Shown here piece after piece: positions 1 to 64,000 of a DNA stretch of 64,000 nt. The stretch lies in the NCBI RefSeq assembly GCF_008369915.1, contig NZ_VSRN01000001.1, positions 6,010,501 to 6,074,500 of the forward strand. The letters run 5' to 3'. Position 1 is the stretch's first letter. The number at the start of each line of letters is the position of its first letter. A model generated the notes under the pieces. That model made no database searches. It was not told where the DNA came from and saw only the letters and a program-made list of their open reading frames with translations. Origin of the DNA: Dyadobacter sp. UC 10. Lineage in GTDB: Bacteria > Bacteroidota > Bacteroidia > Cytophagales > Spirosomataceae. The position numbers were made by a program, and so were the translations under genes.

Positions 1-323
1 GCAGAGCGTAAAAACAAAACCTCATATTTTCCTGATTTCAGAACGGGAGCATCCGTGCCGCCGGCGAAATAGAGCCTGATTTCATACGGATTGATACTTG
101 AATCGTGAAGCTTGATGATAAGCTGCTTTTGATCGCCGCCAGGCGCGTTAATAACATCCACTTTGCCAACCTTGCTATAAAAACCTTGATTTTGAGTTGC
201 CAAATTTGGCGCATCTTGTAAGAAGACTTGTTTGGATACGTTACCGTCGGACTTTTCGCAGGAAAAGAAGCACACTACCGCCGCAATAAAACACAGTGTG
301 ACAAAAAGAAAAGTTTTTTTCAT
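1..323 (-). CDS. Putative lipoprotein, 3' end outside window
   Basis: About 107 residues are present and the gene runs off the left edge. The start ATG gives a hydrophobic signal segment ending in a lipobox (FFSC, Cys22), so the product is probably an exported lipoprotein. The rest contains a stretch that looks like an all-beta carbohydrate-binding or DUF-type fold (DAPNLATQNQG, LIIKLHDSSINPYEIRLYF), but I do not recognise the family. A good -7 promoter match (TAGCTTTG on the minus strand) lies 27 nt upstream. The LuxR-type gene upstream is on the same strand, 65 bp away. Function unknown. Confidence 0.75.
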   Translation of the reverse strand, partial: MKKTFLFVTLCFIAAVVCFFSCEKSDGNVSKQVFLQDAPNLATQNQGFYSKVGKVDVINAPGGDQKQLIIKLHDSSINPYEIRLYFAGGTDAPVLKSGKYEVLFLRS

Positions 324-349
324 GACTTCTGTTTGTTTAAAGTTCTTTG

Positions 350-357
350 CAAAGCTA
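350..357 (-). promoter_or_regulatory. Putative -7 box of the left-edge lipoprotein gene
   Basis: The minus strand reads TAGCTTTG, matching the Bacteroidota -7 consensus TAnnTTTG, 27 nt upstream of the lipoprotein ATG. The expected -33 region holds only a TTT run, so the match is partial. Confidence 0.45.
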
Positions 358-377
358 TATCAATGTTAACAGCTTGT

Positions 378-402
378 AAATCCCTCCTTTAGGGGGATTT
401 TT
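378..402. terminator. Hairpin overlapping the 3' end of the LuxR-type gene
   Basis: AAATCCC at 378-384 pairs with GGGATTT at 394-400, followed by more T on the plus strand. The stop codon of the LuxR-type gene (389-391) lies in the loop, so its last codons are written by this element. A similar CCCC/GGGGGATTT hairpin lies between rlmD and dnaB, which suggests a dispersed intergenic repeat. Activity as a terminator is an inference. Confidence 0.4.
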
Positions 403-610
403 CATTTGATTCGGCTAACTTCTTGATGTACATAATCGCAAAAACTGATAGTGACGTGAGGGTATCACCACTTCTCTGTGCTTTGACACGAATGTTTTTC
501 CGATGACTTTTAATCGTCTCAGTTGTTCTGCACAGCTGCTGCGCGATCGCTTCTGTGCCGTATCCTTCGGCGATCAGGTTTAAAACTTCGAGCTCTCTCT
601 TTGTAAACAT
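389..610 (-). CDS. Stand-alone LuxR/GerE-type helix-turn-helix protein
   Basis: The 73-residue product is almost entirely a LuxR C-terminal DNA-binding domain: FTKRELEVLNLIAEG, then AIAQQL, then the recognition-helix region TTETIKSHRKNI. There is no receiver, autoinducer or PAS domain, and an in-frame TAG lies ten codons upstream of the ATG, so the short length is not a start error. Known single-domain relatives (GerE-like) bind DNA as dimers. It is divergent from susC, about 700 bp away, so control of susC is possible but unproven. It could also be the remnant of a longer response regulator. A G9 tract lies 50 bp upstream. Confidence 0.7.
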   Translation of the reverse strand: MFTKRELEVLNLIAEGYGTEAIAQQLCRTTETIKSHRKNIRVKAQRSGDTLTSLSVFAIMYIKKLAESNEKSP

Positions 611-1309
611 AATGTTGATGAATTTGCCCGACGAATACTAGTGAAAATAAATTCATTTAGGGGGGGGGTGTTTTTTAACCGGCTAGTATGAATTATTCTG
701 TTGAAAATCAGATCATTTGGGAGGCTTGTGCCAACAAAATAAGCGGAACCTAATTCCTGCCTGGAAAATCTTACAAATGTTTAATGAGATTTAAATTTAT
801 ATCGAGGAAGTGTGCAACCCCGGCTGACCGGCAGCTTGGGATAGTGTATTAGCGTACCTAGCAGAAAAGTAATATGCGCGGCCCGCTCCCGATTCTTCAT
901 TGAGACAACTTCGGCTCCAATTATTTTAGTTCTTTATACAGAAAATAGCAATCTGAATGCAACTTCTTGTAAGGTGCTTGATTAGAAGAACATGTGAGCT
1001 GAGGTAGGCGCATTTTCTTTTAAAAAAAATTCTTAAATTTAATGCAATCCCCCCTTCATCAGGCAACAATGATAATGTGCCGAAAGTCGAAGAGCGGTTA
1101 CTCTCCTAACTGTTTATTGTTCAATACAGATTTTTTCTATCTCAGTCTTTCAATATCTCTGAGCCACATTGGCGATGGTTGATTTGTTCATAGTAAGTTA
1201 ATAAATACTTAACACATATCGGTTTCCAATCCCGCATGTTTGTATTTTGAAATAACGGTCTCAGTGCCAAGGTCTTTTCTTAATAATAACAATTAAAACG
1301 TTTCTGCAC
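611..1309. other. 700-bp intergenic region between LuxR-type gene and susC
   Basis: No convincing coding sequence or RNA gene is visible here. It holds a run of nine G at 660-668 and otherwise unremarkable mixed sequence, becoming AT-rich close to susC. A weak promoter-like tattttg lies about 60 bp before the susC ATG but does not fit TAnnTTTG exactly. The region must contain the control sequences of two divergent genes. Confidence 0.6.
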
Positions 1310-4300
1310 ATGATTGAACATTTCTACTTTCTCTTGCGGCCTGGTTTCTTGGGACGAAGCAGGCAAGCCATTCTCCTCACCGCTTTTCTCCTGTTTTCGC
1401 AGGCAGTTGTTGCACAGACGGATGTGACCGGAAAGGTGACTTCGAAGGAGGACAACGTCCCGATTCCGGGCGTCAGCATTGTGCTGAAAGGAACAACGAT
1501 AGGTACCATTACCGATGCTGAGGGAAATTACAAAATAGACGTGCGGGGCAATGCTCCGGTGTTGACTTTCTCATTCCTGGGGTTTGCTTCTCAGGAAGTT
1601 AGTGTAAATGGGCGCAGCAGTGTGGATGTTGTGATGTCTACCGACCTGCGCCAGCTAAACGAGGTTGTGGTTACTGCCCTTGGTATTAAAAAGGACATCA
1701 GAAGGATCGGTGTAGCGATTCAGACTGTCGAAGGCGCATCGATCGTCAAGGCGCGGGAGCCTAATGCAATCAATGCACTGGCCGGTAAAGTAGCTGGCCT
1801 TACAGTTGGGATACAGCCCGAATTGCTACGCAAACCGAACATCCAGCTCAGAGGTAATTCAGATATTCTGTTTGTTGTGGACGGTGTACCTGTCAATTCC
1901 GATACCTGGAATGTCAGCCCGGACGATATCGACACTTATTCCGTATTAAAAGGAGCATCTGCTTCCGCACTGTATGGTTTTCGCGGGAAAAATGGTGCGA
2001 TCCTGATCACCACCAAACGTGGTTCAAAGGATAAAAGAGGGTTTTCGGTCGATTTCAATTCGTCTACAATGGTCGACAACAGTTTTTACGCAATCCCGAA
2101 AGTGCAGGATCTGTACGGCCCGGGTGATCACGGACGCTATGCATTTGGAGACGGAAAAGGAGGGGGTTTGAATGACGGCGACTATGATGGGGGCTGGGGA
2201 CCGAAGTTTGAAGGCCAGCTTATTCCCCAGTACGACAGCCCCGTGGATCCCGTGACGGGCAAGCGGCAGGGAACTCCGTGGGTAGCGCGAGGCAAGGATA
2301 ACCTGTCGAGATTTTTGCGACCGGGTTTGCTTTCAACCAATAATGTATCTGTGTCGGCGTCGGGAGAGAAATACAACATCCGGTTTTCGACTTCCCACAC
2401 GCATCAAAAAGGAATTGTTCCGAATACCAAGTTGAATATCACAAATTTTAATATGGTGGCGGATTATAATTTCTCGAAAAAGCTGAAATTCAATTCATCC
2501 CTGCAATACAACCGTCAGTATACGCCGAATATCCCTGATATCAACTACGGGCCTAACTCGATCATTTACAATATTGTATTATGGGCCGGAGCTGACTGGG
2601 ATGTGGATGAAATGCGCAATTACTGGCAGCCGGGTAAGGAAGGTTTGCAACAGATCTATGCCGAGTACCAGCGTTATAATAATCCCTATTTCATGAGCTA
2701 CGAGTGGCTCAGAGGTCACCAGAAGTCTGATATTATCGGTCAGGCGGCGATGACTTACCAGTTTACCGACTTCCTGGAAGCCACATTACGGTCACAGATC
2801 ACGACTTGGAGTTTGTTCAGAAATGAAAAAATGCCTTATTCAGCTGGTTCATATGGCCGAGACGAGCGCAGGGGAGATTATCGTGAAGACCGCCGAAATT
2901 TGTTTGAAAACAATACGGATATTCTAGTGAAGTTTGATAAGGATATTGTTCCTGGTTTGAATGCGAAGATATGGCTTGGAGGAAATATCCGTAGTTTCGA
3001 ATATAATTCTTCTTACGGCTCAACGAATTATCTTAACGTACCGGGCCTGTATAATTTCAGCAACTCAGCTAATCCGGTGAAAATTCAGAACTTCAATTCT
3101 GCGATGCGTGTTGCGTCAGCCTATTATTCTGCCGATTTTACATTTAAAGACTATTTTACACTCTCAGCGACGGGAAGGGTGGACAAATTGTCAACCTTGC
3201 CTTCGGGAAGCAATTCTTTCTTTTATCCGTCAATTGCTTTATCTACTGTTATTTCTGACTATGTTCAGCTGCCTGAGCTAATTTCATTCCTAAAAATTCG
3301 CGGATCTTATGCCAATGTGAAAGACGGTTTGACTGCGTCAACGATCGGTACGACGTCAAGTAATACAAACCCGCTGGAATATGGTGATCAGTACAGGTCT
3401 CCATATGATGGCCCTTCTTACCAGAATGCAGCGGTATATTCAACACCGTTTGCATACAACAATACGCCTGCAGCTTATTTCACCAATCAGCTTGATAATC
3501 CTGGTTTAGTACCAAATACATCCTCACAAACGGAAGCTGGTCTGGATGTACGTGTGATGGAAAACAGGCTCGGACTTGACGTAACTTATTTCGTTTCAAA
3601 CGACGGCCCGAGGATCTTCGCGCTGCCGGTGTCGACTACAACGGGTTACAGCTCGGCACTTGTGAACGGTATCAAAACCAAAAAAACGGGGTGGGAGGCC
3701 TCTCTTAGCGGTTCGCCAATCCGTAGCGAAAATGGGTTCAATTGGGATATAGTAGCCAACTACTCCACTTTCAAAGAGGTATTGACCGAAATTTATCCTG
3801 GCCAGGACGCATTGAACACCTTCTTCCGTGTGGGCGACAGGATGGACAAATATTATGGTCGCGCATTTGCAAAAACAACTGACGGGCAGATCATTAACGA
3901 CGATTCGGGGAGGCCAATTTATTCGCCTGTGAACCAGTTCCTGGGGTATGTTAATCCAAAATTCGTATTGGGTATCAACAACAAATTCAATTATAAGAAT
4001 ATCAATTTCAGCTTCCAGTTCGATGGTCGTTTCGGTGGGGTGATCTCTAACTATATTCAGAAGCAAACTTTCCGTGGTGGTCGCCATATTGAGCTGATCC
4101 AGGGGCAGTTAGGAGCTTCCAGAGAAACGGATTACCAGGCATTCAAGAACAATACCGAAAACAAAACGTATGTGGGGGAAGGTGTGCAGGTGGCGAATGG
4201 AGCTGCGCTTAATTTTGATGCAGACGGGAAGATCACCAATCTCGCGGAACTAAACTTCAAGCCTAATGCAACTGCGCAAAACGTGCAGGATTGGGTAAGC

Positions 4301-4567
4301 CGCTATTATAACAGCGACGAGGGTAATTTGATGAGCCGGTCTTTCGGAATGCTGCGCGAGGTGGTTTTGGGCTATACGCTTCCACAAAGCTGGCTGACAA
4401 AAAGCAAATTTATCCACAATGCATCGGTGTCTTTGGTAGGAAGAAACCTGTTGTATTTCGCGGAGAAGAAAGATCTGGACCTGAACCAGTTCGTATCGGG
4501 CGGCAGCTCTGATCTGCAAACGCCTTCTGTGCGTCGCTACGGGGTTAATGTAAGCCTCACATTCTAG
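1310..4567 (+). CDS. SusC/RagA family TonB-linked outer membrane protein
   Basis: This 1085-residue protein is the size expected for a SusC-type outer-membrane transporter, which imports glycans or peptides together with its SusD lipoprotein lid. Residues 1-36 form a signal peptide ending AQ. Residues 38 to about 115 are a carboxypeptidase-regulatory-like domain (VTGKVTSKED, GVSIVLKGT, TDAEGNYKI). A plug domain follows, beginning NEVVVTALG and with INALAGKVAGL and LRGNSDILFVVDGVPV. The rest is a 22-strand-type barrel ending in the usual C-terminal Phe. No STN anti-sigma-signalling domain and no ECF sigma/anti-sigma pair are visible nearby. susD follows directly. The substrate cannot be told from the sequence, because no glycoside hydrolase or protease gene is attached. 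Confidence 0.95.
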   Translation: MIEHFYFLLRPGFLGRSRQAILLTAFLLFSQAVVAQTDVTGKVTSKEDNVPIPGVSIVLKGTTIGTITDAEGNYKIDVRGNAPVLTFSFLGFASQEVSVNGRSSVDVVMSTDLRQLNEVVVTALGIKKDIRRIGVAIQTVEGASIVKAREPNAINALAGKVAGLTVGIQPELLRKPNIQLRGNSDILFVVDGVPVNSDTWNVSPDDIDTYSVLKGASASALYGFRGKNGAILITTKRGSKDKRGFSVDFNSSTMVDNSFYAIPKVQDLYGPGDHGRYAFGDGKGGGLNDGDYDGGWGPKFEGQLIPQYDSPVDPVTGKRQGTPWVARGKDNLSRFLRPGLLSTNNVSVSASGEKYNIRFSTSHTHQKGIVPNTKLNITNFNMVADYNFSKKLKFNSSLQYNRQYTPNIPDINYGPNSIIYNIVLWAGADWDVDEMRNYWQPGKEGLQQIYAEYQRYNNPYFMSYEWLRGHQKSDIIGQAAMTYQFTDFLEATLRSQITTWSLFRNEKMPYSAGSYGRDERRGDYREDRRNLFENNTDILVKFDKDIVPGLNAKIWLGGNIRSFEYNSSYGSTNYLNVPGLYNFSNSANPVKIQNFNSAMRVASAYYSADFTFKDYFTLSATGRVDKLSTLPSGSNSFFYPSIALSTVISDYVQLPELISFLKIRGSYANVKDGLTASTIGTTSSNTNPLEYGDQYRSPYDGPSYQNAAVYSTPFAYNNTPAAYFTNQLDNPGLVPNTSSQTEAGLDVRVMENRLGLDVTYFVSNDGPRIFALPVSTTTGYSSALVNGIKTKKTGWEASLSGSPIRSENGFNWDIVANYSTFKEVLTEIYPGQDALNTFFRVGDRMDKYYGRAFAKTTDGQIINDDSGRPIYSPVNQFLGYVNPKFVLGINNKFNYKNINFSFQFDGRFGGVISNYIQKQTFRGGRHIELIQGQLGASRETDYQAFKNNTENKTYVGEGVQVANGAALNFDADGKITNLAELNFKPNATAQNVQDWVSRYYNSDEGNLMSRSFGMLREVVLGYTLPQSWLTKSKFIHNASVSLVGRNLLYFAEKKDLDLNQFVSGGSSDLQTPSVRRYGVNVSLTF

Positions 4568-4606
4568 TCTCTGGTTTTAATCTGTCATTTGAAAATATTG
4601 GTAACG

Positions 4607-6202
4607 ATGAAATTCAACTATAAAATCATAGGATTGAGCACTGTTTTCGCCCTGATGCTGTCGGGCTGCGAGCGGAGCTTCGAGGATCTGGAAAGAGATC
4701 CAAACCGCCCTGTAACGGCACCCGCGTCGCTCGTTTTAAAGGGTATTGAAATGGATATGTACGCCAATACCGGCACACCTTTCAGCGACGAAATGCGCTG
4801 GAACCAGTTTTATGCGATTAATTACAACTATTACGGTAATAACGAATACCAGTGGTCAACCTTTGACGACCATTATCCGACGCTGAAAAATGTCGTTAAA
4901 ATGGAAGAAGAAGCGAGGCGGGCCGGTGCGGCCGAGGTCAATGTTTATTCTGCGCTCGGCAAGTTTTTCAGGGCTTTTTTCATTGATCAAATGTCCGTTC
5001 GTGCCGGAGATCTTCCGATGAGCGAAGCGTTGCTGGGTTTAGAAAATCTGAATCCGAAATATGATTCGCAAAAGGATGTCTATATGCAGATATTGACGTG
5101 GCTTGACCAGTCAAATGCGGAAATGACGTCGCTGATCGCAGCGGGGGATACCAAGGTTACCGGCGATTTCTACCTGGGCGAAGACCTCAAAAAATGGCAG
5201 AAGGTGGTGAATGGTTTTCGTTTAAGGATGCTGATCCGTCTGAGCAAAAAGGAAAATGAAGCGGGTATGAATGTGAAGAGCCAGTTTGCAGAGATTATTT
5301 CCAACCCAGCCAAATATCCGATCATGGCGGGAATGGACGATAACCTGGAATTTGAGTTCAATATTTTTAACAAGTACCCGTCCAATCCCGACAATTTTGG
5401 TTTTGATGCTACCAGGCAAAATATGGCCCAAACTTATGTAGGCTTGCTCACCGCCCGGAAAGACCCGCGCGTGATGGTGACAACAGAGCCGGCAGGAGCA
5501 CAGCTGAAAGCAGGTAAACTGCCTTCTGATTTTTCGGCCTTTATAGCAGCCAGCTCCGGGGAAGACCTTTCGGATATGTCTAACAAAGCGGGGAAAGACA
5601 ATGGTGCTGGTTTTGCTCCGGGTGAATATTCATTTCAGAGCAGGTCGAGGTACTATTCCAATTACACGGGAGAAAATACGTTCATCATCGGGTATCCTGA
5701 ATTGTGCTTCAACATTGCTGAGGGGATTAACCGGGGCTGGGCAACCGGAAGTGCAGAGGACTGGTACAAAAAAGGTATCAAGGCTTCGCAGGAATTTTAT
5801 GGAGTAAAAACCGGCGCATTGACAATGACCTATTCCAAAACAGGCGGGCGCGCGTCGACCGACTTTGTCAATTATACGATCAATTTCAATTTTGACGAAT
5901 ACTACGCACAGCCCCTTGTGAAATATGCGGGTAACACGGTTGCGGGTCTGGAACAGATCGTCACGCAGAAGTATCTGGCATTCTTTATGAACTCTGGAAT
6001 GGAAGCGTATTTTAACTACCGCAGGACTGGTTTTCCAAAGTTTATGACTGGCGTTGGAACTGGAAATTCGGGCAGGATAGCGGTGCGCTGGCAATATCCT
6101 CTGACCGAGCGGACAACGAACGAAGCTAACTACAAAGCTGCTATTCAGAGTCAATTTTCGGGAAAAGATGATATTAATGACCTGATCTGGCTTTCAAAGT
6201 AA
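4607..6202 (+). CDS. SusD/RagB family nutrient-binding lipoprotein
   Basis: This is the partner of the preceding SusC protein: a surface lipoprotein that caps the SusC channel and binds the nutrient. I chose the ATG at 4607 over an upstream TTG at 4589 because it gives a clean 20-residue signal and a lipobox (MLSGC, Cys21). The 531-residue product begins ERSFEDLERDPNRP after the Cys, as in the SusD-like_2 subgroup. It has the TPR-like helical repeats of the family in the middle and a GYPELCFNIAEGINRGW motif typical of SusD proteins. It starts 39 bp after the susC stop and is surely co-transcribed. The substrate is unknown. Confidence 0.93.
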   Translation: MKFNYKIIGLSTVFALMLSGCERSFEDLERDPNRPVTAPASLVLKGIEMDMYANTGTPFSDEMRWNQFYAINYNYYGNNEYQWSTFDDHYPTLKNVVKMEEEARRAGAAEVNVYSALGKFFRAFFIDQMSVRAGDLPMSEALLGLENLNPKYDSQKDVYMQILTWLDQSNAEMTSLIAAGDTKVTGDFYLGEDLKKWQKVVNGFRLRMLIRLSKKENEAGMNVKSQFAEIISNPAKYPIMAGMDDNLEFEFNIFNKYPSNPDNFGFDATRQNMAQTYVGLLTARKDPRVMVTTEPAGAQLKAGKLPSDFSAFIAASSGEDLSDMSNKAGKDNGAGFAPGEYSFQSRSRYYSNYTGENTFIIGYPELCFNIAEGINRGWATGSAEDWYKKGIKASQEFYGVKTGALTMTYSKTGGRASTDFVNYTINFNFDEYYAQPLVKYAGNTVAGLEQIVTQKYLAFFMNSGMEAYFNYRRTGFPKFMTGVGTGNSGRIAVRWQYPLTERTTNEANYKAAIQSQFSGKDDINDLIWLSK

Positions 6203-6322
6203 TGCCGATGCATGTTGACAATGCCGTTGTCGGGGTCTCTATTGATGTTGTTTGATGTCTCTGTTGGTGTTCTCTTGCCCCTGTTGGTTTTGTCTTGCCC
6301 CTGTTGGTGTTGTCTTGCCTCT

Positions 6323-6382
6323 GTTGGTGTTGTCACCAACATTTGTACCAGCGCTGGTTAGGTCGTTGGTGACAACACCAAC
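6323..6382. repeat. Palindromic core A (three-hairpin element)
   Basis: GTTGGTG-ttgt-CACCAAC (6323-6340) is a hairpin. It is followed by the perfect 12-bp palindrome ACCAGCGCTGGT (6347-6358) and a second hairpin GTTGGTG-acaa-CACCAAC (6365-6382). The two outer hairpins are also reverse complements of each other, so the whole 60 bp can fold as one long imperfect stem centred on AGC|GCT or as three small hairpins. Confidence 0.9.
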
Positions 6383-6447
6383 GAAGGCAAGACAACATTA
6401 ACGAAGGCATCAACATACCAACGAAGGCGGAGAGGCCGATGAATAAC

Positions 6448-6480
6448 AAAAGAAGGAGCGACATTGCCGCTCCTTCTTTT
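6448..6480. terminator. Bidirectional terminator hairpin, copy 1
   Basis: A perfect 13-bp stem, AAAAGAAGGAGCG (6448-6460) with CGCTCCTTCTTTT (6468-6480), encloses a 7-nt loop. A-rich and T-rich flanks make it look like a bidirectional intrinsic terminator for convergent susD and polA. Confidence 0.75.
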
Positions 6481-6493
6481 GTTTGACGCCTAT

Positions 6494-6565
6494 GTTGGTG
6501 TTGTCACCAGCAATTGTCACCAACATTTGTACCAGCGCTGGTCAGTCGTTGGTGACAACACCAAC
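6494..6565. repeat. Palindromic core B
   Basis: Same design as core A, with the central palindrome ACCAGCGCTGGT at 6531-6542 and the right hairpin GTTGGTGACAACACCAAC at 6548-6565. The left side carries a 12-bp insertion (a partial duplication of TTGTCACCA), so this copy is less symmetrical. Confidence 0.85.
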
Positions 6566-6646
6566 GAAGGCAAGACAACACCAACGAAGGCAAATACCAA
6601 CGAACACAAGACAATATCAACGAAGGCGGAAAGGCCGATGAATAAC

Positions 6647-6679
6647 AAAAGAAGGAGCGACATTGCCGCTCCTTCTTTT
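6647..6679. terminator. Bidirectional terminator hairpin, copy 2
   Basis: Identical stem and loop to the copy at 6448-6480, offset by 199 bp. About 80 bp around it (from near 6628) repeat the surroundings of copy 1 almost exactly, so it arose by a direct duplication. Confidence 0.75.
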
Positions 6680-6692
6680 GTTTGACGCCCCT

Positions 6693-6752
6693 GTTGGTGT
6701 TGTCACCAACATTTGTACCAGCGCTGGTCAGGTCGTTGGTGACAACACCAAC
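6693..6752. repeat. Palindromic core C
   Basis: The 60-bp layout matches core A: left hairpin at 6693-6710, palindrome ACCAGCGCTGGT at 6717-6728, right hairpin at 6735-6752. It is nearly identical to core A except at the spacer base after the palindrome. Confidence 0.9.
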
Positions 6753-6819
6753 GAAGGCAAATACCAACGAACGCAAGACAATACCAACGAAGGCAAGACA
6801 ACACCAACGAAGGCAGTAA

Positions 6820-9693
6820 TCAATGCGCTTCCAGCCAGTTAGCGCCGACACCAATCCCCGTCTCCATTTTCACGATCATCGGAATCGCATTACGCATCAA
6901 ATCGTCTACTTTTTCTTTCAGGAAATCAATTTCGTCGCGGTGCACATCGAATACCAATTCGTCATGTACTTGCAGGATCATGCGCGATTTCAGCTTTTCT
7001 TTTTGCATGAAATCGTGGATATTGATCATCGCAACTTTGATCATATCTGCTGCCGAGCCCTGGATGGGAGCGTTAATGGCATTTCGTTCTGCATAGCCAC
7101 GGTTCGTCTGGTTGCCTGATATGATATCGGGCAGGTACCGTCTTCTTCCCAGGATCGTTTCAACATATTTTTTCTCACGCGCGTCGTTGACAATCCGGTC
7201 CATGTAACCTTTGACAGCCGGAAACTCTTCGAAATATGCCCTGATAATTTCGCTGGCTTCACCACGTGGTATACCAAGCCGCTGCGCCAGTCCAAATGCT
7301 GAAATGCCATAAATAATTCCAAAATTGACCATTTTAGATTTCCGGCGCATGTCGGATGTTACTTCTTCGAGGGGCACGCCGAAAACTTTGCTGGCCGTGG
7401 TTGCATGGATATCACGTCCCTGGTTGAATGCCTCGGTCATACTCGCGTCCTGACTGAATGCCGCCATAATACGCAGCTCTATTTGCGAATAATCGGCAGA
7501 GAGGATTTGAAAATCGTCGTTATCCGGTACAAATGCTTTTCTGATCTCCCGGCCACGCGGCGTACGGATCGGGATGTTCTGCAAGTTGGGGTTGGTAGAA
7601 CTAAGGCGGCCCGTAGCTGCAACAGCCTGATTATAAGACGTATGTATCCGACCGCTTTTTCTACTTACCAGCAGCGGTAGCGCGTCCACATAGGTCGATT
7701 TCAGCTTTTGCAGTTCGCGGTAATCGAGGATTTTCCGCGCGATCATGTGGTTATTTTCAAGATCGGACAGAATATCCTCGCCTGTCGCATACTGCCCGGT
7801 TTTAGTCTTTTTGGGCTTTTCGATCAGCTTCATTTTTTCAAATAAAACTTCTCCCAGCTGCTTCGGCGAGCTGATATTAAACGATTGGCCAGCCGCCTCG
7901 TAGATTTCGGACTCCGTTATACGTAAGTCGGATTCCAGTACAGCCGACATTTCCTTCAAGGCATTAATATCCAGCCTTACCCCCGTACTTTCCATCGAAG
8001 CTAGCACTTTGAGCAGCGGCATTTCAACGTCATAGTAGAGTTTTGAAGCACCCACCTTCGGAATTTCACGGGTAAAAATGGTATTGAGCTGCAAAGTAAT
8101 ATCTGCGTCCTCTCCGGCATATTGCGTGATCTCGGGAATTGAAACATCCCGCATCGTTCCTTGTTTTACGCCTTTTTTACCGATGAGCGAGGTAATTGAA
8201 ACGGGGTCATAGTTGAGATAGGACGCGGCCAGAATATCCATTCCGTGCCGCTTATCCGGTTCCAGGATATAATGGGCAAGCATGGTGTCGCTCATTTTTC
8301 CTTTTACCTCAATACCGTAATTTTTCAGGATAAGCAGATCGTACTTAATATTCTGGCCGATCTTTTCAATAGACTCATTTTCAAAAACTTCCCTGAAGTT
8401 TTCCACAATTTCCTGGGCTTTGTCGCGATCTGCCGGTACGGGGATGTAAAATGCCTCGCCAGCCAGGTAGGAAAAGGAAAGTCCGACAAGTTCGGCATCG
8501 ATCGTATCCAGGGAAGTTGTTTCGGTGTCAAAACAAAATGACTCCTGCAAACTGAGGTAATATGCCAGACTTTTCATTAGCTCCGGCGTATCGACCGTAT
8601 GGTAGCGGTGAAAAGTATTGTCGATTGTCCTTCGGGTAGTCGGTATCCTCAGGTCTTCGTACGCTTGCTCGGGTGCGTCGTCGTCGGCTATGCCTTCGCT
8701 AAGAATGGCAGGCTGTTTGCCGACTTCTTCCGTCGGGTTGCCAAACAAGTCGAGCTGTGCTTTCTGGGGCTTCGAGGCCGTGCGGGAAACCTGAGTGGTT
8801 TGGATCGGCTGACCGACTCCAAGTACGCGTTGTTTTAATGTTTTGAATTCCAGCTCATCGAAAAGCGCTACAATCTGGTCGGCATTCGCGGGACAAATGG
8901 TCAGATCTTCGGCGTCGAATGGTACCGGCACTTTAATATCGATCGTCGCGAGTTGTTTACTAAGGATCGCTTTATCGAAATTATCCCTGATTTTTTCACC
9001 CAGTTTACCTTTGATCTCGTCGGCGTGGGTGATCAGGTTTTCAATCGTGTCATATTCCTCTATCAGTTTCTGGGCCGTTTTCTCGCCTACACCAGGAACG
9101 CCGGGAATATTGTCGACCGCGTCGCCCATCAGGCCCAGAATATCAATAACCTGGTCAATGCGTTTGATCTGCCAGCGTTCGAGGATCTGGTCCACGCCAA
9201 GTACTTCGGCGCCTTTTCCCAGGAATGCAGGCTTATATATATACACATGCTGTTCCACCAACTGGCCGTAATCCTTGTCGGGCGTCATCATAAAGACTTC
9301 GAAGCCGGCATTGGATGCTTCCTTGGCGATGGTACCAATGATATCGTCGGCCTCATAACCGTCGAGTTCAAGTATGGGAATGCACATCGCTTTGAGCAAC
9401 CTTTTTACGAGCGGAATCGCAACGGTGATATCTTCCGGCTGCTCCTGGCGCTGGGCTTTGTATGCCTCAAACTGCACATGGCGGAAGGTGGGAGCTGCGG
9501 TATCGAACGCTACTCCGATGTGTGTAGGCTTTTCTTTTTGCAAAACTTCCAGCAGTGTATTTGTAAAACCGAATACGGCGCTGGTATTTAATCCTTTCGA
9601 AGTTATCCTCGGTGCTTTGATAAAAGCGAAGTGTGCACGGTATATCAACGCCATCGCGTCGAGCAGGAAAAGCTTATGAACGGGTTTATCCAT
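6820..9693 (-). CDS. polA: DNA polymerase I
   Basis: This 957-residue protein has all three domains of full-length Pol I, which removes primers and fills gaps in replication and repair. The N-terminal 5' nuclease (about 1-290) shows LLDAMALIYRAHFAF, ELDGYEADDIIGT and GVPGVGEKTA. The 3'-5' exonuclease domain appears intact, with FDTETTSLD and YAGEDADITLQL keeping its acidic residues, unlike Pol I homologues that lost proofreading. The polymerase domain has TGRLSSTNPNLQNIP, ADYSQIELR, MVNFGIIYG and the C-terminal QVHDELVFDV. It ends next to the repeat array and is convergent with susD. Confidence 0.98.
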   Translation of the reverse strand: MDKPVHKLFLLDAMALIYRAHFAFIKAPRITSKGLNTSAVFGFTNTLLEVLQKEKPTHIGVAFDTAAPTFRHVQFEAYKAQRQEQPEDITVAIPLVKRLLKAMCIPILELDGYEADDIIGTIAKEASNAGFEVFMMTPDKDYGQLVEQHVYIYKPAFLGKGAEVLGVDQILERWQIKRIDQVIDILGLMGDAVDNIPGVPGVGEKTAQKLIEEYDTIENLITHADEIKGKLGEKIRDNFDKAILSKQLATIDIKVPVPFDAEDLTICPANADQIVALFDELEFKTLKQRVLGVGQPIQTTQVSRTASKPQKAQLDLFGNPTEEVGKQPAILSEGIADDDAPEQAYEDLRIPTTRRTIDNTFHRYHTVDTPELMKSLAYYLSLQESFCFDTETTSLDTIDAELVGLSFSYLAGEAFYIPVPADRDKAQEIVENFREVFENESIEKIGQNIKYDLLILKNYGIEVKGKMSDTMLAHYILEPDKRHGMDILAASYLNYDPVSITSLIGKKGVKQGTMRDVSIPEITQYAGEDADITLQLNTIFTREIPKVGASKLYYDVEMPLLKVLASMESTGVRLDINALKEMSAVLESDLRITESEIYEAAGQSFNISSPKQLGEVLFEKMKLIEKPKKTKTGQYATGEDILSDLENNHMIARKILDYRELQKLKSTYVDALPLLVSRKSGRIHTSYNQAVAATGRLSSTNPNLQNIPIRTPRGREIRKAFVPDNDDFQILSADYSQIELRIMAAFSQDASMTEAFNQGRDIHATTASKVFGVPLEEVTSDMRRKSKMVNFGIIYGISAFGLAQRLGIPRGEASEIIRAYFEEFPAVKGYMDRIVNDAREKKYVETILGRRRYLPDIISGNQTNRGYAERNAINAPIQGSAADMIKVAMINIHDFMQKEKLKSRMILQVHDELVFDVHRDEIDFLKEKVDDLMRNAIPMIVKMETGIGVGANWLEAH

Positions 9694-10083
9694 GAGGTAA
9701 GAATGGTTATGGAATTCAAATATAGTGTATGTAAAAAGACTGAGACGGATTACTGGTGATTTTTTGTAGATTGCTGATTAAGAAGCTTCTAGCGATATTA
9801 TTCTTTCTAAAAGTTAACTACGTATAGTATTTGTAGTTATTATTTTAAATATAAATCTAATATTACTTTTGAATAATTTTATTCATTTTAAAAGTATTAA
9901 AAGAATTGTATTATTTGGGCGGAATAAATTTACCAAGCTAATTAAAAGAAAAGTACTTGTTTTAATATTTAACCTTTAATTATGTTTTATACTATCAATA
10001 AAAATTAAACTTATAATAAGTTTTAAAATAATTATACCTTTAATACTTACTATACATTGATAACTTTTAATATTATCACACCA
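9694..10083. other. AT-rich divergent intergenic region
   Basis: This region between polA and the oligopeptidase gene is strikingly AT-rich from about 9760 onwards. It holds the 10-mer AAGTATTAAA at 9892-9901 and its reverse complement at 10039-10048. No gene is visible. It must hold promoters for both divergent genes. Confidence 0.6.
9717..9724 (-). promoter_or_regulatory. Putative -7 box of polA
   Basis: The minus strand reads TATATTTG, an exact TAnnTTTG match, 23 nt upstream of the polA ATG. No clear -33 TTG is seen at the right distance. Confidence 0.4.
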
Positions 10084-12231
10084 ATGAGAATTATTTTACC
10101 GTTTTTAGCTGTTATCGTTTTTTCATGTAATCAGAATAAAAAGTTGGAAAGAGAAGCATACCAATGGCCGGAAGCAACGCCTCCCGTAGCAGAGAAAAAA
10201 GACCATGAAACCGGAATGCATGGCGACAAACGAAATGATGAGTACTATTGGATGGCCGACTATTTCAGCAAAGGGGCCGACAGCAATAAAGTAGTAGATT
10301 ATCTGAAAGCCGAGAATGCGTATACAGACAAGTTGCTCGCCGGAACCGAGCAGTTGCAAAAAGAGCTGTTCTCGGAAATGAAAGGCCGCATCAAAGAGAA
10401 GGACGAATCGGTCCCGGTCTTCAATAATGGATATTGGTATTACACCAGAAGCGAGGAAGGAAAACAATATTTCAAGTATTGCAGGAAAAAAGGAATGCTG
10501 GAAGCGAAAGAGGAAATTTTGCTTGATGTAGACCAGATGGCCGAGGGGCATCCCTATTATTCAGCTGCGGGATTCAGTATCAGCCCTGACAATAAGTTGC
10601 TGGCTTACGGAGTGGATACGGTTTCACGCCGGGAGTATATCATGAAAATCAGGAACGTCGAAAGCGGTGAGGATTTGAGTGATGCGGTTAAGCGCACTGA
10701 ACCGGGTTATGAGTGGGGAAATGATAATAAAACGCTGTTCTATACAGCCAAGAATGCGAAAACGCTTCTAAGCGAAAAAATCAAGCGGCATACTGTCGGG
10801 ACTGACGCTAAAAAGGATGTGGCCGTATACACCGAGAAAGATAATAGCAACTATATCGGTGTGGGCAAAAGCAAATCTGAAAAATACATTGTCATCGCGT
10901 CTTCCGCGACGATGTCGTCCGAGTACAGAATCCTCGACGCAGACAAACCGGAGGGAGAATTTCAGGTTTTTCAACCGAGAATGAAGGACGTGATCTACGA
11001 TATTGACCACCATGACGACAAATTCCTGATTGTGACCAACAAAGACGCGCTGAACTTCAGACTGATGGAAACACCGGTAGGGCAGACGGGCGTCGAAAAT
11101 TGGAAGGAAGTAATCGCAACCAGAAAAGACGTTCTACTCGAAGGAATTGAGGTTTTTAAAGACTTTTTAGTAGTCAGCGAGCGGAAAAACGGTTTGTTGC
11201 AGATCCGCATCCGTAACATTAAAACCAATGCCGAGCATTATGTGGACTTTGGCGAGGCGGCTTACACCGCGCATCCTTCCGCAAATCCCGAATACGATAC
11301 AAAGAATCTTCGTTACAGTTACACGTCACTGACGACGCCCAATTCCGTGTACGATTACGACATGGAATCGAAGAAAAAGGAACTTAAAAAGCGCCAGGAA
11401 GTGCTGGGAGGTTACAATCCGGAGGAGTATGTGACGGAGCGGTTATATGCCACTGCAAGGGATGGCGTACAGGTCCCGATTTCGCTTGTCTATAAAAAAA
11501 CAACGGGGAAAAGTCCGCAATCACCGCTTTTGCTTTATGCGTACGGATCATATGGTTACAGTACCGATCCTAGTTTCAGCAGTACAAGGCTCAGTTTGCT
11601 GGATCGCGGCTTTGTGTATGCAATCGCGCATATCCGTGGCGGGCAGGAGATGGGGCGTCAGTGGTACGAGGATGGGAAAATGTTTAAAAAGAAAAATACT
11701 TTCAACGATTTCATAGATTGTGCGGAGCATTTGATCAAAGAAAACTACACTTCCACGGCGCATTTGTATGCAATGGGAGGAAGCGCGGGCGGTTTGCTCA
11801 TGGGGGCTGTCGCCAACCTGCGCCCTGATCTTTGGAACGGAATAGTGGCAGTGGTACCGTTTGTAGATGTGGTGACCACTATGCTGGATGAAAGTATCCC
11901 GTTGACTACCAATGAGTTTGATGAATGGGGAAATCCGAAGAACAAAGAATCTTATGAATACATGAAGTCGTATTCACCGTATGATAACGTCGGGAAAAAA
12001 GCATATCCCAATATGCTGGTTATGACCGGCCTGCACGACAGCCAGGTGCAATACTTTGAGCCAGCCAAGTGGGTCGCGCGGTTGCGTACGCATAAAACGG
12101 ATAAAAATGTTCTTATTCTTAAAACGAACATGGAAGCCGGTCACGGCGGGGCATCGGGACGATTCGACTATCTGAAAGAGATCGCCGTGGAATATGCATT
12201 TATGTTCGCGCTGGAAGGGATCAATGAGTGA
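10084..12231 (+). CDS. S9A prolyl oligopeptidase family lipoprotein (oligopeptidase B-like)
   Basis: This is a serine peptidase of the prolyl oligopeptidase family that cleaves short peptides. The ATG at 10084 (rather than TTG at 10057) gives a short signal and lipobox (IVFSC, Cys15), so the 715-residue enzyme is probably a periplasmic or envelope lipoprotein. The N-terminal half is the beta-propeller, beginning after DDEYYWMADYF. The C-terminal alpha/beta-hydrolase domain shows the catalytic Ser567 (MGGSAGG), Asp652 (LHDSQV) and His687 (AGHGGASG), plus IAHIRGGQEMG, which is typical of oligopeptidase B. All catalytic residues are present. It is convergent with metY across an inverted octamer array. 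Confidence 0.92.
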   Translation: MRIILPFLAVIVFSCNQNKKLEREAYQWPEATPPVAEKKDHETGMHGDKRNDEYYWMADYFSKGADSNKVVDYLKAENAYTDKLLAGTEQLQKELFSEMKGRIKEKDESVPVFNNGYWYYTRSEEGKQYFKYCRKKGMLEAKEEILLDVDQMAEGHPYYSAAGFSISPDNKLLAYGVDTVSRREYIMKIRNVESGEDLSDAVKRTEPGYEWGNDNKTLFYTAKNAKTLLSEKIKRHTVGTDAKKDVAVYTEKDNSNYIGVGKSKSEKYIVIASSATMSSEYRILDADKPEGEFQVFQPRMKDVIYDIDHHDDKFLIVTNKDALNFRLMETPVGQTGVENWKEVIATRKDVLLEGIEVFKDFLVVSERKNGLLQIRIRNIKTNAEHYVDFGEAAYTAHPSANPEYDTKNLRYSYTSLTTPNSVYDYDMESKKKELKKRQEVLGGYNPEEYVTERLYATARDGVQVPISLVYKKTTGKSPQSPLLLYAYGSYGYSTDPSFSSTRLSLLDRGFVYAIAHIRGGQEMGRQWYEDGKMFKKKNTFNDFIDCAEHLIKENYTSTAHLYAMGGSAGGLLMGAVANLRPDLWNGIVAVVPFVDVVTTMLDESIPLTTNEFDEWGNPKNKESYEYMKSYSPYDNVGKKAYPNMLVMTGLHDSQVQYFEPAKWVARLRTHKTDKNVLILKTNMEAGHGGASGRFDYLKEIAVEYAFMFALEGINE

Positions 12232-12235
12232 ATGA

Positions 12236-12330
12236 AAAATGATTGAATGATTGAATGACCGAATGACTGAATGACTGAATGATTGAATACCAGCATTAAT
12301 ATTCAATCATTCAATCATTCGGTCATTCAA
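12236..12330. repeat. Inverted array of octamer repeats (candidate bidirectional terminator)
   Basis: Six tandem 8-bp units of the type GATTGAAT/GACTGAAT/GACCGAAT run from 12241 to 12288. After about 11 nt of loop the complementary units (ATTCAATC, ATTCGGTC) run back from 12300 to 12329. The two arms can pair over roughly 30 bp. The array fills the gap between the convergent oligopeptidase and metY stops, where a terminator is expected. Confidence 0.8.
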
Positions 12331-12332
12331 AA

Positions 12333-13631
<1,299 letters not shown>

Positions 13632-13648
13632 TTAATGTGGACAAAGCC

Positions 13649-13656
13649 CAAATGTA
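13649..13656 (-). promoter_or_regulatory. Putative -7 box of metY
   Basis: The minus strand reads TACATTTG, an exact match to TAnnTTTG, 30 nt before the metY ATG. A TTTG lies upstream but about 25 bp away, slightly too far for the standard spacing. The roughly 120-bp gap shows no SAM-riboswitch-like fold that I can recognise. Confidence 0.4.
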
Positions 13657-13740
13657 TTAAAATAACGATAGATTAGTATATCAAATTAGTAGTCTTTTGT
13701 TTGCCGAATAATAACTTGCACAATTCCCGGGAAGACAATG

Positions 13741-14274
13741 TTAGTGTCTGCCTACAAGATCGAGCAGGTTATCAAGCTGTTTTTGAAGCAGTGATATTGT
13801 CAATTTGTCCGTAAGCGAGCCTATTTCAACCTTATGCTTACTATCCGGAATGGATAGAGCAGAGTTTTCATTACGGACTGTGCCAAGGGCTGTCAGTGTA
13901 AGCAGGAGGGAGGCGAGCGCCTTGTCGCCTCCTGTATGCAGCGGCGACGCACTAATCGCCGAAACCGGTTTCTCATTAAACTCACCCGTCGCTACGGTCC
14001 AGTCCAATGCATTTTTCAATGTGCCTGGAACTCCAAAGGCATATTCAGGTGTGCAGATCATTATCCCGTCCGCTTGCCGCAGCGCCGTCTTGAATTTCAC
14101 TACACCGTGTGGATCTTCCACACCCGGAATGAAATGCGGGATTTCGTCCAGGCCTTGGAAGATTTGGAAGGAGGTATTTTCGGGCAGCAAAGATTCGACC
14201 GCCCGAAGGATGATTGTGTTTGTTGATTCCGTGCGAAGGCTGCCGGATATACCCAGGAGATTAATTCTTTTCAT
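13741..14274 (-). CDS. NADPH-dependent FMN reductase family protein
   Basis: This 177-residue flavodoxin-like protein belongs to the NADPH-dependent FMN reductase/chromate reductase family. It has the N-terminal FMN-phosphate loop GISGSLRTEST and the diagnostic TPEYAFGVPGTLKNALDW segment that contacts the isoalloxazine ring. Length is normal. The exact electron acceptor (quinone, azo dye, chromate or free FMN) cannot be assigned. It lies 44 bp downstream of the DinB gene on the same strand and could be co-transcribed with it. Confidence 0.88.
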   Translation of the reverse strand: MKRINLLGISGSLRTESTNTIILRAVESLLPENTSFQIFQGLDEIPHFIPGVEDPHGVVKFKTALRQADGIMICTPEYAFGVPGTLKNALDWTVATGEFNEKPVSAISASPLHTGGDKALASLLLTLTALGTVRNENSALSIPDSKHKVEIGSLTDKLTISLLQKQLDNLLDLVGRH

Positions 14275-14318
14275 GGTTCAATTTAAGCGGTCTCCCGGAG
14301 CGAACCAATTTCGGCTTG

Positions 14319-14843
14319 TTATTTGGCTACCACATTGTAAAAATTGTAGTCGGTCATCGGCGCATCTGTGAAGCCAAGATTTCGTCCCATCGTAACGATT
14401 TGTCCCCGGTGATAAGTGCTGTGGTTCATACAATGCAGGATATATTCAAAATTAGGAAAGTTGCATTCGAACCAGGGATTCACCACCAGCGTATCGTTTT
14501 CCAACGCCCTCGCGGATAGGGTCTCTACGTATTCGGCAAGCTCCTGAGATTGCGCCATAAGGCGGGAAAAAGTTTCTTGCAGGTCTCCATCAAAATCCTG
14601 GCCACTGTAATTACTCTCCGGATTTATCACAGACAGCCAGTAACGCTGCGTTTCAAGGATATGGATCAACGTAACGCGGATCGTTGAAAAACTTGAAACT
14701 ACTTCTTTTTCAAGTAGTTCTGTTGGTTTTGTCCTAAGCCAGTTGACCAGCGTGCAGTTCGCCCAGTGGTTGTAATCCACATAGTTCTTCATCAGATAAG
14801 CAATGCTTGATTCGGTAGTCGGAGTTGCAACGATCTGTGACAT
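14319..14843 (-). CDS. DinB/YfiT-family putative metal-dependent protein
   Basis: The ATG at 14843 is preferred to an upstream TTG and gives 174 residues. The protein fits the DinB four-helix bundle: NYVDYNHWANCTLVNWL in helix 1, LIHILETQRYW, and NHSTYHRGQI near the end. The likely metal-binding triad is His61, His141 and His145, in the usual spacing. Some relatives are thiol transferases (bacillithiol or mycothiol type); others are uncharacterised. It sits 71 bp after a WYL regulator on the same strand, a pairing often seen in Bacteroidota, so that regulator may control it. The substrate is unknown. Confidence 0.85.
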   Translation of the reverse strand: MSQIVATPTTESSIAYLMKNYVDYNHWANCTLVNWLRTKPTELLEKEVVSSFSTIRVTLIHILETQRYWLSVINPESNYSGQDFDGDLQETFSRLMAQSQELAEYVETLSARALENDTLVVNPWFECNFPNFEYILHCMNHSTYHRGQIVTMGRNLGFTDAPMTDYNFYNVVAK

Positions 14844-14914
14844 ATTGGTTGTGGTTTTGGTTCGATACAAAATAAACCTGTACCGATGACAACAGTATGT
14901 CAGTAGGTTTTTAG

Positions 14915-15859
14915 TTATTTCAAATTTTCTGAAATCTGGCCTAACAAGTCTTTGACGATCGTTTTGAGGGAAGCCGGTTCCAGAATAGTTGCATTAGGAG
15001 CGATCATCAGGTACCAACGCGCGAAACCATCCAGGCTGCTGGTGAGGAAGCTCATTTCTATGCAATCCTCGTGAATGATCTCTGAGACGAAACCATAGTA
15101 AATGCGTTGCTCGCCCACGTAGCGCGCTATCCGCTTATCCATTTTTATCCGTACCAGTCTCAAATTCTGTCCCTCGTGGCCCATTTCAAGAAAGTCTTTA
15201 AGAGGGGCGTGCCGGTGTTCAAAAGGCCGGTCGGTTATTTCAGAATGCAGGATGCGATCCGAGCGGAAGTTGCGGTAGTCGTTCCTGAGGTGACAGAATG
15301 CGATCGTATACCAGTAATTGTTTTCATGGTAGAGGCCCACTGGTTCAATGATCCTTTCCAGCTGGTTGTCGCTGTTGATAGCGATGTAGAGGATCTTTGC
15401 AATTTTCTTTTCCGATATACTTTTGAGCAGGATATCGAGTGTGTTGCTGGTAGGCTTGTGAAATGCATGGTTAACCCTGCGGACTGCGATATGATCTTCA
15501 AGACTCTCCACAACCGATTTTTCGCTGCTTCTCAGCACCGCCTTTACCTTGAACATGGCCGACTGATACTGGGATTGGGTCGAGAAATCGGTGAATTTCT
15601 CCATCAGTTTTTCGGCGGTAATGAATGTTCGCGCTTCTTCTTTGGTGAACATAACAGGAGGCAGGCGATAGCCATCCATGATCGAATAGCCTACGCCTGC
15701 CTCGCCTATAATAGGAACCCCGGCCTCTGCCAGCGAACTAATATCCCTGTAAACCGTCCTCAGACTGATTTCGAACCGCTCGGCAAGATCCTGGGCCTTT
15801 ACAATTTTGCGGGATTGGAGCTGGATCAGAATAGCGGTAATACGGTCAAAGCGGTTCAT
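14915..15859 (-). CDS. YafY-type HTH-WYL transcriptional regulator
   Basis: This 314-residue protein has an N-terminal winged helix of the HTH_11/DeoR type (RITAILIQLQSRKIVKAQDLAERF, with recognition helix SLRTVYRDIS) and a C-terminal WYL domain (region KILYIAINSD to NYWYTIAFC). WYL domains sense ligands or nucleic acid. Here the canonical W-Y-L core is degenerate, as in many YafY proteins. GYRLPPVMFTKEEA joins the two parts. It leads the same-strand DinB and FMN reductase genes and may regulate them. Length and order are standard. Confidence 0.88.
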   Translation of the reverse strand: MNRFDRITAILIQLQSRKIVKAQDLAERFEISLRTVYRDISSLAEAGVPIIGEAGVGYSIMDGYRLPPVMFTKEEARTFITAEKLMEKFTDFSTQSQYQSAMFKVKAVLRSSEKSVVESLEDHIAVRRVNHAFHKPTSNTLDILLKSISEKKIAKILYIAINSDNQLERIIEPVGLYHENNYWYTIAFCHLRNDYRNFRSDRILHSEITDRPFEHRHAPLKDFLEMGHEGQNLRLVRIKMDKRIARYVGEQRIYYGFVSEIIHEDCIEMSFLTSSLDGFARWYLMIAPNATILEPASLKTIVKDLLGQISENLK

Positions 15860-15894
15860 TCGCGTCGTTTGAGAAATGGTTGACGCAAATATGC

Positions 15895-16908
15895 TTAAAC
15901 TACGGCTTCTCTCAAATGAAAAGCCTCCGAAATCAGTTCGAAAGATCTTAATCTGGTTTCAACCGTATCTGCCATGGTCGAAATGATTATCTCATCCACT
16001 TCGAAATCATTTGCAAGTGCTGTAAGTTGCTCCTTTACAGCTTCTTTTGTACCGGAAATTACCCTGCCGCTATTGTATCTCAGGCGTTCCAGCTCACCTG
16101 GCGTGAAGCGATAGTTCCTGACGGTCTCGGGGTCAGGAAACGGTCCAAACTTCCCCTTCTCAAATTCTATCAGCACATAATCCATCATTTTTCGCATTTC
16201 TGCTGCTTTTTCTTCGGTTTCTCCGCACAGGACAAAAACCGAAAGGATTGCATGCGGCTCGGGATATTGATCAGACGGGCGAAAGTTGCGGCGATACGTT
16301 TCCACTACATCCGGTCTTACGAACCCGTTAATAAACTTGGCAACTGCCAGCCCGAGGCCGAAACGGGCGGCGATATTGCTGCTTCCGCCGCTTGAACTCA
16401 ATATCCATTGCATTGGAATGGTTTCCGATTGCGGCGTGGCGTAAATGAACCCTCTGTCGGTGCCCGCAGTATCCCTGAAAAAATGCTGCAAGTGTTCCAG
16501 TTGCCGCAAATAGCTGCTTTCACTGAAATCGTTGGAAGGGTTTAATAAAGAAGAAGTTAACCGGTCGGTCCCGGGTGCGCGGCCCATTCCCAGGTCGATC
16601 CGGCCGGGAAAGAGCGTTTCGAGCATCCGGAAGTTCTCTGCCACTTTCAATGCACTGTGATTAGGCAGCATGATGCCGCCTGAGCCAATGCGTATTTGTT
16701 TGGTTGCATCGGCCAGCTTGACCATTAGAACCTCGGGGGTTGAGCCGGCTATAAAAGTTGAATTATGGTGTTCTGAAACCCAAAAACGGCTGTATCCCAA
16801 CTCTTCGGCCACTTTTGCGGTGTCGATCGTCTCCTGAATTGCCTGCTGTACCGTAGTTCCGGCACGAACCACAGACTGGTCAAGTATTCCTAGTTTAATA
16901 TTACTCAT
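15895..16908 (-). CDS. LLM-class flavin-dependent oxidoreductase
   Basis: This 337-residue protein belongs to the bacterial luciferase-like monooxygenase superfamily (TIM barrel, reduced FMN as co-substrate). It begins IKLGILDQSVV and contains GYSRFWVSEHHN, RIGSGGIMLPNHSALKVAE and FPGRIDLGMGRAPGTD, the hallmark segments of the MsnO8-type subgroup. It lies 35 bp upstream of the WYL regulator gene on the same strand. The flavin reductase a few genes downstream could supply its FMNH2, but that link is an inference. The substrate is unknown. Confidence 0.9.
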   Translation of the reverse strand: MSNIKLGILDQSVVRAGTTVQQAIQETIDTAKVAEELGYSRFWVSEHHNSTFIAGSTPEVLMVKLADATKQIRIGSGGIMLPNHSALKVAENFRMLETLFPGRIDLGMGRAPGTDRLTSSLLNPSNDFSESSYLRQLEHLQHFFRDTAGTDRGFIYATPQSETIPMQWILSSSGGSSNIAARFGLGLAVAKFINGFVRPDVVETYRRNFRPSDQYPEPHAILSVFVLCGETEEKAAEMRKMMDYVLIEFEKGKFGPFPDPETVRNYRFTPGELERLRYNSGRVISGTKEAVKEQLTALANDFEVDEIIISTMADTVETRLRSFELISEAFHLREAVV

Positions 16909-16976
16909 GACACATAGTTGTTTATTCAGACAACAAGCGTCAGCGTATTTATATTCATTGAAAAGGCAAATCAGGG

Positions 16977-16992
16977 CTTTCCTTTTGGAAAG
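16977..16992 (-). terminator. Weak hairpin after the DUF2147 gene
   Basis: CTTTCC-tttt-GGAAAG forms a 6-bp stem with a 4-nt loop just downstream of the DUF2147 stop. There is no clear U tract, so terminator function is doubtful. Confidence 0.3.
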
Positions 16993-17001
16993 TAGGGGAG
17001 A

Positions 17002-17445
17002 TCAAAGAGGGGCCGCCCGCTTCCAGTAAGTTGATTTTCCCAGCAGCGGAAAACCGATGTAGCTGCGAATTTCGAGCAGCTCATCACGCAGTCTTATTAT
17101 GCAGCTGTAAGTTTTGCCGCTTTGCGGATCATACATCTTTCCATCGTCCCAGGTGCCAGCGTCGTAAACGAAATTCAGCAGCAGGTTTACATGGAGGAGG
17201 TTACGGTCACGCAGGCTTTCGTCTTTATTTTGTACGTCCTTGCGTGAAGTTTTTCCATCCGTTTCAAACAGCTCACTCGACCAAAGGAGCCTGCCGAAAT
17301 ATTCGGATCCTGTTTTATATATTTCAATTCGCCTGTCTTTTTCCTCACTCAGCCACTCGCCAAGTATCCTGTCGGCGTTACCTGTCTGCGCGTTTGCGAT
17401 GATCGACAGGGACATAATAAATATTGTAAAAATGATTCTGTGCAT
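17002..17445 (-). CDS. DUF2147 domain-containing exported protein
   Basis: This 147-residue protein has a signal peptide ending NAQ (residues 18-20). The mature part fits DUF2147: an opening GEWLSEEKDRRIEIYK, then YFGRLLW, LLLNFVYDAGTWDDGKMYDPQSGKTYSC, and the ending GKSTYWKRA. Family members are small lipocalin-like beta-barrels of unknown role in the periplasm. It is divergent from the histidine kinase gene and 93 bp upstream of the luciferase-like gene. Assignment to the family is firm; function is unknown. Confidence 0.88.
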   Translation of the reverse strand: MHRIIFTIFIMSLSIIANAQTGNADRILGEWLSEEKDRRIEIYKTGSEYFGRLLWSSELFETDGKTSRKDVQNKDESLRDRNLLHVNLLLNFVYDAGTWDDGKMYDPQSGKTYSCIIRLRDELLEIRSYIGFPLLGKSTYWKRAAPL

Positions 17446-17864
17446 TTATCGAAAGCGTAAAACTTGAACTTGATGTTGATGAAGAGACTTGAAAATATTC
17501 AAAAGCTGATTTAATTAACTCCGATGATAGTTTCAGTTACAAAAAGCCAAAAATGCTACAAATGAAACTATATGGGATGTATCTATCAATGTTAATTTTT
17601 TTAACAAGACTCAATTTTATATTTAACACTGTAAAGTGGTAAGTCTTATATTTTAAATTCACCAATTAGTACTAAATGAAAGTCATTTGGCGATCTAATA
17701 TACAACAGTTTCGTTCTGATCCAATACAGCACTATTCTAAGACGATACTTTGTTTATCTTTCCCTCACCGCAATAAAGTTTATGTTGTACATTGCCCCGC
17801 TACGAATTAATTCTATTTTTGTAGTTCGTACTACCCTGTCTAAAATCATCTTAATCCTGCACCA
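17446..17864. other. Divergent intergenic region upstream of histidine kinase
   Basis: This 419-bp gap is AT-rich in its left two-thirds, with no gene visible. Its right end holds the kinase promoter. Confidence 0.55.
17792..17821 (+). promoter_or_regulatory. Bacteroidota-type promoter of the histidine kinase gene
   Basis: TTG (17792-17794), 19 nt, then TATTTTTG (17814-17821) matches TTG-N19-TAnnTTTG exactly. Transcription would begin near 17828, leaving about 37 nt of leader before the GTG start. A small palindrome GTAGT-tcgt-ACTAC overlaps the predicted start point (17821-17834) and could be an operator. Confidence 0.65.
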
Positions 17865-19091
17865 GTGACTGCTTCCAGTGCCCCCGTTCCGGCCAACGAG
17901 TTTGAACGCTTGATGGGCCTTTCCGAATTCGATATCGATTACAGTGACCACAAAAACACTTTCAATGATCTTGCCAGGCTTGCTGCTAAGGTTGCAGGAA
18001 CGCGTATTTCGCTGGTCAATCTGATTGATTCGTTTACGCAATGGACAATCTCAAATCACGGACTTGATACTGACCAGATACTTCGGACTGATTCTGTGTG
18101 CCAGTACACAATCATGAATGCTGATTCGTTCGAAGTAACGGATTTGTCGGCCGATGACCGCTTCAAGGACAAGGATTATGTGACTGGAGACCCTAATGTG
18201 CGCTATTATTACGGAGTCCCGCTAAAAACCGGAAGCGGGTTGCCAATTGGTGCACTTTGCGTGCTCGACCAGGAGCGCGTCTTTCTTGACCCGGAAAAAG
18301 TTGAGCTGTTAAAGATCATAGCAGATGAAATCGTAAGCCGTCTGAAAACCATCAAGATAATGGAGGCTTTGAAAACCAAGTTGTTAGAGGCAAAACAAAG
18401 CCAGCGAAAGGTCGCTCACGATATCCGCGGGCCTCTCGGCGGAATTGTCGGACTTGCTCAGATCATCAAAGATCAGGGAGAAAGTAATCAGATGGATGAG
18501 GTGCTGGAATTCATCAACCTGATACACAAGAGCGGTAATTCAATCCTGGATCTGGCAGAGGAAATCCTGGATTCCAACAGGGACAAGCGCGCAGTAGTCA
18601 GCCCAAACGGGGCAGATAGCAGTCGTTTTGACCTGACTGTTTTCAAAGACAAGCTGGAAAAGCTCTATGGGCCGCAGGCCCGCCACAAACAGGTCGTTTT
18701 TTCGGTCAATATCACGCCGCTTACTGCAAACATTTCATTCTCAAAGAATAAGCTGCTCCAAATCACTGGTAACCTCATTTCAAATGCTATTAAATTCACA
18801 CCGCCCTTAAAAAGCGTAACCGTGGATTTGGGCTTGTTGCTGCATGTCGATAAGCCTACATTGAGAATTAGGGTGAAAGATGAGGGTGTTGGAATGGATT
18901 CGAATGGCGTTAGTGCGATTTTGTTAGGAAAAGCTGCTTCAACCGAGGGCACCGACGGAGAAGAGGGATACGGATTCGGGCTTGCGCTCGTTAAACACCT
19001 CATTTCAAGTCTGAACGGACAAATCAGCATTGTCTCGGAGCCCGGAAAGGGCGCGGCCTTTGTCGTCGAGCTACCTCAAAAAATCTATTGA
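17865..19091 (+). CDS. GAF-domain sensor histidine kinase
   Basis: This 408-residue soluble kinase has an N-terminal GAF domain (about 20-160, with VCQYTIMNADSFEV and YYYGVPLKTGSGLPIGALCV). A HisKA dimerisation domain with phospho-acceptor His185 (VAHDIRGPLGG) follows. The ATPase domain carries the N box (ITGNLISNAIKFTP), G1 (DEGVGMD) and G2 (GYGFGLALVKHL). There is no membrane segment, so it senses something in the cytoplasm. The start is GTG: no ATG exists between the upstream in-frame stop at 17841 and the conserved region, and the promoter position supports it. No response regulator is adjacent, making it an orphan kinase. Confidence 0.9.
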   Translation: MTASSAPVPANEFERLMGLSEFDIDYSDHKNTFNDLARLAAKVAGTRISLVNLIDSFTQWTISNHGLDTDQILRTDSVCQYTIMNADSFEVTDLSADDRFKDKDYVTGDPNVRYYYGVPLKTGSGLPIGALCVLDQERVFLDPEKVELLKIIADEIVSRLKTIKIMEALKTKLLEAKQSQRKVAHDIRGPLGGIVGLAQIIKDQGESNQMDEVLEFINLIHKSGNSILDLAEEILDSNRDKRAVVSPNGADSSRFDLTVFKDKLEKLYGPQARHKQVVFSVNITPLTANISFSKNKLLQITGNLISNAIKFTPPLKSVTVDLGLLLHVDKPTLRIRVKDEGVGMDSNGVSAILLGKAASTEGTDGEEGYGFGLALVKHLISSLNGQISIVSEPGKGAAFVVELPQKIY

Positions 19092-19112
19092 CATGGTTTC
19101 CAGCCGGCAAAA

Positions 19113-19577
19113 TCAATCAACCGGCCTTGACATGCGCTCTTCCAGCAGTTCCAGTACTGCTGGCCATGCTTCCTGATGTCTGTCTCGCGATGCTTCGGTT
19201 AGAAAACCGGCATGCGTCAATCTAAGAAATGTACCTTCTCCGTGAGGGGTTAATGCGATGGTCAACACAGTTTCCGCGCCTTCTGTCCCGCCTTCGCCGG
19301 TTGTCCAGGTGAGTTGGACCAGTTCTGGCTCCTGTATTTGCAGATAGCGTCCGTAATGCGGATGTCTTATTCCCTGATGCAAGGTTTCAAAATAAAACGG
19401 CGCATTAGGCTCTATTTTACCTAAGAATGAGCCGGGAGAGGCAAACCAGAGATCTAACTGCGAGGTCCATGTCTTGTAGAGCTTAACTATTGGCAGGCCA
19501 ATCAGCTTTTCTATTTTAATTCCCAGTGGACGGGAGGACAAGTCTGGCGGACAGACAATTATAGGTTTAGTTTCCAT
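19113..19577 (-). CDS. SRPBCC (AHSA1-like) family protein
   Basis: This 154-residue protein resembles the SRPBCC/AHSA1 (Aha1 C-terminal-like) helix-grip fold: a start with a starter helix and interface (TWTSQLDLWFASPGS), strand segments FYFETLHQG and LQIQEPELVQLTWT, and a typical TVLTIALTPHGEGTFLRLTHAGF followed by a long C-terminal helix (WPAVLELLEERM). Such proteins bind hydrophobic ligands; most bacterial members have no assigned ligand. It is convergent with the histidine kinase gene and 21 bp from it. Function unknown. Confidence 0.85.
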   Translation of the reverse strand: METKPIIVCPPDLSSRPLGIKIEKLIGLPIVKLYKTWTSQLDLWFASPGSFLGKIEPNAPFYFETLHQGIRHPHYGRYLQIQEPELVQLTWTTGEGGTEGAETVLTIALTPHGEGTFLRLTHAGFLTEASRDRHQEAWPAVLELLEERMSRPVD

Positions 19578-19703
19578 TTGATTTGCTTTGTACCTCCATT
19601 ATATTGGTAAAAACCATGCCGTACAGGTAATTTGCGGAACAGTTTCCGTGCCTGCAATTTGCTGCATGCAAATTTTAAGTTTAATCTCATTAACTATCCT
19701 GAT

Positions 19704-20927
19704 TTGAAAATTCATCGTGGTTTAATATTCGCTGTTGTTGAAGGCCTGCAACATATTTTCGTACGAAACAGGCAAGCCGACCAGGTTGTTGAGCAGCTTT
19801 TGAAGTCCAATAAGAAATGGGGCGCGCGTGACCGGTCTTTTATAGCTGAGAATATATATGAGATCGTGCGCTGGTGGCGGCTCGTGAAATATGTTTCTCA
19901 AATCGAGAAAGTGAAGGAGGAGGCTGACTTTTTGAAGCTGGCAGGCTCCTGGCAGTTAATCAAGCCGCAGCATCTCGGCTTCGGTGAATATGCTCCGCTC
20001 CCCGATTGGCCGGAGTTTGCAGGCATTGATGCTGAAAATGTTGCTCAAAGGTATTCTGAGGCATTGCAGATCAGGAAGATAGCGCAATCTGTTCCCGATT
20101 GGATTGATGAACTTGGAGAGAGAGAACTAGGAAAAAGCTGGTCTGCGGAACTTAGTGCGTTGAATTCCCCTGCACCATTAATCTTGCGGGTTAATACGCT
20201 GAAAAGTAGTGTTACAGCTGTGAGGCAGCTTCTTGGCGAGGAGAATACCGAGTTGGTCCCAAATATCCCGGACGCAGTGCTGCTGCGAAAAAGACAGAAT
20301 ATAATCGGTAGCGAGGCTTTTAAAAGTGGATTTGTAGAAGTGCAGGATGCTGGTTCTCAATTAATTGCTCCGTATCTGGATATTCAGCCAAACCTTTCTG
20401 TGATCGACGCCTGTGCCGGGGCTGGTGGAAAAAGCCTTCACCTGGCCGCCTTATTACAAAATACCGGCTCTGTGCTTGCAATGGACATTGCGGGACTTAA
20501 GCTGGCCGAATTAAAAAAGCGGGCTTCCCGCAACGGTGTCACGAACCTGGAAACAATGACGATCCAGTTCGATTCCGATATAGCCAAACTATCGCAAACC
20601 GCAGATCGGCTGCTGCTCGATGTGCCCTGCTCCGGATTGGGGGTATTAAGAAGGCATCCTGACTCTAAATGGAAGCTGAAACCAGCGTTTCTGGACCAGA
20701 TCAGGGGAGTCCAGTGGCATATTCTCAGTTCTTATTCGCAGATGGTCAAGCCTGGTGGAAAGATGGTGTATGCAACTTGCAGCATATTGCCGTCAGAATC
20801 GGAAGACCAGGTAAAACGTTTCCTGAAAGAAAATAAGAAGAACTGGCAATTGATCTCCCAACAGCGCACTTCACCTGCAAAAGATGGTTTCGATGGCTTT
20901 TATATGGCACTTTTGGAGCGGAAATAG
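19704..20927 (+). CDS. RsmB/NOP-family RNA (cytosine-5) methyltransferase
   Basis: This is a SAM-dependent m5C methyltransferase acting on rRNA or tRNA. I set the start at TTG 19704 (407 residues), because conservation begins at KIHRGLIFAVVEGLQ; the 24 upstream codons look non-conserved. An N-terminal RNA-binding NusB-like region is followed by the Rossmann methyltransferase: SAM site DACAGAGGKSLHLAALL, motif IV LDVPCSGLGVLRRHPDSKW with one active-site Cys, and motif VI YATCSILPSESEDQV with the catalytic Cys. Both cysteines needed by this family are present. The exact target cytosine cannot be named from sequence. Confidence 0.9.
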   Translation: MKIHRGLIFAVVEGLQHIFVRNRQADQVVEQLLKSNKKWGARDRSFIAENIYEIVRWWRLVKYVSQIEKVKEEADFLKLAGSWQLIKPQHLGFGEYAPLPDWPEFAGIDAENVAQRYSEALQIRKIAQSVPDWIDELGERELGKSWSAELSALNSPAPLILRVNTLKSSVTAVRQLLGEENTELVPNIPDAVLLRKRQNIIGSEAFKSGFVEVQDAGSQLIAPYLDIQPNLSVIDACAGAGGKSLHLAALLQNTGSVLAMDIAGLKLAELKKRASRNGVTNLETMTIQFDSDIAKLSQTADRLLLDVPCSGLGVLRRHPDSKWKLKPAFLDQIRGVQWHILSSYSQMVKPGGKMVYATCSILPSESEDQVKRFLKENKKNWQLISQQRTSPAKDGFDGFYMALLERK

Positions 20928-20975
20928 GGAGGCATGGTTTTAATGTGATGTGAATTTCATTAAACACTAAAAATC

Positions 20976-21209
20976 ATGGAATTCATCTCAAACTATTCTT
21001 TTAAGGAAGTCACCAGTGAATTACCCGATGAGCAGCCGCCGTCGCCAAGCTATCCGGAACCCGGCCAAACCGCTCCTATGAACCCCACGCCGGATGTCCC
21101 CGGGACAGATGCACCGGAAGTGAGTACAGGTACCCGGATAGACAAGGACGAGCCAGCCGAGGATACTGATGAAAATGAAGTCGGCGAAATCGAATCTCAG
21201 AATCCGTGA
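20976..21209 (+). CDS. Small acidic proline-rich hypothetical protein
   Basis: This 77-residue ORF starts with a short hydrophobic-aromatic segment (MEFISNYSFKEV) and continues as a low-complexity tail rich in Pro, Glu, Asp and Thr (DEQPPSPSYPEPG, NEVGEIESQNP). It has no signal peptide or membrane segment and is probably disordered. It follows the RNA methyltransferase by 48 bp and ends before a hairpin, so the gene position is plausible. I do not recognise a family and it could be spurious. Confidence 0.5.
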   Translation: MEFISNYSFKEVTSELPDEQPPSPSYPEPGQTAPMNPTPDVPGTDAPEVSTGTRIDKDEPAEDTDENEVGEIESQNP

Positions 21210-21222
21210 TATGATGCGCTGG

Positions 21223-21248
21223 CTGGCTGAAAATGATTTCGCAGCCAG
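21223..21248. terminator. Putative terminator between convergent small genes
   Basis: CTGGCTG (21223-21229) pairs with CAGCCAG (21242-21248), followed by TGATTTT on the plus strand. It lies between the convergent small proline-rich gene and the SRPBCC gene. Confidence 0.4.
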
Positions 21249-21254
21249 TGATTT

Positions 21255-21746
21255 TCACACATTCAGCATACCTGGCAGATCTTCATCGGTATTTCGTAGG
21301 TCAATACCGCCTTCGTAAATAGATTTCAGATTAATCAAATAGAAAGTCCAGCCGGCATGACAGCCCAGCCGGATATATTGGCGCGAATTATCGTCCTGCG
21401 GAATATCCTTTTGCGTCAGCTCGACAATTACGCCGACTTCATGCCGAACCAGTTTAACCTCCACAAGAGAATTAGAAAAGGTTAACCGGATGAAATCTTC
21501 ACCGTTGGCTTCCAGAATCTCGCCTTTTTCAGTTTCTTCGTACACATACCAGACCCAGTGATAGCTATTTCCAGCCGAGACAGGTGCATTTTTCGGGAGT
21601 TCGCCGCCATTGGTATCATAGAAGTTAGCCTCTTTTAGAAACCACCTTTCAATTTCGCCGGCTTTTGTCCATGCATTGTAAATAGTCGCTATGGGGGCTT
21701 TGATAATGATTTTTCTGGTAAATCTGGTCCAATCGAAATTCTCCAT
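21255..21746 (-). CDS. SRPBCC family protein
   Basis: The ATG at 21746 gives 163 residues and avoids overlap with the ThuA gene; the longer open frame upstream is not needed. The product is a clear AHSA1/START-like helix-grip protein: FTRKIIIKAPIATIYNAWTKAGEIERWFLKEA at the start, GNSYHWVWYVYEETEKGEILEANGEDFIRLTF, and a C-terminal helix beginning CHAGWTFYLINLKSIYEGG. The HAGW motif before the last helix is usual in this group. Ligand and role are unknown. It lies 10 bp downstream of the ThuA gene and is probably co-transcribed. Confidence 0.87.
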   Translation of the reverse strand: MENFDWTRFTRKIIIKAPIATIYNAWTKAGEIERWFLKEANFYDTNGGELPKNAPVSAGNSYHWVWYVYEETEKGEILEANGEDFIRLTFSNSLVEVKLVRHEVGVIVELTQKDIPQDDNSRQYIRLGCHAGWTFYLINLKSIYEGGIDLRNTDEDLPGMLNV

Positions 21747-21756
21747 GAAGATAATT

Positions 21757-22629
21757 TTAAGGTTTGATTTTTGAAGATCCAAGCCATAAAAGGGATTGGA
21801 CGATAAATTGGTTTTGGGTTTTATTTGCGAACGTGAAAGACAATTCTTTATTGGTTTTGTTCTCGTAGTCAATGTCGTTGTGACCCATGTTGACATACAG
21901 CATCCGGTATTTTTTGTTGGTCCAGGCTACGGGATAGTAGCCGCTATGCCAGATCTCGTGTGGTTTTGGGCCGGTTCCGAGCGGAAAGCTCGCCGGATGG
22001 ACCGAGAGCAATATCTCAATTTTGGGATTCGCTTTAAGATCTTTTTCCCAGCAGTACCACTCATTCGCAGCTGCTGAAAAGGTATCGGGCAGCATGTTGG
22101 TAAAGACACTGGATTTGTTTTCTACTTTCAACACTGCCGGGGTCGGTCGCCAGGTATTGCTCTTATATTGGCCCGATCCAAGGAATTGATCGTGATACCA
22201 GTCCCAGTTTTGCGGATATGCGGACGGAGTCAATGCAAATGCAGCGAAGTGAAACCCGATCCAGCCACCGCCATTTTGCATATAACGTTGAAATGCTGCC
22301 CTCTGTTCAGGCGTTTCGGGTCTCGTATCCAAAAAAATGACAACCTGATATTGGGCCAGGAACTGATCATTCAGATTAGCCCAGTTGCTGGTCGAATCAT
22401 AGTGAAAACCAAATTTTCTACCCATTTCCGGAAAGAACTGATTTGCCTCTTTGACGAAGCTGATGTGCGCCTTGTCATTTTTTCCGGTAAAGAACGCGAT
22501 CACTTTGAACGCTGCATGTTGCTGGCCCGACACCGTCATGCTAAGAAACAACATTGCTGGCAGCAATGCCAGCGGGGCTAATTTTGGAACAAACCGTAAA
22601 TTCATCGAAATAGGCAGGGTTAACTGCAT
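21757..22629 (-). CDS. Exported ThuA domain-containing protein
   Basis: This 290-residue protein has a signal peptide (ending TVSGQ) and a ThuA domain, a class-I glutamine-amidotransferase-like fold linked in some bacteria to sugar (trehalose) utilisation. Visible family segments are VIAFFTGKNDKAHISFVKEAN, YQVVIFLDTRPETPEQRAAFQRYMQNGGGWIGFH, and near the end HSGYYPVAWTNKKYRMLYVNMGH. An alternative ATG at 22605 would give a more typical signal peptide. It is divergent from tex. The catalytic role is unproven for most ThuA-like proteins. Confidence 0.88.
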   Translation of the reverse strand: MQLTLPISMNLRFVPKLAPLALLPAMLFLSMTVSGQQHAAFKVIAFFTGKNDKAHISFVKEANQFFPEMGRKFGFHYDSTSNWANLNDQFLAQYQVVIFLDTRPETPEQRAAFQRYMQNGGGWIGFHFAAFALTPSAYPQNWDWYHDQFLGSGQYKSNTWRPTPAVLKVENKSSVFTNMLPDTFSAAANEWYCWEKDLKANPKIEILLSVHPASFPLGTGPKPHEIWHSGYYPVAWTNKKYRMLYVNMGHNDIDYENKTNKELSFTFANKTQNQFIVQSLLWLGSSKIKP

Positions 22630-22690
22630 TTTAGTTTTTAAAGCTACAAAAACCAGTTTTATTTGTCGTATCCAATGAATTTTTAACCCA

Positions 22691-24805
22691 ATGAATTATA
22701 CACTGATTGCGCAGCAAACCTCCGTTGCTGAAAAACAAGTCAAAAGTACGATCCAGTTATTTGAGGAAGGCGCGACGCTGCCGTTTATTGCACGTTACCG
22801 CAAGGAGGCCACCGGCGGGCTCGACGAGGTTCAGATCGGACAGATCAGGGATGCGTGGCAAAAGCAGCAAGAGGTGGAAAAACGGCGTGAGGCTATTATT
22901 AAGAGCATCGACGACCAGGGTAAGCTGACCCCTGAATTAAAGAGAAAAGTAGAAGGTGTTTTCTCGCTTACTGAGCTGGAAGACATATACTTACCCTATA
23001 AACAAAAGCGCAAAACGCGGGCAACCGCGGCCATCGAGAAAGGGCTAGAACCACTCGCCCAACTCATATTCGCCGGTAAAGAAAGTGATCCCGAAAACAA
23101 AGCCCTGAGCTTTTTGAATGATCAGGTCGAAAAGGCAGAAGATGCTTTGCAGGGAGCGAGAGATATCATGGCCGAGTGGATCAACGAGAACCAGGATGCC
23201 CGCGCCAAAATTCGGCAAACTTTTCAGCGTGGTGCCGTGATTACGTCGAAAGTGAAGAAGAAAAAGGAGGAGGAAGGTGCTAAGTACCGCGATTACTTCG
23301 ATTTCAGCGAGCCGCTTTCCAGGATTCCCTCGCACCGGTTGCTCGCCATACGCCGGGGCGAAGAAGAGGGCGTACTGAATGTTGATATTTCGCCGGATGA
23401 AGAGCAGGCGCTGGAATCACTGGACAGGCTTTTCCTGAGAGGTTCCAACGCATGCAAAGACCAGATTGAAGCAGCGATAACAGACAGCTATAAAAGATTG
23501 CTCAAACCTTCGATCGAAACAGAATTCAGCAATCTATCAAAAGAAAAGGCGGATATAGCTGCGATACAGGTATTTACAGAGAATTTACGGCAGTTGCTAC
23601 TGGCATCGCCGCTTGGGCAGAAGAATGTTCTCGCGATCGATCCAGGTTATCGTACCGGCTGCAAAGTCGTGGTTTTGGATCATCAGGGTAGTCTGGTTTC
23701 TGACCAGGTTATTTACCCATTCGATCGTCCTGCCGATGCGCAGGGCAAACTGCTGGACCTGATCAAAAAATATAAGATACAAGCTGTCGCCGTTGGGAAC
23801 GGTACTGCCGGGCGCGAAACCGAAGATTTTGTCAAGAAACTTCTGCAAACCTCGGGCACTGAGGAGATCGGCTTGTTTATGGTAAGTGAACAAGGCGCGT
23901 CGATTTATTCGGCATCGGAAGTCGCGCGCGAGGAATTTCCAGATAAGGATGTGACGGTACGGGGCTCCGTTTCTATTGGCCGCAGATTAATGGACCCGCT
24001 TGCAGAACTGGTAAAAATCGACCCGAAATCCATAGGAGTCGGTCAATACCAGCACGATGTGGACCAGAATTCATTGCGAAATGCTTTGGATATAGTCGTA
24101 GAAAGTTGCGTGAATTCCGTAGGCGTAAATCTCAACACGGCAAGCAAGCATTTATTGAGGTATATTTCCGGCCTCGGACCCGCTTTGGCGCAGAATATCG
24201 TAGATTTTAGGGCAAAAAACGGAAATTTCAAATCGAGGCATCAATTATTAAAAGTGCCCCGTCTCGGTGCGAAGGCTTTCGAGCAGGCGGCCGGCTTTCT
24301 GCGTATTGAAAATTCGTCTAATCCATTGGATAACAGTGCAGTACATCCCGAGAGGTATACATTGGTGGAGCAAATGGCGAAGGATACCGGTGCGACGATA
24401 CAGGATTTGATCGCAAAAGCTGAGATTCGCAAACAGATCAGGCCGGAGAAGTATATTTCAGATTCTGTGGGATTACCTACATTAAAAGATATCCTGGCAG
24501 AATTGGAAAAGCCAGCCCGCGATCCGCGCTCAGAGATCAAAAAGTTTGAATTTGACAGTTCTGTCAGAAAACCAGAAGACCTGAAGGTCGGAATGGTACT
24601 GCCGGGCATCGTCACCAATATCACTGCATTCGGCGCCTTCGTGGATGTAGGTGTAAAGCAGGACGGCCTGGTCCACGTTTCGCAAATGGCAGATCGCTTT
24701 ATCAAAGATCCGAACGAAGTGGTAAAGTTGCAGCAGATCGTTCAGGTAAAAGTGACAGAGGTGGACCTGGCACGCAAGCGCATTGCATTAAGTATGAAAA
24801 TGTAA
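22691..24805 (+). CDS. tex: Tex-family RNA-binding transcription accessory protein
   Basis: This 704-residue Tex homologue contains the N-terminal helical region (LPFIARYRKEATGGLDE, YLPYKQKRKTRATAA), the YqgF-like RNase H fold (VLAIDPGYRTGCKVVVLD), a helix-hairpin-helix segment (VGVNLNTASKHLLRYISGLGPALA) and a C-terminal S1 RNA-binding domain (KVGMVLPGIVTNITAFGAFVDVGVKQDGLVHVSQM). It stops right after the S1 domain, without the basic tail of longer Tex proteins. Tex binds nucleic acid and affects transcription in several bacteria. A direct repeat CCAATGAATT spans the start codon. Confidence 0.95.
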   Translation: MNYTLIAQQTSVAEKQVKSTIQLFEEGATLPFIARYRKEATGGLDEVQIGQIRDAWQKQQEVEKRREAIIKSIDDQGKLTPELKRKVEGVFSLTELEDIYLPYKQKRKTRATAAIEKGLEPLAQLIFAGKESDPENKALSFLNDQVEKAEDALQGARDIMAEWINENQDARAKIRQTFQRGAVITSKVKKKKEEEGAKYRDYFDFSEPLSRIPSHRLLAIRRGEEEGVLNVDISPDEEQALESLDRLFLRGSNACKDQIEAAITDSYKRLLKPSIETEFSNLSKEKADIAAIQVFTENLRQLLLASPLGQKNVLAIDPGYRTGCKVVVLDHQGSLVSDQVIYPFDRPADAQGKLLDLIKKYKIQAVAVGNGTAGRETEDFVKKLLQTSGTEEIGLFMVSEQGASIYSASEVAREEFPDKDVTVRGSVSIGRRLMDPLAELVKIDPKSIGVGQYQHDVDQNSLRNALDIVVESCVNSVGVNLNTASKHLLRYISGLGPALAQNIVDFRAKNGNFKSRHQLLKVPRLGAKAFEQAAGFLRIENSSNPLDNSAVHPERYTLVEQMAKDTGATIQDLIAKAEIRKQIRPEKYISDSVGLPTLKDILAELEKPARDPRSEIKKFEFDSSVRKPEDLKVGMVLPGIVTNITAFGAFVDVGVKQDGLVHVSQMADRFIKDPNEVVKLQQIVQVKVTEVDLARKRIALSMKM

Positions 24806-24806
24806 T

Positions 24807-24831
24807 CTTTCCGGGTACGAAGCCCGGAAAG
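24807..24831. terminator. Hairpin after tex
   Basis: CTTTCCGGG (24807-24815) pairs perfectly with CCCGGAAAG (24823-24831) over a 7-nt loop. It sits between the convergent tex and SRPBCC genes. The T tract is weak, so it may act from either side only partly. Confidence 0.5.
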
Positions 24832-24838
24832 GTTACTA

Positions 24839-25285
24839 TTATAAAATATGCTTATGCTCTTCTTCGAGCAATCGCTTGATATGTTTGGAAATATTCATCC
24901 AGTTTTCCTCGGCTTTGATGACAGCTTCGTCGGAGTCGAGGTTGTCTTGTGTGATGGTCAGCGTAGTCTCATCGTCGTATTCGGACACGTGGTATGTCAC
25001 ATGCATATAATTGTCTTCAAAATCCTCTGTACCGGAAAGCGGGCTCCAGTAGGAGTAGCTCAGTACCCGCTCCGGGATAATTTCCAGAATTGTTCCTTTG
25101 TCGACATAAGATTTGCCTTCCCATTCACCAGTGAAAGTGATAGGACTTCCAACCTGCCAATCTGAATACACTTCTGCGCCGTACATATATTTCCTGACAA
25201 TTTCGGGATCAATCAATGCCTTCCAGACCTCTGACGGACTAGCGTAAATGGACATTGACGTGGTTGCGATGAGTTTTCTGTTCAT
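24839..25285 (-). CDS. SRPBCC (AHSA1-like) family protein
   Basis: This 148-residue protein has the AHSA1 start signature (TTSMSIYASPSEVWKALIDPEIVRKYMYGAEVYSDWQVGSPITF), then LEIIPERVLSYSYWSPLSG, ETTLTITQDN and the C-terminal WMNISKHIKRLLEE. The layout matches the Activator-of-Hsp90-ATPase-like branch of SRPBCC. No catalytic residues are expected; ligand unknown. It is divergent from another SRPBCC gene 104 bp away, so the two may share a control region. Confidence 0.88.
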   Translation of the reverse strand: MNRKLIATTSMSIYASPSEVWKALIDPEIVRKYMYGAEVYSDWQVGSPITFTGEWEGKSYVDKGTILEIIPERVLSYSYWSPLSGTEDFEDNYMHVTYHVSEYDDETTLTITQDNLDSDEAVIKAEENWMNISKHIKRLLEEEHKHIL

Positions 25286-25389
25286 TGTTGCTCAGATTTT
25301 GGTCATGCCTTGAATGGGCTAAAATCATGCCAGGTGTACGGGCTGCGCTGGCCTGAATATTGATATAAATCAGCAAACCTTTATCTCAT

Positions 25390-25845
25390 ATGCAGGAGTT
25401 GTACTTCACACAAAAATTACCAGTTTCGCTGGATGAAGCCTGGGATTTTTTCTCTAATCCCGCCAATCTGAAAGACATTACGCCCGCTCACATGGGTTTT
25501 ACAGTCACATCCAAGTACCACGGCGAGAAAATGTATGCCGGACAAATCATCAGATATATTGTTAAACCGGTTCTGGGTATTCCGTTAAAATGGTGCACTG
25601 AGATTACGCATGTAGTTGATAGACAATACTTTGTAGACGAGCAGCGCTTTGGGCCTTATTCTTTCTGGCACCACCAGCACCATTTCACCGAAACCGCGGA
25701 TGGGGTAATAATGGAAGATATTTTGAATTACAAAGTTCCCTTCGGATTTGTAGGGGACTGGGTAAATACATTGTTTGTAAAAAATGAAGTAACCAAAATA
25801 TTTACCTACCGGCGTAAAATACTGACCGAAATGTTTGGTGACTAA
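25390..25845 (+). CDS. SRPBCC ligand-binding protein (polyketide-cyclase-like)
   Basis: This 151-residue protein belongs to the ligand-binding SRPBCC group often paired with NAD-dependent epimerases (KLPVSLDEAWDFFSNPANLKDITPAHMGF). It also has WCTEITHVVDRQYFVDEQRFGPYSFWHHQHHF, whose aromatic and His run is characteristic, and ends with a basic TYRRKILTEMFG helix. Its stop codon overlaps that of the convergent porin gene by 4 bp. Relatives bind small hydrophobic molecules; no substrate is known here. Confidence 0.87.
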   Translation: MQELYFTQKLPVSLDEAWDFFSNPANLKDITPAHMGFTVTSKYHGEKMYAGQIIRYIVKPVLGIPLKWCTEITHVVDRQYFVDEQRFGPYSFWHHQHHFTETADGVIMEDILNYKVPFGFVGDWVNTLFVKNEVTKIFTYRRKILTEMFGD

Positions 25846-27164
25846 AAGTTGTACTGCACCCGGCAAGTGAAGACATCGTCGGGTACATCGTTTTCAAACC
25901 CCGTCAAAACCGACTTTTCATTTCTGACAATATCGTAGTAGAAAGTAAATTTGAGCGACTCATTCGCGATGTAGACATAGCCCATCCCGAACGTGTCATA
26001 GCGCAAATCCGCATTGCTGAAACCTTCCGAAGCTTTGATCTGCCCGCCGGTCACCCGTGTATTCGGGTCGTACCAATCATATTTAAAGAGTACCTGATGT
26101 TCGGGGCAGCCCAGATGTTGCAGGAAATAGAAGTATGCGCCGGCGAAATTGCGTGCATAAAGCGGGCTCTTGATACCGTTGCTCGCCGGGTAAGCGCCGG
26201 GTGTTTCGCTGCTGGCAAAAGTGCCGGTTTGTCTGCCGCGGATATATTCGGCACGCAACTCCGTTTCACCTTTTCTGTTTGGAAAACTGATCTGAAAATC
26301 GGCTCCTGCGTAATTTCTGGGAGATTTTTTACCCAGGTTACGTGCAGACGAATCCCGGAGCATGACATATTCGCTGCCTTTATTTTGAGTTGAATAGAAA
26401 ACTTCTGACTGATGCGTGATGCCGCCCAGGTAATGTGAAATCGCAGCAGAAACGGTAGCCCCGCCCAACGCACGCACTTTGTTTGGCTTGAAGCTCAGGC
26501 GACTAATCACATCTTTATGGCTGTCGTAATCGACAGGGCCGGCCATTCCCTGACCATTGAACACGCCAACGTCGACTTTGACTTTTTGCCACCATAGGTC
26601 ATTTTGACGACTCGTTACAGTAAGCATGGCTCCGATATCCCGCTCCGTTTTCATAAGCAGCTGCGACATTCGTCCCCTTTCCGGGCTTTCGCGGTTCGCA
26701 GACGAGAGATTGACCTCATGACCAAACGGACGGGCGAACATCCCGGTAGTCAGTGCAAAAATGCGGAATTTGTTTTCATAAAACCGGCCCCAGAAGTCGC
26801 GGATTGCAACGCCCCGCTCGGTGCCGTCGAATTGAAATACAAAGTAAGACGTGGGATCATTGTTTTTATTCAGGTGAGCATAGTCAACCCTTAGCCGGCC
26901 TCTTCGGAGCATGAAACGGTTATTCGAAGCGGCGCTGAAATTACCACCGGCAAAAGTTTCTGCTCCTTTTCTTGAAATGACCTGAAATTGCGGCTGAATA
27001 TAACCGCTAATCCTGACCCGATTATACCGTTCATATATCGAGAGCATTCCTTTGCCCATTTGATTGGTGGTGTCAACCAGGTCCATTAAGAACCGTTGAG
27101 AAAAGCCCTGAGAGGCCGTCAGGAAAAAAATGGCCACGGTTAAACCGGCATAGCGGAGTTTCAT
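25842..27164 (-). CDS. Porin, phosphate-selective porin O/P family
   Basis: The ATG at 27164 gives 440 residues with a signal peptide (MKLRYAGLTVAIFFL through FSQ); an upstream TTG start is less likely. The mature protein shows the OprO/OprP pattern: RVRISGYIQPQFQVIS, a MLRRGRLRVDYAHLN strand, FQFDGTERGVAIRDFWGRF, GMFARPFGHEVNLSSANRESPERGRMSQ, and a final barrel strand ending in Phe (VFTCRVQYNF). It is an outer-membrane channel that may favour phosphate or other anions, although selectivity cannot be read from sequence. Confidence 0.9.
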   Translation of the reverse strand: MKLRYAGLTVAIFFLTASQGFSQRFLMDLVDTTNQMGKGMLSIYERYNRVRISGYIQPQFQVISRKGAETFAGGNFSAASNNRFMLRRGRLRVDYAHLNKNNDPTSYFVFQFDGTERGVAIRDFWGRFYENKFRIFALTTGMFARPFGHEVNLSSANRESPERGRMSQLLMKTERDIGAMLTVTSRQNDLWWQKVKVDVGVFNGQGMAGPVDYDSHKDVISRLSFKPNKVRALGGATVSAAISHYLGGITHQSEVFYSTQNKGSEYVMLRDSSARNLGKKSPRNYAGADFQISFPNRKGETELRAEYIRGRQTGTFASSETPGAYPASNGIKSPLYARNFAGAYFYFLQHLGCPEHQVLFKYDWYDPNTRVTGGQIKASEGFSNADLRYDTFGMGYVYIANESLKFTFYYDIVRNEKSVLTGFENDVPDDVFTCRVQYNF

Positions 27165-27577
27165 CAAGCTGATTATTGGTGTCTGAACCTGCAAAGAACC
27201 TGAATTTCCAGCAAATATGTTGTCTTAATCTGGCTTAGTTTTCGATATGACATGCATTTGCAACTATGCGGCTGGCGCATTGTTTTCGGCTTCGCTGGAA
27301 CAGGATGTTGGAAAGAGCAAGGGGATATTAAGTAAATAACTGTTTGTCAGCGTGTTGCGGTAGTTACAGTTACATCTTTTGCGTTTTATTAGTATTATAA
27401 TAATAAAAAGTATTAAACAAAATATACTTTTTTAATGTATCATAAATTCAATTCATTATTAATATATTTTTCATATAGATAGTTTGTAACTTTTTAAAAG
27501 TTTATACCGATAATAAAGTATTATTTGAATTGTTTACGCAGTACTTTAATTTAGGGTGGTATTAATTTGAAATATGA
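27165..27577. other. Intergenic region upstream of the porin gene
   Basis: No gene is visible in this 413-bp stretch. Its part from about 27380 to 27530 is extremely AT-rich and carries AAGTATTAAA (27408-27417), the 10-mer also present twice in the polA-oligopeptidase gap. The GC-normal part next to the porin start should hold the porin promoter, but no clean TAnnTTTG is found. Confidence 0.5.
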
Positions 27578-28231
27578 TTAGTATCCAACTGTAAAGCGTT
27601 CCTTAATGTGGTTAGATTGTTCGATTTCATCGACGATCGCTACGGCCAGGTCTTCCACAGAGATAGTGCTGTGACCAGCTTCGTTAAAGACAGGCTTGTT
27701 CAAATCTGTCCGATAGTGCCCTGTCCTCGTTCCCGAAGTACCTGGATTCATTTCGATGGCGGGACTTAGATAGGTCCAGTCGAGCTCAGTTTCCTGTTTG
27801 ATGATTTCAAGATACTCGCGCGCTGCGCTGGCTCCGGGCTTAAATGCTTCGGGGAATTTGGGAGTGTCTATCAATTGAACGCCGGGTTTTATTTCCAGGC
27901 TGCCTGCACCACCGATTACCAACAGTCTTGTAACCCCTGAGGCCTTAACGCCCTCCTGGATAGAACGCGACCCATCCAGGAATTCTGTGTAAATGTTCGG
28001 GTTTGTCCAGCCAGGATTATATGCGCTGATGACAGCGTCTGTACCCGTCACCGCAGCAGCTACTTCCGACGATTCCAGGACATTTACTGACAGCGGTATC
28101 ACCAGATTGTTGTCCGTCGGAATCCTGGATATGTTCCGGACAATAGCGACTACTTCGTGATTGCGCGCTGTCAACTCTTGTAAAATGTGTGAACCCACAA
28201 ATCCTGTGGCTCCGATTAATGCGATTTTCAT
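27578..28231 (-). CDS. NAD(P)-dependent oxidoreductase (NmrA/atypical SDR-like)
   Basis: This 217-residue protein opens with the Rossmann dinucleotide-binding motif IGATGFVGSHILQEL and continues with NVLESSEVAAAVTGTDAVISA, RLLVIGGAGSLE and ELDWTYLSPAIEMNPG, as in atypical short-chain dehydrogenases of the YwnB/NmrA type. The usual Tyr-Lys catalytic pair of classical SDRs is absent, so it may be a redox sensor or a quinone/NADPH reductase. It is monocistronic by position. The exact function is unknown. Confidence 0.88.
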   Translation of the reverse strand: MKIALIGATGFVGSHILQELTARNHEVVAIVRNISRIPTDNNLVIPLSVNVLESSEVAAAVTGTDAVISAYNPGWTNPNIYTEFLDGSRSIQEGVKASGVTRLLVIGGAGSLEIKPGVQLIDTPKFPEAFKPGASAAREYLEIIKQETELDWTYLSPAIEMNPGTSGTRTGHYRTDLNKPVFNEAGHSTISVEDLAVAIVDEIEQSNHIKERFTVGY

Positions 28232-28590
28232 ATTGCGTTGTTTGGTTTATTTGGGGAGACGGGGGGAAAGGGAGGAAGGGAGGAAAGGGGTCGTACGGTA
28301 GCTTTGATTTAAATTGTGTGTCATTTATTGCTGATAATCAGATATTTACAAAATTCACTATTTACACATTTGATACTTTTAGTAAGTATATTATTTATTT
28401 AGAATATAATACATTAAGACTGTAAATTACAGTATTATATGTATTTGATGTTTAAACCTAATTATACGTTTAATTTGTTCATTATGTGCCGTATTTTTTA
28501 ATCGGTTTAAAAGAAAGGTACATATCAATTCATTCAATTTTAATGCTACTTTTCCTGTTTTTAGAAAGTGTGAGAAGTACTATAAGGATG
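28232..28590. other. Intergenic region with purine tract and AT-rich segment
   Basis: Next to the oxidoreductase start is a purine-rich tract (about 28254-28290, GGGGGGAAAGGGAGGAAGG type). The rest to 28590 is very AT-rich. No gene or RNA is recognisable. The purine tract resembles one arm of the array at 39804-39929 but has no pyrimidine partner here. Confidence 0.5.
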
Positions 28591-30798
28591 TTACTTTAAA
28601 ATGGTTAAGCCGCCTTTGTAGGATCGTCTGGTATACTGGATTAAGTAGTAATAGTAGCCGCCCGATATGTCGGTAGGGCACCAGTCGTTTGGTCGGATGT
28701 TTGAGTAGTATACCTGCTTGCCCCAGCGGTTGTAAATAGTGATGTCTTTGAAACGATCATCGCATTTATCGCCTGGCAATTCCTGGAATACCAGGCAATC
28801 ATTTTTTGAATCTCCATTTGGTGTGATCACATTAGGAATTTCGGGGAAAGGTTGTTCTTCGCTGTCTTTGACAATAATCCGGACAGTGGTAGTGTCGCTT
28901 GCGGCGGCGCAACTTTTGTCCTGGGTTATAAAATCCACCAGGAAAGTCTGCTCGGATTCTCCTGCGAGCAAAGTACATTCCGGACTCCACGAATAGGGTG
29001 AAGTGACCGTTTTTACGCCTGACTTGCCTTCAAAGATCATCCCAGCATCTTTCAGGTCGAAGCCGCGCCCTGCCGCCACCAGACTGATCAAATTGGTGTC
29101 GGGGTCTGTGCCGAAGACGTCAAAGGATATCGCTTCCGACGCGCCGATTAAATGCGTGATTTCCTGAACAGGCAGTGAGGTTTTCACAGCGGGCGGATTG
29201 TTGGGCGATTCGTCAACCACAAAGTATACCGGCCTGGAAACAGGCATTGGGTTCCCTTCGCAGCGCATATCCTCTACCTTGAAGTCAACAGCAAGTGTGT
29301 CGCCTTTTTTGGCCTGGCAGGGAGGCGTCCAGGTGAAATTCTGTTTGACATTTTCTGTCCCCGACGCTGCGGCGAAAGTCATTCCCATATCGTTCATATT
29401 AAAATCTCGACCGCGACCGGAAAGGGTGAGCTTGTCTTTGTCAGGGTCCTTTCCAAAAACAGTAAAGTTGATCGGAACACCGGCGGTAACATGTACATAG
29501 TCGGCGCCCAGTGAAGTAGTAACGGCAGGTGGGTTGTTACCCGAACTCTCGCGTCTGATAAATATACTCAGCGTATCGGTCAGCGGTATTGGGCAGCTTT
29601 CGTCTTCCGCAATGAGATCTATGCGTATCGGCCGGTTGTCATAAGTCACAAAGCAGTCTTCAAGGCAGACCTCGAATTTCAGCGTGTCATTTGCAATTGT
29701 CGTGCGAAATTCAGCGGGGAGAATCGAGAAATAATCTTTGGTGTTATTGACAGCACGTCCATTGACGCGCACCATCTGGTGAATGGTAGGGTCGGTTACG
29801 ATCACTTCAAAACAGTTTGGATCGTCCTTTTTGATTGTAATGATCTCATTTTCATTGTACCAGGTCGTTTTTCCTTTTGGTTTGTATAAAAGCTTAGGAG
29901 GCTCCATTTTCGGGCAATCCACGACTTTTAATTGAAAATCCCTGGTGAGCGTACCGATTTTGACCCCGTTCCGATATTCATCAACCTGAACTGCGAATAC
30001 ATACAATCCGATGCTCCCCGCTGTAACGGTAAGCATTCCGGTAGAGCGGTTGACTTTGAGCGGGTCGGGACCGGGAATAATATTGGCGACTGTCACGCCA
30101 TCGATCCAGCTCAGACGCGGGTAAGCGGATGATCCTCGTGCGGGAATGCTGGGGTTAGTCTTGTCTGAGTAGCCCTGCATGGGCGTGATGAGGCTATATA
30201 CCAGGCTGTCGCCATCGGCATCGGTACCTCCGAAATCAAAGAAAAACGGTGAGTTAACGCAGGCATAGTCGCCTTTTATGGCCGGAAATAGGGGAGAGGA
30301 ATTTTTAAAGTTTGCGTTATTCTTAAAAAGCGGCGGAAATTCGAGGTAAAAAAGGCTTCCCGCATCGCCGGGATTTTTGATATTGGTGATAGTACCATTG
30401 CGGCAGCATCTGTCCCAAACCATATAGTAACCCTGCGGATCATCGAAATCGGTTGGGTTGAGCCGCAATGTGGAGCTGTAAGTGATCATGTAGGTCTGCA
30501 ACGTGGATATTCCGCACACCGGATTAGCGTACGTCACAGATTTTCGTTCTATTTTTGGAGCTTCAAGCCAGCCGATGGCGGCATTGTCGCGTTTTCGAAA
30601 GACATAGATGACAACCGCGGGGTCTTCTGCACCGGGGTTTCCATTGAGTGCATCGAAATACATCGTGAGCCCGATGTTATAGTTATAGTAACTGTCCTTG
30701 TTTTCAGTGATAAAAAGCTGTCCGCCCACAATGTGTGTGGCTTTGGCTTGAAAAAAAAAGAAAAGTAGAATTATTGACCAGATAAACCGCTTTTTCAT
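28591..30798 (-). CDS. Secreted protein with T9SS type B (gliding-motility-type) C-terminal domain
   Basis: This 735-residue exported protein has a signal peptide (MKKRFIWSIILLFFFFQAKA) followed by HIVGGQLF, the usual start of this family of large Bacteroidota surface proteins. The middle has repeated Ig/cadherin-like segments (FTVFGKDPDKDKLTLSGRG and FDVFGTDPDTNLISLVAAGRG are clearly homologous repeats, each with VTAGVPINF or a matching lead-in). The C-terminus carries a type IX secretion type B sorting domain: IPNVITPNGDSKNDCLVF, ITIYNRWGKQVYYS, and GYYYYLIQY. It should be secreted to the cell surface by T9SS, whose core genes are not in the window. Role unknown, probably adhesion. Confidence 0.9.
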   Translation of the reverse strand: MKKRFIWSIILLFFFFQAKATHIVGGQLFITENKDSYYNYNIGLTMYFDALNGNPGAEDPAVVIYVFRKRDNAAIGWLEAPKIERKSVTYANPVCGISTLQTYMITYSSTLRLNPTDFDDPQGYYMVWDRCCRNGTITNIKNPGDAGSLFYLEFPPLFKNNANFKNSSPLFPAIKGDYACVNSPFFFDFGGTDADGDSLVYSLITPMQGYSDKTNPSIPARGSSAYPRLSWIDGVTVANIIPGPDPLKVNRSTGMLTVTAGSIGLYVFAVQVDEYRNGVKIGTLTRDFQLKVVDCPKMEPPKLLYKPKGKTTWYNENEIITIKKDDPNCFEVIVTDPTIHQMVRVNGRAVNNTKDYFSILPAEFRTTIANDTLKFEVCLEDCFVTYDNRPIRIDLIAEDESCPIPLTDTLSIFIRRESSGNNPPAVTTSLGADYVHVTAGVPINFTVFGKDPDKDKLTLSGRGRDFNMNDMGMTFAAASGTENVKQNFTWTPPCQAKKGDTLAVDFKVEDMRCEGNPMPVSRPVYFVVDESPNNPPAVKTSLPVQEITHLIGASEAISFDVFGTDPDTNLISLVAAGRGFDLKDAGMIFEGKSGVKTVTSPYSWSPECTLLAGESEQTFLVDFITQDKSCAAASDTTTVRIIVKDSEEQPFPEIPNVITPNGDSKNDCLVFQELPGDKCDDRFKDITIYNRWGKQVYYSNIRPNDWCPTDISGGYYYYLIQYTRRSYKGGLTILK

Positions 30799-30861
30799 GG
30801 TTTGATGAACTGTAAAAATGATCCTATAAGGTTTTGGATTTTAGTAAATTAAAAAAGGAGT

Positions 30862-32274
30862 ATGCTCAAAAATAACAAATATGAATACGTTGAAATTACC
30901 GATTTTGCGGCAGAAGGCAAATGTATATTTAAATCGGAGGACGGTGTAATTTTTGTAGAAGGAAATGTGGCGCCCGGTGACATCGTTGATTTGCAGGTAG
31001 TCAAAACAAAGAAGAAATTAAAGGAGGCGATCGTTACAAAAACACACAAATTATCCTCGTTACGGACCGATCCTTACTGTCTTCACCACACGGTTTGCGG
31101 TGGTTGTAAATGGCAGCACATCGACTATCAGCATCAGTTGAAATTTAAAAGACAGCAGGTAATTGACCATTTTGAAAGAATTGGTAAGATTAGGAATGTT
31201 GAGATTAGCCAGATCCTGGCTGCACCGAAGACGGAATATTATCGCAATAAGTTGGAATTTACTTTTTCAAACTGGCGCTGGCTGACGAAAGAGCAAATGG
31301 ATTCGGGGCAGCAGTTCTCGAAGAATGCGCTGGGCTTTCACGTTCCCAAACGTTTTGACAAAATATTTACGGTAGACCACTGTCACCTGCAACCCGACCC
31401 GTCGAACACGATCCGGAACTCGCTGCACCACTTCGCCGATCTGAAAAGCGTTCCTTATTATGATGTGCGTTTCAACGTCGGCATTATGCGGAACCTGGTT
31501 GTTCGCACTGCGAATACCGGAGATGTGATGGTGATCGTGCAATTTGGAGCAGACAATCAGGAAGCTATCGCGGAGGTAATGGAATATATGCACAAAACGC
31601 ATCCGGAAATCACTTCTCTGAATTATATCATTAACCTGAAAGGCAACGATTCGTACCAGGACCAAAACGTAATCCATTATGCGGGAGAGGATTTTATCCG
31701 CGAAACAATGGAAGACCTGACTTTCCTGGTGGGGCCGAAGTCGTTTTACCAGACGAATTCTGACCAGGCTTACCAGCTTTTCAGCGTGGCGAGAGAATAT
31801 GCCGGGCTGACAGGAAATGAGTCGGTTTATGATCTATACACCGGAACCGGCACGATTGCTAATTTTGTAGCCAGAAGGGCGAAAAAAGTGGTAGGTGTAG
31901 AATATGTGGAAGCCGCAGTGCAGGATGCGCGCAGGAACTCTGAATTGAATGGCATTACGAATACGTCCTTTTTTGCCGGGGATATGCGCGGAATCATGAA
32001 CGAGAATTTCCTGAACACGCATGGAAGGCCTGACGTTATTATCACAGATCCCCCGCGCGCAGGTATGGATCAGCCGGTAGTAGAAACCATCCTGAAAGCT
32101 GCACCAGACCGAATTGTGTATGTAAGTTGTAATACAGCGACCCAGGCACGCGACATTGCTTTGATGTCTGAGGACTACGAAGTGACCAAAGTGCAACCGG
32201 TAGATATGTTCCCTAATACGCATCATGTGGAAAATGTGGCGTTGCTGGTTAGGCGTCACCCCGAAATTTCCTAG
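30862..32274 (+). CDS. rlmD: 23S rRNA (uracil-C5)-methyltransferase, RlmD/TrmA family
   Basis: This 470-residue RNA m5U methyltransferase has an N-terminal TRAM domain (about 1-60), then the RlmD-type iron-sulfur cluster cysteines Cys73, Cys79 and Cys82 (CLHHTVCGGC) with the fourth at Cys174 (VDHCHL). The methyltransferase core follows with SAM motif YDLYTGTGTIANFV, DPPRAGMDQPVVETI, and the catalytic Cys423 (VYVSCNTATQARD). The Fe-S cysteines point to RlmD/RlmCD rather than TrmA. Which 23S uridine is modified cannot be told, as RlmD and RlmCD types differ by few residues. An AGGAG sits 1 nt before the ATG. It is convergent with dnaB. Confidence 0.9.
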   Translation: MLKNNKYEYVEITDFAAEGKCIFKSEDGVIFVEGNVAPGDIVDLQVVKTKKKLKEAIVTKTHKLSSLRTDPYCLHHTVCGGCKWQHIDYQHQLKFKRQQVIDHFERIGKIRNVEISQILAAPKTEYYRNKLEFTFSNWRWLTKEQMDSGQQFSKNALGFHVPKRFDKIFTVDHCHLQPDPSNTIRNSLHHFADLKSVPYYDVRFNVGIMRNLVVRTANTGDVMVIVQFGADNQEAIAEVMEYMHKTHPEITSLNYIINLKGNDSYQDQNVIHYAGEDFIRETMEDLTFLVGPKSFYQTNSDQAYQLFSVAREYAGLTGNESVYDLYTGTGTIANFVARRAKKVVGVEYVEAAVQDARRNSELNGITNTSFFAGDMRGIMNENFLNTHGRPDVIITDPPRAGMDQPVVETILKAAPDRIVYVSCNTATQARDIALMSEDYEVTKVQPVDMFPNTHHVENVALLVRRHPEIS

Positions 32275-32293
32275 CGAACCTTGCAGATCGCAA

Positions 32294-32316
32294 AAAGTCC
32301 CCTTCTCGGGGGATTT
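32294..32316. terminator. GC-rich hairpin between rlmD and dnaB
   Basis: GTCCCC (32297-32302) pairs with the GGGGGAT that follows a short TTCTC loop. On the minus strand the stem is followed by ACTTTTTG, as expected for a dnaB terminator. Both genes converge on it. It resembles the hairpin at 378-402. Confidence 0.55.
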
Positions 32317-32321
32317 AGGGC

Positions 32322-33935
32322 CTAAAACGGCGGTTCGCTGTCCGGGCCTTTGTAGTCGAAGTTGCTGAGGTCGTTGGCGCGGCTTCTTAATGTGCCGCCT
32401 GCTGATGAAGGATTTGCCTGGCTCTCAAATGAGCCGATTGGATTGGTGGTCTGAATTGGTCGGTCGACCGAGAATGGGGCAGGGGTATAGGCAGAATCGA
32501 GGTCGGTGAACTTGGTGTACTTACCAATAAAACGAAGCTGGATTGTATCCAGGGAGCCCGCCCGGTTTTTAGCCAGGATAACTTCACCGATACCTGCCAC
32601 AGAATTTCCAGCCTCGTCTTCTGTAATGCCATAATACTCAGGACGGTACAGGAATATTACCATATCTGCATCCTGCTCAATAGAACCGGATTCCCTTAAA
32701 TCGGATAGTTGCGGCCGTTTTTCACCTCCACGCGTTTCCACGGCCCGGCTTAACTGTGACAATGCGATAACCGGCACGTCCAGTTCTTTTGCCAGGTTTT
32801 TCAGCGACCGTGAGATCATCGCAATTTCCTGCTCCCGGTTACCTGCTCCCTTACCGCCGGTATCACCCGTCATCAGCTGCAAATAGTCGATTACGATCAT
32901 CTGAATGTCGTGCTGGGCTTTCAGGCGGCGACATTTGGCACGCAATTCCAGAATAGAAAGGGCAGGGGTGTCGTCGATGAAGATAGGGGCGTTGGTAAGG
33001 CGGTGAATGCGGTGGTGCAGCTGCTCCCACTCGTGTGGGGCCAGACTACCTTTCCTGATTTTTTCACTATCAATTTCTGCTTCGGCGGAAATAAGCCTGT
33101 TTACAAGCTGTACCGACGACATTTCAAGTGAGAATATCGCTACCGGCATATTAAACTCTACGGCGGCATTCCGGAGTGAGGAAACGACAAATGCCGTTTT
33201 TCCCATACCAGGCCGCGCCGCGAGGATCATCAATTCCGTTTTTTGCCAGCCGGAGGTTAACCTGTCCAGCGCGCTGAAACCGGAAGGTACTCCGGTCAGA
33301 CCGTCCTTATTATTCTTTTTCTGATCCAGTTCTGCCAATGCCTGTCGCATCAGCGCGCCCATGTCAGCGTAGTTTTTCTTGATATTTGATTCCGAGATCT
33401 GAAACAGGTTCTGCTCCATCTTATCGAGGAGCATAAATACGTCTGTCGTCTCTTCGAATGCATCCCGCTGTATTTCAGAAGCAATCTTGATCAGTTCTCT
33501 TTTGATATAGGCCTGAGAAATGATCCTTGCATGGAATTCAATATTCGCCGCCGAGTTAACCTTGCTCGTCAGCTGCATGATGTAGGTTGCGCCTCCGATC
33601 ATTTCAAGCTCTCCGGTACTGCGTAATTTGGCAGTGACGGTCAGCATATCAATCGGTTCTGAATCAGCGAAAAGGGTAATGATCGCACTGTAAATACGGA
33701 TATGCGCCTCTTTGTAAAAACTGTCAGGACGAAGAATGTCGGCTACCGCGGTAAGTGCATCCTTTTCAATCATCAAAGCACCCAGTACAGCCTCTTCCAT
33801 ATCCACGGCCTGTGGGGGTAATTTGCTGATATTCTGGTCAATAGAAGGAGTTCTGGCACCGTAAGGTTTCTTGGCGAATGCACCGGATTTGGAGCCTTGT
33901 CTTGACTGGTTATTGGGGCCTTTTTCGTTTTCCAT
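32322..33935 (-). CDS. dnaB: Replicative DNA helicase DnaB
   Basis: This 537-residue hexameric helicase unwinds DNA at the fork. The N-terminal domain (about 35-140) shows LPPQAVDMEEAVLGALMIEKDAL. The RecA-like C-terminal ATPase has Walker A LAARPGMGKTAFVV, the H1a-type VAIFSLEMSSVQLVNRL, Walker B QMIVIDYLQLMTGD, and the R-finger region LSQLSRAVETRGGEKRPQLSDLRESGSIEQDADMVIFLYRPEYYG. It is uninterrupted by any intein. The start codon has no unusual features. It is divergent from phoH across 238 bp. Confidence 0.97.
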   Translation of the reverse strand: MENEKGPNNQSRQGSKSGAFAKKPYGARTPSIDQNISKLPPQAVDMEEAVLGALMIEKDALTAVADILRPDSFYKEAHIRIYSAIITLFADSEPIDMLTVTAKLRSTGELEMIGGATYIMQLTSKVNSAANIEFHARIISQAYIKRELIKIASEIQRDAFEETTDVFMLLDKMEQNLFQISESNIKKNYADMGALMRQALAELDQKKNNKDGLTGVPSGFSALDRLTSGWQKTELMILAARPGMGKTAFVVSSLRNAAVEFNMPVAIFSLEMSSVQLVNRLISAEAEIDSEKIRKGSLAPHEWEQLHHRIHRLTNAPIFIDDTPALSILELRAKCRRLKAQHDIQMIVIDYLQLMTGDTGGKGAGNREQEIAMISRSLKNLAKELDVPVIALSQLSRAVETRGGEKRPQLSDLRESGSIEQDADMVIFLYRPEYYGITEDEAGNSVAGIGEVILAKNRAGSLDTIQLRFIGKYTKFTDLDSAYTPAPFSVDRPIQTTNPIGSFESQANPSSAGGTLRSRANDLSNFDYKGPDSEPPF

Positions 33936-34173
33936 ATGAAGACAAAGTTACGCATTGCGGCGCGCGTTCAAAAGGAAAGAACAGTCAAGTTCAGTCAATA
34001 TTTTTTTCGTAAAACCTGAAAATTTTCAGCTACTCTGATAATGAAAGAGTTGCTTGGAAAACACCATTTTTTACCAGCGTTTTTCGTTCTTGAAATTTGA
34101 TTTTTTAAATCTATGTTTTATAAATGTTGGTATTATTACTAACTTTTTAGAAGAAATAGGTAAACACTAAACT

Positions 34174-35130
34174 TTGATTCATTTGCTGGAAAAAATCATC
34201 ACGCTCGAAGACGTTTCAATGGTTGACTTTTTGGGTATTCATAATTCGAATATCAAGGAAGTGGCCGCAGCTTTCCCCGAAAGCAAGATCATTTCACGAG
34301 GCAACGAGATCCGCATCCAGGGCACTGCTCCCGAAATTATCAGAATCACGGATGTAATGGATTCACTTCTTGCGCATTACCAGAAGTATGGTAAAATCAC
34401 CAATGACAATGTAAAAGGCTATCTCAACGGAATTTCTAAAACGCCGGTTGCCGGTGGCGACGATGATGACGACGTGATCCTTTATGGTAACAAGGGATTG
34501 GTGATCAAAGCCAAAACAACCAACCAGCGGCTACTGGTAGAGCAGGCTGCCAAATATGACCTTGTATTTGCAGTTGGACCGGCGGGTACCGGTAAAACCT
34601 ACACAGCCGTGGCGATAGCAGTCAGGGCGCTGAAAAATAAGGAAATAAAGAAAATTATTATCACGCGCCCGGCGGTGGAGGCAGGGGAGAACCTGGGTTT
34701 TTTGCCCGGCGATCTCAAAGAAAAGATCGATCCGTACCTGCGCCCGATCTACGATGCGCTGGACGACATGATCGCTCCCGAGAAGCTGAAACTGTATCTC
34801 GAAAGCCGCACGATTGAAATCGCCCCGCTGGCGTATATGCGCGGCCGGACTCTAAACAACGCATTTATATTGCTGGACGAGGCGCAGAACACGACACCCA
34901 TGCAGATGAAAATGTTCCTGACAAGGATGGGGCCAAGTTCAAAAGCGATAATTACAGGTGACAAATCTCAGATTGATCTCCCGAAAAACCTGAAATCCGG
35001 TCTTATCGATTCGCTGACGGTTTTAAAAGGTATTAAAGGGATCAGTTTCGTCGAATTGGATGGATCTGATGTTGTAAGGCACCGGTTGGTTAAGGATATT
35101 CTGGCGGCCTATGAAAAAGCGGAACAATAG
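34174..35130 (+). CDS. PhoH-family P-loop ATPase
   Basis: This 318-residue protein starts at TTG, the only candidate upstream of the conserved VSMVDFLGIHNSNIKEVAAAFP. It has an N-terminal KH-like region and then the PhoH ATPase domain with Walker A Lys141 (GPAGTGKTYTA), ITRPAVEAGENLGFLPGD, and Walker B FILLDEAQNTTP, followed by TRMGPSSKAIITGDKSQIDLP. PhoH proteins are predicted RNA helicases or ATPases involved in RNA handling and stress. Its last 20 nt overlap the start of the metalloprotease gene. Confidence 0.95.
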   Translation: MIHLLEKIITLEDVSMVDFLGIHNSNIKEVAAAFPESKIISRGNEIRIQGTAPEIIRITDVMDSLLAHYQKYGKITNDNVKGYLNGISKTPVAGGDDDDDVILYGNKGLVIKAKTTNQRLLVEQAAKYDLVFAVGPAGTGKTYTAVAIAVRALKNKEIKKIIITRPAVEAGENLGFLPGDLKEKIDPYLRPIYDALDDMIAPEKLKLYLESRTIEIAPLAYMRGRTLNNAFILLDEAQNTTPMQMKMFLTRMGPSSKAIITGDKSQIDLPKNLKSGLIDSLTVLKGIKGISFVELDGSDVVRHRLVKDILAAYEKAEQ

Positions 35131-36400
35131 ATTTTTGATCACGTTACTGTTGATGATGGGCACCGTGTCACTTTCCGTGGCACAGGTATCCGAGTCGACG
35201 CTGATTCGTTGCGCCAGTACAGAGCAGGATTCGTTGAGAATTTCAAAGAATCCTGCTCTTTTTAAGTTAAGACAGCAATCGGAGGCAGTTATTCAGCAAT
35301 ATATCAGCCGCAGCAGGGTCAATAAAAGGACAAATGCGGACGAGATAGTTACCATTCCTGTAGTCGTGCATGTCATACATTCAGAGGAAGGCCGAAGTAT
35401 GGGCGGGGCGGGTAATGCCAATATCACCGATGCGCAAGTGAATAGCCAGATCGAAGTCCTGAACGAGGATTACAGCAATACTTCAGGCTATAAGGGATTT
35501 TATACCGACTCACTTGGTGTCGATACCGGGATCAGGTTCAAGCTGGTTACCATCGTGAGAACTTATAATTCCAAATCGCAATTCAGCCCTATCACTGACG
35601 GGGATGACCTGGCTGAAATCTCGCCCGCCTGGTCCACTAACCGTTACCTTAATATATGGGTTTGCAGGCTGAACGACAGGTATTTAGGTACTTCTCAATT
35701 TCCTGTCGTGACCGAAATTAATAACCGTACACAAGGTCTGGCGACTTCGGAAGACGAAGAACAAGATGCTTTGACAGATGGTGTGATCATCGATTTCAGG
35801 TATTTTGGACGAAACGCGGAGGCAATTACCAGCCGCATTTACAATCTGGGACGGACAACCACACACGAAGTAGGGCATTGGTTAGGGCTGATCCACATTT
35901 GGGGGGACAGGAATTGCGGAACGGACCATTGTGAAGACACACCGCCTGCATATACCAAAAATGAAACGACGGATATCGAATGCACGCCGGTGTTTTCTGA
36001 TTGCCGCGGCGTAAATACGCGTAATATGATCGAGAACTACATGGATTATTCTCCCGACGCTTGTATGAGCGTTTTTACAAATGATCAAATGGAGAGAATG
36101 CATGCAGTGCTGGAACTGAGCCCGAGACGAGCGAAGCTGGTTGAGTTTTCCAAGATCACTACTGACGAGCTCCTGGTGGATATTTACCCAAATCCGGTAC
36201 AGGAGACACTTTTTTCAAGCATTTTTACTCCGAATTTTGAAGTATTCACGGTAAGCGTATTCAATCAAAGAGGTCAGAAGGTCATCCAGGACAAGCTGAA
36301 CCGAACATCACTCAACGTAAAAAATCTCCCCAGCGGGCTTTATTTTTATAAAGTCGAGACAGCCTCGAAGACGCTGACCAGGAAATTTTACGTAAGGTAA
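35111..36400 (+). CDS. Secreted M43-type zinc metalloprotease with T9SS type A tail
   Basis: This 429-residue protease has a signal peptide (MKKRNNRFLITLLLMMG to VAQ) and a pappalysin-like (M43) catalytic domain with the full metzincin motif HEVGHWLGLIH: His252, Glu253, His256, Gly259, His262. IPVVVHVIHSEEG and NYMDYSPDACMSVFTNDQMERM are family segments; the YMDYS region is the Met-turn. The C-terminal 75 residues form a type A T9SS sorting domain (VDIYPNPVQETL, GLYFYKV, KFYVR). It would be released or anchored outside the cell by T9SS. The start overlaps phoH by 20 nt, unusual for an exported protein. Confidence 0.92.
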   Translation: MKKRNNRFLITLLLMMGTVSLSVAQVSESTLIRCASTEQDSLRISKNPALFKLRQQSEAVIQQYISRSRVNKRTNADEIVTIPVVVHVIHSEEGRSMGGAGNANITDAQVNSQIEVLNEDYSNTSGYKGFYTDSLGVDTGIRFKLVTIVRTYNSKSQFSPITDGDDLAEISPAWSTNRYLNIWVCRLNDRYLGTSQFPVVTEINNRTQGLATSEDEEQDALTDGVIIDFRYFGRNAEAITSRIYNLGRTTTHEVGHWLGLIHIWGDRNCGTDHCEDTPPAYTKNETTDIECTPVFSDCRGVNTRNMIENYMDYSPDACMSVFTNDQMERMHAVLELSPRRAKLVEFSKITTDELLVDIYPNPVQETLFSSIFTPNFEVFTVSVFNQRGQKVIQDKLNRTSLNVKNLPSGLYFYKVETASKTLTRKFYVR

Positions 36401-36403
36401 TAT

Positions 36404-38194
36404 ATGCTTTCAAGAGCACCGTTTGTTGGCTTCGTGCTGCTTTTCATCGCCGGCATCCTGCTGGGTGACGTATTATTGCTGGCTCCATATTTTAGCGGGC
36501 ACCTAGCTTTGCCGGTATTTTTACTGGCTGGAATTTCCTCTTTCCTCTGCCATTATTTCGAATTAAAGCGCGGCGTAATCATTTCAATATGGCTTTCATT
36601 CATCGCTCTCGGCTCCTTTTGCAGGATATCCGGTGAGCAAAAGCTGGACAGTATTATTTCGTCTTTTGAGGAGTCTGACTATTCGGGCTACGAGGCGAAG
36701 GTTATCAGCCTGCCAGAGAAGCGCCGTAACTCGGTGCGGGTTGAGGCGGAGATAGTACGTGTAATGGAAAGCGATAACTGGGTGAAAATGTCAACGAAAG
36801 TACTGATCAATATCCCCGCCGATGCTGACGAAATTCCAAAGCCTGGCGACCTGCTGATTGTGAAGGGCCGGCTGGAAAGACCTATGCCGGCCAATAATCC
36901 GGAACAATTCGATTACCGCAAATATCTGAGAAATAAAGGCATATTATGGACTGATCAGCTGGGGCCGGGCGTTTTCGATGTATACCATTTTGCCAAAAAG
37001 GATGCGCCTGCACGTTTTTGGCTTACAGACATTTCCGATTGGGCCGATAGTAGTTTTCGCGAGAACCTGGCCGATGACCGGTCTTATGGTTTGGTTAAAG
37101 CCATGCTCCTGGGTCGGCGGGATGATCTCCACGCAGAGCAGACAGACGATTATATTGCCTCGGGTTCGGTACATATTTTGTCGGTTTCTGGAATGCATGT
37201 GGCGATCATTTTTTTGATGATTACCACTATTCTTGGGTGGTTGAAGAAATGGAGAGGCGGGAAAGTGCTGTATGTCAGCGTTGTGGCATTGCTTTTGGTG
37301 TTTTATGCACTCGCAACAGGGTTTTCTCCTTCGGTTCAGCGGGCAACAATTATGTGCATCGTGTTTGTACTTGCGGAGGTTTCGGGGCGTAAGCAGCTTT
37401 CAATGAACACGCTCGGAATTTCGGCCCTTTTGATATTGTTGTTTGATCCTGCTGCGCTCTTTGATGTGGGGTTCCAATTGTCTTATCTGGCTATGACCGG
37501 TATTTTCCTTTTCTATAATCCGATTTATGCGATATTCAAGCCTTCAAATAGAATTATAAGATTCATCTGGCAAATTTCCGCACTGGCATTTGCAGCTCAA
37601 CTGACCACTTTTCCATTGAGTATTTTCTATTTCCATCAATTTCCAACCTACTTCTGGTTAGTCAATCCTTTTGTAATCGGATTTACGAATGTGCTGCTGC
37701 CTGCCGCGATGATACTGCTTTTTGCGAGTCTGATAAATCTCGACTGGTTGCAATGGATCTTCGCCCAGGTAGTGGATTGGTCAGCCTATTTCACCAATGT
37801 TTCGGCGGGCATTCCTAGATATCTACCCGGGTATCTGGTCGGGCAGATAAATCTCGGGATTGTTGAAACAATGCTGCTCTACACGCTGTTTTTACTGATC
37901 TGGCTGGCTTACGAACAAAGGGAATTCCAGTATTTGAAGTACAGTTTCCTGTTAACCTTCCTTTTCGTAGCTATTTCCGTTTCCATCAGCATTCAGTCTT
38001 ATCTGCTGACAGAAAGTATTTCTTACAATATTCCAAAACACACAGTTGGAAGCTATAAATATGGAAGCAAACTCTATCTGGTTTCCGACGCAGCATTCAG
38101 ATCTGATAAGCAGGCTTTTGATTTTTACATCAAAAACTACGTAGTGACCCGGGAGATAGGAGAGGTCATTTTTGCTGTGAAATCTGCTCACTGA
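36404..38194 (+). CDS. ComEC/Rec2-family competence membrane protein, no metallo-beta-lactamase domain
   Basis: This 596-residue inner-membrane protein resembles ComEC, the channel that moves single-stranded DNA across the membrane. It starts with two hydrophobic segments and the DUF4131 OB-like region (YSGYEAKVISLPEKRRNSV, GDLLIVKGRLERPMPANNPEQFDYRKYL). The Competence domain follows, with SGSVHILSVSGMHVAIIFLMI, AIATGFSPSVQRATIMCIVF-type helices and LFDPAALFDVGFQLSYLAMTGIF. The C-terminus lacks the metallo-beta-lactamase-like nuclease domain of longer ComEC proteins and ends in a short soluble piece (YNIPKHTVGSY). It follows the protease by 3 bp. The stop overlaps the next gene's stop by 7 bp. 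Confidence 0.9.
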   Translation: MLSRAPFVGFVLLFIAGILLGDVLLLAPYFSGHLALPVFLLAGISSFLCHYFELKRGVIISIWLSFIALGSFCRISGEQKLDSIISSFEESDYSGYEAKVISLPEKRRNSVRVEAEIVRVMESDNWVKMSTKVLINIPADADEIPKPGDLLIVKGRLERPMPANNPEQFDYRKYLRNKGILWTDQLGPGVFDVYHFAKKDAPARFWLTDISDWADSSFRENLADDRSYGLVKAMLLGRRDDLHAEQTDDYIASGSVHILSVSGMHVAIIFLMITTILGWLKKWRGGKVLYVSVVALLLVFYALATGFSPSVQRATIMCIVFVLAEVSGRKQLSMNTLGISALLILLFDPAALFDVGFQLSYLAMTGIFLFYNPIYAIFKPSNRIIRFIWQISALAFAAQLTTFPLSIFYFHQFPTYFWLVNPFVIGFTNVLLPAAMILLFASLINLDWLQWIFAQVVDWSAYFTNVSAGIPRYLPGYLVGQINLGIVETMLLYTLFLLIWLAYEQREFQYLKYSFLLTFLFVAISVSISIQSYLLTESISYNIPKHTVGSYKYGSKLYLVSDAAFRSDKQAFDFYIKNYVVTREIGEVIFAVKSAH

Positions 38195-39288
38195 ACTTCA
38201 TAAACAGCTGCGATTTGTGCGGCTATTTTTTTGTCCCAGGCAGCCTGAGCGGCTGCATTGAGTCCGTGGCCGGTTTCTCCGTCATATTGTTCCTGGTCCC
38301 GGTTCATTTCCCTGAATGCTTCCAGGAACTGGTATTGGATTTCACTGTCGTAATCCTCAATGGTAAGGTCGGCTTTTCGGAGCCGGTTCTTAAATTTCTC
38401 TACGACGAGCCTTGTAATGTCAAAGTGGATCTGCTCGTGCCGTAAAGTGCCTGCATTTCTGGATTCCGGCCTACCCCAGGACATACTTTTGACCATAAAG
38501 GTTTTTAACCCGATTTCCACAACCAGGTCATTGTCTTTTGGATAGGATCGTCCCTCGTAGCCGAAACTGGTAAAAACTGCGGCCGCGTACCGGCTTCCGG
38601 GTTTTCCGCTGCGTACCTTGAAATCGTCCCAGATCAGGGGTCTTTTTGGTGAGTAAAAAACGGTATCCTCGGTCGCCCCATCGGTAATTTCTTTAAATAC
38701 CAGCAAAAGATTCCTTGCTAGCGCCGGATTTTTGCCTGTATTATTGACCATCCATTTGTGAAAATGAGTAAGCGACTGGTCGACGAGCTGCTTCACCAGC
38801 TTTTCATAATCGTAGTCCCTCTCCGGGCGGGTGTAGGTTGCAGAGGTTTGATAACCAGTCAGTTCCACCGATTCCATGTTGCGGTACCAACGAAACCTGA
38901 TGTTTAGTCTCACTTCTCCCGTCACTTTATTGGGAGCAACTCTTTTTTCATTTAATGCAAAATCCTTCAAGGTCACATAGAGCGGCAGGTAAGTTTCGTG
39001 CTTCTTTGGCGCTAAGAAACTCCAGTAGCTGAACAGCTCTTTTTCTGCATTTCCCGGCAATACAACTGGTACTTCTTTTCCCAATGCGATTACTTTTCCG
39101 AGCACGGCCCCCGGCAAACTTCTCTTATCTTCTACTTCCTGGATGTAAAATTTATACGACTTAAATAAACCGGCAGGGTCTTTGGCCAGGTTCAGGATAA
39201 TGCGGTCTTGCTGTGCTTGTGCCGCAAGCGCCGTTATGAGCAGGGTAATTAGAAGCAGAAAGCGTAGGGACATCATATCAGGCCACAT
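38188..39288 (-). CDS. Exported DUF922-like putative zinc protease
   Basis: This 366-residue protein has a signal peptide (ending ALAAQAQ) and a C-terminal half fitting DUF922: LIWDDFKVRSGKPGSRYAAAVFTSF, then the putative metal site TLRHEQIHFDIT (HExxH about residue 284), then YDGETGHGLNAAAQAAWDKKI, the conserved YDxETxHGxNxxxQxxW block. The N-terminal half is not recognised. DUF922 members are predicted but unproven metalloproteases. A second ATG at residue 6 is equally possible as start. It is convergent with ComEC. Confidence 0.78.
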   Translation of the reverse strand: MWPDMMSLRFLLLITLLITALAAQAQQDRIILNLAKDPAGLFKSYKFYIQEVEDKRSLPGAVLGKVIALGKEVPVVLPGNAEKELFSYWSFLAPKKHETYLPLYVTLKDFALNEKRVAPNKVTGEVRLNIRFRWYRNMESVELTGYQTSATYTRPERDYDYEKLVKQLVDQSLTHFHKWMVNNTGKNPALARNLLLVFKEITDGATEDTVFYSPKRPLIWDDFKVRSGKPGSRYAAAVFTSFGYEGRSYPKDNDLVVEIGLKTFMVKSMSWGRPESRNAGTLRHEQIHFDITRLVVEKFKNRLRKADLTIEDYDSEIQYQFLEAFREMNRDQEQYDGETGHGLNAAAQAAWDKKIAAQIAAVYEVQ

Positions 39289-39340
39289 TGAAACGAGCTG
39301 TCATTTATCTAAGTTTGTATAAATTATTACAGTAAACCGA

Positions 39341-39823
39341 ATGACATTAGCTACAACGAATTTGCGGCCTGAATTTGATGACATTTATATGGAATTGGCG
39401 AAAAATCTTGCCAAACGCTCTCATTGTATCAAAGCCCAGGTCGGCGCAGTGCTTACAAAAGATACAAGAATTATTTCAATAGGCTACAACGGTCCGCCGG
39501 CAGGTACCCACAATTGTGACGAAGAATTTCCGGGCGTAGGATGCCCGAGGGACGCAAAGGGAAGCTGTTCACTTGCGCTTCACGCAGAACAAAACGCAAT
39601 TTTATTTGCAGTTAAAAACGGCTCAAACATCGAAGGATCGACATTATTCGTCACCCTGGCACCCTGCATTGCCTGCGCGCGGGTGATTTATACGATGAAA
39701 ATAAAGAAAGTAGTGTTCCTGCATTCCTACGCAGCTTACAAGGGGATAGCAATAGAAGAAGGCGTCGAGTTTTTGAAAAGGTTCGGCGTAGAAGTGGAGC
39801 AGTATGGGAAGGAGAGGGAGTAA
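39341..39823 (+). CDS. Deoxycytidylate (dCMP) deaminase
   Basis: This 160-residue zinc enzyme of the ComEB/dCMP deaminase family deaminates dCMP to dUMP for thymidylate synthesis. The catalytic motif is His81-Ala-Glu83 (LHAEQNA) with zinc ligands Cys109 and Cys112 (APCIACARVIY). IISIGYNGPPAGTHNCDEE and GCPRDAKGSC are the nucleotide-specific segments that distinguish it from cytidine deaminase. The last codons (GKERE) are written by the purine-rich repeat that continues beyond the stop. It is convergent with slyD. Confidence 0.92.
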   Translation: MTLATTNLRPEFDDIYMELAKNLAKRSHCIKAQVGAVLTKDTRIISIGYNGPPAGTHNCDEEFPGVGCPRDAKGSCSLALHAEQNAILFAVKNGSNIEGSTLFVTLAPCIACARVIYTMKIKKVVFLHSYAAYKGIAIEEGVEFLKRFGVEVEQYGKERE

Positions 39824-39929
39824 GGGAAAAGGGAGGAAGGAGAAAAGGGAGGAAGGAGGAAGGAAAAAATTTTATTCTTTATTCTCCTTTTTCCCTTTCC
39901 TCCATCCTCCTTACTCCATCCTTCCTTTT
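39804..39929. repeat. Purine/pyrimidine inverted array (candidate bidirectional terminator)
   Basis: A GGGA/GGAAGG-type purine tract (about 39804-39867, overlapping the end of the deaminase gene) is followed by AAAAAATTTTATTC and then the complementary pyrimidine tract (about 39885-39929, CCTTT, CCCTTTCCTCC type) that ends at slyD. The two arms can pair, giving a long hairpin, and the pure purine/pyrimidine strands could also form triplex DNA. It fills the gap between convergent genes. Confidence 0.75.
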
Positions 39930-40445
39930 CTAATGATGATGCACGCCACCGGCTCCGTGCACGTGGCCGTGGCTGATTTCTTCTGGAGTAGCAGGTCTGA
40001 TCGATACAATCTGGCCTGAGAAGTGCATTTCTTTGCCTGCAAGCGGATGATTGAAGTTCATGACGACTACATCGCCTTTTACTTCCACCACCTGGCCGTG
40101 CATTCTTTCGCCGTCCTCGTTGGTCATAGGAATGATATTTCCGATCTGGAGTAATTCGTCCTGATTTACATCTTCCATCTGGAAAACTGCCTTCGGAAGC
40201 TCTACGACTGCCTCTTCGTCATATTCTCCGTAGCCTTCTTCGGCAGTTACAGTAAAATCGAAGGTGTCTCCGGCAGCCAGGCCTTCGATCTGATTTTCGA
40301 AACCTTCCGGCAGTCCGCTGATGCCGTGGATGAAGTACATGGGGTCGTTTTCGTTGACCACTTCAACAACATCCATTTCTCCGTCGGAATCGGGAATTTG
40401 TAAACTATATGTTAACGCGATGACGTTATTTTTTTCGACTTTCAT
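39930..40445 (-). CDS. FKBP-type peptidyl-prolyl isomerase, SlyD-like
   Basis: This 171-residue peptidyl-prolyl cis-trans isomerase of the SlyD type assists protein folding. N- and C-terminal FKBP segments (NNVIALTYSLQIPDSDGEMDV, YFIHGISGLPEGFENQIEG) flank the insert-in-flap region, with DTFDFTVTAEEGYGEYDEEAV and a PLAGKEMHFSGQI ending. The C-terminus is His-rich (SHGHVHGAGGVHHH), consistent with nickel binding as in SlyD. Acidic composition is normal. It is cytoplasmic, with no signal peptide. The stop lies immediately after the pyrimidine repeat arm. Confidence 0.92.
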   Translation of the reverse strand: MKVEKNNVIALTYSLQIPDSDGEMDVVEVVNENDPMYFIHGISGLPEGFENQIEGLAAGDTFDFTVTAEEGYGEYDEEAVVELPKAVFQMEDVNQDELLQIGNIIPMTNEDGERMHGQVVEVKGDVVVMNFNHPLAGKEMHFSGQIVSIRPATPEEISHGHVHGAGGVHHH

Positions 40446-40542
40446 TTGCTCGTTTGATTAAAATGAATGTTGTTGTAAAATAATTGTTCCATAATTGGAG
40501 CATTGGCAAACCTACGGCAATTTTCTTCAAAAAGTAATCTAT

Positions 40543-41145
40543 ATGAATTTTTTAGCCCATATTTTGCTGTCTGGAGAGCGTGAGGGGGTTATAATGGGAA
40601 ATTATGTGGGCGATTTTGTGAAAGGTCGTTTGACAGAAACCAAGACTGCTAACTGGAACCCTGAATACGTGCTGGGTCTCAAACTGCACAGGTTTATAGA
40701 TTCCTTTACGGATTCACATGAAGAAGTGCGCGAAGCCAAACATCTGGCTGCCAGGTCGCTGGGAAAGCTTGCAGGAATTGTAACAGACATTTACTTTGAT
40801 TATTTTCTTGCAAAACATTTTGCCGACTACCACAGCGACCCGCTGTTCGTGTATGCACATGCAACCTACTCGACCATTGAAAAAAATGAGTACCTGATCC
40901 CCGAGGAGATGATCCCGATGGTAAGAGCCATGATCCGGCAGGATTGGCTGACAGGTTACGCTACTTTTGAAGGGATTGACACTACTTTTCAGCGACTTTC
41001 GAGACGCGTGGCTTATCTGGAACCGATTCAATCAGCAGGGCAGGACCTTAGGGCAAACGAAGCGTTTTACTACGAGAAATTTTTATTGTTTTTTCCGGAT
41101 TTGCAGGCAGGGTCAGCGCAATTTTTAGCCGATAATGCAGCATAA
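40543..41145 (+). CDS. ACP phosphodiesterase (DUF479/AcpH-like)
   Basis: ATG at 40543 gives 200 residues, starting MNFLAHILLSG; the upstream TTG/ATG-like extension is rejected as non-conserved. It matches the DUF479 family: GNYVGDFVKGRL, GLKLHRFIDSFTDSHEEVREAK and GIVTDIYFDYFLAKHF. The clustered His and Asp residues fit an HD-like metal site. Some family members (AcpH) remove phosphopantetheine from acyl carrier protein; whether this one does is inferred by family only. Confidence 0.87.
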   Translation: MNFLAHILLSGEREGVIMGNYVGDFVKGRLTETKTANWNPEYVLGLKLHRFIDSFTDSHEEVREAKHLAARSLGKLAGIVTDIYFDYFLAKHFADYHSDPLFVYAHATYSTIEKNEYLIPEEMIPMVRAMIRQDWLTGYATFEGIDTTFQRLSRRVAYLEPIQSAGQDLRANEAFYYEKFLLFFPDLQAGSAQFLADNAA

Positions 41146-41185
41146 TTGCGGCATTATGCCCAGTATTGTATTTGAATAAATTGAG

Positions 41186-42205
41186 ATGGCAAATACCCCA
41201 GACAGTATTCTGAAAGATATCAGAAATAAAAAATACCTTCCTATCTACCTCCTGCACGGCGATGAGCCGTATTACATAGACGCGATTGCCGACGAGCTTG
41301 AAAAGCGCATTGTACCGGAAGCCGAGAAAGGTTTTAATCAGTTTGTATTGTATGGAAAAGACACCGATGTTACCGGCGTACTGAGCTATGCGCGCCGGTT
41401 TCCTTTTATGTCGGAGCGACAGCTGGTATTGGTTAAAGATGCAAACAAGCTGGGCGGGATCGAACAAAAAGATCAGCTCGCCCGGCTGGAAGATTATGCG
41501 AAAAATCCGCCACCAAGCACTGTGCTGGTCTTGTGTTTCAATGCGAGCGCAGACGAGCGGCGTGCCTATGTCAAGGCGATCCATACAAATGGAGCTGTGG
41601 TACCGTCCAAGAAGATGTACGACAATAAGCTTCCCGACTGGGTAACCTCTTTTTGCCAGCAGGAAGGTGTCAAAATAAGCCCGAAGGCGGTTTTAATGCT
41701 GGTTGATAATATCGGTAACGATTTGAAGCGGCTTTCCAATGAGATCAGAAAGGTGATGGTAAACCTGAAAGTGGGTGAGGGGATAGACGCGGCGGCAGTA
41801 GAAAGGTTTGTGGGAATCAGTAAAGAATACAATGTTTTTGAATTTCAAAAGGCGTTGATGGTGCGTGATGTGTTGAAGGCTAACCAGATCGCGAATCATT
41901 TTTCAGCGAATTCAAAAGACAATCCGCTTGCGCCTATTCTGATCATTCTTTTCAATTTCTACTCCAAATTACTTCTTGCACATAAAAGTCCCGACAAATC
42001 GGAAAAAGGCTTAGCTGCCGAGCTTGGCGTCAATCCATATTTTGTAAAGGATTACATAACGGCATGCAGAAATTATCCGCTGCCCAAAGTGGCTGATATA
42101 ATCCATTATCTGCGCGAATGCGACGGGCGAATGAAAGGTCTCGACGGTGTAACTGTTCCGGAAGGCGAACTTTTAAGAGAATTGGTTTTCAAAATTGTGC
42201 ATTGA
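41186..42205 (+). CDS. holA: DNA polymerase III delta subunit
   Basis: This 339-residue clamp-loader subunit opens the beta clamp. Visible blocks are the N-terminal ILKDIRNKKYLPIYLLHGDEPYYIDAIADELEKRI, KRRFPFMS-type RRFPFMSERQLVLVKDAN, the LLVDNIGNDLKRLSNEIRKVM helix pair and the C-terminal AELGVNPYFVKDYITACRNY, YLRECDGRMKG. As in other delta subunits the ATPase motif is absent. The 40-bp gap from the previous gene carries an inverted repeat. It is followed closely by alkA, whose ATG lies 55 bp after its stop. Confidence 0.9.
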   Translation: MANTPDSILKDIRNKKYLPIYLLHGDEPYYIDAIADELEKRIVPEAEKGFNQFVLYGKDTDVTGVLSYARRFPFMSERQLVLVKDANKLGGIEQKDQLARLEDYAKNPPPSTVLVLCFNASADERRAYVKAIHTNGAVVPSKKMYDNKLPDWVTSFCQQEGVKISPKAVLMLVDNIGNDLKRLSNEIRKVMVNLKVGEGIDAAAVERFVGISKEYNVFEFQKALMVRDVLKANQIANHFSANSKDNPLAPILIILFNFYSKLLLAHKSPDKSEKGLAAELGVNPYFVKDYITACRNYPLPKVADIIHYLRECDGRMKGLDGVTVPEGELLRELVFKIVH

Positions 42206-42260
42206 CCGTATTCAGCAAGAAACGGTTTTTGGAGGTCGTGAAAGTGGTATATCTTCGGTG

Positions 42261-43172
42261 ATGATTAATTCAAACAGCATTTTAGTACCTATTCCTGCGC
42301 TTTTTAGTTTTCAGGAATGCGTCTGGTTCCTGAACCGTAATTATGACGATTGTCTGCATGAGATCAGGGAAGGCGATGTGTATAAAGCACTGGAAGTGAA
42401 TGGGCAAATGTTGCTGATCAGGATCAGCGAAAATGGTGCTTTTCTCGAAATCGAGTTACTCGAAGGAGATATTGACGAAGAGGGCAAGGCGAATTTGGTG
42501 GCTTATGTAAGGGAATGGTTTGATATGGACAATCCTATTCAACCCTTTTATGATCTGCTGCAAAGCGACGGGCGGCTCGCTTATATGACCGAGAGTTACA
42601 AAGGCTTGCGCCTGATTGGTATCTCCAATCTTTTCGAAGCGATTTGCTGGTCGATCATCGGGCAGCAGATCAACTTATCATTTGCCTACAAAGTCAAACG
42701 CGCGCTGGTCGAAAAGTTCGGAAATAAAATTACCCGTGGCGGGCAAAGCTATTACGTATTTCCGGAACCCGGACTATTGGCGGAAGTAAGTAAGGAAGAG
42801 TTGAAAGCGATCCAGTTTTCAAGCCAGAAGGCGGATTATATGATCGGCATTGCCAGGGCATTTGCTTCCGGAACGCTCAGCAAGGAACTGATCGTTTCAC
42901 TTCCTGATTTTGAGGCTAGAAAAAAAGCATTGACCGTGCACAAGGGAATCGGGGTCTGGACAGCGAATTACGCATTAATGAAATCGCTGAGAGAGCCTCA
43001 GGGCATTCCTTACGGGGATATAGGCCTGCTGAATGCGTTGGCCAATCACAATATTATCCAGGACAGGAAGGAGCTTGGCAAAATCGATGCATTGTTTTCT
43101 CAATATGCAGGCTGGGAAAGCTATCTGGTCTTTTATTTGTGGCGAAGTCTTACCGTACGTGATTCAGCCTGA
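42261..43172 (+). CDS. alkA: DNA-3-methyladenine glycosylase II (AlkA family)
   Basis: ATG at 42261 gives 303 residues and no overlap with holA. The HhH-GPD glycosylase domain is clear: ISNLFEAICWSIIGQQINLSFAYKVKRALV, then the HhH-GPD segment ALTVHKGIGVWTANYALM and the catalytic Asp253 in IPYGDIGLLNAL. It excises alkylated bases such as 3-methyladenine. The N-terminal domain (about 1-100) is a beta-sheet unit like the one in E. coli AlkA. It is convergent with an Ada-like gene and an oxygenase gene, giving a damage-repair neighbourhood. Stop codons overlap by 9 bp. Confidence 0.92.
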   Translation: MINSNSILVPIPALFSFQECVWFLNRNYDDCLHEIREGDVYKALEVNGQMLLIRISENGAFLEIELLEGDIDEEGKANLVAYVREWFDMDNPIQPFYDLLQSDGRLAYMTESYKGLRLIGISNLFEAICWSIIGQQINLSFAYKVKRALVEKFGNKITRGGQSYYVFPEPGLLAEVSKEELKAIQFSSQKADYMIGIARAFASGTLSKELIVSLPDFEARKKALTVHKGIGVWTANYALMKSLREPQGIPYGDIGLLNALANHNIIQDRKELGKIDALFSQYAGWESYLVFYLWRSLTVRDSA

Positions 43173-43424
43173 CTTTTTCCATTCCGCATATGCCGTTTTC
43201 ATACAATGTCCGCAAGGCCGGTAGCCATTTTCGATCGCTTCCCGTTCTGAATTGAAAAACATCCGGTTCTCCCGTTTCATTCTTTTACCCGATTTGCAGG
43301 AAAGCAGCCCGTATATTTTAAGGTTTCTGTTTCCCGCAAAGCAAATTGCCTTGTCTGCAATGAGCCTGTAAAGTTTTTTGCTGGCCGCAAATGATGTCGG
43401 ACCCAATTTTGAGTGTGACAGCAT
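43164..43424 (-). CDS. Ada-like zinc-binding domain protein lacking the methyl-acceptor Cys
   Basis: This 86-residue protein matches the N-terminal Ada metal-binding domain: LLSCKSGKRMKRENRMFF and NGYRPCGHC, with Cys43, Cys71 and Cys74 as probable zinc ligands. In E. coli Ada the methyl-phosphotriester acceptor Cys38 lies four residues before Cys42. Here the matching residue is Gly39, so methyl transfer as in Ada seems unlikely unless Cys28 substitutes. There is no AraC-type activator or methyltransferase domain. It starts 2 bp after the 2OG oxygenase stop, so the two are one operon, and it converges on alkA. Confidence 0.8.
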   Translation of the reverse strand: MLSHSKLGPTSFAASKKLYRLIADKAICFAGNRNLKIYGLLSCKSGKRMKRENRMFFNSEREAIENGYRPCGHCMKTAYAEWKKSG

Positions 43425-43426
43425 GC

Positions 43427-44149
43427 CTAACTTAGCGCGTCGTGGAAGATAACACCGAGCGTAAACCGTTCGCCTGTAAGGACTTCACTCACGCCGTGTT
43501 TCATGTTGACACGATAATAGCCACGGCTTCCCGCCGCAGGACGGAAATTAGTGGTAAAGAGAAGAATATCACCCTGATCTGGTTTCAATACAATGGCTTT
43601 TGATTGTGCGCGGGGCGTTTGCTGTACGAGTACAAATTCCCCGCCAGTATAGTCCTGGCCAGCCTGATTCAGGAAAATAACCATTTGAATGGGGAAAAAC
43701 ACTTCACCGTAAAGATCCTGGTGTAAGGTGTTATGTCCGCCCGGACCATATTTAAGGATTAGAGCCGTGGGCTTGTCCTGGCCCTGCGCTCGGCATAAGT
43801 TCTGAAAAGTTTCAAAATCTGCCGGATAGCGGTGCGGTTGACCAAGTTGTCGCATCCACTCATTTGCCACTGGTGCGAGCCTGGGATAGAAAGTTTGTCT
43901 TAAATGCTGAACGGTCTGCGGAAGCGGATAGGCAAAATATTTGTATTCACCCAGTCCAAACCGGTAGCGTTCCATGGCGATGGTTTTCCTATACAGTGCA
44001 TGGTTATCATATTGACTGGCAAGCCGGGCGCATTCGTCAGCAGTCAGGACGTTTTTGATCTGTGTAAAACCTTTTGAATGAAGGTGATTTTCAACGGTTT
44101 CCCAGTCAAATTGTTCGGGATTTTTCACGGGCAGGATTTTAGATGTCAT
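43427..44149 (-). CDS. 2OG-Fe(II) oxygenase, possible alkylation-damage enzyme
   Basis: The ATG at 44149 gives 240 residues (MTSKILPVKN); a longer upstream frame overlaps the ABC gene and is not conserved. The iron site is His143-x-Asp145 (LHQDLYG) and His218 (MKHGV), with the 2-oxoglutarate-binding Arg228 (GERFTLGV) ten residues later, exactly as the fold requires. It begins with WETVENHLHSKGFTQIKNVL and carries FFPIQMVIFLNQAGQDYTGGEFVL. The family is DUF2086-like rather than classical AlkB. Being in one operon with an Ada-like domain and next to alkA suggests nucleic-acid repair, an inference. Confidence 0.85.
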   Translation of the reverse strand: MTSKILPVKNPEQFDWETVENHLHSKGFTQIKNVLTADECARLASQYDNHALYRKTIAMERYRFGLGEYKYFAYPLPQTVQHLRQTFYPRLAPVANEWMRQLGQPHRYPADFETFQNLCRAQGQDKPTALILKYGPGGHNTLHQDLYGEVFFPIQMVIFLNQAGQDYTGGEFVLVQQTPRAQSKAIVLKPDQGDILLFTTNFRPAAGSRGYYRVNMKHGVSEVLTGERFTLGVIFHDALS

Positions 44150-44225
44150 CTTTTGATTTTGACAAAAGTATCCTGCCCTGCTAATTTTGAAAACCCGGAA
44201 CTTGCTGAAATTCCTTTGGGAGCGG

Positions 44226-46004
44226 CTAAACAGACATAATCTGTTCGTCTTTGCGCTCACCAATCTGCTGTCGCCACATCGCGTAATACAAACCTTTTTC
44301 GTCCAAAAGCGATGAGTGTGTGCCGGTTTCGATGATTTTGCCTTTTTCAAGCACATAAATGCGGTCTGCATGCATGATGGTTGAAAGCCGGTGCGCGATC
44401 ATAACAGTAATGTGCTGCCGCTGATCTGTAATGTTTCGGATTGTATTGGAAATCTCCTCTTCGGTCAGGGAATCGAGTGCAGAAGTAGCTTCGTCGAATA
44501 TAATCAGATTAGGGTTTCTCAGCAATGCACGGGCAATAGAAAGGCGCTGGCGCTCACCACCCGAGAGTTTCAAACCTCCTTCACCGATTACAGTTTCAAT
44601 GCCGTTTTCGGCTCTCGACAGCAGGTTGTAACATGCTGCTTTCAGGAGCACATCCTGGATCATCTCGTCGGTTGCGGTTGGGTTTACAAAGAGAAGGTTT
44701 TCCTTGATGGTACCTGAAAAAAGCTGGGTATCCTGTGTCACGAAGCCGATTTTGTTTCTGATTTCGTCAAAATCAATCGAACTTCCGTTGTGATTATTAT
44801 AGTATACGCTTCCCTCTATCGGAGGATAAAGGCCAACCAGCAATTTTACAAGCGTAGTTTTTCCCGAACCCGACGGCCCTACGAATGCGATCGTTTCGCC
44901 GCGTTCGACCCTGAACGAAATATTTTCCAGTGCGGGCCTGTTGGCCGACTGGTGCTGGAATTTGACATGATTAAATTCCAGGACTTCAATTTCTCCGATT
45001 TTCTCGGGATTAGCCGGTTTTTGTTCAATCGGCCGCGCAAGCAGCGTTTGCAGATTGTTCAGAGAAGCTTCGGCTTCGCGGTAGGACATAATTACATTGC
45101 CGAGCTCTTGTAAAGGCCCGAAGATGAAAAAGGAGTAAAACTGCATCATCATCATTTGTCCGACTGTAATCTGGTCACGGAAAACGAAGAAGAGCAATGC
45201 GAACATGATGCATTGCTGCAGGAAATTCACGAACGTACCCTGGATAAAACTGATCGAGCGAATGCTTTTAACTTTTTTTAATTCCAGTTTGAGGATTTTG
45301 AAAGTAGTAGTGTTAAGTCTGCCGATCTCCTGCTGTGTAAGGCCAAGGCTTTTTACAAGCTCAATATTCCTGAGGGATTCGGTGGTGGAACCCGCCAGTG
45401 CGGTAGTTTCAGCCACAATATTTTTTTGAATAGATTTGATTTTGCGACTTAGCACACTGGTCAAAATCGCAAGAACGATGGAGCCTACCAGATAGATCAG
45501 CGGCAGCATAGGGCTGAGCTTGAATGCCACGATGACGACGAATACAATCCCTATCAACGTAGTAAAGAGCACATTAACAAAGTTCATAATGAACTTTTCA
45601 CAATCTGCCCTCACTTTTTGCAATACAGATAACGTTTCACCGCTACGCTGGTCTTCAAAATCCTGAAAAGGCAGCCTCAGTGCATGCCGGAGGCCATCGG
45701 TATATAGGTTAGCCCCAAACTTTTGGATAACCACATTGACCAGATAGTCCTGAAACGCTTTGGCTATACGGGACACCATTGCAGTTCCGATGATCAGCAG
45801 CAAGCCTGTAAGGACGCCTTTGAAGAACTCATCGTCCAGGCCATTTTTTCGGAAATAGTCCGCCTTATTCGCATAAGGATCAATGAGCAGGTTACCTAAA
45901 ATGTACGGGTTTAAGAGGGAAAAAACCTGATTGATTGCCGCCATCAGCAAAGCCAGCAATATCAGCCATTTGTATCGGCTGAGGTATTGTAACAATAATT
46001 TCAT
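44226..46004 (-). CDS. ABC transporter, fused permease-ATPase (MsbA-like)
   Basis: ATG at 46004 gives 592 residues starting MKLLLQYLSRYKWLILL. It has an exporter-type membrane domain (six helices, with FGANLYTDGLRHALRLPFQDFEDQRSGETLSVLQKVRADCEKFI as the coupling-helix region), then an ATPase: Walker A VGPSGSGKTTLV, Q-loop GFVTQDTQLFSGTI, signature LSGGERQRLS, Walker B LIIFDEATSALD and H-loop IAHRLSTI. Half-transporters like this act as dimers and export lipids or drugs. Substrate not identifiable. The gene lies 115 bp downstream of the tRNA gene on the same strand. Confidence 0.95.
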   Translation of the reverse strand: MKLLLQYLSRYKWLILLALLMAAINQVFSLLNPYILGNLLIDPYANKADYFRKNGLDDEFFKGVLTGLLLIIGTAMVSRIAKAFQDYLVNVVIQKFGANLYTDGLRHALRLPFQDFEDQRSGETLSVLQKVRADCEKFIMNFVNVLFTTLIGIVFVVIVAFKLSPMLPLIYLVGSIVLAILTSVLSRKIKSIQKNIVAETTALAGSTTESLRNIELVKSLGLTQQEIGRLNTTTFKILKLELKKVKSIRSISFIQGTFVNFLQQCIMFALLFFVFRDQITVGQMMMMQFYSFFIFGPLQELGNVIMSYREAEASLNNLQTLLARPIEQKPANPEKIGEIEVLEFNHVKFQHQSANRPALENISFRVERGETIAFVGPSGSGKTTLVKLLVGLYPPIEGSVYYNNHNGSSIDFDEIRNKIGFVTQDTQLFSGTIKENLLFVNPTATDEMIQDVLLKAACYNLLSRAENGIETVIGEGGLKLSGGERQRLSIARALLRNPNLIIFDEATSALDSLTEEEISNTIRNITDQRQHITVMIAHRLSTIMHADRIYVLEKGKIIETGTHSSLLDEKGLYYAMWRQQIGERKDEQIMSV

Positions 46005-46082
46005 ACAGTTCCGGGTGATTAGGTGGTTTACCCAGATTGTTAAACTGAAACCCAGGAATATTAATTCTCGAAATGGGCTTAA

Positions 46083-46112
46083 AATAAAAAAAGACACCCG
46101 AAAAGGATGTCT
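46083..46112 (-). terminator. Intrinsic terminator of tRNA-Met
   Basis: On the minus strand AGACATCC-ttttc-GGGTGTCT forms an 8-bp stem (one G-U pair) at 46092-46112, followed by a run of seven T. It stands 7 bp after the tRNA 3' end. Confidence 0.85.
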
Positions 46113-46119
46113 GAAAGAC

Positions 46120-46196
46120 TGGTAGCGGGGAGCAGAATCGAACTGCCGACCTTAGGGTTATGAATCCTACGCTCTAACCATCTGAGCTACCCCGCC
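46120..46196 (-). tRNA. tRNA-Met (CAT anticodon)
   Basis: The 77-nt minus-strand sequence folds as a tRNA: acceptor GGCGGGG/CCCCGCT with a G-U end pair, D stem GCTC/GAGC, anticodon loop TTCATAA with anticodon CAT, T stem GGCAG/CTGCT with loop TTCGATT, and an encoded CCA. The anticodon stem has an A-C mismatch at its loop end. The loop (xTCATAA) resembles elongator Met rather than initiator, but tRNA-Ile2, whose CAT is lysidine-modified, cannot be fully excluded without a profile search. Confidence 0.92.
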
Positions 46197-46208
46197 GTTA
46201 ACGTGGTG

Positions 46209-46239
46209 CAAAAGTATGTTAAATAATTTAATGCTACAA
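46209..46239 (-). promoter_or_regulatory. tRNA-Met promoter
   Basis: On the minus strand TTG (46239-46237), 20 nt, then TACTTTTG (46216-46209) is a near-ideal TTG-N20-TAnnTTTG promoter, placing the start a few bases before the tRNA. Confidence 0.7.
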
Positions 46240-46392
46240 TACGTTTTTCTTAAAAATGATGAAGAAAATCTGAATTGGAGGGGAAGCAAAATTATCTTTA
46301 CAGGCTTTTATTACTGATTTATGCTATATTACAACTTTTAAGTCAGAGAGTAAGCCGGGAACTGGCATGACACCCTTTTAAAAGTAGTTCAT

Positions 46393-46785
46393 ATGGAAAA
46401 ATATAAATTTATTACCGAGTTTGAATTGCGTTCCTCACCCAAAGTACTATTTCCATATATCTCGACCCCTTCCGGACTCGAACAATGGTTTGCTGAAAAA
46501 GTAACTGTACTGCCAGATCACCGTTTTGATTTTCAATGGGATGGTGACAGCCACGTTGCCCGGCAGACCGGTCTCAGAATTAACAAATCAGTACGATTTG
46601 ACTTTGAAAATACAAGTGACGACAATCTTGACAATAATTATCTGGAACTGAAATTGGAGGTAAGTGAGTTAACGCAGACCACCTTCCTGCGCGTGGTAGA
46701 CTATTCCTCTAATCGCGATCAGGACGAGCTCGCTTCCTTATGGGACGGATTTATGGACAATCTTAGAGATATAGTAGGTAGTTGA
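46393..46785 (+). CDS. START-like domain protein
   Basis: This 130-residue protein is a small START-like (SRPBCC) protein typical of Bacteroidota: FITEFELRSSPKVLFPYISTPSGLEQWFAEKVTV at the start, SVRFDFENTSDDN, YLELKLEVSELTQTTFLRVVDYS and the closing helix LASLWDGFMDNLRDIVG. It has a hydrophobic pocket fold and no catalytic residues. Its stop overlaps the next ATG (TGATG), so it is translationally coupled to an LptF/G-type permease, hinting at a lipid-related role, which is inference. Confidence 0.85.
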   Translation: MEKYKFITEFELRSSPKVLFPYISTPSGLEQWFAEKVTVLPDHRFDFQWDGDSHVARQTGLRINKSVRFDFENTSDDNLDNNYLELKLEVSELTQTTFLRVVDYSSNRDQDELASLWDGFMDNLRDIVGS

Positions 46786-48278
46786 TGAAAAAGCTTGATA
46801 AGCTTGTTTTAATGTCGTTTTGGGGCCCTTTTGTCATTACAATGTCGGTCGTTGTATTCGTTTTTTTAATGCGGATCATGATCTTTTACATTGATGATTT
46901 CGTCTCCAAAGATTTGGGAGTTATTGACTATGCGCAATTATTCTTCTTTTTTAGCCTGATAACGGTACCCACCGCATTGCCGCTGGCGACACTGCTTTCT
47001 TCGCTGATGGCATTCGGCAACCTGGGTGAGTTTTTCGAGCTGACAGCTATTAAAAGTGCCGGTATCTCTGTTGTTAGAGCTATGCTACCACTTTTTATTG
47101 TCACGTTTGGCATCAGCATTTTTTCATTCTTTTTCAACGATCGCATATCCCCGTGGGCCAACCTGAAGGGTTACAGTTTATTGTACGATATCAAAACGAC
47201 TAAGGCGACGTTGAAAATCAAAGACGGGATATTTTACAATGACCTGCCCGGTTACAGCATTAAGGTTGATAAGAAGGAAGAAAATGGCCGATTGAAGGGA
47301 ATGGTCATCTACAAGCACAGTAACCGGTCTTATGAATTTGGCAATACGGAGATCATCCTTGCGGATTCAGGGCGGATGTATTCGATCAATGATAACCGTT
47401 ACCTGGTGATCGAGCTCTACAATGGGACGAGGTATACAGATGAGATGGGTTCGGGAAATGCGAGACCGGTATACATGTCCACGTCCGGGGGTACTACCCG
47501 AAGTTTTCCCAATTTCAGCAGAAATTCGTTCAAGCATTACCGGCTTACGGAAAGCCTGGCTTCTTTCGGGATGAAGCGGACCGACGAGGGGCAGTTCAAA
47601 TACCACGAATTTATGAAGAATATCACGGATCTGACCAGTACAGCTGATTCTCTGCGGAATTCTTATGTCGAGACGAAGAAAAACCTCGTATCGGGTAGCC
47701 AGCAATATTATTCCTACAACTACCGGGAAGGTACTGACAAAACGATCAAAAAGGGTGCATGGATCGATTCGTTGCTGGTAAAGCCGGTATCGGACAGCTT
47801 GAAAAAGGAGATTTTACAAAATGCTAAAAGTGCTTCAAACAGCATGTTGAGTTATACCAAGTCGCAATACGATTATTTGCAAACAAAACTGAAAGATGCA
47901 AACAGGTATGAGCTTGAGAAACATCACAAATATACCAGTGCAATTTCCTGCCTGATCATGTTCCTGATTGGTGCGCCGCTGGGAGCCATCATCAAAAAGG
48001 GTGGATTTGGCGTACCTGTACTGGTGTCGATCCTGTTTTTTATCCTATTGTATGTTTTGACAAACCAGGGGGATAAATGGGTGAAGGAAGGGTTGCTTGC
48101 TGTTCCACTGGGAGCCTGGATGGCCAATACGGTATTGCTGCTGGCAGGTTTATATTTTATCGACCGGGCACGTAGCGATTCGAGGTTATTTGATAAAGAT
48201 GTTTACCTGATGTTGATAAAAAGAATAAAAGAACAATGGGCAAGTAGATTCGGGAAATCCGGACTTATCCAATCATAG
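46785..48278 (+). CDS. LptF/LptG-family permease (YjgP/YjgQ)
   Basis: This 497-residue permease fits the YjgP/YjgQ family that, in LptBFG, extracts lipopolysaccharide from the inner membrane. It begins MKKLDKLVLMSFWGPFVITMSVVVFVFLMRIM, with three N-terminal helices and PTALPLATLLSSLMAFGNLGEFFELTAIKSAGIS. A central periplasmic beta-jellyroll follows (KIKDGIFYNDLPGYSIKV). Three C-terminal helices include HHKYTSAISCLIMFLIGAPLGAIIKKGGFG. ATG 46785 is preferred over the TTG 3 nt earlier. It is coupled to the START-like gene. Confidence 0.92.
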   Translation: MKKLDKLVLMSFWGPFVITMSVVVFVFLMRIMIFYIDDFVSKDLGVIDYAQLFFFFSLITVPTALPLATLLSSLMAFGNLGEFFELTAIKSAGISVVRAMLPLFIVTFGISIFSFFFNDRISPWANLKGYSLLYDIKTTKATLKIKDGIFYNDLPGYSIKVDKKEENGRLKGMVIYKHSNRSYEFGNTEIILADSGRMYSINDNRYLVIELYNGTRYTDEMGSGNARPVYMSTSGGTTRSFPNFSRNSFKHYRLTESLASFGMKRTDEGQFKYHEFMKNITDLTSTADSLRNSYVETKKNLVSGSQQYYSYNYREGTDKTIKKGAWIDSLLVKPVSDSLKKEILQNAKSASNSMLSYTKSQYDYLQTKLKDANRYELEKHHKYTSAISCLIMFLIGAPLGAIIKKGGFGVPVLVSILFFILLYVLTNQGDKWVKEGLLAVPLGAWMANTVLLLAGLYFIDRARSDSRLFDKDVYLMLIKRIKEQWASRFGKSGLIQS

Positions 48279-48311
48279 TAAAATTATATTTTTTAAATCG
48301 TCATAAAATCG

Positions 48312-48319
48312 TACTTTTG
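48312..48319 (+). promoter_or_regulatory. -7 box upstream of rpsO
   Basis: TACTTTTG exactly matches TAnnTTTG. The -33 region (around 48290) is T-rich but lacks a clear TTG. It lies about 66 nt before the rpsO ATG. Confidence 0.5.
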
Positions 48320-48384
48320 CAACCTTATTTGCGGCAAGGCGCTGTAAATTATTTCATACAATCATTTAATCTGTTGTTACAATC

Positions 48385-48660
48385 ATGTATTTAACCGCGG
48401 AAAAGAAGAGCGAGATCTTCGAATCGAAAGGTTTTAAAAAAGAAAGCGGAGACACCGGCTCAGCTGAATCACAAATTGCTTTATTTACGTACCGCATCAA
48501 CTATTTGAACGAGCACTTAAAGACGCACAAGAAAGACAATGATACGCGTCTTGGTCTTCTCAAAATGGTAGGAAAGCGCAGAAGATTGCTAGACTATCTT
48601 TACAAAAAGGACATTAACCGCTACCGTGCGATTATTGCCGAATTGAACATACGTAAGTAA
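48385..48660 (+). CDS. rpsO: 30S ribosomal protein S15
   Basis: This 91-residue ribosomal protein binds 16S rRNA. It has the full S15 pattern: [44 protein letters not shown], then [38 protein letters not shown]. Length is standard. It is followed by a strong hairpin terminator and then pnp, the classical rpsO-pnp order. Confidence 0.98.
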
Positions 48661-48664
48661 TTTA

Positions 48665-48706
48665 AAATCAGGGAACTTCAACTACATGAAAGTTCCCTGA
48701 TTTTTT
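48665..48706 (+). terminator. Terminator between rpsO and pnp
   Basis: A perfect 14-bp stem AAATCAGGGAACTT (48665-48678) with AAGTTCCCTGATTT (48690-48703), an 11-nt loop, and a T run form a strong intrinsic terminator (or attenuator) ahead of pnp. Confidence 0.85.
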
Positions 48707-48770
48707 GCGGAATTTAGAAAATCATCGAAACGTCGGGACGGCGTTTCACAGCTACAAAAATCACTATTCT

Positions 48771-50912
48771 ATGCTTTTTAATATAGTTACCAAGACTATA
48801 CCCTTACCTGATGGCAGGGAAATCACAATTGAAACAGGAAAATTAGCGAAACAAGCCGACGGTTCGGTGGTAGTCAGACTGGGTAATACCATGTTGCTGG
48901 CCACAGTGGTAGCTAACAAAGATATTAGAGAGGGGCTGGACTTTTTGCCGCTTTCGGTTGATTATCAGGAAAAATTTGCGTCTGCCGGCCGTATTCCAGG
49001 CAGCTTCCAGAGACGTGAAGGTAAATTATCAGATCATGAAGTGTTGACGAGCCGTTTGGTTGACCGCGTACTTCGTCCATTATTTCCGGAAGACTACCAC
49101 GCGGAAGTACAAGTAAACATCCTGTTAATTTCTGCTGATTCAGCTGCGTTACCCGATGCGCTGGCTGCGTTGGCAGCTTCTGCTGCCTTAGCTGCTTCTG
49201 ATATTCCTTTCAATGGCCCGGTGTCGGAAGTGCGCGTAGCGAAGATCGACGGCGAATATGTGGTCAATCCGGGTGCAGTTGAATTGGAAAGAGCAACGTT
49301 GGACCTGATGGTAGGCGCGACCTATAATGATATCGCGATGGTGGAAGGGGAGATGAGCGAGGTTTCGGAAGAAGAAGTGATTGAAGCTTTAAAAATCGCA
49401 CACGAAGTAATTAAGAACCAATGTGTTGCTTTGAAGGAATTCGAAGCCGCAGTTGGTAAAACAGAAAAGAGAGAATACGTAGGCGATGATGCGGATTCCG
49501 AAGTGGAATCGCGTGTACGCTCATTTGCTTACGACAAAATATATTCGGTTGCTCAGCTGGGCTCTACTAACAAAACGGTTCGTAAAGACGGATTTAAAGC
49601 TGTTTGGGAGGAGTTCAAAACCACTATTACCGAAGAAGAAGCGCCTGAATTTAAAGAAGGTCTTGCAAAGCGTTATTTCAACGACCTGGTTTGGGAAGCT
49701 TCCCGCCGCCTCGTGCTGGATGAGAGAAAACGTCTTGACGGTCGTCGTTTGGATGAGGTTCGTCCGATTGCATCTGAGATCGACTTCCTTCCAAATGCAC
49801 ACGGTTCAGCCCTTTTCACAAGAGGTGAAACCCAATCTTTGACTACTGTGACGCTTGGTACGAAAAACGACGAGCAGATTGTAGACACAACATTGAAATA
49901 TGGTTACAGCAAATTCATGCTGCACTATAACTTTCCAGGCTTCTCTACTGGTGAAGTGAAACCTAACCGCGGCCCCGGCCGTCGCGAAGTAGGCCACGGA
50001 AATCTTGCGCTACGTGCTTTGAAAAAGGTATTGCCCCAGGCTGAAGATAATCCATATACCATCCGGATCGTTTCAGATATTCTGGAATCGAATGGCTCTT
50101 CGTCTATGGCTACCGTTTGTGCCGGTTCACTCGCATTGATGGACTCAGGCTTAAAAATCAAAGCACCGGTCTCTGGTATTGCAATGGGACTTATCTCTGA
50201 CGAAGCAACAGGTAAATACGCTGTTCTTTCTGATATTCTGGGGGATGAAGATCACCTTGGAGATATGGATTTTAAAGTAACCGGGACTGAGGCTGGTATC
50301 ACAGCCTGTCAGATGGATATGAAGGTAAATGGTCTTTCGTTTGAAGTACTTACAGAGGCATTGATGCAGGCGAAGGCCGGCAGACTTCATATTCTCGGCG
50401 AAATGAACAAGACAATTACTGAGAGCCGTGCGGATCTGAAGCCACATACACCGCGTGCAGTTGTCATCAAAATCGATCGGGAAATGATTGGTGCGGTAAT
50501 CGGGCCAGGTGGAAAAGTTGTACAGGATATTCAAAAAGAGTCAGGAGCGACAGTTTCTATCGAAGAAAAAGATGGGGCTGGCTTTGTAAGTATATTCTCA
50601 GCAGATAAGACTTCAATGGATAAGGCTGTTTCACGTATTAAAGGCATTATTCTGGTACCAGAAATTGGTGAACTTTACACTGGTAAGGTGAAGTCAATTA
50701 TGCCATTTGGTGCATTTGTCGAATTCCTTCCTGGCAAGGACGGGTTATTGCATATTTCCGAGATCAAGTGGGAACGCCTGGAGAAAATGGACGGTGTATT
50801 GGAAGTAGGAGAGGAGATACAGGTTAAGCTGGTCGAAATCGACAAGAAAACAGGCAAATATCGCCTTTCTCGTAAGGTATTGTTGCCAAAACCAGAGAAC
50901 AAAAATGCATAA
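48771..50912 (+). CDS. pnp: Polyribonucleotide nucleotidyltransferase
   Basis: ATG at 48771 (713 residues) is used, because the 22 codons before it overlap the terminator. The protein degrades RNA 3'-5' by phosphorolysis. Two RNase PH domains are visible ([54 protein letters not shown]) with the alpha-helical linker, then a KH domain ([21 protein letters not shown]) and an S1 domain ([29 protein letters not shown]). All active-site segments are present. Confidence 0.97.
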
Positions 50913-50976
50913 AATAGTGTTGCTTCTTTTAGACACTATTGACGTCGTTATATAACATACTTAATAAGAGATATAG

Positions 50977-51840
50977 ATGAGACAGCTAAAGATCAGTAAG
51001 CAAATCACCAACCGTGAGAGTCAGTCGTTAGACAAATATTTGCAGGAGATCGGTAAGGTAGATTTGTTAACGCCGGATGAGGAGGTGACATTAGCGCAAA
51101 AAATCAGGGATGGAGATCAGCTGGCCTTAGAAAGATTGACCAAAGCGAATCTTAGGTTTGTAGTTTCCGTGGCAAAACAATATCAGAATCAAGGATTGTC
51201 ATTGGGAGATTTAATTAATGAAGGAAATTTAGGATTGATCAAAGCCGCCCAGCGTTTTGATGAGACGAGAGGTTTTAAATTCATTTCGTACGCGGTTTGG
51301 TGGATTCGCCAGTCTATTTTGCAGGCTCTTGCAGAGCAATCGCGTATCGTGCGTTTGCCTTTGAACCGGGTAGGCTCTCTTAATAAAATATCAAAGACAT
51401 TCTCAGAATTGGAGCAGCGCTTCGAACGTGAACCGTCTCCCGAGGAATTAGCAGAAGTACTTGAAATTTCTTCTTCAGAGGTCGTTGATACAATGAAAAT
51501 TTCAGGTCGTCACGTTTCAATGGATGCTCCTTTCGTACAAGGCGAAGAAAACAGCCTTTTGGACGTCCTGGAAAATGACCTGGAAGATAAGCCTGATTCT
51601 GGTCTGGTAAACGAGTCTTTGCGTAAAGAAGTGCAACGTGCGCTTTGTACACTTACGCAGCGTGAGGCGGATGTAATTGCATTGTATTTTGGCCTGAATG
51701 GCGAACATGCGATGACTTTGGAAGAGATTGGAGAGAAGTTTAATCTTACCCGTGAGCGCGTTCGCCAGATCAAAGAAAAAGCCATCAGAAGATTACGCCA
51801 CGTTTCAAGGAGCAAGGCTTTGAAAACTTACCTTGGTTAA
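50977..51840 (+). CDS. rpoD: Primary RNA polymerase sigma factor (Bacteroidota short sigma-70)
   Basis: This 287-residue sigma factor is the short primary form found in Bacteroidota, lacking the long region 1.1 of proteobacterial RpoD. Region 1.2 ([21 protein letters not shown]), 2 ([28 protein letters not shown]), 3 ([28 protein letters not shown]) and 4 ([50 protein letters not shown]) are complete. It recognises TTG/TAnnTTTG promoters, which occur in this window. It is followed by a strong terminator before menD. Confidence 0.95.
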
Positions 51841-51885
51841 TCCGGGAAATTCAAATGATCAGCATTTAAGTTTTGATAAAATAGA

Positions 51886-51915
51886 AAAATAGCCTCGTTT
51901 GAGGCTATTTTTATT
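51886..51915 (+). terminator. Terminator after the sigma factor gene
   Basis: AAAATAGCCTC (51886-51896), loop GTTT, GAGGCTATTTT (51901-51911), then TATTT: a perfect 11-bp stem with a U tail, ending 6 bp before menD. Confidence 0.85.
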
Positions 51916-51920
51916 TAGAT

Positions 51921-53639
51921 ATGGCAATTTTACAACCATTAATTGATCTACCCGAAATTTGCCACGCCCACGGCGTCCGGTACGCGGTCATTTCCCCAGG
52001 GTCGCGGAGCGCGCCGCTTACGCTGGCTTTTGTAAGGCACGGAGGTATTCAGATGCAAGTATGCATGGACGAACGCTCAGCGGCGTTCATTGCATTGGGA
52101 ATAGCCCAGCAAAAGGGTGCTCCTGTAGTACTAATTTGTACATCCGGCAGCGCAGCCTACAATTTCGCCCCGGCAGTCTCAGAAGCCTTTTTTCAGCAGG
52201 TTCCGCTCCTGATCCTGACAGCCGACAGACCAAAAGAATGGCTGCATCAATATGACGGACAAACTATCTATCAAACTGAGATTTATGGAAAGCACGTTAA
52301 GAGGTCATTTGAATTTCCGGTTGACTATACACACCAGGACTCTATCTGGGCAATAAACAGGGTTTCGAACGAAGCGATAAATTTGACTATGACGCCACCT
52401 TTCGGGCCGGTACATATCAATATTCCGGTTCGGGAACCGTTTTATCCGACCAATTTAGAAAAGCTTGTTGCTTCCGATGGTATCAGGATTATCGTTAAAA
52501 CCGAGTCAGAAAAGACTATTTCAACCGGTATCTGGCATGAGCTGCTGGACGAATGGGATGAATCGAGAAGGATTTTAATCGTGGGTGGGCAGCACTTGCC
52601 GGATGCAGCGTTGAGTAAAACCCTGGCCCAGATCGGGGAGGAATGGGACATTCCGATTGTCGCAGACTGCACTACGAATTTAACGGGAAGTGATAGTTTC
52701 ATTCGACACCATGACCTGTTTCTCAATGGTGCAAATCAGGCGAATCTGGTGCCGGATCTGCTGGTAACTTTTGGATTGTCGTTTGTGTCGAAAGATCTGA
52801 AGCTATTTTTAAGAAAAAATCCGGCTATCAAACACTGGCATATTGGACAGGATGCATTTTTGGCTGATCCAACTCATTCCTTAACCAGACAGGTTCCGGT
52901 GGAACCCCAATATTTCTTCAAGCAGTTATACGAAAAGGTTGATTATCAACTATTTGTCGAGAACAATGACAGTTCAATTGACTCTGCGTACGGAGCCAAA
53001 TGGCAGGACATGGAGCGATTGGCATTAATCTTCAAGCATCGCAAAATTGATAATTTAAAATCGTTAAATGATTTAACATCGTTAAATTTAATTATTAAGC
53101 AACTTAACGGCGGATATCAGTTACACTTTGGAAATAGCATGGCAGTTCGATATGCCAACCTGCTCGGAGTAGAAAGCAAGCTTGGGATATATTCAAATCG
53201 CGGGACAAGCGGGATTGATGGTTGCGTAAGCACAGCTGTTGGTGCTGCCCTGGTAAACTCCGTACCGACATTGTTGCTAGTAGGAGATGTAACATTTTTA
53301 TATGACCGGAATGGATTATTGATCCGATCGCTTCCCCAAAATCTGAAAATTGTTGTACTCAATAATGCAGGGGGGAATATATTCAGGATGATCGATGGAC
53401 CAGCCGGTCTGCCTGAGTTAGATGACTATTTTGAAACGCGTCACGCCTTTACGGCCAGGCGAACGTGCGAAGATTCTAATATTACATATTTCGAAGTTCG
53501 TGAGATATCTGCACTTCAAGAAGCAGTAACAGAGTTTCTAAAATCAGAGACAATCAGTTTGCTGGAAGTATTCACACAGGCGGAGGATAATGACCGCGCA
53601 TGGAAAGCATTACGTTCGGGAATACAAATAGCAGACTAG
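51921..53639 (+). CDS. menD: MenD (SEPHCHC synthase, menaquinone biosynthesis)
   Basis: This 572-residue thiamine-diphosphate enzyme joins isochorismate and 2-oxoglutarate in menaquinone synthesis. The PYR domain carries HGVRYAVISPGSRSAPLTLAFVRH and DERSAAFIALGIAQ, and the FGPVHINIPVREPFYP block follows. The PP domain carries GTSGIDGCVSTAVGAA and the ThDP/Mg motif LLLVGDVTFLYDRNGL, followed by VLNNAGGNIFRMIDG. No other men gene is in the window. It sits directly after the terminator, so its promoter must be in the adjoining few bases or read-through occurs. Confidence 0.95.
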   Translation: MAILQPLIDLPEICHAHGVRYAVISPGSRSAPLTLAFVRHGGIQMQVCMDERSAAFIALGIAQQKGAPVVLICTSGSAAYNFAPAVSEAFFQQVPLLILTADRPKEWLHQYDGQTIYQTEIYGKHVKRSFEFPVDYTHQDSIWAINRVSNEAINLTMTPPFGPVHINIPVREPFYPTNLEKLVASDGIRIIVKTESEKTISTGIWHELLDEWDESRRILIVGGQHLPDAALSKTLAQIGEEWDIPIVADCTTNLTGSDSFIRHHDLFLNGANQANLVPDLLVTFGLSFVSKDLKLFLRKNPAIKHWHIGQDAFLADPTHSLTRQVPVEPQYFFKQLYEKVDYQLFVENNDSSIDSAYGAKWQDMERLALIFKHRKIDNLKSLNDLTSLNLIIKQLNGGYQLHFGNSMAVRYANLLGVESKLGIYSNRGTSGIDGCVSTAVGAALVNSVPTLLLVGDVTFLYDRNGLLIRSLPQNLKIVVLNNAGGNIFRMIDGPAGLPELDDYFETRHAFTARRTCEDSNITYFEVREISALQEAVTEFLKSETISLLEVFTQAEDNDRAWKALRSGIQIAD

Positions 53640-54670
53640 CGGCAATTGCTTTTGGCTGCCACTATTGCCAGTGAATCTTTCAGGATAATACCCTGTTTCC
53701 AGATATTACAGGCCTCAACCGGTTGTTGATTCTGAAGATAAGCCTGGCCGGTCAAACCGTAGAGCATTTCCACCGGCTCGGCAATTTCAATTGCTTTCAG
53801 ATAGTTTTCCAGCGCTTCAGCGTATTTATGTTTTTGGAAATAATAGATTCCAAGATTGCGGTAAGCATAACCGTTCTCAGGAATTTTTTCAAGGGACTTT
53901 TCAATCAGCTTTTTGCCCTCTTCAGCCGATCCGGTGTTGAGTAATACATATCCTTTGTTATTTAAAGAATAAGCATCGTCCGGTGTCCGGTTAAGTACCT
54001 GATCAAAACAAGCTAATGCGGCTTTCCAATCCTTCTCCCTTGACAGGAGTAGCCCCAGGTTATTGAGTGCCTGCGGATGTGAAGGTTCCAAAGTCAAAGC
54101 AGACTGAAAATCAAGCTTAGCGGCAGGGTAGGCCCGCATTCGATAATAGAGCGCTCCCCGGTTCACATAGGCCTCTACGTTCGCTTTATTCAGGCTTATT
54201 GCCCGGTCATATTGGGCAATAGCAGATTGATCATTCCCCAACGCTCCGAGTACGTTTCCTTTTACCAAAAAAAACCGAGTCGAATCCTTGTACTCCTTTT
54301 CGATTGCGCTGAGATCCGCTAATGATTCGGTGAAGCGGCCTAACTCAAAGCCTGCTTCTGACCGAACGAGATTTGCTTGTAAAAGACTTGGGTCGATACG
54401 AATCGCTTCTGTTAAAATCTCAAAGGCATCATCTGCCTTGCCTGTTTTTAATAAAGTTATCCCTTTGTTAAGATAGGCGTCTGAAAAATCTGCATTTTTG
54501 GCAATTGCTTCGTCATATAGGCGCAGCGCTTCGGCATAGTTATTTTGGGTAAGGGCTTTGTTGGCTTTTAAAAAGAAATCCGCTGCATCTTTCTTGTCCT
54601 GACCACCACAGCCGGCTAATATTAAAGCTAAAAATAATAGTACTAAAAGATTTTTGTTTGTAGCAATCAT
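53636..54670 (-). CDS. TPR-repeat lipoprotein
   Basis: This 344-residue protein has a signal peptide with lipobox ILAGC (Cys21) and then about eight tetratricopeptide repeats (units such as NNYAEALRLYDEAIAKNADFSDAYLNKGITLLKTG and HPQALNNLGLLLSREKDWKAALACFDQVL). It is probably anchored to the outer membrane or periplasmic face and mediates protein binding. No partner is known. Stop codons overlap those of convergent menD by 4 bp. Confidence 0.88.
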   Translation of the reverse strand: MIATNKNLLVLLFLALILAGCGGQDKKDAADFFLKANKALTQNNYAEALRLYDEAIAKNADFSDAYLNKGITLLKTGKADDAFEILTEAIRIDPSLLQANLVRSEAGFELGRFTESLADLSAIEKEYKDSTRFFLVKGNVLGALGNDQSAIAQYDRAISLNKANVEAYVNRGALYYRMRAYPAAKLDFQSALTLEPSHPQALNNLGLLLSREKDWKAALACFDQVLNRTPDDAYSLNNKGYVLLNTGSAEEGKKLIEKSLEKIPENGYAYRNLGIYYFQKHKYAEALENYLKAIEIAEPVEMLYGLTGQAYLQNQQPVEACNIWKQGIILKDSLAIVAAKSNCR

Positions 54671-54695
54671 GCTTTGGAGTCAATAAAGGGATATT

Positions 54696-54947
54696 ATGAG
54701 ATATATTAAAGATATTGCCAACTCTGAATTTAAAATAGGGGTATATCAATGGAACAATAAGTACATTGTCAAGATCGAATCCGGATTGTTTGAACAAACC
54801 TACAAAATAGACGATTACGAAGTCCAAAATATTGAAGAGTTGGAAACATGTATAGACACAGTATTCATGGATTCGGTGAGAGACAAGTTCGAGGGAATGC
54901 AACGTGATTTTTTTGGCTCTTTGAAACGCAACAATGTTTTATTTTGA
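54696..54947 (+). CDS. Conserved-looking hypothetical protein
   Basis: This 83-residue ORF has balanced, gene-like composition (SEFKIGVYQWNNKYIVKIESGLFEQTYKIDDYEV, then ETCIDTVFMDSVRDKFEGMQRDFFG) without signal peptide or membrane segment. It is divergent from the TPR lipoprotein, only 25 bp away. I recognise no domain. The strand and beta pattern suggest a small globular cytoplasmic protein. Confidence 0.6.
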   Translation: MRYIKDIANSEFKIGVYQWNNKYIVKIESGLFEQTYKIDDYEVQNIEELETCIDTVFMDSVRDKFEGMQRDFFGSLKRNNVLF

Positions 54948-55060
54948 GTCTTTGAAAATACGTCCACAGGTCAGCATTTATACGGTTTTAAGGCGCGTTT
55001 CGTTAAGTAGCAAACAATTTCAGGCGGTAATTGTGTGCACAGGTAATCTTATATAAAGAT

Positions 55061-58000
55061 ATGGTCCATCGCAGTAAATTCATTCAAAAATCCACCAACT
55101 CAGCTTATATGGTATTAAAATGTAGCGCCTCGGCGTTCGGATTGCTTTTATGTGCCGGTACGTCTTACGTATCAGCTCAAAATACGCTTAGTATTACCGA
55201 GCCTGAGGCTCATTTCAGGAATGGACTCGAGTATTATGAGAAGTCCAACTATGTTGCAGCCAGACAGGAATTCGGGGAATTTCTTCAAACGCAGGATAAA
55301 CTGCTCAGTACGAGCGATTATAACAAGGTAACGGCCGAGTATTACGTTGCTGTCACCGGTCTGTACCTCAATTATCCTGAGGCGGAAGTGCAGGTCGATC
55401 GCTTTGTCAAAAACCATGCGGAGCATCCGAAAGCACAGCAGGTTTACGGCGATCTGGGGCGCTATTATTACAATGCAGGCAACCATGAGAAAGCCATCAC
55501 TTATCTGCAAAAGGCGGTTGAGACGCCTGCTTCCGGCGGCACAAAGGCGGAAAGCATATACCAACTGGCTATGTCTTACTACAATACAAAACAGCCGGAC
55601 CTGGCTTTACCTCTTTTTAATCAGGTAAAAAGCGATGCTTCATTTGCCAACGCGGGTGATGCTTCCTTTTATGCAGGTGTGATCAACTATCAGAAAAATA
55701 ATTTCAGTGCAGCCCTCGACGACTTTCGGCGCGTGGAGGATCATGCGTATTATAGAAATGAAGCGCCAAACTGGATCATCTCTTCGATGTATCAGTTAAA
55801 GGAATTTGATCAGCTGACACAGTATGGAGAAAAGATACTCGGGCAGCAGAGGGGAAATACTAAGTTGGACGACGTGGCGCTTTATGTTGCGGAGGTTTAC
55901 TATGAGAAAGGCGACTATGCCGCGGCGGTGAAAGCTTACGATAGATATAAGCGTCTGCGCCCCGGTACAATGCCTCCGGCGGTAGCACTCCATTACGGAC
56001 ATTCACAGTTCAGGAGCAACAATTATGAAGCGACAATCAGCACATTGAAGCCTGTTGGATCGGGCAAAGATTCTGTTTCGCAGTATGCATCTTACTTGTT
56101 GGGTGTCAGCTACTTAAAGACTAATGCTTTAAGTAATGCTTTAACGTCATTCGACAATGCATCCCGGTTAGAGTACAATGAAGTCGTGCAGGAGGAGGCT
56201 TCTTACAACCACGCAAAGGTGCAGCTTGAAACGGGCAATAACCAGGAGGCAGTGAAAGAGTTCACGAACTTCCTTACTAAATTCCCCCAAAGTAAACATA
56301 AGGAGGAAGCGACAGAGCTGATAGCGGAAGGCTATGCAAATGCCAGCAACAGTTCAGGAGCGATAAAGTACATTGAGGGGCTGCAAACAAGGAATGCTAA
56401 AATAAATGGGACTTATCAACGATTGACATTTAACCAGGGCGTGGCGGATTTTAATCAGGAGAAGTTTGCCGAGGCTGTTGTGATGTTTGACAAGTCACTG
56501 AAAGTGCCGATCGATCCGGAAATTGTTAATTCCGCTTCCTATTATAAAGCAGAGTCGGTTTATGGCTTGAAGAAGACTGATGAAGCGGCTGTATTGTATC
56601 AGCAGATTTCGAAAAACCCTAAGGCTGGTATTTATGCAAAAAAGAGTTTGTACGCCCTGGGGTATATCTATTATAATGACAAGAAATATGCGCAAGCCCT
56701 GCCTTACTTCAAGGAATTTACCAACAATATAGAAGGAATGGATGCGCAGATGATTGAAGATGCACATTCCCGTCTGGCAGATTGTTACCTGGCGGCCAAG
56801 AATTACAGCGAAGCCATCAGGACTTATGAACAGGTGGCGGCGAAAGGTAAAGTGGATAAAGATTATGCGATTTTTCAAAAAGGCCGGGCTTATGTTTACA
56901 TGAGCCGGGAGGAAGAAGCCCGCAAGCAGTTTGAGATGCTTATCCGGCAGTATCCGTCTTCGCGCTATCTCGACGACGCCTATTTTCAAATGGCTGATAT
57001 CGATTTTCAGAAGCAAAGTTATTCTGCCGCTGTGAAGGGGTTTACGAGAATGATTAATGAGACACCCAAAAGCTTTATGATCCCTGCAGCTCTGTTAAGG
57101 CGGGCGCAGTCATATTATAATTTGCAGGTGTACGAACAGGCAATCGTCGATTTCAGAAAAATATTATCGGAATATTCAGATTCGCCTTCCGCGAGCAGTG
57201 CGCTGGAAGGTATTCAGGAAAGTTATACGGCCGTTGGTAGGCCGGAAGAGTTCACACAGATACTCGGCGTCGTCAGGAAGAACAATCCTGGTAACGAAAA
57301 ACTGGAGGAAGTTGAATTTGACAACGTTCGCAACCTTTATTATGCGGAGAAATATGAAAATGCAATTCAGGCTTTGCAGGCGTTCCAATCGAGCTACCCC
57401 GCCAGCAAACATAAATACGATGCCAACTATTTCATTGCTTCTTCTTATGATAAGCTGGGCAAGGTAAATGAAGCATTGCAAGCATATAGTCAGGTTGTTC
57501 AGGATAACCGGTCGACTTTTGTGGCTGCGTCGGCGCAACGCTCGGCGGAGCTGGAAATCGGACGCGGCAACTTTAATAATGCGGTCACCAACTTCCGGGT
57601 ACTACTCCGCAATTCCGAAAATAAAAAAGAACAGACCCAGGCATGGGTCGGATTGATGGATACTTACTACACGCTGAAAAGCTATGACTCTACATTGTAT
57701 TATGCAAAAGAGGTTATAAATGTAGGCAACGTTGTTCCGGGAAGTGTAGGTAAAGCGCAATTGTACTTGGGTAAAGTGCCGTATGAAAAAGGTGATTTAA
57801 GTAAGGCAGCAGAGGAGTTCAAAAAAGTGGCAGGGTCATCCAAGGATGAGTTTGGCGCGGAGGCAAGCTATTGGAATGCGATGGTGCTTTACAAACAAAA
57901 GAAATATAAGGAAGCGGAAACTGCTATTATCGAACTGGGAAAAGCCTTTGAAGGGTTTGATTACTGGCGCGCCAGGTCCTTTATTCTGCTTGCCGACGTA

Positions 58001-58126
58001 TATGCAGGCCTGAATGAGATCGGGCAGGCAAAGGCAACACTCAATTCCATCATAGAGAATTCAGATGATAAGGAAGCAGTTGAGCTTGCGAAAGAAAAGT
58101 TGAGCGAGATCGAGAAGTTAAAGTAA
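55061..58126 (+). CDS. Large exported TPR protein
   Basis: I placed the start at ATG 55061 (1021 residues); the TTG at 55031 is less likely. A signal-like N-terminus (LLLCAGTSYVSAQ) is followed by about twenty-five tetratricopeptide-type repeats to the end, for example HFRNGLEYYEKSNYVAARQEF, SIYQLAMSYYNTKQPDLALPLF and DDAYFQMADIDFQKQSYSAAVKGF. Such long helical solenoids serve as scaffolds in the periplasm. It is followed by a barrel gene 36 bp later and a HU/SPOR gene, all on one strand, so it probably forms an operon with them. Its function is unknown. Confidence 0.88.
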   Translation: MVHRSKFIQKSTNSAYMVLKCSASAFGLLLCAGTSYVSAQNTLSITEPEAHFRNGLEYYEKSNYVAARQEFGEFLQTQDKLLSTSDYNKVTAEYYVAVTGLYLNYPEAEVQVDRFVKNHAEHPKAQQVYGDLGRYYYNAGNHEKAITYLQKAVETPASGGTKAESIYQLAMSYYNTKQPDLALPLFNQVKSDASFANAGDASFYAGVINYQKNNFSAALDDFRRVEDHAYYRNEAPNWIISSMYQLKEFDQLTQYGEKILGQQRGNTKLDDVALYVAEVYYEKGDYAAAVKAYDRYKRLRPGTMPPAVALHYGHSQFRSNNYEATISTLKPVGSGKDSVSQYASYLLGVSYLKTNALSNALTSFDNASRLEYNEVVQEEASYNHAKVQLETGNNQEAVKEFTNFLTKFPQSKHKEEATELIAEGYANASNSSGAIKYIEGLQTRNAKINGTYQRLTFNQGVADFNQEKFAEAVVMFDKSLKVPIDPEIVNSASYYKAESVYGLKKTDEAAVLYQQISKNPKAGIYAKKSLYALGYIYYNDKKYAQALPYFKEFTNNIEGMDAQMIEDAHSRLADCYLAAKNYSEAIRTYEQVAAKGKVDKDYAIFQKGRAYVYMSREEEARKQFEMLIRQYPSSRYLDDAYFQMADIDFQKQSYSAAVKGFTRMINETPKSFMIPAALLRRAQSYYNLQVYEQAIVDFRKILSEYSDSPSASSALEGIQESYTAVGRPEEFTQILGVVRKNNPGNEKLEEVEFDNVRNLYYAEKYENAIQALQAFQSSYPASKHKYDANYFIASSYDKLGKVNEALQAYSQVVQDNRSTFVAASAQRSAELEIGRGNFNNAVTNFRVLLRNSENKKEQTQAWVGLMDTYYTLKSYDSTLYYAKEVINVGNVVPGSVGKAQLYLGKVPYEKGDLSKAAEEFKKVAGSSKDEFGAEASYWNAMVLYKQKKYKEAETAIIELGKAFEGFDYWRARSFILLADVYAGLNEIGQAKATLNSIIENSDDKEAVELAKEKLSEIEKLK

Positions 58127-58162
58127 TTCACCCCGTCGATTAACAGAAAATATTTAATACTG

Positions 58163-59830
58163 ATGATTAGAATCCAAGCATCAAGATTTGTCATACTCTC
58201 CTTAGCATCCGCATTCGTTTCAAACGGTGCATTCGCTCAAAGGGGGGAGATTGAAAGCCAGACCTACGAAATCGTCAAGGAAAAAAGCATAGAGTTTGCG
58301 CCTGCGAACCGGGTTTTTGACAAGGTACAGCCAATCAAGGGTGAGAGTGGGAAGACCAAGGTCAACTACGAGATAATAGATCCGAAGATCAATATATCTG
58401 CGCCCAAGCTTACACCTGCAGTAGGTGCCTCCACAGATGAGAAAAAGAACGAAGAAAAAGATGTACTTAACAACTACATCAAACTCGGAGGGGGAAATTA
58501 CGGACGCTTTTTGGGAGAAGCATTCGTAGGCGGACGGCCCGCAGAGGATCTGGCGTTTACTGCACAATTGAAGCATTTGTCAGCTGCCAACGGACCTGTC
58601 GACAACAAGAATTCAGCTAATGCCGCAACGAATATCAAGCTGGGCGGAAAGTATATCAGAAGTACTTACAAAGTAGACGCCAATCTGGAATACGATCGCA
58701 AAAACTATTATTTCTATGGTTATCAGCCTCAGCCCGAAGGCGTAATTGTCGATAGAGATACGATCCGGCAAACAGTGAACCAATTCGGCGTAAATCTTGG
58801 GTTTGAAAATACAGACGCCTCGGTGCTGGTCGATTATTCGGTTAAAACCAGTCTGAACTCATTACGCGACCGATACAGCGGATCTGAATTGGATTGGGGG
58901 ACGAAGTTAAATGCTTCTATTCCTATCACGGAAGAGTTTTACGCCCTGCTGGAAGCAGACGCATTTCTTTCACAGCGGGTAGATCAGTTCACTTATCACC
59001 GGAATCTGTTCCGGGTGAAACCAACATTTAAGTACGTTACCGAGGGTTTTACAGTATCGGCGGGACTTAACGTTGTTAACGAAACTGACAGCGAATTGAA
59101 CATTAATAAAACAAAAGCATTTCCTGTTCTGAATGTGGATGTTACGCCGGTGAGCGGCCTTCACATTTATGGGGGCTGGAATGGTGATATTGTCAGGAAT
59201 ACACTCAGAAGTATGTTGAGTGAAAATCAATGGCTGGGTCCAAATGTACTGATCGTCAATTCTGAAAAGACTTCCGAAATAAGCGGAGGCGTGAAAGGAG
59301 AGATTTCGGGCGGATTCAACTATGAGGGTAAAGTAGCCTATACCAGTTACCGGAACTTCTACAACTTTAACAACTCCCTTGCGGACACTTCCCGGTTTTC
59401 TATTATCTATGACACTGGAAAAACCAAAGTCCTGACAATCTCTGCACAGGTCGGTTACAACTATAATGATGCCTTCAAAACCTCACTTAAAGCGAATTTT
59501 TTCGATTATGCAGTTGCAAATGTAGAAGAAGCCTGGCACCGCCCGGATCTTACGATCAACTGGTTCAATGCATTGTCGATCAGTAAAAAGCTATTTGTTA
59601 CGGCTGATTTTTATATGCTGAGAGGATTAAAAGCAAAAAATTTCCAGAGCGGAGTTGTTACAAAACTGCCTGTTATTGCAGACCTGAACTTCAAGATAGA
59701 CTATCTGTTAACCAAGAACTTCTCTGCATTTGTTTCGCTAAACAATGTGTTCGGAAAACAGTATCAACGTTACCAGTACTACCCGCAACAGGGCCTGAAC
59801 TTTATTGGAGGATTGTCATTTTCTTTTTAA
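58163..59830 (+). CDS. Outer-membrane beta-barrel protein, TonB-receptor-like without plug
   Basis: This 555-residue protein has a signal peptide (ending FAQ) and then a barrel of alternating strands (KLGGGNYGRFLGEAFVGGR, DANLEYDRKNYYFYGYQ, KLFVTADFYMLRGLKAK, ending FIGGLSFSF). It resembles the C-terminal barrel of TonB-dependent receptors but has no recognisable plug or TonB box. It could be a porin-like or scaffold barrel. It lies between the TPR and HU/SPOR genes, so it is a candidate partner of both. Confidence 0.8.
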   Translation: MIRIQASRFVILSLASAFVSNGAFAQRGEIESQTYEIVKEKSIEFAPANRVFDKVQPIKGESGKTKVNYEIIDPKINISAPKLTPAVGASTDEKKNEEKDVLNNYIKLGGGNYGRFLGEAFVGGRPAEDLAFTAQLKHLSAANGPVDNKNSANAATNIKLGGKYIRSTYKVDANLEYDRKNYYFYGYQPQPEGVIVDRDTIRQTVNQFGVNLGFENTDASVLVDYSVKTSLNSLRDRYSGSELDWGTKLNASIPITEEFYALLEADAFLSQRVDQFTYHRNLFRVKPTFKYVTEGFTVSAGLNVVNETDSELNINKTKAFPVLNVDVTPVSGLHIYGGWNGDIVRNTLRSMLSENQWLGPNVLIVNSEKTSEISGGVKGEISGGFNYEGKVAYTSYRNFYNFNNSLADTSRFSIIYDTGKTKVLTISAQVGYNYNDAFKTSLKANFFDYAVANVEEAWHRPDLTINWFNALSISKKLFVTADFYMLRGLKAKNFQSGVVTKLPVIADLNFKIDYLLTKNFSAFVSLNNVFGKQYQRYQYYPQQGLNFIGGLSFSF

Positions 59831-59860
59831 CTTCGTCGAGTTAACTCCAAAAAGTGCTTC

Positions 59861-60907
59861 ATGATCGCAGTTGAAACCGTATTAAGAAAACTCATTAGCG
59901 AGTACGAATTTGTAATTATTCCAGGGTTTGGTGCACTTATATCACACCATATTCCGGCGACTTACGATAAAGGCTCCGGTTTGTTTTCACCGCCGGCAAA
60001 GAAGCTGGCGTTCAACGAATACCTTAAACTGGACGATGGCCTGCTGGCTAATTATATTTCGCGGCAGGAAAAATGGACACATTCGGAAGCGGTTGACTAC
60101 GTTAAAAACTATACTGATCGTTTGAAGTTGACGCTTGAATCCTCCGGACAAGCTAGTGTAGCGGGCATTGGAGAATTTGGAAAGAACGTCGAGGGTAAGC
60201 TTGTTTTTGAACCAAAGACTGAGAAATACTTTAAAGACGAGTGGTACGGATTCGAAAAAATTAAGGTAAAGCACTTTAATAAAGCATTCGAACCCAAAGT
60301 TGCCAGCGAGCAGTATACGGTTGATGAAGAAGTTGAGGTGCTGGAATTTGGAGACGATAAAATACGCTCATTTAATTGGGTCAGGTGGGCAACAGCCGCA
60401 GTTATCACTGGTCTGCTGTGCGGTCTCAGCTTTTTTATGGTAAATTCTGAAAACAGAGATATCCAAAGTACCCTGAACCCATTTACCGAATTGTTTTCTA
60501 AACCAGAAAAGCCGACTGAAGCGCCCGCAGAAGAAATCAAAGCTAGTGCTGAGACACCAGTTCCTGTGATGACGGATTCGGTTGCAGAGAAGGCTGTCGT
60601 AATAGATTCAGTTCGTGTTGATATTCCTGTAACGCCGGCGGCCCCGGTAATCAAACCGGTTGCCAGGTTTTATGTTGTTGCCGGAGCTTTTAAAGGACCT
60701 AAGCATGCGAAAGTTTTGTTGGAAGACCTCAAAGCAAAAGGGTTCGAGAATGCGGTGATCATTCCGGGCGATAAGTACAGCACGAAAGTCAAGGTCGCGA
60801 CCAGCGTATTTGAGACCGAAAAAGAAGCTTACAGGGCCTCTTCGAAGCTTAAATCGGTCATCGGCCAGCCCGGTTGGGTTTTTAAGGGCAGAAAGAGCAA
60901 TATCTAG
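59861..60907 (+). CDS. HU/CCDC81-like and SPOR domain membrane protein
   Basis: This 348-residue protein has an N-terminal HU/CCDC81-type region (MIAVETVLRKLISEYEFVIIPGFGALISHHIPATYD, AFNEYLKLDDGLLANYISRQE), a single transmembrane helix (WVRWATAAVITGLLCGLSFFMV, about residues 177-198) and a C-terminal SPOR domain (RFYVVAGAFKGPKHAKVLLEDLKAKGFENAVIIPG). The SPOR end should reach the periplasm and bind denuded peptidoglycan, as in cell-division proteins; the HU-like end stays in the cytoplasm. It is the last gene before a terminator. Role in division or envelope organisation is inferred. Confidence 0.88.
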   Translation: MIAVETVLRKLISEYEFVIIPGFGALISHHIPATYDKGSGLFSPPAKKLAFNEYLKLDDGLLANYISRQEKWTHSEAVDYVKNYTDRLKLTLESSGQASVAGIGEFGKNVEGKLVFEPKTEKYFKDEWYGFEKIKVKHFNKAFEPKVASEQYTVDEEVEVLEFGDDKIRSFNWVRWATAAVITGLLCGLSFFMVNSENRDIQSTLNPFTELFSKPEKPTEAPAEEIKASAETPVPVMTDSVAEKAVVIDSVRVDIPVTPAAPVIKPVARFYVVAGAFKGPKHAKVLLEDLKAKGFENAVIIPGDKYSTKVKVATSVFETEKEAYRASSKLKSVIGQPGWVFKGRKSNI

Positions 60908-60912
60908 TAAGG

Positions 60913-60936
60913 AAGGAAGCGAAAGCTTCCTTTTTT
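60913..60936 (+). terminator. Terminator after HU/SPOR gene
   Basis: AAGGAAGC-gaaa-GCTTCCTT (60913-60932) with a T run is a short strong intrinsic terminator that separates the HU/SPOR gene from the TonB-like gene. Confidence 0.85.
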
Positions 60937-60992
60937 GTTGCATACGAATTTTCTTAAATTTACGTTTTCGAGGAAATAATAAATAGCGTAAA

Positions 60993-61919
60993 ATGGTCAC
61001 ATTACAAGCAGAGGATCGTCAGAGAATTGCTGTTTCCTGGGCCTGGTCCTTTGGGATAACGGCGGGAATGCTGCTGATTTTCTTTTTTATCCGGCTGAGC
61101 AGCTCGCTACCAAAGGTGGAGCCGATGGAGCTTTTTGTTGAAGTGAACTACGGCACAAGCAAGGTGGGGAAGGGCGATGTTCAGACTTTCAATAAGCCTA
61201 ACGACAGTAAAGTAGCGCAAAATATGCGGGCTGATGCTGATGAGGTGAAGAAAGTGAAATCTGTTTCGACACCGAAACCAACACCTCCCACACCGCCAAA
61301 AATAGAGTCGCCTAAGCCTACAAAAACAGTTGCTGAGAAGCCCGTAATCACTTCGAAGGTAGAAAGTCCTGCCGAAGCTCCGGAAAAGACTGAGGTCAAA
61401 AAATCCACGGGTAACGAGAGTTCTTCGGCTCCTGTGTCAAAACCTGCTCCTGAGAAGGCGGTCAACAAAGACGCTTTGTTTACCAAGTCGTCCGGCAGCA
61501 AGTCGGGAAGTAATGGCACGACAGGCACTCAGAGCGGAGTAGGCGGAAATAATAACGGAGACGATGCGGAAGGCGTAGGTGACAAAGGCTCAAAAAGTGG
61601 TAGTCTGTTTGCCAAAACTTACAAGGGTGAAGGCGGCGGAGGTGGAACTGCGGTGGGTTTGAACCTATCCGGATGGAGCTGGTCGAGAAGACCTGTGGTA
61701 GACGATAATTCCGACGCCACCGGTGATATAACCTTCAAAATTACAGTTGATAGAAATGGTCGTGTCAAAAATATTGTTACAGCGAGTACGACTGTCACAG
61801 ATTACGCGGTTGTGAATAAATATAAAAGTGCAGTGCGGGAATTGACATTCATCCCGAAGTCTGCCAATGTTCCTGACGAATCAGTCGGAACCCTTACATT
61901 TAAAATCCGTTCTAGATAG
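60993..61919 (+). CDS. TonB-like energy-transducer protein
   Basis: This 308-residue protein has one N-terminal membrane helix (FGITAGMLLIFFFIRLS), a long proline/lysine/glutamate-rich periplasmic linker (STPKPTPPTPPKIESPKP, PAEAPEKTEVKKS), a Gly/Ser-rich stretch (GSKSGSNGTTGTQSGVGG) and a C-terminal TonB-type domain (GDITFKITVDRNGRVKNIVTAS, TLTFKIRSR). It would couple proton-motive energy to outer-membrane receptors such as SusC, but no exbB or exbD gene is adjacent. It is followed 6 bp later by folC, so the two are co-transcribed. Confidence 0.85.
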   Translation: MVTLQAEDRQRIAVSWAWSFGITAGMLLIFFFIRLSSSLPKVEPMELFVEVNYGTSKVGKGDVQTFNKPNDSKVAQNMRADADEVKKVKSVSTPKPTPPTPPKIESPKPTKTVAEKPVITSKVESPAEAPEKTEVKKSTGNESSSAPVSKPAPEKAVNKDALFTKSSGSKSGSNGTTGTQSGVGGNNNGDDAEGVGDKGSKSGSLFAKTYKGEGGGGGTAVGLNLSGWSWSRRPVVDDNSDATGDITFKITVDRNGRVKNIVTASTTVTDYAVVNKYKSAVRELTFIPKSANVPDESVGTLTFKIRSR

Positions 61920-61925
61920 TAGGTA

Positions 61926-63224
61926 ATGAATTATCAGGAAACGCTGGATTACCTATACAGCAGATTACCCGTATTTCAGAATGTTGGGGCCCGTGCTTTT
62001 AAGCCGGGCCTTCATACTACCAGAGCGCTTTGCGAGTCTCTCGGAGATCCCCAAAATACTTATCCTACTATCCATGTAGGCGGTACGAATGGGAAAGGCA
62101 GCACTTCGCACATGCTGGCGGCTATCCTTCAAAACTCGGGCTATAAGGTTGGTTTGTACACCTCTCCACATTTAAAAGACTTTCGTGAAAGAATCCGTAT
62201 CAACGGAAAATGCGTAGGCGAAGACTTTGTGATTTCATTTACCGATGAAATAAAATCTAACATCGAAAGATTTAATCCATCATTTTTCGAAGTGACTGTG
62301 GCTATGGCATTTAAGTATTTTGCAGACCACAAGGTTGATATTGCAGTAATAGAAGTGGGAATGGGAGGAAGGCTTGATTCAACCAATATTGTTGAGCCAA
62401 TTGTATCAGTTATAACCAATGTGAGCCTTGATCATACTCAGTTTTTAGGCGAAACGCTGTCGGAAATTGCGTCAGAAAAAGCCGGCATTATTAAACAGAA
62501 TGTCCCGGTTATAGTAAGTGAGTACCAAAGCCAGGAGGTTGCAGGTGTTTTCATAAATAAAGCACAGGACCTCGACGCGCCGCTCGCCTTCGGCTCGCAG
62601 GTGTATCAGGTTAAAAATCAGGGTATAAGTCACGGGCTGGCTCAAATTTACGCTCGCCGTGACAATTCAGATGAACCTGGTCAACAGTTACGTTTAGACC
62701 TTACCGGTTCGTATCAGACCAAGAACTTGGCCGGCGTTCTGACTGTACGCGATATGCTTGTATCTCTTGGTTGGAAGATTGAGAGTGAGGATGTTTCACA
62801 GGCGCTCAAAGATGTGGTCTCGTTAACCGGACTAAAAGGTCGCTGGCAGCAGTTAGGCCACCGACCTGACGTTTATTGCGATACCGCTCATAATATAGGT
62901 GGATTGACAGATACCATCGCGCAGTTTACAAGTCTTCCACATGAACGTTTGCGTTTTGTGATGGGGTTCGTGAAGGACAAGGATATCTCCTCAATTCTTG
63001 GCCTTTTACCGGTGAATGCGGTATATTATTTTTGTGAACCCTCGAATTTGCGGGCTTTGAATGCGACTGATTTGGCGACGATGGCGGCCAGGTATGGATT
63101 AGTTGGGAAAACCTTCCAAAACGTAAATGAGGCACTCAAACAGGCGATTGCAGAAGCAGATGACGCCGATATTATTTATGTGGGCGGCAGTACTTTTGTA
63201 GTTGCCGACCTTGACCAATTATAG
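61926..63224 (+). CDS. folC: Folylpolyglutamate synthase / dihydrofolate synthase
   Basis: This 432-residue Mur-ligase-family enzyme adds glutamate to folates (and to dihydropteroate). The P-loop HVGGTNGKGSTSHMLAAIL lies near residue 52, followed by GLYTSPHLKDFRERIRINGK, FFEVTVAMAFKYFADHKVDIAVIEVGMGGRLDSTN and NVSLDHTQFLGETLSEIASEKAGIIKQNVPVI. The C-terminal domain begins RWQQLGHRPDVYCDTAHNIGGL. All motifs are present. It overlaps the longest trmB frame but not the chosen start. Confidence 0.95.
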   Translation: MNYQETLDYLYSRLPVFQNVGARAFKPGLHTTRALCESLGDPQNTYPTIHVGGTNGKGSTSHMLAAILQNSGYKVGLYTSPHLKDFRERIRINGKCVGEDFVISFTDEIKSNIERFNPSFFEVTVAMAFKYFADHKVDIAVIEVGMGGRLDSTNIVEPIVSVITNVSLDHTQFLGETLSEIASEKAGIIKQNVPVIVSEYQSQEVAGVFINKAQDLDAPLAFGSQVYQVKNQGISHGLAQIYARRDNSDEPGQQLRLDLTGSYQTKNLAGVLTVRDMLVSLGWKIESEDVSQALKDVVSLTGLKGRWQQLGHRPDVYCDTAHNIGGLTDTIAQFTSLPHERLRFVMGFVKDKDISSILGLLPVNAVYYFCEPSNLRALNATDLATMAARYGLVGKTFQNVNEALKQAIAEADDADIIYVGGSTFVVADLDQL

Positions 63225-63237
63225 TTTTTATTTATCA

Positions 63238-63897
63238 ATGACAAGAAGAAAGTTACATCACTACAATTTTAGTGCGGAGGCAGAAAATGTGATTCAGGCA
63301 GGAAAGCCGCTTTATGGTGAGATCAAAGGAAAATGGAACCAGCTTTACTTTAAAAATGACAACCCTATTGTAGCGGAACTGGCCTGCGGGAAGGGAGAAT
63401 ATACTGTGGGTTTGGGCAGGAAATTTCCAGAAAAGAACTTTATCGGTATGGACATTAAGGGCGACAGAATAGCAAGAGGAAGTGCGCTGGCCACGGAATA
63501 TCAGCTGCAAAATGTTGCTTTTCTCCGCGGTGGTATTCAATATTCGCACGAGTTCTTCGAAGAGAATGAGCTAAGTGAGATTTGGTTGATCCATCCCGAT
63601 CCCCAGGTGCGGGACAAGGATGAAAACAAACGGCTTACAAATCCTCATTTCCTGGATAAATATGCCGGTTTCCTAAGGCAGGGCGGCTTATTTTGTTTAA
63701 AGACGGACAGCAGTTTCTTGTACGAATACACACTCGAAACGATACAAAATGCCAGTCGATATAAGCTCCTGGAGCATACTGATAATCTATATGAATCACC
63801 TTTGCTGGATGATCATTATGGTGTCAAAACACACTATGAGACTATCTTTACGGGAAAAGGCTACACCATTAAATATATCAAGGCTGCATTAATATAA
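63238..63897 (+). CDS. trmB: tRNA (guanine-N7)-methyltransferase
   Basis: ATG at 63238 (219 residues) removes a 23-nt overlap with folC. The enzyme makes m7G46 in tRNA. It has the SAM-binding AELACGKGEYTVGLGRKFPEKNFIGMDIKGDRI and the family's substrate motif IWLIHPDPQVRDKDENKRLTNPHFLDKY, then the acidic CLKTDSSFLYEYTLE and VKTHYETIFTGKGYTIKYIKA. The DPWP motif of proteobacterial TrmB is HPDPQ here, as usual in Bacteroidota. It is followed by a strong terminator. Confidence 0.93.
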   Translation: MTRRKLHHYNFSAEAENVIQAGKPLYGEIKGKWNQLYFKNDNPIVAELACGKGEYTVGLGRKFPEKNFIGMDIKGDRIARGSALATEYQLQNVAFLRGGIQYSHEFFEENELSEIWLIHPDPQVRDKDENKRLTNPHFLDKYAGFLRQGGLFCLKTDSSFLYEYTLETIQNASRYKLLEHTDNLYESPLLDDHYGVKTHYETIFTGKGYTIKYIKAALI

Positions 63898-63936
63898 AAG
63901 CCGCCCGTCTTCAAGACGGGCGGCTTTGGTTTTTTA
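63897..63936. terminator. Strong terminator after trmB
   Basis: AAAGCCGCCCGTCTT (63897-63911) is complementary to AAGACGGGCGGCTTT (63913-63927), and a T run follows at 63930-63935. The stem is GC-rich. As the next gene is on the minus strand, it may serve both. Confidence 0.85.
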
Positions 63937-63953
63937 CCTGAAATAGCTCAGCA

Positions 63954-64000
63954 TTATTTGCTGATCAGGCTAGCGAAGTAGTAAACTGTCCTAACAAGCT
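63954..64000 (-). CDS. 3' end of a minus-strand gene, cut by the window edge
   Basis: A minus-strand frame ending in TAA at 63954-63956 gives 14-15 residues (ending VRTVYYFASLISK). Position after a bidirectional terminator, convergent with trmB, fits the end of a real gene. Too little is present to identify it. Confidence 0.35.
   Translation of the reverse strand, partial: LVRTVYYFASLISK

What the first reader, a model, noticed from the sequence alone, without database searches (positions are those of the whole stretch)
6232..6815. Compound repeat array with inverted 20-bp arms between susD and polA
Seen directly: four 20-bp units run in one sense to the left of the first palindrome, and at least nine units of the exact reverse-complement type run to the right, interrupted by two more palindromes and two terminator hairpins. 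The left strand is G/T-rich and the right strand A/C-rich, so the whole stretch could fold back on itself in transcripts from either direction. About 80 bp around each terminator is nearly identical (offset 199 bp), showing recent duplication. It does not fit a CRISPR, an insertion sequence or a simple microsatellite. It may be an expanding bidirectional terminator, a REP-like mobile repeat family, or a protein-binding site array.
Basis: seen in the sequence. Interest (0 to 1): 0.7.

Follow-up and report, generated by a model that had tools for sequence, protein, structure and literature searches.

The report
REPIN array beside polA in Dyadobacter
The strange repeat block between two genes is a cluster of small DNA hairpins (REP elements) that are very probably spread by a single-strand DNA transposase encoded elsewhere in the same chromosome; the kind is known, but these hairpins carry an unusual tag that recurs in many related bacteria.

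Summary
The array is real: window 6203-6819, between convergent susD and polA, holds six full hairpin repeats in three inverted pairs, eleven half-repeats mostly in 20-bp steps, and a duplicated terminator-like hairpin. It is not unique: GCC-N3-GNNGGTG-TTGT-CACCNNC occurs about 100 times in this chromosome (104 at up to 2 mismatches, control 0), with compensatory stem changes. An intact REP-associated tyrosine transposase (RAYT) lies inside its own cluster of these repeats. In the genus, the four genomes with this RAYT (>=67% identity) all carry the repeat, against 4 of 44 without. The two nearest relatives have an empty site with one terminator-like hairpin. Of 80 related RAYT genes, 52 have a GGNG-TNNT-CNCC hairpin within 1 kb; 119 of these 162 hairpins carry GCC at a fixed 5' distance, mirror control 2 of 162. 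So this is a REP/REPIN family of, most likely, RAYT subclass 2.6 (group 5), whose REPs are described as atypical and lacking GTAG. Cleavage and mobility are inferred, not shown.

The parts
6203..6819 (.). whole intergenic gap, SusD-like gene (+, 4589-6202) facing polA (-, 6820-9693), filled by the array
   Evidence: ORFs; Pfam SusD-like and DNA_pol_A
6235..6316 (+). four half-REP units in steps of 20-22 bp, the first badly decayed (5' arm and loop present, 3' arm missing)
6317..6340 (+). full REP 1: GCC tag 6317-6319, hairpin 6323-6340
6365..6388 (-). full REP 2 (hairpin 6365-6382, tag 6386-6388), convergent partner of REP 1
6391..6428 (-). two half-REP units
6445..6483 (.). terminator-like hairpin, copy 1; a like hairpin stands alone at this site in relatives
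6488..6511 (+). full REP 3 (one mismatched stem pair)
6548..6571 (-). full REP 4, partner of REP 3
6574..6627 (-). two half-REP units
6644..6682 (.). terminator-like hairpin, copy 2 (199-bp duplication)
6687..6710 (+). full REP 5
6735..6758 (-). full REP 6, partner of REP 5
6757..6815 (-). three half-REP units

Best explanation
The array is a locally amplified cluster of REPINs: inverted pairs of a short REP hairpin (GCC-N3-GNNGGTG-TTGT-CACCNNC) that act as non-autonomous elements and depend on one RAYT (TnpAREP) gene at G000:C1:6702937-6703449, outside the window. Inferred working, by analogy with E. coli TnpAREP: the HUH/Tyr enzyme binds the single-stranded hairpin, uses the 5' GCC as guide, nicks next to the element and lets it be copied or joined elsewhere. 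Here REP pairs came to lie on both sides of an older terminator-like hairpin between susD and polA. A 199-bp tandem duplication then doubled terminator plus REP pair, and half-REPs piled up on the outer side, each starting at or near the GCC tag. Shown by comparison: family, dispersal, stem covariation, RAYT linkage and co-variation, empty site in the nearest relatives. Inferred: cleavage, transposition, order of events. Any effect on susD or polA transcript ends is probably a by-product.
For: Dispersed copies: 104 at up to 2 mismatches, control 0; 92 GCC-tagged in the own genome against at most 11 in any other of 222 family genomes, control 0. Tag: G, C, C at -6, -5, -4 in 0.92, 0.94, 0.95 of 111 copies (copies within one array are not independent). 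Covariation on 74 distinct of 113 copies: 92.6% of cells paired, 72 cells changed on both sides against 25.5 by shuffling (0 of 500 as high) and at most 23 in slid structures. RAYT: NF047646 E 6.9e-22; both His and Tyr129 invariant in 24 relatives; best solved relative by profile and by fold is 4er8, TnpAREP bound to a REP hairpin. Linkage: repeats on both sides of the RAYT gene in G000, G019, G033 and G037 (G037's upstream ones are TTAT-loop variants). Fisher p 3.6e-4 for RAYT (>=67%) against repeat in 48 genomes. Hairpin type on the RAYT tree: 18 changes, shuffled mean 28.9, 0 of 200 as low. Empty site in the two nearest relatives.
Against: No transposition event was seen; one genome per species is held, so strains could not be compared. 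The RAYT scores just under the curated lines (77.9 against 80 bits; 21.6 against 23). G034, G041, G002 and G007 have copies without a RAYT of 67% or more, so the link needs past loss or transfer. 28 of 80 related RAYT loci show no such hairpin within 1 kb (some loci are cut by contig ends), and the hairpin definition was chosen. One covariation measure does not stand out (pairs with a change on both sides: 4, shuffled 3.9, 461 of 500). The fold match to 4er8 is moderate (TM 0.67, rmsd 6.1). Inverted neighbours do not dominate strongly (29 convergent, 22 divergent, 28 tandem). Other inverted arrays in the same genome have no known transposase, so part of the local growth may be ordinary slippage.
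Confidence: 0.88

Rival explanations
1. A selected bidirectional transcription terminator or insulator: long inverted arrays at convergent gene ends are kept because they stop read-through between susD and polA.
For: A terminator-like hairpin stands at the site in relatives. Two more inverted arrays in the window lie between convergent ORFs (12232-12332 and 39824-39929). Several relatives carry unrelated inverted arrays in the polA gap.
Against: The two nearest relatives manage with a gap of 66-67 bp and one hairpin. REP clusters, this one included, lie between co-directional genes in 16 of the 24 that a crude gene caller could class (6 convergent, 2 divergent; 11 of 35 not classed). No RNA-end data.
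Confidence: 0.15
2. Purely local growth by replication slippage and tandem duplication around a hairpin, with no transposase: the array is one of several kinds of inverted short-repeat array that grow at gene ends in this genus.
For: Units within one arm are alike (+ halves GCC-YCT, - units GCC-TTC), as direct duplication predicts. Other array types occur in the same genome and at the same site in other species.
Against: It cannot explain about 100 copies at more than 30 places, a GCC tag at fixed distance, stem covariation, or the same hairpins on both sides of RAYT genes in other genera. It may well explain the 199-bp duplication and the half-units.
Confidence: 0.07
3. A binding-site array for a host protein, other than the RAYT, that recognises the core GGTGTTGTCACC.
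For: A 12-base core is shared by the copies (but the copies were picked by that core).
Against: Stem changes are compensatory, which points to recognition of a hairpin rather than of a duplex sequence; apex variants follow the RAYT tree; 40 of 48 genomes of the genus lack the strict motif.
Confidence: 0.03

Closest known systems
REPINs/BIMEs with their RAYT (TnpAREP), as in E. coli, Pseudomonas, Stenotrophomonas
   Same: Short dispersed hairpins with a conserved 5' tag, inverted pairs, mostly between genes, a cognate HUH/Tyr transposase gene flanked by the same hairpins, co-variation of hairpin and transposase.
   Different: Tag GCC set 3 nt off the 7-bp stem, not GT[AG]G; hairpin apex and tag shared by many genera, whereas PMC6006769 (passage seen) calls REPs species-specific in sequence; half-REPs in tandem.
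TnpAREP subclass 2.6 (RAYT group 5), PMC6006769
   Same: Mostly Bacteroidetes; printed motifs NH[LIV]H, WQ, YIH[QN]NP (ours NHIH, WQ, YIHRNP); said to be flanked by atypical secondary structures without GT[AG]G, copies of which occur elsewhere in the host genome.
   Different: R replaces Q/N in our Tyr motif. I saw sections 12-13, passages and the printed table row, not the supplement (Table S1), so I cannot say whether a GCC tag is listed there.
GTAG- and CGTC-tagged palindromes, PMC3733652 (passages seen)
   Same: [quoted passage not shown] CGTC repeats reported from Bacteroidetes among other phyla.
   Different: Our tag is neither; the paper's table marks CGTC repeats as not associated with transposase genes, ours are.
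IS200/IS605 hairpin ends
   Same: Same enzyme fold and, by analogy, a guide sequence 5' of a hairpin.
   Different: No element with a left and right end was defined; two other Y1 genes in this genome score as IS200 and are not surrounded by this repeat.

Membership tests
REP/REPIN | many dispersed copies of a short palindrome | tested here: met
   104 copies, control 0; 34 places fetched, the window's own included
REP/REPIN | mostly extragenic | tested here: met
   104 of 113 copies outside called ORFs, crude gene caller of my own
REP/REPIN | paired in inverted orientation | tested here: met
   of 79 neighbour pairs within 250 bp 29 are convergent (median gap 37), 22 divergent, 28 tandem; so met for part of the copies only, and pairs within one array are not independent
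REP/REPIN | conserved 5' tag at fixed distance from the hairpin | tested here: met
   GCC 0.92-0.95 in own genome; 119 of 162 near RAYT genes elsewhere, mirror 2 of 162
REP/REPIN | moves or is copied to new places | not testable with these tools
   one genome per species; only an empty site in relatives was seen
GTAG/CGTC REP superfamilies | tag GT[AG]G or CGTC | tested here: not met
   tag is GCC, column make-up
RAYT / TnpAREP | HUH motif and catalytic Tyr in the Y1 fold | tested here: met
   both His and Tyr129 invariant in 24; model pLDDT 87.3; best fold match 4er8
RAYT / TnpAREP | scores over the curated family cut-off | tested here: not met
   77.9 bits against 80 for NF047646; a curator's line for naming, not a trait that defines the family
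RAYT / TnpAREP | gene flanked by its own REPs | tested here: met
   on both sides in 38 of 80 named relatives
RAYT / TnpAREP | nicks single-stranded REP DNA | not testable with these tools
   needs purified protein
TnpAREP subclass 2.6 / group 5 | NH[LIV]H, WQ, YIH[QN]NP; atypical REPs without GT[AG]G | tested here: inconclusive
   NHIH, WQ, YIHRNP: one residue off the printed consensus; REPs fit; no tree with the paper's own sequences was made
CRISPR | near-identical repeats parted by unique spacers | tested here: not met
   units abut or share one spacer; no search for cas genes was made

The most novel reading that the evidence does not exclude
A third, GCC-guided class of REP hairpins, with an apex GGNG-TNNT-CNCC shared across Bacteroidota (and one bin each of Ignavibacteria and Chlorobiota), served by subclass 2.6 RAYTs that choose their nick site through GCC. 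By the cross-complementarity rule published for Marinomonas TnpAREP (PMC8266576), a guide ending in GCC should direct nicking at GG or GC, as in the GGC that closes each REPIN. Half-REPs, which begin at the tag and mostly stop in or soon after the loop, would then be the visible product of nick-primed copying aborted at the hairpin.
Probability: 0.35. Interest if true: 0.6.

Novelty: new variant of a known kind. Interest (0 to 1): 0.45.

Why it matters
For the REPs of the Bacteroidetes RAYT subclass, manual inspection was needed and they were called atypical (PMC6006769). Here they get a definition (tag, spacing, apex, stem rule) that holds in many genera and follows the transposase tree. That makes them searchable by pattern, and offers a natural second guide sequence with which to test how TnpAREP enzymes pick their nick sites. 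The own genome, with about 100 copies and an intact RAYT, next to near relatives with 6-7 copies and a RAYT that has a stop (G019) or was not found (G034), is a good set for watching a REPIN population rise and decay.

Tried and rejected
Rfam with open threshold gave 27 matches, all below their gathering scores, mostly miRNA precursor models: rejected as hairpin look-alikes. The promoter/terminator scan found no terminator-like site, and its three promoter-like sites lie inside susD. Two other Y1 proteins of the genome (G000:C1:2953427 and 1387565) are IS200-type and were rejected as partners; the first has no core repeat in the 6 kb read, the second has a small REP cluster about 2 kb away. 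The fourth Y1 hit, a 62-aa frame at 1546528, was not examined beyond its ORF list; no core repeat lies in the 4.2 kb read. A search for inverted tandem arrays by gap class was too noisy in long gaps (shuffles scored too), so I use it only as a pointer.

Eight paper searches were made; I saw listings and starts of abstracts, cut at 8 to 30 papers where more were found. None of the listed papers was on REPs in Dyadobacter, and only PMC6006769 treated the Bacteroidetes RAYT subclass; (inverted and tandem repeats at convergent genes in Bacteroidetes) found 0. Subscription journals are mostly not held. PMC4666352, on triplex repeats, holds none of the terms I tried. The paper that named RAYT groups (recalled: Bertels et al. 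2017) is not held.

Full report
What is there. The gap between a SusD-like gene (4589-6202, +) and polA (6820-9693, -) is filled from about 6235 to 6815 by repeats. The unit is a hairpin, GTTGGTG-TTGT-CACCAAC, with GCC three bases before the stem. There are six full units, in three convergent pairs, and eleven half units that have tag, 5' arm and loop but no 3' arm. The half units lie on the outer side of full ones, mostly in 20-bp steps (16 to 36 in places). A 39-bp hairpin with A- and T-rich arms stands at 6445 and again at 6644; 77 of 80 bases around it agree at offset 199.

It is a dispersed family. The 18-mer occurs 104 times at up to two mismatches in the 6.9-Mb genome, reversed-pattern control 0. 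I fetched 34 places, the window's own included; the match lists were cut, so there may be more. Of 113 core copies 104 lie outside called ORFs; the gene caller is my own and crude. Column make-up over 111 copies shows GCC at 0.92-0.95 and a 5' flank otherwise little conserved. In 74 distinct copies the outer stem changes on both sides: 72 cells against 25.5 by shuffling, 0 of 500 as high, and at most 23 when the structure is slid; one of the five measures, pairs with a change on both sides, does not stand out (4 against 3.9). The copies were chosen by their inner 12-mer, so only the outer five pairs are tested. Such covariation argues for a hairpin that is recognised as such.

A transposase goes with it. 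A Pfam Y1_Tnp search of the genome gave four hits; one lies inside a cluster of these repeats at 6702547-6703849. From its inner ATG it is 171 aa with NHIH, WQ and YIHRNP. NCBIfam's REP-associated tyrosine transposase model hits it at 6.9e-22, 77.9 bits, just under the 80-bit line. An alignment of 24 genus relatives keeps both His and Tyr129 in all. The profile's best solved relative is 4er8, TnpAREP (E 2.9e-9), and the AlphaFold2 model (pLDDT 87.3) has the same best fold match, REP transposase bound to a REP hairpin (E 1.9e-7, TM 0.67, rmsd 6.1). Near the gene, pieces of its own two ends (21 residues at 95%, 36 at 94%) are duplicated among the repeats.

Distribution in the genus. Of 48 genomes, own included, 8 carry the strict pattern: G000 109, G033 16, G041 10, G019 7, G034 6, G037 3, G002 2, G007 1; control 1 in all. 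RAYTs at 67% identity or more occur in G000, G019 (with a stop), G033 and G037; 25 of 48 have some RAYT match. All four have the repeat, against 4 of the other 44 (Fisher 3.6e-4; related genomes are not independent). In three of the four (not found at G019) the gene sits by the same neighbour, which I take from memory to be BlaI/MecI-like, so it seems inherited in place. In 222 genomes of the family, own included, the tagged pattern occurs in 11, with 92 copies in the own genome, at most 11 elsewhere, control 0.

Empty site. PolA's C-terminal 299 aa were found in 48 of 48 genomes and 30 loci were read. G034 and G019, at 98% identity the nearest, have a gap of 67 and 66 bp with one terminator-like hairpin and no repeat. 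G033 has REP-derived repeats of its own at the same place (seen by eye; an 18-bp TRF array). So the window's array most likely arose on its own branch, around an older hairpin.

Beyond the genus. The named collection gave 286 relatives, of which the best 80 were kept: Dyadobacter, Arcicella, Pontibacter, Rufibacter, Mucilaginibacter, Taibaiella, Pedobacter, Flavobacteriaceae and others, with one Ignavibacteria and one Chlorobiota bin. In 50 of 80 some hairpin core recurs in the 600-bp flanks, in 37 on both sides; controls 1 of 30 polA loci and 1 of 200 random places of the own genome, none on both sides (about seven of the 50 are hairpins of another kind). A hairpin defined after seeing that list, GGNG-TNNT-CNCC with two more pairs, lies within 1 kb in 52 of 80, on both sides in 38; of 162 such hairpins 119 have GCC at the fixed 5' distance, mirror control 2. 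Apex types follow the RAYT tree: 18 changes against 28.9 by shuffling, 0 of 200 as low (52 of 54 labelled rows; a quick tree with 23 of 49 inner branches weak). The tagged pattern with a TTNT loop is found in 14 of 20 of those genomes, 1 to 33 copies, control 0; six had none, and some of these show other stems or tags.

Half-REPs. In the own genome 30 of 96 tagged REPs have a copy of their 5' arm within 28 nt upstream, against 15 of 96 downstream in the same sense; in the 80 named loci 11 against 5 of 111; in five congeners 6 against 4 of 25 (two loci are in both of the last sets). A looser count in the own genome gave 31 against 14 of 95. Downstream cases include tandem neighbours, and copies in one array are not independent. 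In the clearest cases the unit restarts at the tag and has stopped in the loop or just past it. That fits an enzyme or polymerase acting at the tag and failing at the hairpin, but ordinary slippage is not excluded.

Known kinds. PMC6006769 (sections 12-13 and passages seen) divides TnpAREP into subclasses; [quoted passage not shown] coli. PMC3733652 (passages seen) sorts most REPs into GTAG and CGTC tags. PMC8266576 (passages seen) reports that TnpAREP nicks at CT beside the REP and that in Marinomonas a changed GTAG changes the nick site predictably; like attempts in the E. coli and Stenotrophomonas systems did not succeed, so the guide rule may not carry over. The word Bacteroidetes does not occur in PMC2817692 or PMC3686654 (passages seen). 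So the kind is known; the GCC tag, the widely shared apex and the half-REP arrays are what differ. Whether the tag is in the supplement of PMC6006769 I could not check.

Mechanism and limits. I hold the family, its dispersal and its tie to the RAYT as shown by comparison. Nicking, copying, the role of GCC as guide, and the order of insertion and duplication are inferred. A function for susD or polA is open; the array would give long hairpins in a transcript (+ strand folded), so an effect on RNA ends is plausible but not needed.

Noticed in passing
window 12232-12332: Inverted array of 8-10 bp units (GAATGAnT left, reverse complement right) between the S9 peptidase gene and a convergent ORF.
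   Followed up: partly
window 39824-39929: Inverted purine-rich array (GGGAGGAAGGA left, CCTTCCTCC right) between two convergent ORFs of 160 and 171 aa; my gene caller did not call the first of them.
   Followed up: partly
L168:11090-11226, L178:1255-1384, L163:13330-13435, L176:12710-12929, L169:7068-7233, L178:11667-11800, L163:3648-3908: More inverted arrays of short units in a 400-kb sample of the own genome, of at least three sequence types (GGGAGGAAG, TTAGCTGTTGGC, GAATGAnTGA); in those seven the 5' arm is the purine- or GT-rich one. They lie in convergent, co-directional and divergent gaps alike. Unexplained.
   Followed up: partly
L134, L135, L137, L138, L139, L148, L149 (polA 3' flank in relatives): The polA gap of other Dyadobacter species carries unrelated tandem arrays, by eye inverted (TAGTCAAGnG, GGAGGAAAG, TAGTTCGGAA types), as if the site tends to grow them.
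   Followed up: partly
L045:4554-5170: IS200-type transposase gene followed by three copies of a ttacatcgctacgcgattt repeat, unrelated to the REP.
   Followed up: no
L046:2919-3883: A second IS200-type gene followed by an ORF with a short peptide repeat (MTVHFSERNRASQIAGYS and the like).
   Followed up: no
L014:1935-2954: The RAYT frame runs on upstream through a duplicated copy of its own N-terminal stretch joined to a REP, and its C-terminal 36 codons are duplicated downstream.
   Followed up: partly
L053-L077: Other RAYT clades in the genus have hairpins of their own in the flanks (for instance GTTTGTG-TCCT-CACAAAC, CCGATTTGCAATCGG, CCGTTTGTAACGG).
   Followed up: no
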